From a virus: DNA of 35,281 nt. Both the position numbers and the translations under genes were made by a program. The DNA lies in the IMG/VR virus record IMGVR_UViG_3300032265_000625, positions 1 to 35,281 of that record; one strand, written 5' to 3'. This document shows, one piece after another, positions 1 through 35,281 of this stretch (the stretch's first letter is position 1; every line of letters begins with the position of its first letter). Under the pieces are notes generated by a model. It did no database searches, had not been told where the DNA came from, and worked only from the letters and a program-made list of their open reading frames with translations.

Positions 1-296
1 CTCATTCTCGGACAACCGACAACAACACGTTAACATATAACTGGATCGCTGATTCGGGTCACGCTTGGTTAAAAGTATCTATGGAAGAAATCAACGCTCT
101 TAATATAAGAGACAAAATCTCCATGTACTCATACTACGATGCCAAGAACGGAGACGTATATCTCGAAGAGGACTGCGATGCAGGTATATTCTTAGAAGCC
201 CTCAGGGAACGATTACCACGACATGAAGCCGTTCACACCACGATAACTCACATTCAAGGAGATGCGCCATGCAGACAGTTCAGAAGATTCGAGTAA
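1..296 (+). CDS. Conserved small phage protein, 5' end cut by window edge
   Basis: The reading frame is open from position 3, and the codons before the first ATG (81) read TYNWIADSGHAWLKV, which is clearly protein-like. The ATG at 81 is therefore an internal methionine and the true start lies upstream of the window. The visible 98 residues hold the pattern HAWLxV, KISxYSY, then VYLEEDCDAG, and end with a basic tail (CRQFRRFE). I recognise this arrangement from small phage and prophage proteins of about 100 residues whose function is unknown to me. It overlaps the next gene by 28 bases, so the two are probably co-translated. No catalytic motif is visible. Confidence 0.8.
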   Translation, partial: HSRTTDNNTLTYNWIADSGHAWLKVSMEEINALNIRDKISMYSYYDAKNGDVYLEEDCDAGIFLEALRERLPRHEAVHTTITHIQGDAPCRQFRRFE

Positions 297-520
297 AGAA
301 AATGCCTTTTTGGTTAGTAGTTCGGTTGCCAGTGACCAAGGCAGAGACTAAAACCATACTTGGCGACCCATGCGATAGCTATGAGGAAGGCTGTGCAGTG
401 TGCGATGGATGGAAATCGTACAACGACAACGGATGGATACCCGTCCTGTTGGATAGAGACGAGTTGGTCAAACGTGAAAGTGGAGTAGTAACCTTTGAGG
501 AGAATACAGATGATAACTAA
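269..520 (+). CDS. Hypothetical protein, 83 aa
   Basis: Small protein of unknown function. An AAGGAG ribosome binding site lies about 8 bases before the ATG, which supports this start despite the 28-base overlap with the upstream gene. The sequence begins with a basic stretch, followed by a hydrophobic strand (FWLVVRL) and a single CAVCDG motif near residue 42. Two cysteines alone do not make a zinc site unless the protein dimerises. The acidic tail overlaps the start of the next gene by 11 bases. It belongs to a chain of five overlapping small genes that lead into the MoxR cassette. Confidence 0.7.
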   Translation: MQTVQKIRVKKMPFWLVVRLPVTKAETKTILGDPCDSYEEGCAVCDGWKSYNDNGWIPVLLDRDELVKRESGVVTFEENTDDN

Positions 521-689
521 ACAAATGATCGAGTCATGGATTGGCTTCCCCTCCAACATGGCAGTTGAGGATTTTTTAGAATTACTCACAGACATTATCA
601 ACGAGGAGTATACGGTCGAGTCTTTTAAAAAGGATGTTCTCGAATTCCACGAGGCAATCAATCAATTCAATCAAAGGAATAAGCTATGA
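510..689 (+). CDS. Hypothetical protein, 59 aa
   Basis: The frame can be extended to a TTG at 495, but the ATG at 510 is preceded by a good GAGGAGA site and is the preferred start. The product is mostly predicted helical and acidic in the middle, with aromatic residues spread along it (WIGFP, FLELL, FKKDVLEF). No domain is recognised. It overlaps the upstream gene by 11 bases and the downstream gene by four (ATGA), which is typical of translational coupling in a phage early operon. Confidence 0.65.
   Translation: MITKQMIESWIGFPSNMAVEDFLELLTDIINEEYTVESFKKDVLEFHEAINQFNQRNKL
656..679 (+). promoter_or_regulatory. AATC-repeat leader with ribosome binding site
   Basis: The stretch reads AATCAATCAATTCAATCAAAGGA and ends in an AAGGA Shine-Dalgarno site about 6 bases before the ATG at 686. 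Closely similar AATC-repeat leaders precede the genes starting at 1109, 2128, 4326 and 5280. Here it also encodes the C-terminus of the upstream gene (residues AINQFNQR). Confidence 0.5.
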
Positions 690-874
690 ACAGTGATTTA
701 TTAGACGAGTATTGCAGACTAGAGTTTGGGCACACCGACTGGGAAGTGACTTACGAAAATGGCAACGCACACATCACCATGTATGCAGAACCCCGTGCTG
801 ATTACTCTGAGAATCTTGAGATTGATCTTGATGGTGGGCTAAGTGCAACTAACGAACAGGAGAGCGAAGAATGA
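686..874 (+). CDS. Hypothetical acidic protein, 62 aa
   Basis: Small, strongly acidic protein of unknown function (many Asp and Glu, ending ESEE). The ATG overlaps the preceding stop codon (ATGA) and follows an AAGGA site in an AATC-repeat leader. Its last four bases overlap the next start in the same way. The composition, with alternating hydrophobic and polar residues at WEVTYENGNAHITMY, suggests a small beta-rich fold. Acidic early phage proteins sometimes act as inhibitors or DNA mimics, but nothing in the sequence shows that here. Confidence 0.7.
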   Translation: MNSDLLDEYCRLEFGHTDWEVTYENGNAHITMYAEPRADYSENLEIDLDGGLSATNEQESEE

Positions 875-1089
875 ATTGGAATCACAGAATTGTGGACATG
901 AGCCACGAGAACGGAGATGACCCTTGGTTTGAAATCAGGGAGGTTTATTATGAAGAGGACGGAGAAGTCTCAGGGCATACACGAATATGCACAGGGAACG
1001 AGACTGTAGAAGGTCTTATTTTCTGTCTTGAGCGTATGCTAGCGGATGTTAAAGGTAAGCAGGTAATCAACGGTGAAACATTAACTTAA
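871..1089 (+). CDS. Hypothetical protein, 72 aa
   Basis: Unknown small protein. The start overlaps the previous stop (ATGA), and an AGGAG site sits about 10 bases upstream. The middle (FEIREVYYEEDGEVSGHTRI) looks like two strands joined by an acidic turn. A helix follows (VEGLIFCLERMLADV), so a compact alpha/beta fold is plausible. It is the last of the small genes before the MoxR ATPase at 1109 and is separated from it by 19 bases that hold an AATC-repeat leader. No function can be assigned. Confidence 0.7.
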   Translation: MNWNHRIVDMSHENGDDPWFEIREVYYEEDGEVSGHTRICTGNETVEGLIFCLERMLADVKGKQVINGETLT

Positions 1090-1102
1090 TCAATCAAAGG
1101 AG
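1088..1102 (+). promoter_or_regulatory. AATC-repeat leader with ribosome binding site
   Basis: AATCAATCAAAGGAG lies directly before the ATG at 1109 and shares the AAGCTATG start context with the gene at 686. The near-identity of the two leaders (AATCAAAGGARTAAGCTATG) makes a copied initiation cassette likely. Confidence 0.55.
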
Positions 1103-1108
1103 TAAGCT

Positions 1109-2104
1109 ATGAAATACAACAACATCAAGACATCAATTGTCGAGCAGTTCAAAGTCCCCAACGGTAACAAGATCGTGCCGTTTATCTTAGGGGCCCCAGG
1201 TGGTGGTAAGTCAGCTTGCGCTAGAGAGGCTATGGAGGAGCTTAACCTTGAGCGTGTTGTCGAGTTCACTGCATCGTTGCGTGATCCTGTGGATGTGCTA
1301 GGTACGCCTAACAACAGAGACCAAGACTATACCAAGTGGGTTCCTCCCGAAGAGTTCTATACCTTGCAGACTGGGCGTGTCGGTCTAATCTTAGAAGAGC
1401 TTAGCGATGCACCGACCCCGATGCAAAATGCGCTCTGCGGTGTAATCTATGATCGTCGTGCAGGTCAGCTTAACTTATCCAAAGAGTTGTTCATCATAGC
1501 GACGGGTAATCGTACCGAGGATAAGTCTGGTGCAAATCGTATTACGAGTAAGCTAGCTAATCGTACCAGACGGTTCGACTTCATGGAGAACGTGGACGAC
1601 TGGACAACATGGGCACTGGACAACGAGATCAACCCTGTATTGATTCAGTTCTTGAGGTTCAGACCCAATTTGCTTAGCGACTTTGATCCTAATAGGTTCG
1701 CCAATCCAACGCCTAGATCATGGGAGCGTGTCAATCTTATCCCCGAATCGTTGCCCGATCAGTTGTTCTTTGACAATTGTGCAGGTGAGGTAGGTGAGGG
1801 TGCGAGCGCAGAGTACACAGGGTTCAAGCGTATCTACGAGGCACTGCCCAACATGGATGCTTTGCTCTTAGACCCCAAGGGTGCAGACGTACCAAACGAC
1901 CCTGCCGTGTTGTATGCGATCACTGGTGCATTAGCTCGCAAGGCTACCAAGGATAACTTTGATAGGGTAACTACCTATACCAACCGACTAACGCCTGAGT
2001 TCGGTGTAATGTGTGTCAAGGATGCAATCAAGTTGCAACCGACAATCAAGACTAGCCGTTCATTCATTGAATGGGCGACTAAGAATGCGGAAGTGTTAAT
2101 GTAA
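1109..2104 (+). CDS. MoxR-type AAA+ ATPase (CobS/MoxR-like)
   Basis: ATP-driven protein-remodelling enzyme of the MoxR branch of AAA+ ATPases, 331 residues. Walker A is GAPGGGKS (residues 28-35, Lys34). The Walker B position reads LILEEL (residues 93-98), with Glu where Asp is usual, followed by the SDAPTPMQNAL helix typical of the family. Sensor 1 is IIATGNR, and an arginine-finger region follows at LANRTRRFDF. Family knowledge: MoxR ATPases work with VWA-domain partners to mature or insert cofactors into protein complexes, and the VWA/peptidase gene at 3016 fits as the partner. Annotation as cobalt chelatase CobS is common for such phage genes but is not supported by any cobalamin gene here. 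The start is backed by AAGGAG in an AATC-repeat leader. Confidence 0.9.
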   Translation: MKYNNIKTSIVEQFKVPNGNKIVPFILGAPGGGKSACAREAMEELNLERVVEFTASLRDPVDVLGTPNNRDQDYTKWVPPEEFYTLQTGRVGLILEELSDAPTPMQNALCGVIYDRRAGQLNLSKELFIIATGNRTEDKSGANRITSKLANRTRRFDFMENVDDWTTWALDNEINPVLIQFLRFRPNLLSDFDPNRFANPTPRSWERVNLIPESLPDQLFFDNCAGEVGEGASAEYTGFKRIYEALPNMDALLLDPKGADVPNDPAVLYAITGALARKATKDNFDRVTTYTNRLTPEFGVMCVKDAIKLQPTIKTSRSFIEWATKNAEVLM

Positions 2105-2121
2105 ATCAATCAATGAAAGGA
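2104..2121 (+). promoter_or_regulatory. AATC-repeat leader with ribosome binding site
   Basis: AATCAATCAATGAAAGGA overlaps the last base of the MoxR stop codon. It contains an in-frame ATG at 2113, but the AAGGA site is placed for the ATG at 2128. Confidence 0.5.
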
Positions 2122-2127
2122 AATCAA

Positions 2128-3003
2128 ATGCAATTCACAAAACTTGCAGACAAGGTAATTTTGGTTAAGCTGACACAAAGAAAAGCAGCACTCACCAAAC
2201 GAGATCGAGCGCTGACCAATACTGTGCAAGCGCAGTTTAACGACAACAGTCTGACTGTGTTAACTAAGTTGTTCCGTGATAAGGATAGCCCTGTTAACAA
2301 AATCATGACCAAGTTTAATGAAGTGTATGCCCATCACAAGGTCAACACCATTCCATACATCGATGCGGGCCCAAGGATGTTGCCGTCTACGCTGTACTTT
2401 GAGTATACGCAAGACATGAAGCATAAGATGGCAGTTGTCGAGAAGCTCATTGATCAATGGATGCCGTTCTATGATGATCTTGTCAAGGCCGATGTGATGT
2501 TCAGGAATACTGGGCATGCACAAGGTAGAGCCGATGCTAGCGAGTATCCAACGGCTGATCAGTTTAGAAATTCGATGTCCAACGATCTCAGATTCCAACC
2601 GATGCCCGATGTCAAACACTTCTTATTCGATCTGTCGGATGAGGATGTGGAAGCGTTCCATCGTGCCGAGGCTGAGACTCTTAACTTAGCCAATGCAGAT
2701 ACGATCAATCGTATGCTTAAACCACTGACTGATTTGACCAAACGGTTAGGTGAGTTTAAGGGTGAGAAGGGTGAACGATTCCATAATTCGCTAGTCGAGA
2801 ATGTAATCGAGGGTTGTAAGATAGCTCGCAAGCTAGTCATTGCACCAACACCAGAGTTAATGGATCAGATCAAAGAGTTGGAAGATATGTCTGTAAAGTA
2901 TCTATCCAATGTCGAGATGATCAAAGCGAGCCCGATGGTTCGTAAGGATGCCCAAGATAGATTGGCAGAGGTAGTAGATAAGATGTCAGCATTTGGATTT
3001 TAA
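2128..3003 (+). CDS. MoxR/VWA cassette middle protein, DUF3150-like
   Basis: Protein of 291 residues lying between the MoxR ATPase and the VWA/peptidase gene. I chose ATG 2128 over ATG 2113 because the AAGGA site would be occupied by the earlier start. The N-terminal third has a pattern (IPYIDAGPRMLPSTLYFEY, residues about 75-93) that resembles DUF3150, a family I recall beside CobS/MoxR-like ATPases in phages and mobile elements. This is recognition by eye, not a search. The C-terminal half is helical and probably coiled-coil (residues about 195-285). No enzyme motif is visible. The conserved position suggests it is an adaptor or substrate of the AAA+/VWA pair. Confidence 0.75.
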   Translation: MQFTKLADKVILVKLTQRKAALTKRDRALTNTVQAQFNDNSLTVLTKLFRDKDSPVNKIMTKFNEVYAHHKVNTIPYIDAGPRMLPSTLYFEYTQDMKHKMAVVEKLIDQWMPFYDDLVKADVMFRNTGHAQGRADASEYPTADQFRNSMSNDLRFQPMPDVKHFLFDLSDEDVEAFHRAEAETLNLANADTINRMLKPLTDLTKRLGEFKGEKGERFHNSLVENVIEGCKIARKLVIAPTPELMDQIKELEDMSVKYLSNVEMIKASPMVRKDAQDRLAEVVDKMSAFGF

Positions 3004-3015
3004 CAAGGAGTTAAC

Positions 3016-4128
3016 ATGGCAATTACTAATTTAGATAAAGCGAAGGTAGCAATCGTTACCCAGCATCCGTTCTTTGCTAGTCTGTTGATGAAGCGCAAGC
3101 TCATCATAGATAAGACAATACCAACGGCAGGTGTCGATCAGCGTGGGCAGATTTACTATAACCCTGACTTTTTTGACAAGCTCAGTGTCGATGAGATAGT
3201 GTTCGTGCTGTGCCATGAGTTAGGCCATGTAATCGGTCAGCATGCGTCTCGTCGTGGTACTCGCAACGCCAAGAACTGGAACATCGCAGGTGATGCTTGG
3301 ATCAATGACATGCTCAAGGATGCCAATATCGGACAGGCTATCAAGGGATGCGTAGATATGGCTGGGTCTAAGGATCGTACTGTGGATAGTATCTATGACG
3401 AGTTGCCTCCTCCCGAAGACGGAGATGGTCAGGGCCCAGGTGGGACAGGCGATGACTTGCTCGATAGAGGTGATCCTGTAAGCCCTGAAGAAGCTGACCG
3501 TATCGATGCAGAGATACGAGTTGAGGTAGCACAAGCGGCGCAAGCCGCGAAGATGCAAGGCAAGATGTCAACGGCACTGGCTGATCTAGTGGCTGAGTTG
3601 ATCGATGTCAAGACACCATGGTATGACATACTAGAACGCTACATGGTATCGTTTGCCCAAGGGGAATATACATGGAGTCGCCCTAACAAGCGGTTTGATG
3701 TGTATCTGCCAAGCATAGGGAAATCCCCTACCATGGGTGAGGTGGTTATACAGGTGGATGTATCGGGTTCAATCAACGAGACCGAACTAAAGTATTACAA
3801 CGGACATCTTGCTCGCATCATGGAGTTAGCAGATCCAGAGAAGGTGCATGTCTTGTACACAGATACATCAGTGTGTAAGCATATTGTGTTTGAACGCGGG
3901 GAAGAAGTAGTATTGCAGTTCTATTCAGGCGGTGGCACTGACATGGAAGAAGGGTTCGAGTATCTTGCTAGGGAGGGTGTTGAGCCTGAGGTTTTCATCT
4001 GTCTCACAGACGGGTATACTGACTTCAATATGGAGAAAGCACCTCCGTATCCAGTCGTATGGTGTATCAGTTCGGAAATTACTGCACCATATGGTGAGAA
4101 CATCCACTTTGAAATGGAATACGCATGA
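3016..4128 (+). CDS. Zincin metallopeptidase-VWA-like fusion protein
   Basis: 370-residue protein with two domains. The N-terminal part is a putative metallopeptidase: HELGH at residues 67-71 (catalytic Glu68), then a further His and the WNIAGDAWIND block, which fits PF13203. An acidic, Gly-rich linker (around residues 130-160) leads to the C-terminal VWA-like domain (PF09967, formerly DUF2201), whose metal-binding motif DVSGS sits at residues 248-252, followed by GGGTDMEEGF and a FICLTDGYTD block. Family knowledge: such proteins are encoded beside MoxR ATPases and probably act with them. A GGAG-type site lies 6 bases before the ATG. Whether the peptidase is active and what it cuts cannot be told from sequence. 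Confidence 0.9.
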   Translation: MAITNLDKAKVAIVTQHPFFASLLMKRKLIIDKTIPTAGVDQRGQIYYNPDFFDKLSVDEIVFVLCHELGHVIGQHASRRGTRNAKNWNIAGDAWINDMLKDANIGQAIKGCVDMAGSKDRTVDSIYDELPPPEDGDGQGPGGTGDDLLDRGDPVSPEEADRIDAEIRVEVAQAAQAAKMQGKMSTALADLVAELIDVKTPWYDILERYMVSFAQGEYTWSRPNKRFDVYLPSIGKSPTMGEVVIQVDVSGSINETELKYYNGHLARIMELADPEKVHVLYTDTSVCKHIVFERGEEVVLQFYSGGGTDMEEGFEYLAREGVEPEVFICLTDGYTDFNMEKAPPYPVVWCISSEITAPYGENIHFEMEYA

Positions 4129-4274
4129 ACACGAACAAAGATACCATGTCTGCACTAATCGATAGTTACAAAAAACTATTACAGCATTGTTATGATGCGT
4201 TGTCTCCCGATGCTGACCCAAAAGATCGAGAGATGTTAAGAGAATCCTTGGCTGAATTCATAGCCAAAGAGTGA
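4125..4274 (+). CDS. Small hypothetical protein, 49 aa, end of MoxR operon
   Basis: A 49-residue frame starts at the ATGA that overlaps the stop of the VWA/peptidase gene and ends six bases before a terminator hairpin. The product begins MNTNKDTMSALIDSYKKLL and is helical and amphipathic, with an acidic, proline-containing break (LSPDADPKDRE) and a second helix. The overlapping start and exact fit before the terminator argue that it is real. There is no strong Shine-Dalgarno site, so translation probably depends on coupling. Function unknown. Confidence 0.6.
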   Translation: MNTNKDTMSALIDSYKKLLQHCYDALSPDADPKDREMLRESLAEFIAKE

Positions 4275-4280
4275 GAGAGC

Positions 4281-4304
4281 GCCCCCTCACGGGGGCATTT
4301 ATTT
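4281..4304 (+). terminator. Intrinsic terminator after MoxR cassette
   Basis: GCCCCC, a TCAC loop and GGGGGC form a six-pair G/C stem, followed by ATTTATTT. It ends the transcript of the MoxR-VWA operon, possibly with some read-through because the T run is interrupted by A. Confidence 0.8.
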
Positions 4305-4317
4305 AATCAATGAAAGG
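4305..4317 (+). promoter_or_regulatory. AATC-type leader with ribosome binding site
   Basis: AATCAATGAAAGG immediately follows the terminator and precedes the ATG at 4326 by 8 bases. Its internal ATG (4309) is out of frame with the gene. Confidence 0.45.
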
Positions 4318-4325
4318 CAAACAAA

Positions 4326-4997
4326 ATGGCAACAGTATATATTTCTAAAGACTTGATCGAGCGTGTAGATTCTAAGGTCGAAAAGCTATGTAAGCATGAG
4401 GTACAAGAGACAGTACCTAACTGGAAAAACGAGACATCCGTCAAGGCTAATGAGTTGCTTACTCGTGCATCTTTCAACGAGTATTATCATCTCTTTGCGG
4501 TAATGCCAAAAGAATGGATGCCCAATACTGAAAGAGCATATCTTAGTGTGAGCAAGGTCATTGACGAGAACGGCAATGAACGCACTGCCTCTGTTGTATT
4601 TGAAAATCAAAATAACGTTTACTTGAGACCATCTTCTGAGCGTTATGGTAGCAGTACTATTCATGTATCCCTTGACTGGTTACAAAATAATTCTCATCTA
4701 GCAGGGGCATATGAAGCCATTGATCTGGTAGAGAAATCGTTTGCCATCACCGACATTAAAACTAAGTGGGCTCACACTAAGAAGCAAGTTATAGATTACT
4801 TGAAGAAGTGTAAATCTCTTAACGAAGCAATTAAGTTGTGGCCTCATGTCGCTTTTTATATCGACGACTCTGACATGGCAAGGTTCAATAAAAAGGTAGA
4901 GCGCAAGGCGCGTGAGGATGTACTCGAAGGGGTAGACACCGATGAGCTTACAGCACAAGCAATTGCAGCTAAGTTATCAGGAGCATTTGATCTATGA
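4326..4997 (+). CDS. Hypothetical phage protein, 223 aa, possibly Nmad5-like
   Basis: Unassigned protein with a predicted helical N-terminus, a mixed middle and a lysine-rich C-terminal third. The segment YLKKCKSLNEAIKLWPHVAF (residues about 158-177) resembles a helix-turn pattern with a conserved LWP that I associate with the Nmad5 family, proteins linked to phage nucleotide modification. The similarity is weak and from memory. The start follows an AAAGG site in an AATC-type leader. It overlaps the next gene by four bases. No methyltransferase, glycosyltransferase or other modification enzyme is visible nearby, which argues against a confident modification role. Confidence 0.7.
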   Translation: MATVYISKDLIERVDSKVEKLCKHEVQETVPNWKNETSVKANELLTRASFNEYYHLFAVMPKEWMPNTERAYLSVSKVIDENGNERTASVVFENQNNVYLRPSSERYGSSTIHVSLDWLQNNSHLAGAYEAIDLVEKSFAITDIKTKWAHTKKQVIDYLKKCKSLNEAIKLWPHVAFYIDDSDMARFNKKVERKAREDVLEGVDTDELTAQAIAAKLSGAFDL

Positions 4998-5218
4998 AAT
5001 GCAGCACTCATAATACGCCGTATCGAATCAAAGAAGACATCTATGTAGGGCTTCACTACATACCGCCTTACGAAGTTAAGATGGATGAGTACGATGAAGA
5101 GATACAAAGAATCTTACTTGGTATTCGCGCGCCGTGGTATGAGACAAAGAAATGCTTTTTTGCATACCTAGCCATTATTATCATAACAATTTTAATGGTT
5201 AGGGTTTTTTCTAGTTGA
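4994..5218 (+). CDS. Small membrane protein, C-terminal anchor, 74 aa
   Basis: The start overlaps the previous stop (ATGA). A soluble, acidic N-terminal part of about 50 residues, including MDEYDEEIQRIL, is followed by one strongly hydrophobic segment at residues about 53-71 (CFFAYLAIIIITILMVRVF) that reaches almost to the end. This is a tail-anchored arrangement, so the N-terminal part probably faces the cytoplasm. Function unknown; small inner-membrane proteins in early phage operons can serve in superinfection exclusion or host control. A promoter for the next operon overlaps its last codon. Confidence 0.65.
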   Translation: MKCSTHNTPYRIKEDIYVGLHYIPPYEVKMDEYDEEIQRILLGIRAPWYETKKCFFAYLAIIIITILMVRVFSS

Positions 5219-5243
5219 CAACGTGTGTATGTGCCCATACACT
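5215..5243 (+). promoter_or_regulatory. Sigma70-like promoter, TTGACA-N17-TACACT
   Basis: A perfect -35 (5215-5220), a 17-base spacer and TACACT (5238-5243) lie in the gap before the gene at 5280. The same architecture recurs at 9955 and 12797. Confidence 0.7.
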
Positions 5244-5254
5244 AGAGTTTAATT

Positions 5255-5273
5255 AATCAATCAATGACAGGAG
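5255..5273 (+). promoter_or_regulatory. AATC-repeat leader with ribosome binding site and minicistron
   Basis: AATCAATCAATGACAGGAG lies between the promoter at 5215 and the ATG at 5280. An ATG inside it (5264) opens an eight-codon frame (MTGVSYEI) that stops at 5288-5290, just inside the gene, which could couple or tune initiation. Confidence 0.45.
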
Positions 5274-5279
5274 TATCCT

Positions 5280-6074
5280 ATGAGATTTAAAGAAGCCGTA
5301 TCAAGATATAAACAAAAACGTATCCTTAACGTTGAACGAGGAATGGCGTTAGGTAATTACACATACCTGCGCAAAATTAACGAAGAGAAGTACGAAGTCA
5401 CAATGGGGTTAGGGACTTACGTAAAACAACCTGACGACGAGTATGAGTATGTTCGCACAAGACAGCCTCTCTATACTATTGAGCCCAAGGGCGATCAAAC
5501 GCTGATTACCATTACTACCAACAAGATGAATTGCATGACGGTTTCACACCGCATAAGCAAATGGCTAAGCATGGAGGTTTTCATTTGCGATTCTACGATG
5601 CGTTACAGACTTCCGTATGAGGCAAGAACATCGCATCACTGTAGTCCAGCGCTTTACGAAGGCATGCAATTCTTAAAGCACGATGGTGGTCGTATGGAAA
5701 GTATTACGCCAACCAAAACTAGCGCAAGGTTTTTAAACCTAGAAAAATCTAAACCCTACAGAGCCAACGCAATTCGCTTTAAGAAGTTTGCTAAGTTGCT
5801 TACAGCAATGGAGGCAGTGACCTATGAAGATTCAAAACACAGGGACAATCGAGATGTAAAAGTTTTACGTGAAGTTATCTTGGGTCATATTGAGCCAACG
5901 TATGAAGCTGTATGCGAAGTCATTAGCTTTGACATTGGATGGAGAGAGCAAGATAGGACTGGCGTAGTAAATAACCAAAAAGAAAAGTTTGATTCCCAAA
6001 TTGATAGACTGATCAAATCAATTTACAAACAAGAAGGACTTTACGAGGCAAAAGAAATTGAGAAAAAGATCTAA
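5280..6074 (+). CDS. Hypothetical phage protein, 264 aa
   Basis: First gene behind the promoter at 5215. The start has CAGGAG about 6 bases upstream. The N-terminal half is rich in charged residues and beta strands with regular Tyr (residues 24-80). It is followed by a middle block with Cys and His (MNCMTVSHR; TSHHCSP, near residues 92-125) and a helical lysine-rich C-terminus. I do not recognise the family. The Cys and His are not spaced like a standard zinc finger. Overlap with the next frame and the small size of its neighbours suggest an early accessory protein. Confidence 0.75.
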   Translation: MRFKEAVSRYKQKRILNVERGMALGNYTYLRKINEEKYEVTMGLGTYVKQPDDEYEYVRTRQPLYTIEPKGDQTLITITTNKMNCMTVSHRISKWLSMEVFICDSTMRYRLPYEARTSHHCSPALYEGMQFLKHDGGRMESITPTKTSARFLNLEKSKPYRANAIRFKKFAKLLTAMEAVTYEDSKHRDNRDVKVLREVILGHIEPTYEAVCEVISFDIGWREQDRTGVVNNQKEKFDSQIDRLIKSIYKQEGLYEAKEIEKKI

Positions 6075-6528
6075 GTACAAACCCAAGATTGTATTGCGTG
6101 ACCCAGTAGCGTATGCCATTGAGAGCGTAACCAAACTATCTCAACACAACAGTGCTATTGTTTTGCGGATCAAGAACCACGATGCAATTGCAAACCTTAC
6201 ATTAGGTAAAGGCACAAAGCAGGATTTTGACACGCTTGTATCCGCATTCAATATTACAGAAGCTCTTGCCAAGTATCGTCTGGGGGACGACTGGAAAGAA
6301 GAAATACAACTGGCACAAGATGCCATGTATACCATGGGCAAACGAGCAGTGAAGAACGACTATAGGTTTATCTTTACTGGCCCAGAGATGACCGCCGTAA
6401 ACCTCGGCATGGACATACATGATGCTCAACTAGACGCTTGCACAATTGGAGAGTTAGAGAAAGCAATTGCGTATGTTCATGAATGTATCAGAAACAAAAG
6501 GGCGAGAGCCGTATTGGAGAAACCATGA
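6058..6528 (+). CDS. Conserved small phage protein, 156 aa, TTG start
   Basis: No ATG exists near the front of this frame. The TTG at 6058 is the best start, with GAGG about 10 bases upstream, and it overlaps the previous gene by 17 bases. The product begins with a basic stretch (RKRSKYKPK) and continues as a helical protein with the blocks VLRIKNHDAIANL, TLVSAFNITEALAKYR and LGMDIHDAQLDACTIGELEKA. I recall this pattern from conserved small proteins of phages infecting proteobacteria, without a known role. The basic N-terminus may bind nucleic acid. The next gene starts within its stop codon. Confidence 0.75.
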   Translation: MRKRSKYKPKIVLRDPVAYAIESVTKLSQHNSAIVLRIKNHDAIANLTLGKGTKQDFDTLVSAFNITEALAKYRLGDDWKEEIQLAQDAMYTMGKRAVKNDYRFIFTGPEMTAVNLGMDIHDAQLDACTIGELEKAIAYVHECIRNKRARAVLEKP

Positions 6529-6752
6529 CAGTTAAACTAACCCGAGTACGAAACAAGCGTATCACTGTGGATGTCAAAGCCGATATCGATGGAATCAGAG
6601 AACGAATCAGAGATAACACTGGCGTAATGATGACGTATGTGCAAACTTTTGATTTCTTAATCAACTTTTACATAAAGCATTGTAATGAGCCGAGAACACA
6701 ATGGAGTCCAATGAATACGAATACCAGAGTTACAAGCTATGAAGATAGGTAA
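6525..6752 (+). CDS. Small ribbon-helix-helix-like protein, 75 aa
   Basis: The ATG at 6525 overlaps the previous stop and has TTGGAG 9 bases upstream, so it is preferred over an earlier in-frame ATG at 6483. Residues about 1-50 follow the order expected for a ribbon-helix-helix DNA-binding unit: a basic strand (RITVDVK), a helix (IDGIRERIRDNTG), a turn and a second helix (QTFDFLINFYIKHC). If so, it would bind DNA as a dimer and could act as an early regulator. The assignment rests on pattern only. Confidence 0.65.
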   Translation: MTVKLTRVRNKRITVDVKADIDGIRERIRDNTGVMMTYVQTFDFLINFYIKHCNEPRTQWSPMNTNTRVTSYEDR

Positions 6753-6921
6753 ATTTTTATTGTTTGCGTGCGTGGCTTCTTTAGCATGGACAACGCTTAT
6801 TTGGTGTGTTGCATCTCATGATGGATTAGTGATCTATCGGTGCGACTCTGAAATCTCGCCTGATGTTCCTGTCCAAGTAAAGGATGAATGTCGCAAGAGA
6901 ATTTTGCATGGAACTATTTAG
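6739..6921 (+). CDS. Small exported or membrane protein, 60 aa
   Basis: Starts inside the end of the previous gene (14-base overlap). Residues 1-25 form a basic start plus a hydrophobic run (KFLLFACVASLAWTTLIWCV), either a signal peptide or a single membrane anchor. The rest is a short soluble tail with two cysteines (YRC, DEC) that could form a disulphide if exported. Function unknown. It is one of several tiny membrane-directed proteins in this early block. Confidence 0.6.
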   Translation: MKIGKFLLFACVASLAWTTLIWCVASHDGLVIYRCDSEISPDVPVQVKDECRKRILHGTI

Positions 6922-6930
6922 GAGACAAGA

Positions 6931-7128
6931 ATGACTAAAGACGAAGCACTACGACTTGCATTAGATACACTAAATGAAGTAAGAGAAGAAACATTCAGGT
7001 TGTTGAGAAATGGTCAAAAGCTTTATTCGGAAATGAAAGTATGGGACACCATTTATGAAATCAAAAAAGCACTAGAAACAAAAGATGAGCAACGAGAACA
7101 ATTTGATAACGATGGAAAAAAACAATGA
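6931..7128 (+). CDS. Hypothetical helical protein, 65 aa
   Basis: An AGGAG site lies about 7 bases before the ATG. The product is almost entirely helical (DEALRLALDTLNEVREETF, then IYEIKKALETKDEQ) and ends in a charged, disordered tail. Small proteins beginning MTKDEALxLAL are common in phage accessory regions, and their function is unknown to me. The stop overlaps the next start (ATGA). Confidence 0.7.
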   Translation: MTKDEALRLALDTLNEVREETFRLLRNGQKLYSEMKVWDTIYEIKKALETKDEQREQFDNDGKKQ

Positions 7129-7229
7129 CTGATATTTTACTTTGGGTGTTAGCAATTTCAGGGGCGTTTGCTATTGCAGTGGTAGCAGGGGCATTAGTGT
7201 GGATTTATTTACTAGGGAGAGACGAATGA
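7125..7229 (+). CDS. Tiny single-span membrane protein, 34 aa
   Basis: A 34-residue frame starts in the ATGA at the end of the previous gene and overlaps the next start by four bases, so it fills exactly the space between two coupled genes. It is essentially one transmembrane helix (ILLWVLAISGAFAIAVVAGA, continuing to about residue 30) with a short charged tail GRDE. Function unknown; the tight coupling on both sides is the main evidence that it is translated. Confidence 0.6.
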   Translation: MTDILLWVLAISGAFAIAVVAGALVWIYLLGRDE

Positions 7230-7402
7230 AAACGAAAGTAACTTGCGTTAGATTTATTGTGCTTAAAAAAGGAGGGCAATTTTTAAAACCATTTTTAGAT
7301 GACAATCCGTATCTATTTTTTAAGCGTAAGAAAGATGCCATGATGGCGTACCCAGCCAACCCAGTTAGAAAAGCTACTATAACGATTAGCATAGGAGTAT
7401 GA
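7226..7402 (+). CDS. Hypothetical basic protein, 58 aa
   Basis: The ATG at 7226 overlaps the previous stop and follows GGGAGA at a good distance. The product is basic, with MKTKVTCVRFIVLKKGG at the start and FFKRKKDAMMAYPAN in the middle. A short beta-rich protein is likely. No domain is recognised. It belongs to the coupled run of small genes from 6058 to 8035. Confidence 0.6.
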   Translation: MKTKVTCVRFIVLKKGGQFLKPFLDDNPYLFFKRKKDAMMAYPANPVRKATITISIGV

Positions 7403-7403
7403 C

Positions 7404-7619
7404 ATGTACAACTTTCAGTATCAGCAACTGATGGATCGACTGATACGAATCGAAACACGACAAGTAAAAGTTATGCAACAACTCGGCATTGACCCTTATT
7501 CTGGCATGCCACAACACAAGGATAAAAATGAAAGCAGACGAGACACAAGTGGGCGGGACACACTACAAGGACATGACAATTCAACCATGGACGGTAATGG
7601 AAACCGTTCTAAGCCATGA
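7404..7619 (+). CDS. Hypothetical protein, 71 aa, overlapping DUF3310 gene
   Basis: A TAGGAG site lies about 6 bases before the ATG. The first 35 residues form a helix with the pattern LIRIETRQVKVMQQLGIDPY, which looks like genuine phage protein. The remaining half is polar and low in hydrophobic residues (NESRRDTSGRDTLQGHDNST) because it shares 92 bases with the DUF3310 gene read in another frame. The tail is either disordered or shaped only by the overlapping gene. Function unknown. Confidence 0.55.
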   Translation: MYNFQYQQLMDRLIRIETRQVKVMQQLGIDPYSGMPQHKDKNESRRDTSGRDTLQGHDNSTMDGNGNRSKP

Positions 7620-7761
7620 AGAATTTATTGGTTTTTTGAAAGGCAACATCATTAAGTATGCGATGCGTCAAGGTCGAAAGGATTCAGATGATGGAGAGAA
7701 AGCTATTCACTATATGCAGAAACTAAACGAGGTGCAAGATGGCAATTGGAACAACAGTTAA
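7528..7761 (+). CDS. DUF3310 family protein (SaV-like), 77 aa
   Basis: Matches the pattern of DUF3310: VGGTHYKDMTIQPW at the start, then HEEFIGFLKGNIIKYAMR, then a GEKAIHYMQKL helix. Family knowledge: these are small phage and prophage proteins, distantly recalling nucleotide pyrophosphohydrolase helices, with no proven function. ATG 7528 has AAGGA just upstream and starts right before the domain. An earlier in-frame start at 7489 would add an implausible N-terminus. It overlaps the previous gene by 92 bases and the next by 23. Confidence 0.85.
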   Translation: MKADETQVGGTHYKDMTIQPWTVMETVLSHEEFIGFLKGNIIKYAMRQGRKDSDDGEKAIHYMQKLNEVQDGNWNNS

Positions 7762-8035
7762 TTCACAGGCAAACGCTGGTGGTTCGGGTGGATCTGGCAT
7801 TCCAGTAGGAGTAGCTTTAGGCCAAGCATACAAACAGTTTTCATCACACGATGTTAATGTTTCACCTGATACCGTGTTTGCAGGATACGTTCGTGTGGAC
7901 AAGCTACTCAACGGATACGTCGTTCACTTTGCAAGGAGTGAAGGATCAATTTCATTAAAGTATGTGGCACTAACGATAAAAGAAGTCAACGAGATCATCA
8001 CATCAGAGATGGTGCAATTTAAATTGGAGAGCTAA
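7739..8035 (+). CDS. Hypothetical protein upstream of DNA polymerase, 98 aa
   Basis: Starts 23 bases inside the end of the DUF3310 gene with GAGG upstream. A Gly/Ser/Ala-rich N-terminus (residues 10-27) is followed by an alternating hydrophobic body (FAGYVRVDKLLNGYVVHFARS) and a helix. The family is not recognised. Its TAA stop is followed directly, in the same frame, by the GTG start of the DNA polymerase, so rare stop-codon read-through would give a fused protein. There is no direct evidence that this happens. Confidence 0.65.
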   Translation: MAIGTTVNSQANAGGSGGSGIPVGVALGQAYKQFSSHDVNVSPDTVFAGYVRVDKLLNGYVVHFARSEGSISLKYVALTIKEVNEIITSEMVQFKLES

Positions 8036-9952
8036 GTGACACCAGTTTATTTAGACTTTGAAACGTACTACTCAACGACTCACTCTCTAACCAAGATGTC
8101 AGGCACTGAGTACGTTATGCACCCCGATACAGAAATCATATCCCTTGCCATTAAAATAGCGGACGCACCAACGACTGTTATTTTTGGGGAAGAAGATGTA
8201 GGGTTTTGCCTTAAAGCTATTGATTGGTCAGACAAGATAGCCATCGGACACAACATGTCAGGGTTTGATTCTATGATTATGGCGTGGCGATACGGTATTA
8301 AACCTGCGATGTGGGGTTGCACGGCCGCAATGGCGACTAGCAAGTACAAAAAGACTTGTGGAGTAAGCTTGAAAGCACTAGCTCAGGAGCTGAGCTTGGG
8401 CACGAAATTAGATTTACTTACTAAGGGTAAACACCTATGTGACCTATCTGATTCTGACCGCCAACAGCTAGAAGAATACAACACGATGGACACTGAGTTG
8501 TGCGCCAAATTGTTTAAGAGACTCGCCAAGGGTTTTCCTAAGAAAGAGATGCTACTAATAGACATGACAACGCGCATGTTAGTTGAGCCAAAGTTCGAGG
8601 TCGATCAAGACATGGTGTTGTCTGCTCTAGAAGACGTAAAGCAAGAGAAGAAGCAATCTTTGTTAGGGCTTGCACAGGTGTTGGATGTGGGTAAGTATAC
8701 GGAGGGAGTCCTGGAAGGAGTCAGCATCGAAGAACAAGTCCGCACAGAATTAGCCAGTTCAGCAAAGTTCGGCGAGCTACTGAAAATGTTAGGCGTGCCG
8801 ATACCCATGAAGCCGTCCCCTACCAACCCACAGAACATGACCAACGCTCTGGCTAAGACGGATGAAGGCTTCCTCCAATTGCTTGAGCATCCAAACAAGA
8901 TTGTTTCTGCGGCTGCGAGGGCAAGACTAGAGGTTAAATCAACAATCCTTGAGACTAGGCTTGAGAAGTTTATTGCGGCCTCCCATGCCGTAGGCGGTAA
9001 GTTACCAGTGCCACTTAAGTACTGCGGTGCGGACACTACAGGCCGATGGTCAGGTGAGCAGTACAACATGCAGAACCTTCCACGCATTAATCCATCTGAT
9101 CCAAAGCCAAGCGATGCGCTACGCATGAGCCTCAAAGCGCCTAAAGGTAAGACAGTAATCGTAGCCGATCTATCGGGCATAGAGTTACGCGTTAATATGT
9201 TTTTGTGGAAAGTTCCATACGCAATGAAGTTGTTTCAAGATAGCCCCGATAAGGCTGACTTGTACAAATACTTTTCGGCGCATAGTCTTTACAACATTGC
9301 AGAGTCTGAAGTTACTAAAGTTCAACGTCAGGTGGGCAAGGTATCTCACTTAGGGTTAGGGTTTGGTGCAGGTGGGGCAACATTTCAAAAAGTCGCTAAG
9401 CTCATGGGTGGCGTGGACATGGATATTGATGAGGCAACTCGTGTGGTCAATACATATCGAAACGCGCATCATGAGATAGAACAAGGGTGGAAATCATTTC
9501 AGCACTCACTAAATAATATTTTGCAAGGCAATGAAAGCGCAATCGACCCATGGGGCATGTGCATAACCGAACACATGGCGGTGCGCTTACCTTCAGGCAG
9601 ACGTATCTACTACCCACAGTTAAGAAAAGAAAACAACAACGGCAAGTACGATTACTACTATGGAGCAGGTAGACACAAAGCAAAGATTTATGCTGGTAAG
9701 GGCGTAGAGAATTTAGTTCAAGCATTAGCTAGAGACATCATCGCTGACAATGCACTAGAGTTCAAAAGATTAACTAAGATTTCACCAACGCTCATGGTGC
9801 ATGACGAGTTAGTTTATGTAGTGCCCGACGCATACGCAGAAACCCTACTTAAGTTATTGCAAAAAATTATGAGAACACCTCCAGTATGGTGGCCTGAACT
9901 AATTACATGGTCAGAAGGGGACAGTGCAGAACGTTATGGCACAGCAAAATAA
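8036..9952 (+). CDS. DNA polymerase, family A, with 3'-5' exonuclease
   Basis: Replicative phage DNA polymerase of 638 residues, copying DNA with proofreading. The exonuclease domain opens at once with LDFET (Asp7, Glu9), then GHNMSGFDSMIM and YNTMDTELC as Exo II and III. Polymerase motif A is VADLSGIELR (Asp378, Glu383). Motif B has the phage form RQVGKVSHLGLGFGAG (Arg431, Lys435). Motif C is MVHDELV (Asp590). There is no 5'-3' exonuclease domain, as usual for phage enzymes. The start is GTG, with TTGGAG about 8 bases upstream and a TAA directly before it. Leu for Tyr/Phe at the residue after motif A Asp378 is a noticeable variant. It is followed by a promoter for the nuclease genes. Confidence 0.95.
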   Translation: MTPVYLDFETYYSTTHSLTKMSGTEYVMHPDTEIISLAIKIADAPTTVIFGEEDVGFCLKAIDWSDKIAIGHNMSGFDSMIMAWRYGIKPAMWGCTAAMATSKYKKTCGVSLKALAQELSLGTKLDLLTKGKHLCDLSDSDRQQLEEYNTMDTELCAKLFKRLAKGFPKKEMLLIDMTTRMLVEPKFEVDQDMVLSALEDVKQEKKQSLLGLAQVLDVGKYTEGVLEGVSIEEQVRTELASSAKFGELLKMLGVPIPMKPSPTNPQNMTNALAKTDEGFLQLLEHPNKIVSAAARARLEVKSTILETRLEKFIAASHAVGGKLPVPLKYCGADTTGRWSGEQYNMQNLPRINPSDPKPSDALRMSLKAPKGKTVIVADLSGIELRVNMFLWKVPYAMKLFQDSPDKADLYKYFSAHSLYNIAESEVTKVQRQVGKVSHLGLGFGAGGATFQKVAKLMGGVDMDIDEATRVVNTYRNAHHEIEQGWKSFQHSLNNILQGNESAIDPWGMCITEHMAVRLPSGRRIYYPQLRKENNNGKYDYYYGAGRHKAKIYAGKGVENLVQALARDIIADNALEFKRLTKISPTLMVHDELVYVVPDAYAETLLKLLQKIMRTPPVWWPELITWSEGDSAERYGTAK

Positions 9953-9954
9953 TG

Positions 9955-9983
9955 TTGACAAACACATTCATTGGGAATACAGT
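9955..9983 (+). promoter_or_regulatory. Sigma70-like promoter, TTGACA-N17-TACAGT
   Basis: A perfect TTGACA (9955-9960), a 17-base spacer and TACAGT (9978-9983) lie in the 79-base gap between polymerase and nuclease genes. It differs from the promoter at 5215 by one base in the -10 hexamer. A perfect ten-base palindrome (AATGATCATT, 9997-10006) sits just after the expected start site and may be an operator. Confidence 0.7.
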
Positions 9984-10031
9984 TGTAACTCACTCGAATG
10001 ATCATTTGGGTCGTTACTCTATGGAGAATCA

Positions 10032-10685
10032 ATGAAACCTTGGTCGTATAGCAATATAGATTCATTTGAAAGTTGCCCTAAAAAGTTCTATCACTTGAAG
10101 GTAATCAAAGACGTTGCTGAGCCTCCGAATGAGTATAGTGCTTGGGGTACAAGGGTGCATACTGCGTGTGAGAATTTTGTTCTCAAAGGGACACCACTGC
10201 CCGAAGGAATGGAACAATGGCAACCGATGCTTGATAAGTTAGTTAAGCTCAAAGGCGAGAAGATTGCGGAGAAACAATTTGCCATTGACAAAAACTTTGA
10301 GCCAACAGAATGGTCAACATCATGGAGCCGTGGTCTTGCTGACTTGCTAGTTATCAACGGAGATAAAGCGTTAGTGGCAGATTACAAAACAGGTAAGCGC
10401 AAGTTGACTGAGCAGTTAGAGTTGTACGCAGGTTATACGTTCGCATACTATCCCGAGGTGCAAACAGTCACGACAATGTTTATTTGGCTGAAAGAAAAGA
10501 AAATTGATCGAGCGACTATTGAAAGAGAAGATTTGCACACCATATGGCAACCTCTACTTCCAAGAGTTAAGCGACTTGAAGAGGCTTATGAGAATGATCA
10601 TTGGCCTGCAAAAACATCAGGGCTATGCAAAGCGTGGTGTTCTGTGTTGAGTTGCAAGTACAACGGAAGAAGAGAAAAGCTATGA
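10032..10685 (+). CDS. PD-(D/E)XK nuclease, RecB/Cas4-like, probable Fe-S protein
   Basis: Nuclease of 217 residues from the RecB/Cas4 superfamily, likely to degrade or resect DNA ends. The motifs run in the expected order: Leu/Ser-rich helix with SFESCPKKFY, RVHTA (His43), GLADLLV (Asp104), ADYKTGK (Asp117, Lys119) and QLELYAG (Gln128). Cys15 together with Cys199, Cys203 and Cys208 are placed as in Cas4/AddB enzymes, where one N-terminal and three C-terminal cysteines hold a 4Fe-4S cluster. It opens the promoter-driven operon after the polymerase and is coupled by ATGA to a second nuclease. GGAG lies upstream of the ATG. The phage exonuclease role is inferred from family and context. Confidence 0.9.
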   Translation: MKPWSYSNIDSFESCPKKFYHLKVIKDVAEPPNEYSAWGTRVHTACENFVLKGTPLPEGMEQWQPMLDKLVKLKGEKIAEKQFAIDKNFEPTEWSTSWSRGLADLLVINGDKALVADYKTGKRKLTEQLELYAGYTFAYYPEVQTVTTMFIWLKEKKIDRATIEREDLHTIWQPLLPRVKRLEEAYENDHWPAKTSGLCKAWCSVLSCKYNGRREKL

Positions 10686-10972
10686 TGACACCTGAAGGCC
10701 GAGTTAAAAAAGAAGTTCGTGCTTTGCTCAAAGAACACGATGTATGGTTTTATCAACCAGTACAGAATGGCATGGGGCAAGTTGGTATTCCTGACTTCAT
10801 ATGCTGTTTTAATGGCAAGTTCTTAGGGATTGAGACAAAGGCAAAAGGTAAAGTAAGCCACACGACACCTAATCAGGTTCGTGTAATTGAAGAGATCAAA
10901 TTGCATGGCGGTGCTTGCATCGTTGTGGACAATGCGTTAGATGTTTATCTATGTTTGGAGAAAATGAAATGA
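10682..10972 (+). CDS. VRR-NUC domain nuclease, 96 aa
   Basis: Stand-alone VRR-NUC nuclease of the PD-(D/E)XK fold. The signature PVQNGMGQVGIPDFICC leads to GIETKAKG, giving the catalytic set Asp38, Glu51 and Lys53, with TPNQ and the HGGACIVVDN strand behind. Family knowledge: VRR-NUC domains include the FAN1 structure-specific nuclease, and phage stand-alone copies cut branched DNA such as Holliday junctions. Two adjacent ATG codons (10682, 10685) are possible starts; the first overlaps the previous stop as ATGA with a purine-rich site upstream. Length is normal for phage versions. Confidence 0.92.
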   Translation: MMTPEGRVKKEVRALLKEHDVWFYQPVQNGMGQVGIPDFICCFNGKFLGIETKAKGKVSHTTPNQVRVIEEIKLHGGACIVVDNALDVYLCLEKMK

Positions 10973-11235
10973 CTAAATCGACACCACAGAAACTGAAATA
11001 TCAAAAGGCATACAACGCGAAACCAAGTGAAATTGCTAAGCGTGTGAAGAACAATGCGGCGCGAAGAGAAGCGATTGATAGAGGCACGGCAAGTGTAGGC
11101 GACGGCAAAGATGTTGCGCACATTAAAGCGTTGGCTAATGGAGGCACTAACGCCAAGGGCAACACAAAAGTTGAGTCTCGCGCAAGCAATCGAGGATGGC
11201 GTGCTGGATCAGGTAGCTATAACCCCGACAAGTAA
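10969..11235 (+). CDS. Small HNH-like protein, 88 aa
   Basis: Coupled by ATGA to the VRR-NUC gene. The N-terminal half is very basic (KLKYQKAYNAKPSEIAKR). The C-terminal half has the spacing of an HNH-type finger: VAHIKALANGGTNAKGN, followed by ASNRGW. Compared with usual phage members, which read DH in this position, the first Asp is Ala here and the zinc cysteines are absent, so the endonuclease may be inactive or may use a reduced form of the site. It sits in a group of three nuclease-like genes before the SNF2 helicase, suggesting a role in DNA processing. Confidence 0.65.
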   Translation: MTKSTPQKLKYQKAYNAKPSEIAKRVKNNAARREAIDRGTASVGDGKDVAHIKALANGGTNAKGNTKVESRASNRGWRAGSGSYNPDK

Positions 11236-12794
11236 TGAGAATTCACAAAGGAAAAAAAGCCGTTGTACTTAAACTAAAAAACACAAGTAGAGTAACAACG
11301 GTTATCCCGACAGCTAAACAAGTTGATGAAAATACAATAGCAATACCTCATCGACCCGACGAAACAAGGGTACTAAGAAACTTAGGTTTTGATGTCCCTG
11401 ACCCGATGCCAATGCACTACGATTGGCCTAAGGTACAAGGTAAACACAATCCATTTGAAGCGCAGATAGATACAGCATCGTTCCTATCTATGAGTAGCCG
11501 TGCATTTTGTTTAAACGACATGGGCACAGGTAAAACAAACTCCGCTTTGTGGGCATTTGATTATCTTAAACGCATGAAGGTAGTTTCTCGCATGCTAGTC
11601 GTATGCCCACTATCAACAATGGAAAGAACATGGGCTGATTCTATATTCCAAACGTTTCCTCACATGGAAGCTAAAGTTCTGTATGGCACGCGTGAGAAGC
11701 GAAGGAAGCTTTTAGAGGATGAAGCCGATATCTACATAATTAACATTGATGGACTAAACACGATCAAGGACTTGCTGGCGGCCCGTGAAGACATTGATCT
11801 TATTGTAGTGGACGAGCTAGCCCTCGCAAGAAATGCCAGTACCGAAAGATGGAAGACACTCAACGTCATTTGTAACAAGCAGACCAAGCGTAGGGTGTGG
11901 GGTATGACTGGTTCGCCAACACCAAACTCTCCAACGGATGCTTGGGCGCAATGCAAACTCATAACTCCAAACAACAAAGACTTGCCAATGTATTTTGGTA
12001 AGTTCCGTGATTTAGTAATGAGACAGCTTACACAATTCAAGTGGATACCTAGACCCGAAGCAAACGACTTAATACACGAGTTGATGCAACCTGCGATTAG
12101 GTATTCTCTTGAGGATTGTGTTGACTTGCCCGAGCAGACATTCATAACCCGCACAGTGGAAATGACACCTGAACAAAAGAAAGCCTACAAAGACATGTTG
12201 AGTAAGCTTTCGACAGAGTATGCGGGCGGGCACATCCTTGCAGTTAATGAGGCGGTTAAAGCTAACAAGTTAATTCAGATTGCATGTGGTGTGGCGTATG
12301 GCCTAAAAGGCGAAGAGGTTTTGATACCTAGTAAGCCAAGAGTGGATGCGCTTAGAGAGTTGATTGATGAGTCCGCAGGGAAAGTAATTATATTTGTGCC
12401 GTTAACTGCGGCGCTTGAGGCATTGGCCAGCGAGTTGAAGAAAAACTACTCACTAGAGATTGTTCATGGAGACACAAGCAAATCAGAACGCGACAGAATT
12501 TTTTCACAATTTCAAAACAGCCAATACCCGAGGGTTTTAGTCGCCAATGCGCAAACAATGTCACACGGGCTTACCCTAACAGCCGCGACTACGATTGTTT
12601 GGTATGCGCCCATTCACTCCAATGAAATTTATGAGCAAGCATGCGCTCGTGTGAGACGGCCTGGACAGACAAAGACAACAGTGATCGCTCACATCGCTGG
12701 TTCAGAAATAGAACGTAAGGTTTATCAACGCTTGGAGACAAAGCAGTCCATGCAAGGGTTGCTTTTAGAAATGATGAAAGAAAGGCCGCAATGA
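11235..12794 (+). CDS. SNF2-type superfamily 2 helicase/ATPase
   Basis: ATP-driven DNA translocase of 519 residues. The conserved motifs are motif I MGTGKT (residues 96-101, Lys100), motif Ia with VVCPLSTM, motif II VVDELA (Asp193, Glu194), motif III MTGSPTPN, a C-terminal RecA-like lobe with FVPLTAALEAL, and motif VI ARVRRPGQTKT. The first 70 residues carry a short N-terminal addition of unknown role. The DELA form of motif II is a variant of DEAH. The start codon overlaps the last base of the previous stop. Phage SNF2-like helicases are often found beside family A polymerase and VRR-NUC genes and probably remodel forks or recombination intermediates. Confidence 0.93.
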   Translation: MRIHKGKKAVVLKLKNTSRVTTVIPTAKQVDENTIAIPHRPDETRVLRNLGFDVPDPMPMHYDWPKVQGKHNPFEAQIDTASFLSMSSRAFCLNDMGTGKTNSALWAFDYLKRMKVVSRMLVVCPLSTMERTWADSIFQTFPHMEAKVLYGTREKRRKLLEDEADIYIINIDGLNTIKDLLAAREDIDLIVVDELALARNASTERWKTLNVICNKQTKRRVWGMTGSPTPNSPTDAWAQCKLITPNNKDLPMYFGKFRDLVMRQLTQFKWIPRPEANDLIHELMQPAIRYSLEDCVDLPEQTFITRTVEMTPEQKKAYKDMLSKLSTEYAGGHILAVNEAVKANKLIQIACGVAYGLKGEEVLIPSKPRVDALRELIDESAGKVIIFVPLTAALEALASELKKNYSLEIVHGDTSKSERDRIFSQFQNSQYPRVLVANAQTMSHGLTLTAATTIVWYAPIHSNEIYEQACARVRRPGQTKTTVIAHIAGSEIERKVYQRLETKQSMQGLLLEMMKERPQ

Positions 12795-12796
12795 TG

Positions 12797-12825
12797 TTTA
12801 CAAACTGAATTAATTATCGTAAAGT
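12797..12825 (+). promoter_or_regulatory. Sigma70-like promoter, TTTACA-N17-TAAAGT
   Basis: TTTACA (12797-12802) and TAAAGT (12820-12825) are 17 bases apart in the 52-base gap after the helicase gene. Predicted transcription starts about 15 bases before the next ATG. It is a weaker version of the promoters at 5215 and 9955. Confidence 0.55.
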
Positions 12826-12846
12826 CAACACCCCAAAAGGAAAACA

Positions 12847-13230
12847 ATGAAAATATCAGAAGCTATCGAGATATACGTTAAGTTGAGAGACAAAAAAGCC
12901 CAACTTAAAGCCGAGTACACAGATGCAGTCGCGCCAGTTCAAGAAAAGATGGATAAACTTGAAGTCAAGTTTCTTGAAATAATGAACACCACTGGTGTCG
13001 ATTCACTGAAGACAGAGTTTGGAACAGCGTATTCCACAACTCGCACAACCGCATCCGTTGCGGACAAAGACGCGTTCTTTAAGTTTGTAAAAGATAATGA
13101 AGAATGGCCTTTAATGGAAGTTCGTGCTTCATCCACTGCTGTAAAACAATTCGTTGAAGCGCATGCAGGTGACGTACCCCCAGGACTTAACTTGAACGTA
13201 GAGCGCACCATTGGTGTTCGTAGATCATAA
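12847..13230 (+). CDS. Coiled-coil protein upstream of SSB-like gene, 127 aa
   Basis: Residues 1-48 form a long charged helix, probably a coiled coil (LRDKKAQLKAEYTDAV, VQEKMDKLEVKFLEIM). The rest is a compact block with TGVDSLKTEFGTAYSTTRT and LEVRASSTAVKQFVEAHA and ends GVRRS. I have seen this C-terminal pattern in phage proteins encoded just before ssDNA-binding proteins. The helical N-terminus recalls Gam-type nuclease inhibitors, but I cannot call it Gam. Start: AAAAGGA 7 bases before the ATG. Probably a replication or recombination accessory factor. Confidence 0.75.
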   Translation: MKISEAIEIYVKLRDKKAQLKAEYTDAVAPVQEKMDKLEVKFLEIMNTTGVDSLKTEFGTAYSTTRTTASVADKDAFFKFVKDNEEWPLMEVRASSTAVKQFVEAHAGDVPPGLNLNVERTIGVRRS

Positions 13231-13240
13231 GGAAAACAAA

Positions 13241-14155
13241 ATGCAAATAATCCCATTTGACAGCAACAATTTACCATCTCACATTCGTACTAGAGTAGCA
13301 GGTCGCAATGCCTCTATTCTTAGTGGTATTGGCGGTGGCGGTTATCCAGTAATTTCCATCAAAGGCAAAGTGTTTGCCGTAGTCAAAGGTGGCGAGCGGA
13401 CAGTATTGCCAAACCCAAAAGACCCTGATAGCCCTGCCACAAGCATCGATGCCGTTATTATTAACGCCAATCAAGGACTAGCCAAAGTGTTTTACATGAA
13501 AGGCTATGATCCTGAGGCAAGCGAGAAGCAAAAGCCTGATTGTTATTCGACAGACGGACTTGCACCTGCAAGCGACGCAGTTAACGCGCAATCCAAAAAG
13601 TGCGCATCATGTGTACACAACCAGTATGGATCGGCAAAGCAAGGCAAGGGGAAAGCTTGCTCAGACACAAAACGCCTTGCAATAGCGGCAGTGGATCAGA
13701 TCAATGAACCAATGCTTTTACGCATACCTCCTGCGTCTTTGAAAAGCCTTGGAGAATTTATTAAGTTCCTAGACAACAGGGGCTGTGATTTTGACCAAGT
13801 AATAACAAAGATTTCATTTGACATGGAAGCCGAGTCACCAAAACTGACTTTTAAAGCTCTTGGTATACTGGACGACAAAACCGCCGCGTCAGTTAAAGAG
13901 ATGGCTGAATCAGAAGTAGTTCGCGACATTGTTGGTGGAAGCATGGCGGTAGTGCATGAGCAGTTGGCGGTTGCTGATCAGAAAGCAATACTCAAAGAGA
14001 TTGAGGAAGATGAGGAGATTCCAAAGCCCGCAAAGAAAGTTATTGCTGAGCCAGTTGAGGAAGAAGAAGCTCCAAAGAAAAAGGCCGTTGCTAAGAAGAA
14101 GCCAGTCGTCGAGGAAGAAGAGTTTGATTTAGACGGAATAAATTTTGACGATTAA
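13241..14155 (+). CDS. Probable ssDNA-binding protein, acidic C-terminal tail, 304 aa
   Basis: The ATG at 13241 has AAGGA upstream; an extended frame from 13211 would overlap the previous gene and lacks this signal. The body has mixed strands, including a glycine-rich stretch IGGGGYPVISIKGKVFAVV. It is followed by four cysteines, Cys101, Cys121, Cys124 and Cys140, that could hold a zinc ion as in T4 gp32. The last 60 residues alternate Lys/Ala and Glu runs and end in EEEFDLDGINFDD, an acidic tail of the kind SSB proteins use to recruit partners. The position between helicase and primase genes agrees. Identification rests on architecture, not on a clear OB-fold signature. Confidence 0.75.
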   Translation: MQIIPFDSNNLPSHIRTRVAGRNASILSGIGGGGYPVISIKGKVFAVVKGGERTVLPNPKDPDSPATSIDAVIINANQGLAKVFYMKGYDPEASEKQKPDCYSTDGLAPASDAVNAQSKKCASCVHNQYGSAKQGKGKACSDTKRLAIAAVDQINEPMLLRIPPASLKSLGEFIKFLDNRGCDFDQVITKISFDMEAESPKLTFKALGILDDKTAASVKEMAESEVVRDIVGGSMAVVHEQLAVADQKAILKEIEEDEEIPKPAKKVIAEPVEEEEAPKKKAVAKKKPVVEEEEFDLDGINFDD

Positions 14156-14164
14156 TTAATCAAC

Positions 14165-14189
14165 GAGGGTGCATGAGCACCCTCTCTTT
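14165..14189 (+). terminator. Hairpin after SSB-like gene, weak terminator or attenuator
   Basis: GAGGGTGC, loop ATGA, GCACCCTC form a perfect eight-pair stem followed by TCTTT. The short T run suggests partial termination, so that the SSB-like gene is expressed above the downstream genes. Confidence 0.6.
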
Positions 14190-14198
14190 GGAGCAACC

Positions 14199-14450
14199 AT
14201 GCAAGTAGAAATTAACCCAGTAAAAGTAGCTGGAGTTGTCAAAGAAACAAACGATATGCTACTGAAACAACCGTTTAACCCTGCCGAGATTATCATTGGT
14301 CTTACAGAATTAACAGGTCGCATCATTGTTGAATTTGGCACAACCGCTGTTCAGATGGATGAGTTAAAGGAAGTTGTACTAAACCATTTAGAGAAAACCA
14401 TTCGCATTGGTTCTCATGCTAGTGGTAAAGGCCCATTACAAAGGGTCTAG
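14199..14450 (+). CDS. Hypothetical protein, 83 aa, upstream of primase
   Basis: The ATG at 14199 has TTTGGAG about 8 bases upstream, directly after the hairpin at 14165. Earlier in-frame starts fall inside the hairpin and are unlikely. The product is helical, with VAGVVKETNDMLLKQPFNPAEII, a middle helix TELTGRIIVEF and an amphipathic ELKEVVLNHLEKTI. No domain is recognised. The stop is one base before the primase ATG, so the two are probably co-translated, which hints at a role in replication. Confidence 0.7.
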   Translation: MQVEINPVKVAGVVKETNDMLLKQPFNPAEIIIGLTELTGRIIVEFGTTAVQMDELKEVVLNHLEKTIRIGSHASGKGPLQRV

Positions 14451-14451
14451 T

Positions 14452-17403
14452 ATGGAAACAATTGAGTTCCTTAGGAAGATTCTTCCTGAGCATGGGATTC
14501 ACTACCTCACTTTATTCAAGGAGGGTTTTGAGTTTCCGATGCACAGAGCATACACAGACTTAGAGTCTATGTTAATCGCAAGCAATAAGTTTGCGGAAAA
14601 CAAACAGCTACAGGTTTATCATGCTTGTGCATCGTACTTAAAACCCGCTATTGAATACGTACGTGACGATGGCACAGTCAAAAAGAAGTACCGCATTGAG
14701 GAGAATTGGGATAGAGCCCGATCCTTTTGGGTAGACATTGATTGTGGACAAACTAAGTTTGATGCAGGTGACGGCTACTTAACAAAGAAAGATGCCGCTA
14801 AAGCCATTGCAGAATTTAGTAAAGAGGTTGATTGGCCTGTGCCCATTCTTGTAACTTCAGGTAATGGTTTGCATGCCTATTGGCCTTTGACTAAAGACAT
14901 TCCATCAGCGGCTTGGGTCAAGGTTGCAACAGTATTGAAGTCTACGCTTGCACATTTAAAAGTGCTGGCCGATCCAAGTCGGACTTCCGATTTTGCGTCG
15001 ATACTGAGAACACCTGACACATTTAATCGCAAAGATGGCGGTCAAAAAGTTGTCAAGGTATTGAGTGATTGTGAACCACACGACCCGACATTCCTTGCAA
15101 ACAGTTTGTTTACCTATGCCAAGGAAAATAAAATCGCTGTACTTAGGGAGACCAAGAAGCGAGAAGTCAAACGCAGCAGGAACGCAGACATGCTTGCAGG
15201 AATGTTCCCTGTGGTGGAAAGCAGTATCGAAGAAGCTGCGACAAAATGTAATCAACTATCGTTGTTCAGGGATAGCCAAGGTGATAGCAACTACGAAGTC
15301 TTTAGGGGCGTAGTTGGAGTTGCAAAGTTTTGTAAAGATGGCGAAAAAGCAATGCCATTGTGGATTGAGAAAAGAGGTGAGAAACATGCCCAAACCGATT
15401 GGCGATCCAAATGGGAAACGTGGGATAAAGAACCCACAAGCTGTGGCCATTTTGAGATTAACAACCCCGATGGGTGCAAAGGATGCGAGTTTAAGGGTAA
15501 GGTCAAAGGGCCGATTGCGCTCGGGAGAATCATTCCAATATCTGTCGAAACAACCGAGGAGGTCACTACGGAATCAGGGGAGGCTACAACAACTACTATC
15601 CCTGCTCTACCTAACGGCTATCAATGGGATGGAAATTTGATGGCTCGTTTGATGCCTGATAAGGATGGCGTCTTACACCCTCTAGCATTCAGTTACAACT
15701 TGTTTTATCCAACTTCAAGGATCAAGACAGAGGACGGCACATTTAGGTATGGCATACGCTTACATCTTCCTGACAAACGCATTAGGGATTTTGAGATTGC
15801 TGGCGACTCGATTGCATCGAACACTGACATGCTTAGAGCCGTGGCAAAGTATGAGCTAACGCAGAGTAACCACAAGGACGCAGGGAATCATATGGCGGCT
15901 TATCTAAGGGATCAATTACAACTCCTCAAAACTCAAGTAGAAGAAGTTAGCACCATGACTAACTTTGGGTGGAAGCATGAGCAGACGGCGTTTCTTTTAG
16001 GTGATACGCTTTATGGCAGGGATGGAACAGAGCGCAGGGTATTGTTAGGAGGAAACGCAAAGCACGTAAGTAAGTATTTAGTTCCTAAAGGAACGTTAGA
16101 TAAATATGTAAGTGCCCTAAGCTTTCTTTACAACCGACCAGGCAATGAGATGTTGCAGTACGTCATCTGTGCAGGGTGGGGTTCAATCCTCACGCCGTTA
16201 TGCGAAGACCTTTATAAAGGGTTGCTGTTGGCTATTCAAGGTGGGAAGACAGGCCAAGGTAAGACTACGGCATGCCATGCCGCTATGTATGCTTTTGGAT
16301 ATGCACCTAAGATGACGCTCAAATCTAAGCAAGGTTCTACGGCTAACGCCCTATGGTCTACGCTTGGTGTATTTAACAACTTGCCCATCCTATTTGACGA
16401 GTTCACTAACATGGACGCAAATCTATTTAGCGACTTGGCATATGGAGTATCAAACGGAGAAGATAAGAAACGTTTGACTTCCAAGGGTGGAGTGGTTGGG
16501 TTTGCCGAGTCGGCTGAATGGAGCTGTAGTCCGTACGTAACTGGCAACAGAGATTTCCACGGCTTACTTGCGGCAATGCAGTCCAATTCGCAGGCTGAGG
16601 CGGTACGTCTAATTCAAATCAATGCAGATCGATATGAGCGAGTTCACTTAGCTGAAAACGAAGCTGATGAGCATGCACAGGTTGCAGACGCAGTAAGAAT
16701 GCTACAAGCTAATTCGGGGCGTGCTGGTGAGGCCATGATAAAGCATGTAGTCATGAATTACCGCAAGGTAACCGACGATTTAAGGCTCATGGAGCGTTTA
16801 TTATCTAAATCCTTACCTGATTCTAGGTATCGTTTTTATCGGGCTCATAGCGCTTGTACGCTAGTTATGGCTGGCATTGCCAAGGAGCTTAGCATCATTG
16901 ATTTTGACTTGTATGCTTTACGAGATTTCACGCTTAAACTTGTGACCGAATTGGCGGATACTGTGGCAGAAACAAACTCAGTGACTGAGGAAGAAGCGTT
17001 CAACCGCATGATGATTTCTATTGCTGGACGCATTCTTGTGACACAGGAATATCGGGACAAGCGTGATGGCAGAGGGCCTGAGTCCCCACGCAACCGTATC
17101 ATTGGAGATATAGCAGGGCGTTATATTCTGAAGACGGGCGAGATGATAATTTCCCAAAAAGAGATTAGAGACTGGTGTGTAAAGAATCGGTTTGATTACA
17201 ACGTCATGCTAGACCGCCTAGATAGTGATGGGGTTTTAATGAAACGAGGAGAAAAGTTTACACTTACTCGTGGAACTGACTACCCAACTATTCAACAGCG
17301 TTGCGCAATTATTGATATGCACAAGCAGGACAAAGATGGAGTTATATCAGCATTAACCCTAGTTCCAACAACAGTTGACAAAGAAGCTACGAGTGGCACA
17401 TAA
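14452..17403 (+). CDS. Primase-polymerase/helicase fusion protein, 983 aa
   Basis: Large replication protein combining priming and unwinding. The N-terminal AEP/PrimPol-like domain shows FWVDIDCG (Asp95, Asp97), then SGNGLHAYWPL (His141) and an RTPDTFNRK block. A small zinc site may be formed by Cys331, His333, Cys342 and Cys345. The C-terminal ATPase has Walker A GKTGQGKT (residues 598-605, Lys604) and Walker B ILFDEF (Asp649, Glu650), resembling DUF927/SF3-type helicases, and a winged-helix-like end (KEIRDWCVKNRFDYNVML). The frame can be opened earlier at 14407, but ATG 14452 avoids overlap and starts with a sensible N-terminus. It is the last + strand gene before the convergent terminator. 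Confidence 0.9.
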   Translation: METIEFLRKILPEHGIHYLTLFKEGFEFPMHRAYTDLESMLIASNKFAENKQLQVYHACASYLKPAIEYVRDDGTVKKKYRIEENWDRARSFWVDIDCGQTKFDAGDGYLTKKDAAKAIAEFSKEVDWPVPILVTSGNGLHAYWPLTKDIPSAAWVKVATVLKSTLAHLKVLADPSRTSDFASILRTPDTFNRKDGGQKVVKVLSDCEPHDPTFLANSLFTYAKENKIAVLRETKKREVKRSRNADMLAGMFPVVESSIEEAATKCNQLSLFRDSQGDSNYEVFRGVVGVAKFCKDGEKAMPLWIEKRGEKHAQTDWRSKWETWDKEPTSCGHFEINNPDGCKGCEFKGKVKGPIALGRIIPISVETTEEVTTESGEATTTTIPALPNGYQWDGNLMARLMPDKDGVLHPLAFSYNLFYPTSRIKTEDGTFRYGIRLHLPDKRIRDFEIAGDSIASNTDMLRAVAKYELTQSNHKDAGNHMAAYLRDQLQLLKTQVEEVSTMTNFGWKHEQTAFLLGDTLYGRDGTERRVLLGGNAKHVSKYLVPKGTLDKYVSALSFLYNRPGNEMLQYVICAGWGSILTPLCEDLYKGLLLAIQGGKTGQGKTTACHAAMYAFGYAPKMTLKSKQGSTANALWSTLGVFNNLPILFDEFTNMDANLFSDLAYGVSNGEDKKRLTSKGGVVGFAESAEWSCSPYVTGNRDFHGLLAAMQSNSQAEAVRLIQINADRYERVHLAENEADEHAQVADAVRMLQANSGRAGEAMIKHVVMNYRKVTDDLRLMERLLSKSLPDSRYRFYRAHSACTLVMAGIAKELSIIDFDLYALRDFTLKLVTELADTVAETNSVTEEEAFNRMMISIAGRILVTQEYRDKRDGRGPESPRNRIIGDIAGRYILKTGEMIISQKEIRDWCVKNRFDYNVMLDRLDSDGVLMKRGEKFTLTRGTDYPTIQQRCAIIDMHKQDKDGVISALTLVPTTVDKEATSGT

Positions 17404-17404
17404 T
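17375..17404 (+). promoter_or_regulatory. Possible promoter inside end of primase gene
   Basis: TTGACA (17375-17380), an 18-base spacer and CATAAT (17399-17404) match the sigma70 consensus at 11 of 12 positions. A transcript would run only about 65 bases to the terminator at 17443, so this could make a small RNA or be a coincidence within coding sequence. Confidence 0.3.
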
Positions 17405-17442
17405 CCACTCTGTTAGTTGTCATTTCCTTTTGTTGGGTTATT

Positions 17443-17475
17443 AGCCCCCGAACTTAAAACTCGGGGGCTTTTTTT
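17443..17475 (+). terminator. Strong intrinsic terminator at convergent junction
   Basis: AGCCCCCGA and TCGGGGGCT form a nine-pair stem with a nine-base loop, followed by six T before ACTTTTTT. It ends the + strand replication transcript. The stop codon of the last - strand gene lies in its T run (17474-17476). On the - strand the hairpin is not followed by a T run, so it mainly serves the + direction. Confidence 0.9.
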
Positions 17476-17725
17476 ACTTTTTTAAAGTTGCTAAGTTTGT
17501 CTTAGGGTTGTACTTATACTCGCTAGGCTTGTGGCCTGTAGCTTTTGCAGCTCGATCTTTAGCTCTTCCTGCATTACCCATTGATTGACGAAACTCTCCC
17601 TTGGCGGTTAGCTCACCGTCTTTTAAGTCTCCACGTTTGGTCAGAATGGCGATAGCCATGCTTTTAGCGTTTTTGTTGCCCTGTGAGGCAAGTTGCCGCG
17701 TCAAACGAGTTTCTAATTTAGCCAT
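17474..17725 (-). CDS. Lysine-rich small protein, 83 aa, last gene of virion operon
   Basis: Basic protein at the 3' end of the - strand unit. The C-terminal half has the pattern LTAKGEFRQSMGNAGRAKDR and HKPSEYKYNPKTNLATLKK, which I recognise from small phage proteins near internal virion or head genes, of unknown function. The N-terminal helix is LETRLTRQLASQGNKNAKSM. Its stop codon overlaps the T run of the convergent terminator. It is one of four consecutive small Lys-rich proteins; basic character suggests DNA contact or packaging with the genome, which is inference only. Confidence 0.75.
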   Translation of the reverse strand: MAKLETRLTRQLASQGNKNAKSMAIAILTKRGDLKDGELTAKGEFRQSMGNAGRAKDRAAKATGHKPSEYKYNPKTNLATLKK

Positions 17726-17726
17726 A

Positions 17727-17972
17727 TTAGCAATTCCAAGCTTTAAGCGATTTATTAATCCGACTGTTCGGGTCTTTCGCTGTCTTTGTAGAGGTTAGCT
17801 TTTCTTTCATTCCAGTCATTCGCGCACAGAATGAGTCTTTCCTCGAGCCGCCCTCGGGTTGGGGAGGCTTTAAATTCATCCCCTCCTTCTTTGCGGATGC
17901 CCGACCCTTGGCGTTTAGACCGCCGTTCGGATTCTTCCCTTCTTTGCGTTGCCATGCAGGTGTACTTGCCAT
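17727..17972 (-). CDS. Lysine-rich small protein, 81 aa
   Basis: AGGAAG lies about 8 bases before the ATG. The start AWQRKEGKNPNGGLNAKGRA is a well-known pattern in phage proteins of this size, followed by SRKDSFCARMTGMKEKL and a basic end. No function is established to my knowledge. It ends one base before the next small gene and is separated by two bases from the preceding one, so the four basic genes form one block. It shares the motif AKGRA/AKGEF with the neighbour at 17474. Confidence 0.75.
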   Translation of the reverse strand: MASTPAWQRKEGKNPNGGLNAKGRASAKKEGMNLKPPQPEGGSRKDSFCARMTGMKEKLTSTKTAKDPNSRINKSLKAWNC

Positions 17973-17974
17973 GA

Positions 17975-18157
17975 TTATTTCTTCCTAAAACCTTTAAGCG
18001 TTTCCGCGAGTCTGGCTTCTTTTCCAATTTTGCCTTTTTCGCCAGCCGCTTTGCTTAACTTTCCCTCAGGAATTGTTTTTCCAGCAGGTACGCCAAGAGC
18101 TTTGTGCAGAGCACCTTTGTTTTTGACTGCTCCCGCAATCCAATTTTTAGTAGCCAT
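17975..18157 (-). CDS. Lysine-rich small protein, 60 aa
   Basis: Short basic protein with the motifs NWIAGAVKNKGALHKALGVP, AGKTIPEGKL and LAETLKGFRKK, a pattern that recurs in small proteins near structural genes of many phages. Helical propensity is high and Lys/Arg are spread throughout. The ATG overlaps the previous stop codon (TAATG), a sign of coupled translation. Function unknown; possible nucleic-acid binding is inferred from composition only. Confidence 0.75.
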   Translation of the reverse strand: MATKNWIAGAVKNKGALHKALGVPAGKTIPEGKLSKAAGEKGKIGKEARLAETLKGFRKK

Positions 18158-18381
18158 TACTTCATACCTTTCTTGGCATATGCCATAGGGGATTCTTTAC
18201 CTGACTTAATCTTTGTAGCTTCTTTCATAAGTGACTTGGTAGAAGCTTTTTCGCCTTCACCCTTCTCACCTTTGACATATTGCTTTTTAGAGATCATGCC
18301 TTTCTTGAGGTCTTTGGCCTCGGTCATCTCTTCTTTCTTTGTCTCTTTGCCTTTGAAAATTTTCTTCAGATCGATTGCCAT
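18157..18381 (-). CDS. Lysine/glutamate-rich small protein, 74 aa
   Basis: Highly charged protein with many Lys and Glu (LKKIFKGKETKKEEMTEAKD, then GEKGEGEKAST) and very few aromatic residues, likely disordered or a single charged helix. TGGAG lies upstream of the ATG. It is coupled to the gene at 17975 through TAATG. No family recognised. Its place in the block of basic proteins right after the giant virion gene suggests a virion or DNA-associated role. Confidence 0.7.
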   Translation of the reverse strand: MAIDLKKIFKGKETKKEEMTEAKDLKKGMISKKQYVKGEKGEGEKASTKSLMKEATKIKSGKESPMAYAKKGMK

Positions 18382-18394
18382 GTGGTTTCTCCAG

Positions 18395-18580
18395 TTAAGT
18401 TTGGTCGTTTGGGGATGCTACGTCCACCGATGTTTCTGTGGAAGCAACTGGGGCAGGGGCCTGCTGGGCTTGTACATCGTCAATCAGACTTTGCAAAAAC
18501 GCTTGCATGCTCCTAATTTTGTGTTCTAAAGCTTGAATAATCAAGTTAACTTCTTCAGGTTCGTGTTCAAATTTAAACAT
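18395..18580 (-). CDS. Small virion-region protein, 61 aa
   Basis: The ATG at 18580 has CGGAG 8 bases upstream; a longer frame to 18664 would run into the giant gene and has no signal. The first 35 residues (MFKFEHEPEEVNLIIQALEH, then helix to LIDDV) match a recurrent phage pattern beginning with FxPxEVN and a helix. The rest is an Ala/Pro/Ser-rich tail. Function unknown. It directly follows the giant virion gene with a two-base gap. Confidence 0.7.
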   Translation of the reverse strand: MFKFEHEPEEVNLIIQALEHKIRSMQAFLQSLIDDVQAQQAPAPVASTETSVDVASPNDQT

Positions 18581-18582
18581 AG

Positions 18583-21500
18583 TTACTCCGTGGGTTGAGG
18601 GAAACGCAAACCAAGCTTTTGTGCAAATGGGTCTTGCCCTTTTTGAAGTTGAACCTTTTGCCATGCGCGAGCTTTTGACTCGGCTTCATCAGTTGCTTTG
18701 TTTGCTAATATACCATTTAGTTCAGCTTTGGTAAGCGTTGGAGAAATCAAAGGGTAACTTCCTTTTTCATTATCTGCTGATAATTCGCTAGACACGCCAC
18801 CTTGAAATTTGTTTGGCAGGATGCCAAAATAGCCACTACCTTTAGCCGTTACTGGGTCGCTAGGCGATGTTATCCATCTAGTGCCGTATGGTGCGGCCGA
18901 TCCTTGAATTCCTACAACTGGATCAGCTTCATAAGATACCTCACCACCATCAGCAAAACCAGTTAAGTTTTCAACATATTTCTTATTGCTCTTGTTGTAT
19001 TGAATACCTTCTAGGGTATGTTTTTCTCTTTGATGTTGCGACTGAGCGGACTTAAACAAAGCGTCCATTCCTGATCTCTTAAACCCAAGTTCGTGTTTCT
19101 TATCTTGCAAAGCTTTCCATTTGCTTCTAATCTCTTGTGTATCTTCGCCATTTTTTCTAGCTTCTAAGAACTCTTGACGAATGGCAGATTCACGATCTTT
19201 AAAGTGTTGTTCAGTTTCATATTTGATTGTGCCGCGTTCCTGTTGCAACGATTTCTTAGTTGTGCTTAAACCAAGCGCAGTTGCGGCAGTATCAAATGTA
19301 CTGATATCTTCAGCCGACATGGTTGTATCATTATTGCGATTTGACATACCTTCCGTTTGCTCGCGGTAAGCTTTCATGCCATTAGCAATACCATTTGGCA
19401 GTAGTTGTTCAATACCTTTTTGATATTCCCCCCGACCTATTAATCCCAAGCCGTCAAACACGCGAGCACCCAAAGCCCCAGGAGCCCCAAAAGCCAAGCC
19501 TCCAGCTATTTCGTAAAATCCTTTACGAGAAAAATCAATATCCGAATAAGGAGCAATAGATAGTACATTACCCATGCCTAATTTAGATGATAAATCCAAC
19601 CCAGCCAAATTAGGCGCTCCGCGCAAAAGCACATTAGCGGTATCTTCATCCCCAATCATTTTGCGTAACTCTTCTTCTAAATCAAACGGCTCATCATCGG
19701 GCTCTTGCCATAATCTTGCCAAATGTTTAAGCATGAATGCTAGCGCCGCAAACCCAGGAAGGCCGACTGCCCCTGCCATAACTGCTGTATGACCAAGAGT
19801 AAAAGCTAACGCTTTTCTAGCTCCCCATTTGATTTCAGAACTTTCTCCTTTAACAGAGTTGTATACCAGTTTGGTAAGCAGAGTAGCTTGAATCAATTGA
19901 AACTTACGAAATTGCAACGCCACTTTGCCAAGGCTAGTATTAAATGCTCTAGGCGCATTGATTGCAGTGTAATCTCCGTGCGTGCGTTCTAGAATTGAAT
20001 CGGCGTATTCCAATGCTTTAGCCGCATCGTTTGTTTTGGCAAACTCCATGCGGTATGCAGTAATGGCTGTCGTTGCTCGATTAATAGCTTCCACTTTCTC
20101 AGAAGCCGTACGAATAATTCGGTCAATTTTATTTAAACCCCGACTTACAATATGTTCAGGATCAAGTCGAACACGACCAAGCTCAGCGTCCATCGAAATT
20201 TGAATACGACCGCGATCTGCCAAAGTCTTTAACATTTCACGCACATCAGCAGGGAACTTATCAAAGTTAATTTCTCCATCTGTTTTGGCAGTCTTAAATA
20301 AAGCACTGATTTCAGAATAAGATTTAACTAGAGTTGTAGCCACTTTAGCGTAGTTGTGACGTTCGGTCATAACTGGCAACGACAACATGAATGGCTGTGT
20401 CAAGTTTTGCAAATAGTACATTGGAGATGTAGCCAACATCCAAATAGAAGTAGCCCGATTAATCAGGGATGTCCAAGGATGTTGGTTGTACTCCATGGAT
20501 TCGCCATGGCGTTGTAAAATTTCATTTAAAGTCTTGGATGCCTCATGTTGCGAATCAGGCGCAAGAGCTTTTAATTGCTTACGCATTTTGTTAAGCGTAA
20601 GATTGGTTGCTGTATTGTATTTAGCAGCGGCCATGAAGTGTGCATCCGCACGAGCTTGCGTGGAGAAAGACCGTAACATATCGATGTTACCTGCAATGCC
20701 TTTTCTTCTAAGTTCAGACTTCCTTGCACTGTTCTCTGCCAGCGACGTTAAGAACATATCCGTTACCATCTCTTGGGTTTTACGGATTGATGCTCGCTCT
20801 GCGGCATCTTTGGTATTGTTTAGTTCAGAATCCAACGCACCACGTAGCTTATTGAGGGCATCCATCGTGCCGCCAAACAAACCATGACGGTCAGATTCTT
20901 TTTGTCTTGAGTAGACTGTATTGTAAGTTTTTGAGTCTTTTAGCTCACGCACCATCTTTAGCGCATCGGCTTCAGTTTCCGCAAAATCTACAAAGTAGTG
21001 GTCTTCATTTGATTCAAGTGCCGCACGTTCTTTAGCAGTTTTAGCATTCTCATACTCGGCTGATTTTGCCACGACAGCATACTGACCATAACGTTTTAGA
21101 GGCGCGTAAGGAACACCTTCGTTCAAAGAAAAAATACGTCCGTATTCTTTAAGACGAGTAGCTTTGGCAGACTGCAAACTCGCAACACGTTTTAAGTCGT
21201 TGTCTGTTTTTGCTGAATCAATCAACGCATCAAATTCTAAATTAGCGCTATCGGTTACTAAATTTTTCTTTTGCTGGAGCATCATATGCCCATGCTTTAG
21301 AGTTTCAGTAATCCAAACCTTAGATTCAGGAGATAGGTTTTTCCAACGGCTTTTCATTACCGAATCAAGCGGCACTTGCTGTGTCAACCATGAAGGTTGA
21401 AAACCCCATTTTTTCAAACGTGTGGAGTCAAGCAAAAATTGGTTAGCGCTATTTGGGCCACGACCTTGTTCTTCCGCAGGTATGTTAGATGCTAGATCAA

Positions 21501-24500
21501 TAACTTTATTAGCCTGACGTTCAACTTTTCCCATGAGTGCTGAACGTTGTTGATAGATGTGGGTCAGTTCTCTGGCAGAAGCTAGGCCCTGACTAACTGC
21601 ACGCTTAAGTACATCCGATGTAAATGCAATAAGATTGATCGCAGTATTGGCCGCCCCCGTAACCGACTTGCCAATTACTTCTGCTTGAGCTGAGTTGAAG
21701 ACGTTTTGGGCTGCGCTTTGGGAGGCAAGGCGTTCTTGGCCGCGTCCTCTGAGTCCGTTAGGATTGACGACGACTTTACTGCCCGTGCTGGCGTTACGAT
21801 TACGGAATGCAAGGGAGCGCTTTGCTGAAGTTGTTTGAGTCTGGAGTTGAAGCGATTTTGTAGATTTGACATGTTTAATTACCTCATCGAGAAAAGCGGC
21901 AGTTTTAGGAGCCAAGCGCCGCATAACTTCTTGGACTTTTGGATTAGCGTAGGCGCTGAAAGCTTGAGCAAACGCTTCACCTTCTACGACTACATGGCTA
22001 ACAATACTAGGAAACTTAGCTGTATCAAAAGGATACTCTAAATACTCATTCCATGCTTGCTTAGTCAAGTATAAGTTATGTAACTCTCGGGCAACTTCAC
22101 CGACTGGAGTAATCACTCCATCTTTCAAGCCAAAGCTCATCTCGGGCTGAGAAGAATATACACCGCCATGAGGAGCCATATCAAAAGCATGGGCAACTTC
22201 ATGGGTTACAGTTTCTGCCGCATGGTCAGAGTTTGTTAGCTTAGCTTCATTCAGCGTAATGGTATAGCGACCGCCAGCCGTAGAAATTTCTCCATTGATA
22301 GCATTTTTAGAGGTATCATTTATGGTCTTCCAGTCGGATACAAAATCTAAAGTGTGTTCAATACCAAGGTCTTCTAACTGACCAATACCAACTGCTACTC
22401 CATCAAATTCATCGGATAGTTCTCCAGCATCATGAAAAGATTTACTGCGAGATTCAAAACCTACGTTACCATTTAACGCTTCAGTGTTATCTGTTTTTTC
22501 TTGATGGTTTTCTTCAACTTCTTCTCCCTCTTCGACCTTAGATTTTTTATTTTTTGGCGTTTCTTTAGCCTTAGCTTCTGCTTCAGCTTTATCCGCTTTA
22601 GCTTTAGCTTCTTTTGCTTTCAAGTGAGTTTCATAACTCTTAACCGCTTTAACAAGTTTGGTTTGAAGATTTTCTATTTGTTCCGTCAAGTCCACACCTG
22701 TAGATGCGGCTGTTTCTTGCAATTCTTCAATTTGATTCATCAAAGAACTTATCGCATTAGCTTTTGCTTCATCTGTCGCATTTGTTGTGTCGCCAATACC
22801 TTCTTTAGCATTGCCTTGCTTCCACAAATCGTTTTCAACATCAAAGCCAGAGTTTTCGCCTTCGGTATTAGCCATGCCATTTTGGGCTAATGCTTCTGTA
22901 ACTCCGCCTGTTGCCGTACCAAAATTAGTATTTTGGTTATTGCCAATCTCAAAAAGACCGCGAACACTATTTGGGTCAAGCCCCATAGCGACTGCCGCGT
23001 CAACAAGTGCAGTTGTATCCCCAATTTTTTGTACAGCTTTTACACCAATACCAAACTGTTGCCCAATTCGAGCCGTGACCAAACCTTTTGACCCGTGCGG
23101 AGCATTTTTTAATGCTTCAATATACGCCGTTGCAATTGCTATATCACGCTGTGGGGTTTTAGATTTAGAAAATCGAGCTTTTAAAATATCGGCAAGGGTA
23201 TCGGCTCTATGTTGTTCAGTTTCTTCTAATCGTTGCCCAGAATCTTCTTGGTTTTGAGCTTCTAATTCGGTTGCATTGCCTGTTGCTTGGGCAGCAGCAA
23301 GTTGATCTTCAGCACTAAGCCCAGGATGCGTTTGAGTAGGAGCTGCCTCCGTGCTTACTTGGGGGACTGCTGCAGCAGGTGCTACGAATGCTTGTACAGG
23401 AGCTAATGTTGATGCAAGCACACGACGTTTACGTGAAACAACTGGCTCAGTAGAAACGGGTGTAGTTAGATCGGCAGTTGGTTGACTGGTTTGGTTTGAA
23501 AGAAGAGAAACTTCCGCATTTGGGGCAAGAGTATTGACGGGAGCTCGACTAGCTCCCCCTTCGACAAGAGAAGTTGATCCTGTAGAAGCCACGCCTCCCG
23601 CAGTGTCAACGCGTTGGCTTGGAATGCTTGATTTAGAGACAACTGGAGTTCTAGCTGGTGTGCTGACATTGGCTTCCCCTACATTTGGAGTGGCTTGAGT
23701 GGCTTCGCTTGCTTTAGTTGAAATTTGTTGTTTTTGCTTAGCGGCATGTTCTTTTTCAATCAAATCTAAAACTTTAGCAACCGCACCGTATTTTGAAGCA
23801 TTAAGTTGTTCGATAGATTGGTCAAACTGAGACTGGTCTATAAGACCTAAGTGCTTCATGTCTACCAATCGATTAAAATTATCAAGGCGTTTAGCATTCT
23901 TACTGGGTTTTAAACCAGCAGCTGCAGCTTCTGCATCGCCATGATCCGCTTGTAACGCAGTTAAAGCTTCTTTGCTATCGGGGTCGCCCATATCAGCGGC
24001 TTCGCCCATAGTCAATTCACGCTCTATGCCATTTTCGTCATTAACAAACCTACCTGAAGGCTCATTCATCGCTGCCACAATATCGGCTTGACGTTTAGCA
24101 TGAGCTTTTGCAGCGATGTCTTTGGAAACATCTTGCTTTACGTTTAGTTGTTGATTAATCCAATCTTGCAAAGGAACATTAGGATTATTTACATTGACAC
24201 TTGGGTTTCCCGCATTGTCATCAGAAGTTTGGTCTTGGTCAGGATTCAGTAAGTTAGAAGGAGCGCTATTTCTTCTCCATCCGCCCATAACACCAGCACC
24301 AACACCTCCCAAAAGACCACCACCAATGGCAGATTCTTTGTATCGCTGGAGAGCCTCAGGGTCTGTAAAGGTAGCGTTGGGGTCAACAGCCATACGACCA
24401 GCCTGATTGATTACCTCTTGGCCAGTTTCACCTAAAGCTTCTTCTGCTCCACCCTTACCAGCCGCAACGGCCATACGAGCAAGACCGCCTTTGATCCCTT

Positions 24501-25194
24501 TTAGGTCATCAAGAGCTTGAACACCAGAACGAATAAACCCACGCCCGCCAACTGCGCCTTCAAGGCCCAGAGCGTTCAAAGCAGCATAGGGAATACCTAA
24601 GGCAGCAGCAGACCCTAAATCGGCCTTACCGCCCGTTTGTTCGCGTTGGTTTTGAATGATGTCGCCGACGCTAGATGGATAGCTGGCCGCTACAGAACCA
24701 GCTAATTGACCACGCCCAAGAGTTTTAGCAAGAGCCGCAGCCTCTTCAGCCTTACCCGCTGAACGCGCCGCAGTAAGAGCCGCACGAGTACCGCCCATCA
24801 AAGCCCTAGCACCTAAGCCACCAGCTAATGATTCTGCAAGGTATGGAGCCGACTGAATACCAAGCCCAGCAATATAATTAGCTAGATCACCAGCCCCATT
24901 AACATCTTTCCAATTTTCAATCGCCCCTTGTTGAACAGCGGATTCAGAAGCACGAGCAGCTTCAGCTTCATTTTGAATTCTTTGTTCTTCAAGCCAATCA
25001 CGAGCTTTTTCAGCGCCAAATTTATCTGCAATTTCTTGAGCTGTGCCGTAAAGATTTGCTTGATAAGAATCAATTGAAGCGGATAATCTATTTCTAGTTT
25101 GGCCACGTTTTGCATTTGGATCAACAAAACCTAAAGATGGCGCAGCCGAAGACGTAAATAAAGACGGCGTTGAATCTGAAATATAAATAGGCAT
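18583..25194 (-). CDS. Giant internal virion protein with embedded zinc metallopeptidase, 2203 aa
   Basis: Largest gene of the window. Features in order: Gly/Ala-rich hydrophobic stretches at about residues 105-180 and 270-310, of the kind that could insert into membranes; a Pro/Thr/Ala-rich linker at about 470-700; a Lys/Glu coiled region near 850-920; a zincin-like domain with HEVAH (His998, Glu999, His1002); a long helical part with the phage motif YAPLKRYGQYAV near 1370; a hydrophobic segment near 1800; FADGGEV near 2080; and a terminal SYPLISPTLTKAEL block near 2150. The size and multi-domain plan match phage polyvalent or T7 gp16-like ejected proteins. Likely roles are DNA ejection and modification of the cell envelope or host proteins. 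The catalytic activity is inferred from the motif. Confidence 0.85.
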   Translation of the reverse strand: MPIYISDSTPSLFTSSAAPSLGFVDPNAKRGQTRNRLSASIDSYQANLYGTAQEIADKFGAEKARDWLEEQRIQNEAEAARASESAVQQGAIENWKDVNGAGDLANYIAGLGIQSAPYLAESLAGGLGARALMGGTRAALTAARSAGKAEEAAALAKTLGRGQLAGSVAASYPSSVGDIIQNQREQTGGKADLGSAAALGIPYAALNALGLEGAVGGRGFIRSGVQALDDLKGIKGGLARMAVAAGKGGAEEALGETGQEVINQAGRMAVDPNATFTDPEALQRYKESAIGGGLLGGVGAGVMGGWRRNSAPSNLLNPDQDQTSDDNAGNPSVNVNNPNVPLQDWINQQLNVKQDVSKDIAAKAHAKRQADIVAAMNEPSGRFVNDENGIERELTMGEAADMGDPDSKEALTALQADHGDAEAAAAGLKPSKNAKRLDNFNRLVDMKHLGLIDQSQFDQSIEQLNASKYGAVAKVLDLIEKEHAAKQKQQISTKASEATQATPNVGEANVSTPARTPVVSKSSIPSQRVDTAGGVASTGSTSLVEGGASRAPVNTLAPNAEVSLLSNQTSQPTADLTTPVSTEPVVSRKRRVLASTLAPVQAFVAPAAAVPQVSTEAAPTQTHPGLSAEDQLAAAQATGNATELEAQNQEDSGQRLEETEQHRADTLADILKARFSKSKTPQRDIAIATAYIEALKNAPHGSKGLVTARIGQQFGIGVKAVQKIGDTTALVDAAVAMGLDPNSVRGLFEIGNNQNTNFGTATGGVTEALAQNGMANTEGENSGFDVENDLWKQGNAKEGIGDTTNATDEAKANAISSLMNQIEELQETAASTGVDLTEQIENLQTKLVKAVKSYETHLKAKEAKAKADKAEAEAKAKETPKNKKSKVEEGEEVEENHQEKTDNTEALNGNVGFESRSKSFHDAGELSDEFDGVAVGIGQLEDLGIEHTLDFVSDWKTINDTSKNAINGEISTAGGRYTITLNEAKLTNSDHAAETVTHEVAHAFDMAPHGGVYSSQPEMSFGLKDGVITPVGEVARELHNLYLTKQAWNEYLEYPFDTAKFPSIVSHVVVEGEAFAQAFSAYANPKVQEVMRRLAPKTAAFLDEVIKHVKSTKSLQLQTQTTSAKRSLAFRNRNASTGSKVVVNPNGLRGRGQERLASQSAAQNVFNSAQAEVIGKSVTGAANTAINLIAFTSDVLKRAVSQGLASARELTHIYQQRSALMGKVERQANKVIDLASNIPAEEQGRGPNSANQFLLDSTRLKKWGFQPSWLTQQVPLDSVMKSRWKNLSPESKVWITETLKHGHMMLQQKKNLVTDSANLEFDALIDSAKTDNDLKRVASLQSAKATRLKEYGRIFSLNEGVPYAPLKRYGQYAVVAKSAEYENAKTAKERAALESNEDHYFVDFAETEADALKMVRELKDSKTYNTVYSRQKESDRHGLFGGTMDALNKLRGALDSELNNTKDAAERASIRKTQEMVTDMFLTSLAENSARKSELRRKGIAGNIDMLRSFSTQARADAHFMAAAKYNTATNLTLNKMRKQLKALAPDSQHEASKTLNEILQRHGESMEYNQHPWTSLINRATSIWMLATSPMYYLQNLTQPFMLSLPVMTERHNYAKVATTLVKSYSEISALFKTAKTDGEINFDKFPADVREMLKTLADRGRIQISMDAELGRVRLDPEHIVSRGLNKIDRIIRTASEKVEAINRATTAITAYRMEFAKTNDAAKALEYADSILERTHGDYTAINAPRAFNTSLGKVALQFRKFQLIQATLLTKLVYNSVKGESSEIKWGARKALAFTLGHTAVMAGAVGLPGFAALAFMLKHLARLWQEPDDEPFDLEEELRKMIGDEDTANVLLRGAPNLAGLDLSSKLGMGNVLSIAPYSDIDFSRKGFYEIAGGLAFGAPGALGARVFDGLGLIGRGEYQKGIEQLLPNGIANGMKAYREQTEGMSNRNNDTTMSAEDISTFDTAATALGLSTTKKSLQQERGTIKYETEQHFKDRESAIRQEFLEARKNGEDTQEIRSKWKALQDKKHELGFKRSGMDALFKSAQSQHQREKHTLEGIQYNKSNKKYVENLTGFADGGEVSYEADPVVGIQGSAAPYGTRWITSPSDPVTAKGSGYFGILPNKFQGGVSSELSADNEKGSYPLISPTLTKAELNGILANKATDEAESKARAWQKVQLQKGQDPFAQKLGLRFPQPTE

Positions 25195-25195
25195 A

Positions 25196-26494
25196 TTACT
25201 TAGCCTGTTTTGTCAAAAACTCATCAATTAACAATTGGGGCGGAATGCCTTTACTTATAGCTTGTTGCACAAAAGGAGATTTTAAAAACACGGCTTGGTT
25301 TCCTTTTGAAAGGGCCGCTTCGTTTTGTAATTTTGTATGGTCTTGAGGATTAAGTTCAAAATGGCCGTTTTCTTTTTGGTGTTGGTCAACCAAATGCTCA
25401 AATTTATTAACGGTGACAGGCGACGTTGTTCCTGTTTCGGCATCGTGAACCATAACAGTGTTTAGCGCTTTTCCGCTTGGGTGAACAGCTAAGAGACTAG
25501 CTGTTTTTCTTAATTCCTTGGGTGGAGTATTTGGATCACTCAACTGTTTTTGAAATGTATCAGCCAAATCCGCAAACGAAGTTAATTCTTTTAGCTGAGC
25601 TTCCTGTAGCTGATTCATCATTCCATGCGCGCTTCGAGCAATTTCTGCGGCTCTAATATGAGCGGCATTTGCAGCTTGAGAAATTTGTTGGTAAACTCCG
25701 CCTTCTTTATGAAAGTTAGATTGAGTTTCAGCATTCATCATTCCAGCGTCAGCAGCTTTTTCTTGAGCTCCAACTTTTCTTCCTTCCATTGTTGCAGTCT
25801 GAGCTTTCCAATAATCTTCATTGCTTACACTGCCAAGTTTGTGCATTATTTGAGTATTCAATGCCCGAGCTGCAACTTCTCTGGCTTGATCTGGGGTTAC
25901 TTCATGAGACTCAAGCAATTTGTTATTGTTGTCCAAAACATGATATAAACGACTGCCATTAGGTAAAATTTCACTTTGAGTTACTTTTTGGCCATCAGGA
26001 ACTTTGGCATTATAGTAAGTAGTACCGTGGGTATCTCCCCACGCAAAAGGGTCGTTCTGAAGTTGCGCAAATTGAGATTTGTGTTCAGCTAAAATGGCAT
26101 TACGTTCAGCTTCTTTCCCTAGCGCCGAGGCGTTTTGTTGTAACTGAAGACCCAAAGCTTTATTCTTTGGATCGGTGGAATTTAGGTACACACGAGCTTG
26201 GTCTGCAAGAATATCTTGCGTTGGTCGAGCGACGGGAGCCGTAGCCCCTGGCATTACGTTACCGTTGTCGTCTGCCCAAATACGGCTACCATTAACTCCA
26301 GCCCCCTGAGTAGTAGTTTGAATGCCCTTTAGAGCAGTGTTTGTAGCATCCTGATCCGCCCAAGCTTGACGCATACGATCCTGCTGTTCCTTTTGAAACT
26401 TCTGTTGCTCCTGTTGATTGAGCGCGTTTAAGCCTTGGGTTACACCTTGACCGATACCGCCTAAAGCTGGCGCTATGGATGACAGAAAGCTCAT
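25196..26494 (-). CDS. Putative internal virion protein, 432 aa
   Basis: Helical, Gln/Ala/Asn-rich protein with a hydrophobic, glycine-containing start (MSFLSSIAPALGGIGQGVTQ) and a coiled segment around residues 26-46. The remainder is rich in polar helices. AAGGAG is placed well before the ATG. It lies one base upstream of the giant gene, in the position T7-like phages use for internal core proteins (gp14, gp15). No enzymatic motif visible. The family assignment is by position and composition, so a different internal or scaffold role remains possible. Confidence 0.7.
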   Translation of the reverse strand: MSFLSSIAPALGGIGQGVTQGLNALNQQEQQKFQKEQQDRMRQAWADQDATNTALKGIQTTTQGAGVNGSRIWADDNGNVMPGATAPVARPTQDILADQARVYLNSTDPKNKALGLQLQQNASALGKEAERNAILAEHKSQFAQLQNDPFAWGDTHGTTYYNAKVPDGQKVTQSEILPNGSRLYHVLDNNNKLLESHEVTPDQAREVAARALNTQIMHKLGSVSNEDYWKAQTATMEGRKVGAQEKAADAGMMNAETQSNFHKEGGVYQQISQAANAAHIRAAEIARSAHGMMNQLQEAQLKELTSFADLADTFQKQLSDPNTPPKELRKTASLLAVHPSGKALNTVMVHDAETGTTSPVTVNKFEHLVDQHQKENGHFELNPQDHTKLQNEAALSKGNQAVFLKSPFVQQAISKGIPPQLLIDEFLTKQAK

Positions 26495-26504
26495 GGATTA
26501 CTCC

Positions 26505-26774
26505 TTAGATTTTGATTTCTACGTCGTCAAGAACGTCGGTAGAAGATTTAACTTTTTTGGCTTTAGGTGTGTCTGTAACTGTGGCAATTTCTTCAACAGT
26601 AGGCGCAACATCAGGAATCAAATCATTTTCCAGTGCCAAACCTAGCGCATTCAAATACGGACGACCATCAGCACCGACTTCGCTAACGTATTGTTTTTTG
26701 CCATCAACAACTGCGATCAAGTGACCGCCAACAACTTCACCGCCAATTTTTTCTGCTAGTTCATAAATATTCAT
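26505..26774 (-). CDS. Hypothetical protein, 89 aa
   Basis: The N-terminal half is compact (IYELAEKIGGEVVGGHLIAV, then DGRPYLNALGLAL), followed by a Val/Thr/Lys-rich tail ending DDVEIKI. TAGGAG lies about 9 bases upstream of the ATG, which overlaps the previous stop (ATGA). Not recognised. Placement between two putative internal virion proteins suggests a virion or assembly role. Confidence 0.65.
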   Translation of the reverse strand: MNIYELAEKIGGEVVGGHLIAVVDGKKQYVSEVGADGRPYLNALGLALENDLIPDVAPTVEEIATVTDTPKAKKVKSSTDVLDDVEIKI

Positions 26775-28006
26775 GCGTGACTCCTAATGCCTAAATGTTT
26801 TTCAAATTCAAGACCTTCTTGCCTCATCTTTTCCAGCTTATCCAAGCCGTACTTTTTTACTGTGCCGACTGGCATAATAAACTCTCCGTTGGAGAGCATT
26901 GCTGGAATTAAGTCATCTTTGGGGCCACCTGGGCCATGGACTGGGCCTCCAGGAATACCATTTTTTGGATGGTTTGACATTGGGTGAATGCTACCGCCGT
27001 TAGCGGCAAACATAGCTAGATCTAAAAGTTCGGGAGCAACAGCCGCAGAGGCTTCTTCAGCCGCAGGCGCAGCAGCAGCCGCAGGCACACCAAAATTTCC
27101 AATTGTGCCGTAATCTCCCATACCAGCGTCAAGAGCTGCATTGCCATTCATTCCAGCCAATGCTTTATCAACTTGAGTTTTAGCTAGTTTGCTAGCCAAA
27201 GCGTATCCTTGAATCCCATTAGTTAAAAGAGCTTGCCCTTCAGATGGGCCAGCCGATGCGGGTTGCGCTGGAGGTTGAATGTTATTCATTGCCCCAACAA
27301 TACCTTTTGTTTGCCCGCCCATCGCATATCCTGTAGGAGCTTGAGCCATGCCGCCATTGGCAAAAGGAGATACAAAACCACCGCCTTCAAAACGTCTAAC
27401 AACACCGCCATCAGCGGAAAAAATTGTAGAAGCCCAATTCTTAACCGCATTACCAGCTCCTGTGCCAGATAACGCAATACCAGCTCCTGTTAGGCTTCCC
27501 CAATTTTGCGCGGAAGTAGCATTAGCTTGATTATTTAATGATCCTGCCTGCGACATGGCATTTCCAGCAGAATTAGCAGCAGACGTAGCTTGACCAGGTA
27601 GGCCAAGGCCCATACTTACAATATCAGAGTTCATTGCGTAAGCTTTATCGCTCATCTGATTTCTACCAGCAGTTATACCACCAGCTCCTGTGGCAAATGC
27701 GTTATTGGCCATTTCAGATTTTGCGCGAATCGAAGCAGGATTACTTGGGTCTATGCCGTAAGACGCAAGATTTTTATCAAGGTTGTTAATGCCAGCATTA
27801 AATTGCGTTTGGTAGTCAGCTTCAGCTTGCCCCGCAACTTTATTTTTATTGGCTATAGAACCGTAATCGGCGGCTTGTTGACGAAGCTGACCTAAGTCTG
27901 CAAACGTTTTTCCAGATTCACCTTGAAGCTGCTTGCTACTGGCAACCTGTTGGTTATAGAGGTCTTCAAGACCTTGATAGTATTGACTGCCGCCGCCTCC
28001 ACCCAT
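26771..28006 (-). CDS. Putative internal virion protein, 411 aa, Gly/Ala-rich
   Basis: Starts with MGGGGGSQYYQGLEDLYNQQ, a known style of phage internal proteins, and continues as a helical Ala/Asn/Gly-rich chain to about residue 190. A flexible Gly-rich middle follows (FEGGGFVSPFANGGMAQ), then an Ala run (about residue 315). The C-terminal block GPGGPKDDLIPAMLSNGEFI is a recurrent motif (GGxxDxxPAxLSxGEF) at the ends of phage virion proteins. AGGAG precedes the ATG. It overlaps the next gene by four bases. The role in the particle is inferred. Confidence 0.75.
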   Translation of the reverse strand: MGGGGGSQYYQGLEDLYNQQVASSKQLQGESGKTFADLGQLRQQAADYGSIANKNKVAGQAEADYQTQFNAGINNLDKNLASYGIDPSNPASIRAKSEMANNAFATGAGGITAGRNQMSDKAYAMNSDIVSMGLGLPGQATSAANSAGNAMSQAGSLNNQANATSAQNWGSLTGAGIALSGTGAGNAVKNWASTIFSADGGVVRRFEGGGFVSPFANGGMAQAPTGYAMGGQTKGIVGAMNNIQPPAQPASAGPSEGQALLTNGIQGYALASKLAKTQVDKALAGMNGNAALDAGMGDYGTIGNFGVPAAAAAPAAEEASAAVAPELLDLAMFAANGGSIHPMSNHPKNGIPGGPVHGPGGPKDDLIPAMLSNGEFIMPVGTVKKYGLDKLEKMRQEGLEFEKHLGIRSHA

Positions 28007-28007
28007 A

Positions 28008-28439
28008 TTATGCTCCTATTGGTCTTTCGACCACTGTGTAAATCGATACCGCTTCTGGGGTAACCCACCGCGCGTACCTTTGCATCGATGGCCGAACGGC
28101 CGCTCTGATGGAAGATGCACCCAAAAACCGAGCTAATTTTTCAACTTCAGACCAGCATGAGTCCATAACCACGTTAAATCCTCTACCGCCCATGGCCAAT
28201 ACATGCAAAACCTTTTTTCGAGGATAGCTTAAAATTTGGAAAACAATAACCAAATCCATGTCTGTGTTATCGCTCATGACTGTGACAAAAGCTTCTTCTC
28301 GCTTTATCATGTCTGGAATATCCGAAATAAAAAACTCTCCTTGAGAAAAGTCTTCTGCGGCTAAAAGTTTACTACTCATTTGAGGCCACAATTCCTCAAA
28401 TTCCGTTGGCAAAATAACACGAAGGTGTGGCGCTCCCAT
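28008..28439 (-). CDS. GNAT-like fold protein, 143 aa
   Basis: Has the strand-helix order of a GNAT acetyltransferase: a loop with EAFVTVMSDN, paired strands DLVIVFQILSYP and KVLHVLAMGGRGF, then a helix (WSEVEKLARFLGASSIRAAV) and a late RYARW block. The usual acetyl-CoA binding loop (Q/RxxGxG/A) is not clear; MGGRGF is the nearest. Such proteins occur among structural genes of several podoviruses. Enzyme activity is uncertain, and it may be a degenerate acetyltransferase in virion assembly. The start has only a weak site. Confidence 0.6.
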   Translation of the reverse strand: MGAPHLRVILPTEFEELWPQMSSKLLAAEDFSQGEFFISDIPDMIKREEAFVTVMSDNTDMDLVIVFQILSYPRKKVLHVLAMGGRGFNVVMDSCWSEVEKLARFLGASSIRAAVRPSMQRYARWVTPEAVSIYTVVERPIGA

Positions 28440-28450
28440 AGCCTATAGTA

Positions 28451-28693
28451 TCAGGTTTTTCTTTGAAGATCAACATAAGGCCATAAATCCGCGTTTGACC
28501 AGTTAGGGTTTGAAGTCAACGTTGTATAGTTTGCACCATCAACAAGGTAGACTTGTATTGTATTTGGATCAATGGATTTTCCATCAGGCATAAGATTGCC
28601 AACCGACGTACGAACATACTTACCAAGGACTTCTTCAACAGACAGAAAATCTTCTGTAACTGTTTTTGCAGGAATAGTTGCTTCTCTAGGCAT
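28451..28693 (-). CDS. Hypothetical virion-operon protein, 80 aa
   Basis: TTGGAG lies 9 bases before the ATG. The product is hydrophilic with beta character (VLGKYVRTSVGNLMPDG, then NTIQVYLVDGANYTTL) and ends in WPYVDLQRKT. No family recognised. It overlaps the tail fibre gene by eight bases and may be a fibre-associated or assembly protein. This is inference from order only. Confidence 0.65.
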   Translation of the reverse strand: MPREATIPAKTVTEDFLSVEEVLGKYVRTSVGNLMPDGKSIDPNTIQVYLVDGANYTTLTSNPNWSNADLWPYVDLQRKT

Positions 28694-30590
28694 TTTTGTT
28701 CTCCAAAAGTGTTACTTTAATATCCAATTCTTGAACGGCTTTTGTTAGAGCCGCCACGATACCTTCTGTTCCCACAGCTTTTAAACCTTTTAAAAGTCCT
28801 GCCTCATCGGCATGTGTGTATACTATACTAGATTCTTTTCCGCCTGTCGCAACCATAACATCATCGGCAATAAACCCATACATTAATTTATCAAATGTCA
28901 TCAAAGTCGTATTCCAATTATAAGTAACTGGTTTTAATGACCGAACAAATTCAAGACCCAAATCTATTGGTTGAATATTTGTTTTTAAAGAGCGATCTGA
29001 AATTTGGTAAATATTAATGTTTGTACCAGAACTTGAAATGCCAACTCCAGGGAAACTGGCTGTTAAAGTTAAATAACCAGTCAACCCATTTAGAGAATTT
29101 ACTACTGAGACTGGCGTCCAACCACCGCCTGATAAAAAATAGCTAGAACTAGGAGCACTGCCAATAAGTTGGCTTTGAGTAATAGACCCAGAATATGTAC
29201 TTGCCGATCCAGCACTACTCGCATAAGCAACGCTTCCACTCGAAGAGACAGGGGTAAACCCTAATGCTCCAGTAACATCTCCACTGCTTAAAGTAACAGC
29301 ACCTACTCTAGTATTAAAACTAGAAACCCCAGCAGTAATACCACTAATTGGATACCAACTTCCATCACCAGCTAAAAAATAAGTGTTGGAGTTGGGTGGT
29401 GTCGCAATCCGAACGCCGTTATGATTAAAAAACCCAGAGATATAAAGCGCCGTTCCAGAAACGCTAGTTGCATTTATTGCAATGCCTGCTGCTGAATCAT
29501 ACGCACTTAAGCCAATTCCTCCAGCGGTAACACCATAAACAGAAACCCCACCAGAAGTTGTATATGCTTTTATTGCAGTGCTAAAAAGACCACCGCCATC
29601 GACTACTAACCCATAAATTGTAGAAGACCCATTTATGTAAGCTACCGTGTTTGAGCTAGAGCTACCACCATATATAAAGCCAGTGCCCGATAAACTAAAA
29701 TGTCCTGAACTCGTTATATCGCCAGAAAATGTACCAGATGCTCCAGTAATATCGCCTTTAAAAATCGCTGCGCCAGTTGTAGCATCTATAGAAAACGTAG
29801 GTGTTCCTGAATTAAGCCCAACAATACCACGGCTAGTAATGGCAACGCCAGAACCAGAAGCTACACCAGAACTGTTTACAGAAATACTTCCCGTAGCAAA
29901 AGCCCCAGCACCTGTAAGATTAATAGTACCGCTAAGAACGTCAGACGCAGATTTGTTTAATTTAGTTGCGGCGGCTGCAATAGCCGCAGAAGCGTTTGAA
30001 TTCGCTGTACTTATATTTCCTAAAACCGTGCTAACAGTATCGGAACCAAGGTAAGCACCAACTTGAATAATAGAATTAGCTTTGATTGTTCCAAGAACAT
30101 TTAAGTTACCAGTGGCCGTATCAATAGTGATACTAGAAACCCAGTTACCCGTGGAAGGGTCGTTATATCCCCCAACAATACCTGTGGAAAGTAAGCCAAG
30201 CGCTGTTCGTACAGTTCCAGTATAAGCTCCAGTAGACCCAAGTGGAATTGCATTTTTATTTTGAAAAAGAATGTAATTTAGCCCCGTCTTCATAATGTTG
30301 TCAGACGTATTGCCATTTGAAATAATGCTGGCTGCACCTGTTTCTAAATCTTGGGTTAATCTAGCACGAGTATAGGCAGGGGCAAGTGGAGGCATGTTAA
30401 CACTGCTGTTAATATTTCCGTAGGTATTTCCAACAGTCGTAGAAACCGCTGTGCTACTTGCTGTAACGCTGGCTTTGGTTGCAAAAGTGTTAATAGCAAT
30501 TTGAATATTTTGAGACAACGCATCTAATGCTGCCCGAGCTTGCGGATCAGAAACAGCATTAGTTGGAGGAATGGGCAAAAAATTAGCCAT
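28686..30590 (-). CDS. Tail fibre/spike with C-terminal S74 chaperone domain, 634 aa
   Basis: Receptor-binding fibre. The N-terminal region (residues 1-170) is helical and then reads TATGNLNVLGTIKANSIIQV, as in phage central fibre and tail-tip proteins. The shaft is Gly/Ser/Thr-rich and beta-structured, with the fibre motifs GDGSWYPI and FNTRVGAVTLSSGDVTGALG. The last 104 residues are a peptidase S74 intramolecular chaperone: SDRSLKTNI starts at Ser531, the expected self-cleavage position, and a final coiled coil (LTKAVQELDIKVTLLENK) would drive trimerisation. Family knowledge: the domain folds the trimer, then cuts itself off. Confidence 0.9.
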   Translation of the reverse strand: MANFLPIPPTNAVSDPQARAALDALSQNIQIAINTFATKASVTASSTAVSTTVGNTYGNINSSVNMPPLAPAYTRARLTQDLETGAASIISNGNTSDNIMKTGLNYILFQNKNAIPLGSTGAYTGTVRTALGLLSTGIVGGYNDPSTGNWVSSITIDTATGNLNVLGTIKANSIIQVGAYLGSDTVSTVLGNISTANSNASAAIAAAATKLNKSASDVLSGTINLTGAGAFATGSISVNSSGVASGSGVAITSRGIVGLNSGTPTFSIDATTGAAIFKGDITGASGTFSGDITSSGHFSLSGTGFIYGGSSSSNTVAYINGSSTIYGLVVDGGGLFSTAIKAYTTSGGVSVYGVTAGGIGLSAYDSAAGIAINATSVSGTALYISGFFNHNGVRIATPPNSNTYFLAGDGSWYPISGITAGVSSFNTRVGAVTLSSGDVTGALGFTPVSSSGSVAYASSAGSASTYSGSITQSQLIGSAPSSSYFLSGGGWTPVSVVNSLNGLTGYLTLTASFPGVGISSSGTNINIYQISDRSLKTNIQPIDLGLEFVRSLKPVTYNWNTTLMTFDKLMYGFIADDVMVATGGKESSIVYTHADEAGLLKGLKAVGTEGIVAALTKAVQELDIKVTLLENKNA

Positions 30591-32670
30591 TTTTTAATTC
30601 GCTCATATCAGTTGCCATTGCTACGTACTGAATTAAATTTTGAGATTGGAGACGAATTGACCAACGCAACGCTGACCCAGGAAGAACAGTAGCTCCGTTT
30701 AAACCTTTTGATGGAAGGCGGTAGTACCCTGTACCAGAAGCAGTAAATGTATAGTATTGGTTTCCATCTGCGTACAAAATAACTGTTACGGATGATGTTG
30801 AACGAATGTGCATAGCACCAAAAGATGTATACCCTGGAAAAACAAAATCTTTGCTCCACCAATCAAGGGTATAGTACCCATCATTTCTAAATCTATAAAT
30901 GTACGCGCCCTGGGAATAATACAACGTGTCTTGCAGTGGCATGTAAAACATGTCGTCGTACTGCTCATTAAATTGCGTATATGTCCCTGCTGCCTCATCC
31001 AAACGAATAACAAATCCAAGAGCAGATGCACTATCAACTAAAACCAAAAATCCATCATGGTAAGCCATCTTAGCTGTGCTTGGGGATGTCAAAATACTTG
31101 AATAGCGATTACGCCAATCTTCTCTGGAGAAAAGTTGTTGGCTCATAGTTAAAGAAGCGGTTGATCCATTGACTGTAATAAGGCCATCTTGAGTTGCAAA
31201 CGCAACCGCCCCATCAATATTGATCATTAGTTTGGGATCAATCCCAGCCTGAGGAATTGGCAATTTATGCTGTTGCATATTGGTAGGCGTACTACCCATA
31301 ACAATGTATGACCCAGAATTAGTTGTTACTACCAGCGCTTGAGCTGTAACACAAATTCCTCTAATGTTGTAAGGAAACGTTTGCGAGTATGGCCAAGCGT
31401 GGGGTCTAAATGGTTCACTGAAATAAAGAGTATTTCCGTAAAACGCCGCAAAAATTCCATTTGGCATTGCTACCAAATTTTGCATTGGATACGGGGGAAC
31501 ATAAAATTGTTGTGAGATTAAAGCTGTACCCGCACTTGAAACTTTAAAACTGGTATCTAAAAATTGAAGTGTTCCTGTAATTGTTGAAGTCTGAGTTTGA
31601 ACATCAAAAGTTGAACCTGTACCCACAGTTAACTGAAGATAAGTTGTGCCAGTGCCAAAGGTTCTATAGACATTAATACCGCTATAAGGAACATAACCTG
31701 TAAATAAAGATCCAGATGTAGGATCAGTAATGTTAATTTGAACTTCCTGCATGTACGTTACATCAATAACGTTTGCACCGCCTGGAGCAGATTCTTCATT
31801 TACATAATTATAAAATGTGTAATCATATGCCCTTGTTTCCATTGTTCCCCAAATAAAAGTCAAACTGCCAGTATTGGTCAAGGAGACTTCTACGCCACCA
31901 GGAAAAGCACGACTTGTCGTTGGGTTTGTTGCACCCCCAGAAACAATTACATTAAAGTATTCCGCGTGAGGAGTTACACTTTCATCATAAAGAATAATTT
32001 GGCAAACCAAATTTGCTGCGGGGTTAGTACCTGTGCCAATCCCACTTCCAGCGGTAGTAGTTACATCTCCAGTTACGCCATCGGTCACAGTTGTGGAAGT
32101 ATCATTAGGTACCCAAGTAACTTTGGCAGGTGGAGTAAATGTGTATTGTTTAAATGCAATAACCCCAGTTAATGTAACAGTAGCTTTACCAGTTTGATTA
32201 CCACTTGCGTCTTCCCACCAAGCCGTTGCAACAATGCTTGAATTTGGATAATCAGGAATTATTGTGCGTTCAATAACTTTAAGTTGAATTTGATTTGGAG
32301 GTTGCGGCACACCCACTTTCGCTGAGGCAGAAGGCGGCCCACCAGAAGGAGTTGCTGTGGAATAATCGGCTACTTGCAAACCCGCAGAATTTTGAAAATA
32401 AACTCGATGGTAGGATTGCGCTACAACAGGACTTCTGTAAGCGTACGTCTCTGTTGTCCACGTAAAGAAATTTGTTCCTTCTTCGGTGTAAAGCCCTTTA
32501 ACGGGACTTGGAAAAGGTGTGGAATTAACAACTGTGCCTAACTTTAAAGGCCGTAAATCTTTTTGCGCATAGTCGCACCAAAGCGATTGCTGAGCGTTTT
32601 CTTGTGGCAACAAATAAGGAGGCAGATTAGGGATTTCCCCTGAGAATGCTTTAAGCGTTACAACTGTCAT
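30583..32670 (-). CDS. Putative tail nozzle-like beta-propeller virion protein, 695 aa
   Basis: Large, beta-rich protein. The start (SGEIPNLPPYLLPQENAQQS, then LRPLKLG) matches a recurring opening of phage tail proteins. The middle has fibronectin-like strands with many Thr and Val (residues about 130-260). The last half has repeated strands with GSYIVMGST and FSREDWRNRYS, a pattern I associate with T7 gp12-like nozzle proteins built as beta-propellers. I place it as a tail tube or nozzle component with moderate certainty. It overlaps the fibre gene by eight bases and follows the endolysin by two bases. No catalytic residues evident. Confidence 0.7.
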   Translation of the reverse strand: MTVVTLKAFSGEIPNLPPYLLPQENAQQSLWCDYAQKDLRPLKLGTVVNSTPFPSPVKGLYTEEGTNFFTWTTETYAYRSPVVAQSYHRVYFQNSAGLQVADYSTATPSGGPPSASAKVGVPQPPNQIQLKVIERTIIPDYPNSSIVATAWWEDASGNQTGKATVTLTGVIAFKQYTFTPPAKVTWVPNDTSTTVTDGVTGDVTTTAGSGIGTGTNPAANLVCQIILYDESVTPHAEYFNVIVSGGATNPTTSRAFPGGVEVSLTNTGSLTFIWGTMETRAYDYTFYNYVNEESAPGGANVIDVTYMQEVQINITDPTSGSLFTGYVPYSGINVYRTFGTGTTYLQLTVGTGSTFDVQTQTSTITGTLQFLDTSFKVSSAGTALISQQFYVPPYPMQNLVAMPNGIFAAFYGNTLYFSEPFRPHAWPYSQTFPYNIRGICVTAQALVVTTNSGSYIVMGSTPTNMQQHKLPIPQAGIDPKLMINIDGAVAFATQDGLITVNGSTASLTMSQQLFSREDWRNRYSSILTSPSTAKMAYHDGFLVLVDSASALGFVIRLDEAAGTYTQFNEQYDDMFYMPLQDTLYYSQGAYIYRFRNDGYYTLDWWSKDFVFPGYTSFGAMHIRSTSSVTVILYADGNQYYTFTASGTGYYRLPSKGLNGATVLPGSALRWSIRLQSQNLIQYVAMATDMSELKNG

Positions 32671-32672
32671 GA

Positions 32673-33269
32673 TTAACCTGTGATAGCGGCAAATGCCTGA
32701 TTAGTCAAGTGTACTCGTTCTGCTAAACCAAATAAACCCCCATTGATTCTTTTAGTTAAGCCTTCACTGTTTTGAGCTTCAGCCAAAGCATTACAGCCAT
32801 GCGTAGACCAAAACCAGCCAGCACTCATTGCAGCATACAAAGGTTGGGCAACTAGCGTTGGTTGCATTACAAAATCTTGGCCTACAGCTTGACCAAAATG
32901 CCAGTAGTTATCGTGCCCCGTAAGTTGTATACAACCGCGTCCGTGAAAACGGTCTCCATCCCCTGATGCTTCATCTCTGTTTCCCATGCGGTTGGCGTAA
33001 ATCCGATTTGCAATACGACTCCCATGTCCAGCGTAAAGGTCGATTTCTTCTGGTTTGAACTTATGACCAAACAACTTTTGTAAGGTTGCGGCTCTGTAGT
33101 TAAGGTTTTCTTCCAGTGTTTTGAAGTGGTTGCACTCGTGAGCGCACTGTCCGAGAAAAGCTGCTTGTTTCTTGGCATCATCAATTCCAAACTTTGCAAA
33201 GGTTTGATTTAAAGGGTCAACCCATTCAGGGCCAATCCCTATAGTGTGAAGCTGTTGTGCATTAATCAT
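32673..33269 (-). CDS. Endolysin, glycoside hydrolase family 19 (chitinase-like)
   Basis: Peptidoglycan-cutting lysis enzyme of 198 residues. AHECNHFKTLEENLNYRA holds the two catalytic glutamates expected for family 19 (Glu45 and Glu54), followed by the GRGCIQLTGHDNYWHFG block and the GLTKRINGG loop that shape the substrate groove. The length is typical for a single-domain phage enzyme, without a cell-wall binding domain. There is no signal peptide, so release would need a holin. GAGGGGG precedes the ATG. It overlaps the spanin gene by four bases. It sits in the lysis cluster. Confidence 0.92.
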   Translation of the reverse strand: MINAQQLHTIGIGPEWVDPLNQTFAKFGIDDAKKQAAFLGQCAHECNHFKTLEENLNYRAATLQKLFGHKFKPEEIDLYAGHGSRIANRIYANRMGNRDEASGDGDRFHGRGCIQLTGHDNYWHFGQAVGQDFVMQPTLVAQPLYAAMSAGWFWSTHGCNALAEAQNSEGLTKRINGGLFGLAERVHLTNQAFAAITG

Positions 33270-33844
33270 TTGACCCCCTCGTTAACGGTTTGCCTTACTT
33301 GATTGTAGGCGGCAATACAACTGTTGAGGCTTGTGACGGCGATGTCCCCGTCGGCTGCGATGGCGACAATATCTTTAATAGCCTGTCGCTCAGATTTGCT
33401 TGCATCGGTTGGATTTCCGCTGGAAGTGGAGGCACTTGAATCGGCTTGAACGGAACAACTGGAGGGGAGGCGCAACTCGCCAGAGTCAATGCGAACATTG
33501 GTAGAATCTTGTTTAGATTTAATTTCATCTTTTGCCTTCCTGAGTTGAGTTGAAGCTTTTGCCAACTTGTCTGTCAGCTCTACAGTTTTGGCCAGAGCTT
33601 CTGCATTAAGTCTTTCAATTTCTGCTTTATCTTCAGCAACGCGTCTTTCATAACCGTGATGATCTGAGACATAATAACCTCCTAAAATAACTAACACTAA
33701 TCCCACAACCTTCATTATGAAGGCGTGGGGCTTTAACATTGGCAGAAAACCTACCAAATAGCTAAGAACATACGCACCCACACCGCCAGCCAATGCTGCG
33801 CAAGCTAAGTAGTACATAATGTCCCCAAAAAGAAAACTAAGCAT
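33266..33844 (-). CDS. Rz: Inner-membrane spanin (Rz-like), 192 aa
   Basis: I chose the ATG at 33844, where the membrane part begins (MLSFLFGDIMYYLACAALAG). In-frame ATGs at 33865 and 33892 would add only a polar stretch shared with the previous gene. Two hydrophobic segments (about residues 10-30 and 40-57) are followed by a long coiled coil (about 60-125, VAEDKAEIERLNAEALAKT and LTDKLAKASTQLRKAKDEI) and a C-terminal part with AYNQVR. This is the plan of an i-spanin, which joins an outer lipoprotein to fuse the membranes during lysis. A complete Rz1-like gene lies inside it in another frame. Two membrane segments instead of one is unusual. Confidence 0.8.
   Translation of the reverse strand: MLSFLFGDIMYYLACAALAGGVGAYVLSYLVGFLPMLKPHAFIMKVVGLVLVILGGYYVSDHHGYERRVAEDKAEIERLNAEALAKTVELTDKLAKASTQLRKAKDEIKSKQDSTNVRIDSGELRLPSSCSVQADSSASTSSGNPTDASKSERQAIKDIVAIAADGDIAVTSLNSCIAAYNQVRQTVNEGVK
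33295..33528 (-). CDS. Rz1: Outer-membrane spanin lipoprotein (Rz1-like), nested, 77 aa
   Basis: Wholly inside the Rz-like gene in another frame. It has a good AAGG site before the ATG. The signal peptide KILPMFALTLASC ends in a lipobox (L-A-S-C, Cys19), and the mature part is rich in proline (PPVVPFKPIQVPPLPAEI), as in lambda Rz1. Together these fit an o-spanin anchored in the outer membrane, binding the inner spanin across the periplasm. The mature chain is about 58 residues. The nesting is a known arrangement for spanin pairs, which supports both calls. Confidence 0.85.
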   Translation of the reverse strand: MKLNLNKILPMFALTLASCASPPVVPFKPIQVPPLPAEIQPMQANLSDRLLKILSPSQPTGTSPSQASTVVLPPTIK

Positions 33845-34355
33845 CTTTAGATTCCGCTCTGGCATTTGCCGTGCGTTCCCGTTCTTCGTCATGCTCTAAA
33901 ACGGGTGGGGTTGTAGGAGGTGGGGGTGGAGTCCACGATTCATCAAATTTGGGATTAACAAACGTAGGCATCGCGCCAAAAGCTTGTGGTTGCTGCGCCA
34001 TAGGTGAATACCCTTGCTGCCCCATCATTTGGCCTCCAGGCATACCATAGCACCCTGGCCCCATCATTGGCATAGTAGGTGCAGTCGCTTGCTTAACTGC
34101 TCCTATGGTACTAGCAACTCCCCCAGCTACTTTTTTACCAACCACGCCACCAATACCCCCCACAAGAAGAAGAACAATATCGTTGAGCATTTTGGTATAT
34201 GCTTGATCAATTGGGGCCATAGCTTTAACAGGCTGAACCACAAAAGTAACTGAATACAAGAGAGCAATAACAATAAAAAATAAAATGGCAGTAATAGCCA
34301 AGACAACAATTGCCCAAACTCTTGTTTCAATTTCATCACTTGTTAGGTTGTTCAA
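33837..34355 (-). CDS. Two-helix membrane protein, possible holin, 172 aa, TTG start
   Basis: The start is TTG, with GGAGAAG placed about 7 bases upstream and no ATG before the first membrane segment. Two strongly hydrophobic segments, about residues 14-40 (WAIVVLAITAILFFIVIALL) and 57-85 (MLNDIVLLLVGGIGGVVG), are joined by an APIDQAYTK loop. The C-terminal half is soluble, with Met/Gln/Pro-rich repeats and a PPPPPTTPP run, and is probably disordered. The lysis-cluster position and topology allow a holin, but the long tail is atypical, so I call it only as possible. It overlaps the lipoprotein gene by 20 bases. Confidence 0.7.
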   Translation of the reverse strand: MNNLTSDEIETRVWAIVVLAITAILFFIVIALLYSVTFVVQPVKAMAPIDQAYTKMLNDIVLLLVGGIGGVVGKKVAGGVASTIGAVKQATAPTMPMMGPGCYGMPGGQMMGQQGYSPMAQQPQAFGAMPTFVNPKFDESWTPPPPPTTPPVLEHDEERERTANARAESKDA

Positions 34356-34521
34356 CTTTCTTCTCCAGTACTGGGGCTACAAGATATTCAGGGCAAGTTT
34401 GGCTAAATTCGCATCTAGGATGCTGACATTCTTTGTCGTTGAAATGATCAAAATCTTGGCATGTGTATCTGTATCTGTCTTCGCATGAAACCAGAAGCAA
34501 TAACAATAAAAGATATTTCAT
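34336..34521 (-). CDS. Small cysteine-rich lipoprotein, 61 aa
   Basis: A short signal peptide (MKYLLLLLLLVSC) ends in a lipobox with Cys13. The mature part has five more cysteines (TCQDF, ECQHP, RCEF, TCPEY) that may form disulphides in the periplasm, and ends in a Lys/Glu/Pro tail. I recall very similar small lipoproteins in lysis regions of phages of marine and freshwater bacteria. The ATG overlaps the previous stop (ATGA), with GAAGG upstream. It might act in envelope disruption beside the spanins. Function not established. Confidence 0.75.
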   Translation of the reverse strand: MKYLLLLLLLVSCEDRYRYTCQDFDHFNDKECQHPRCEFSQTCPEYLVAPVLEKKVEQPNK

Positions 34522-34760
34522 TTGCCTTCAATCCTTACAAGTGCTTTGTTTACTCTGATTTCCATCATCTTTAAATCAACGTACATCCAAGCCAATAAAG
34601 GCAAAAACAAAAGAACAATTACCAGTAAAACAGCAATGACTAGTAAGAATAATGAGTCAGACTTAGCATCATCCCCCAAGTCCACAGAAGAAGGAACAGA
34701 ATAGCTACTGTAACTAGAACCCGTGTTCTGATTAGATCGGCTCTTTGTGCTCGTTGCCAT
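34518..34760 (-). CDS. Single-span membrane protein overlapping upstream gene, 80 aa
   Basis: CGGAGAA lies about 7 bases before the ATG. A Ser-rich, hydrophilic N-terminus (residues 1-35) is followed by a long membrane segment (about 37-60, LFLLVIAVLLVIVLLFLPLL) and a helix with KMMEIRVNKALVRIE. The first 40 codons overlap the end of the previous gene by 121 bases in another frame, which explains the low-complexity start. Topology N-out or N-in cannot be decided. Function unknown; in the lysis cluster it could be a holin or antiholin. Confidence 0.65.
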   Translation of the reverse strand: MATSTKSRSNQNTGSSYSSYSVPSSVDLGDDAKSDSLFLLVIAVLLVIVLLFLPLLAWMYVDLKMMEIRVNKALVRIEGK

Positions 34761-35281
34761 ACCATTCTCCGTTGGGCCAATAACTCCTCTCTTCTCGCAA
34801 GTGCTTGTTTTTTAGCAATATCACCTATCGTTGCATTCACCCTAGTATACAAATTTTTTAGTTCTGGCGGTACATGGTAGACCATATACGAACTTAATTC
34901 TTCACTTAACTTTTCCATTTGTAAGTTAGCAATAACTAACTTAATTGCAGTTTCTTGACCTTCTTCATCGCTTTGGTGAAGCGCTAACTCTTCTTGTTCC
35001 TTAACATAATTCTTTAGGCCGTTGTAAGCTTGAAAGAACTTTGTTAAAGCATCTGCTACTTGCGTGAAAATCAAATTTTCATCAAACTCAGGAGGAGGTT
35101 CCTTTTTCTTTTTAACTGCTTTTGGGGCCGCTTTTTGAAGAGTTTCTGCAACTTTCTCTTCTTTTTTACCAAATACCGCAGTTAAGAACCCAAATAACCC
35201 CTTGGCTTTCTTTTGTACTGCTTTAGCGTCCTTGGCAAGTCCATCAAGTTCTTTCGCAGCGTCCACAACGAACTGCCGACC
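34640..35281 (-). CDS. Membrane-anchored helical protein, 5' end cut by window edge
   Basis: The frame stays open to the right edge (upstream codons read GRQFV before the GTG at 35266), so the start is probably outside and the visible part is about 213 residues. The sequence runs as an amphipathic helix (VQKKAKGLFGFLTAVFG), a Lys/Pro hinge (KKKKEPPPEF), a helical middle (LTKFFQAYNGLKNYVKEQEE) and a C-terminal membrane segment (VTVAILFLLLWTWGMMLSL). The plan resembles phage proteins near the lysis genes of T7-like relatives, with no known role. Its tail overlaps the next gene by 121 bases. Confidence 0.7.
   Translation of the reverse strand, partial: GRQFVVDAAKELDGLAKDAKAVQKKAKGLFGFLTAVFGKKEEKVAETLQKAAPKAVKKKKEPPPEFDENLIFTQVADALTKFFQAYNGLKNYVKEQEELALHQSDEEGQETAIKLVIANLQMEKLSEELSSYMVYHVPPELKNLYTRVNATIGDIAKKQALARREELLAQRRMVWQRAQRADLIRTRVLVTVAILFLLLWTWGMMLSLTHYSY

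What the first reader, a model, noticed from the sequence alone, without database searches (positions are those of the whole stretch)
18583..25194. 2203-residue virion protein carrying an HExxH protease domain
A single gene covers a fifth of the window and joins membrane-like segments, low-complexity linkers, a HEVAH zincin and several conserved phage blocks. If ejected with the DNA, the peptidase could act on envelope or host proteins at the start of infection. Polyvalent virion proteins of this kind are known, but the domain combination looks distinctive.
Basis: partly seen in the sequence, partly recalled or inferred. Interest (0 to 1): 0.6.

Follow-up and report, generated by a model that had tools for sequence, protein, structure and literature searches.

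The report
Giant phage protein with swappable protease
This is a very large phage protein, probably carried in the virus particle, that contains a convincing zinc-protease domain in a spot where related phages swap in other domains; the general kind is already known, but the swapping between close relatives is a useful new clue that it may act on the bacterial host.

Summary
The ORF is real: 2203 codons on the MINUS strand (18583-25194). Residues 1362-2060 are an NCBIfam PLxRFG domain (310 bits, cutoff 100). The HEVAH motif (998-1002) lies in a zincin domain: the AlphaFold model (res 915-1149) has a confident core and matches the lethal-factor/PPEP peptidase fold (Z 11.8), and H998, E999, H1002, D1005 and E1073 are invariant in ten copies averaging 34% identity. 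Such metallopeptidases in phage 'polyvalent proteins' were described in 2017, so the kind is known. Virion location is inferred: the gene ends a late module partly homologous to that of Burkholderia phage JC1, whose giant protein is virion-associated by mass spectrometry, but JC1's protein does not match PLxRFG. New here: the segment just before PLxRFG is exchangeable. A contig (L048) 97% identical over PLxRFG carries a zincin only 28% identical; another near-identical pair swaps this zincin for an LPD23 HExxH domain, a third swaps LPD23 for a segment without HExxH. This leans towards a host-directed effector over an obligatory maturation protease, without proving it. No activity, substrate, packaging or ejection was shown.

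The parts
18583..25194 (-). Giant ORF, 2203 aa (residue r starts at base 25194-3(r-1))
24262..24897 (-). Gly/Ala-rich N-terminal region, residues 100-311; weakly hydrophobic, conserved with nearest relative L020
22465..22686 (-). Lys/Ala/Glu-rich low-complexity linker, residues 837-910
21805..22452 (-). Zincin (lethal-factor/PPEP-like fold) domain, residues 915-1130
22189..22203 (-). HEVAH motif, residues 998-1002
21976..21978 (-). Glu1073, invariant, inferred third zinc ligand
   Evidence: fold match
21707..22598 (-). Segment replaced in near-identical contig L048 (covers linker end, zincin, and the start of the link to PLxRFG)
19015..21111 (-). PLxRFG / tail-700 domain (NF032893), residues 1362-2060
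   Evidence: relatives
19726..19788 (-). Hydrophobic segment inside PLxRFG, residues 1803-1823
25196..26494 (-). Upstream 432-aa gene, in the position of the ~477-582 aa gene before the giant gene in relatives; no family match
26771..28006 (-). Upstream 411-aa gene; matches JC1 gp64 (virion-associated) and a PHROG virion structural protein
28008..28439 (-). 143-aa gene in the position of the acetyltransferase gene of JC1 (gp63); no Pfam match
30583..32670 (-). 695-aa gene, phrog_511 internal virion protein; homologue of JC1 head-closure protein gp61

Best explanation
A PLxRFG-type polyvalent phage protein, most likely packaged in the head of a short-tailed phage and ejected with the DNA. The conserved N-terminal and PLxRFG parts serve packaging and passage through the envelope; the segment just before PLxRFG carries an exchangeable cassette, here an active zinc metallopeptidase (ligands His998, His1002, Glu1073; general base Glu999) that cuts host proteins early in infection. 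Shown: the ORF, the PLxRFG domain, a predicted zincin fold, invariance of the catalytic residues, and replacement of the cassette between close relatives. Inferred: zinc binding and activity, packaging, ejection, what PLxRFG does, and a host rather than self substrate.
For: Fold: model core pLDDT 80-97 in ten-residue blocks; best solved matches are catalytic domains of lethal factor (Z 11.8) and PPEP-2 (Z 10.9), above the typical best of 7-8 for models without a clear match. Conservation: H998, E999, H1002, D1005, E1073 invariant in ten sequences of mean identity 34%; dN 0.035, dS 0.88 for one pair, L035/L039. The Asp three residues after HExxH matches an MPTase type described for phage polyvalent proteins in PMC5512222. 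PLxRFG. Virion: homologues of JC1 gp61 and gp64, both virion proteins, in the same order, with JC1's giant gp69 found by 51 peptides. Host-directed: L048 versus window, 97.0% aa over 1170-2078 but 28.1% over the zincin, with 93% nt identity on both sides; L036/L037 swap this zincin type for an LPD23 HExxH domain with PLxRFG 99.3% identical, L045/L046 swap an LPD23-like domain for a segment with no HExxH at 97%. Precedent: the giant RNA polymerase gp71 of phage DEV is proposed to be an ejection protein (PMC10925440).
Against: No virion, activity or substrate data for this phage. JC1 gp69 does not match PLxRFG, so the proteomics transfers by position and neighbours, not by this domain. Two of the three swaps keep an HExxH domain, which would also fit a need for some peptidase. 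The exchanged segment includes linkers where self-cleavage sites could lie. The PLxRFG model was unusable (pLDDT 58, pTM 0.34), so no function can be read from its fold. L048 is one 4-kb metagenome-bin contig and could be an assembly chimera.
Confidence: 0.5

Rival explanations
1. Self-processing peptidase: the zincin cuts its own polypeptide in linkers, before packaging or after ejection, to free its parts.
For: Proposed for MPTases in polyvalent proteins; P1 DdrB is processed before packaging (PMC5512222). The domain sits between a long low-complexity linker and PLxRFG, and the exchanged segment takes linkers with it.
Against: Three of 24 compared giant proteins (L041, L046, L047) have no HExxH in the sequence held, one of them 97% identical over PLxRFG to a protein that has one, so a zincin is not obligatory. 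N4 virion RNA polymerase is packaged uncut. Only one recognised catalytic domain is present here to be freed.
Confidence: 0.3
2. Catalytically dead or purely structural zincin fold, kept for binding or packaging.
For: The region of N4 virion RNA polymerase that includes its MPTase domain is needed for encapsidation. The catalytic Tyr seven residues before the third ligand in PPEP/lethal factor (own knowledge) is Ser1066 here.
Against: All metal-ligand positions and the general base are invariant across ten divergent copies, and stay in the replacing zincin of L048. Invariant Tyr1054 could replace the missing Tyr (inference).
Confidence: 0.1
3. Late morphogenesis protease or antirestriction (DarB-like) protein that acts in the producing cell and is not ejected.
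For: PHROG annotation 'DarB-like antirestriction' for the C-terminal match; gene lies in the late module.
Against: No SNF2 helicase or methylase domain in this protein, and the PHROG match covers only the C-terminal part of a mosaic family. The giant protein of JC1, in the same place, is in the virion.
Confidence: 0.07

Closest known systems
Phage polyvalent proteins with zincin-like MPTase (Iyer et al. 2017, PMC5512222)
   Same: Very large phage protein next to virion genes, zincin with HExxH and Asp three residues on, linked to further domains.
   Different: Only one recognised catalytic domain here; no Pfam LPD match in this protein; replacement of the zincin between close relatives was found here.
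PLxRFG domain proteins (NCBIfam NF032893), e.g. Pseudomonas phage Epa33, Klebsiella phage vB_KpnP_ZX1
   Same: C-terminal ~700-aa domain (window and Epa33 above the curated cutoff; ZX1 by its record's annotation and tblastn).
   Different: Named phage proteins aligned here are only 21-28% identical over it and longer than this one, several annotated as methylase or helicase; no close relative in the phage collection.
Lethal-factor C-terminal domain and Pro-Pro endopeptidases (peptidase family M34)
   Same: Predicted fold, HExxH, Glu on a following helix.
   Different: Below Pfam ATLF gathering score; the catalytic Tyr at Glu-7 is not at that position; extra conserved GxYS block after HExxH. 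No toxin role is implied.
Giant ejected virion RNA polymerase of N4/DEV
   Same: Giant polypeptide proposed to be ejected with the genome; N4-type also carries an MPTase.
   Different: No RNA polymerase domain found here.

Membership tests
PLxRFG domain proteins (NF032893) | Score above NCBI's curated cutoff | tested here: met
   310.4 bits, cutoff 100, residues 1362-2060
Polyvalent proteins | Several unlike domains in one large polypeptide | tested here: met
   zincin plus PLxRFG plus conserved N-terminus; only one recognised enzyme
Polyvalent proteins | Encoded with phage virion/packaging genes | tested here: met
   internal virion protein, structural protein and tail-fibre matches upstream; terminase and portal not seen in this 35-kb fragment
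Polyvalent proteins | Delivered into the host with the DNA | not testable with these tools
   needs virion proteomics and an ejection assay
Zincin-like MPTase superfamily | HExxH on one helix, Glu on a following helix, zincin fold | tested here: met
   (predicted structure)
Peptidase M34 / ATLF | Pfam ATLF gathering score | tested here: not met
   no ATLF match at E 1 in this protein; relatives 17-23 bits, cutoff 27.4
Peptidase M34 / ATLF | Catalytic Tyr seven residues before the third ligand (spacing from own knowledge; Tyr178 mutants of PPEP-1 in PDB titles) | tested here: not met
   Ser1066 here; Tyr1054 is invariant instead
DarB-like antirestriction | SNF2 ATPase and adenine methylase domains | tested here: not met
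   none found in this protein

The most novel reading that the evidence does not exclude
PLxRFG proteins form a virion-borne polymorphic effector system: a conserved ejected carrier with one exchangeable cassette (ATLF-like zincin, LPD23 HExxH domain, possibly ADP-ribosyltransferase) placed just before PLxRFG and replaced by recombination, matching phage to host.
Probability: 0.35. Interest if true: 0.7.

Novelty: new member of a known kind. Interest (0 to 1): 0.5.

Why it matters
If right, comparing phages that differ mainly in this cassette gives a direct genetic test of what ejected phage metallopeptidases do, a question left open when polyvalent proteins were defined. It would also mark a simple place to look for new ejected effectors: the segment before PLxRFG.

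Tried and rejected
Searching the zincin alone against isolated phages, viral contigs as a single sequence and bacterial genomes found nothing; the alignment route worked. My guess of a helix-turn-helix upstream of the zincin is supported for L022, L024 and L025 but not for the window (E 7.5). JC1 gp69 as a PLxRFG homologue: rejected. H1009 as third ligand (conserved in the nearest relatives): rejected, since L030 and L036 lack it. PLxRFG structure: model too poor to search. The sequence match of the zincin profile to lethal factor (E 7e-6) lies on the N-terminal copy of that fold, not the catalytic one (own knowledge of that protein), so I rely on the structural alignment for the catalytic match. 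The dN/dS lines printed came from a failed anchor and are discarded; one search replaces them, and there the zincin dS is saturated and gives no ratio. Searches failed because of wrong strand or frame. No shared DNA motif at the exchange junctions was evident by eye, and no free-standing copy of this zincin type was found in 13 loci.

Full report
WHAT IS THERE. The gene is on the minus strand, 18583-25194, 2203 codons, no internal stop. The record is a 35,281-base virus contig, probably a fragment. The start codon lies one base after the stop of the 432-aa gene upstream.

DOMAINS. Residues 1362-2060 match NCBIfam NF032893, PLxRFG, at 310 bits against a cutoff of 100; PHROG matches, one labelled DarB-like, cover the same part. 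Pfam gives nothing above threshold, only a weak SprT hint at 974-1004. The N-terminus (28-311) is 50% identical to that of L020. Only 1803-1823 looks like a membrane helix.

THE ZINCIN. Relatives found through alignments share the domain at 30-48% identity. A model from six sequences has mean pLDDT 79, low at the ends and 80-97 over the core. Structural alignment puts it on the catalytic domain of lethal factor (Z 11.8, rmsd 3.1-3.6 over about 150 residues) and on Pro-Pro endopeptidases (Z 9-11). Plain Foldseek was weaker, with no PDB hit at E 0.001, but gave one strong viral hit, a 44%-identical uncultured-phage protein. Across ten copies, mean identity 34%, H998, E999, H1002, D1005 and E1073 never change. 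H1009 does change, so E1073 is the likely third ligand. The catalytic Tyr expected seven residues before it is Ser1066; Tyr1054 is invariant and might substitute (inference).

CONTEXT. Upstream lie homologues of JC1 gp61 (E 5e-37) and gp64 (E 9e-9), with a 143-aa gene where JC1 has an acetyltransferase. In JC1 (PMC9144972) gp61, gp64, gp68 and the giant gp69 were found in CsCl-purified particles, gp69 with 51 unique peptides. gp69 is a giant protein in the same place but does not match PLxRFG. Virion location is therefore likely, not shown.

THE EXCHANGEABLE SEGMENT. I compared 24 giant proteins (two contigs appear twice) in 13 clusters at 90% PLxRFG identity. Twenty-one carry HExxH, usually 181-239 residues before the PLxRFG profile start (327 in L037). 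The motif belongs to this zincin type in 14 and to an LPD23-like domain in L032-L034, L037, L038, L040 and L045 (LPD23 checked with Pfam for L032 and L037 only; the rest by motif). It is missing in L041 (weak ART-PolyVal hint, E 0.006), L046 and L047. Within near-identical pairs the segment differs: L036/L037, PLxRFG 99.3%; L045/L046, 97%. In L036/L037 the DNA is also 98% identical over the first 1473 bases, so the divergent middle there is larger than the zincin. L037 and L038 are independent contigs, 98.8% identical in full, which argues against a chimera for that form. Closest to the window, L048 is 97.0% identical over 1170-2078 and 93% at DNA level over residues 828-866, but 28.1% over the zincin, which is a different zincin of the same type (E 8e-30). 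Point mutation cannot give this; recombination or, for L048 alone, misassembly can.

INTERPRETATION. Replacement of the cassette while its carrier stays the same is what one expects of an effector whose target differs between hosts. A maturation protease acting on the conserved carrier would not be expected to vanish in some relatives. The argument is not decisive: self-cleavage sites may travel with the cassette, and two of the three swaps keep an HExxH domain. I put the host-directed reading at 0.5 and self-processing at 0.3.

KNOWN OR NEW. MPTases are the commonest domain of polyvalent proteins, and both self-processing and host targeting were proposed in 2017 (PMC5512222). The same paper raises cassette recombination for a kinase locus. 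This protein is a new member of that kind. The exchange evidence is what I would add; I did not find it described, within a library that lacks most subscription papers.

LIMITS. Relatives come from pattern-based scans of metagenome contigs, not a complete census, so the tallies describe what was fetched; some contigs are cut off. dN/dS rests on one pair. The number of exchanges was not counted on a tree.

Noticed in passing
3016-4128, with 1109-2104: A DUF2201 putative metallopeptidase/VWA gene (second HExxH-type protein of this phage, Pfam 160 bits) near a MoxR-like AAA ATPase gene: an ATPase/VWA pair in a phage.
   Followed up: no
17727-17972 (-): DUF6321 gene next to the giant gene; homologues sit at the same place in L020 and L021.
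   Followed up: partly
L022, L024, L025: A sigma-70 region 4-like HTH stretch lies upstream of the zincin in these relatives, and L020 has a PcrA/UvrD tudor-like stretch; not detected in the window.
   Followed up: partly
L041, L046, L047: Segment before PLxRFG lacks HExxH: a weak ART-PolyVal hint in L041 and a shared unidentified stretch in L046 and L047.
   Followed up: partly
L048: Contig 97% identical to the window's PLxRFG region was binned into an uncultured Silvanigrella MAG; a possible host hint, but binning of phage contigs is unreliable.
   Followed up: no
L021, big protein about residues 1390-1530: By eye an L,D-transpeptidase-like SxGC motif; Pfam did not report it.
   Followed up: no
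18586-18960 (-) and 26771-28006 (-): The C-terminal tail of the giant protein (2079-2203), missing in the five relatives aligned, shares a 'FADGG'-like motif with the 411-aa gene.
   Followed up: no
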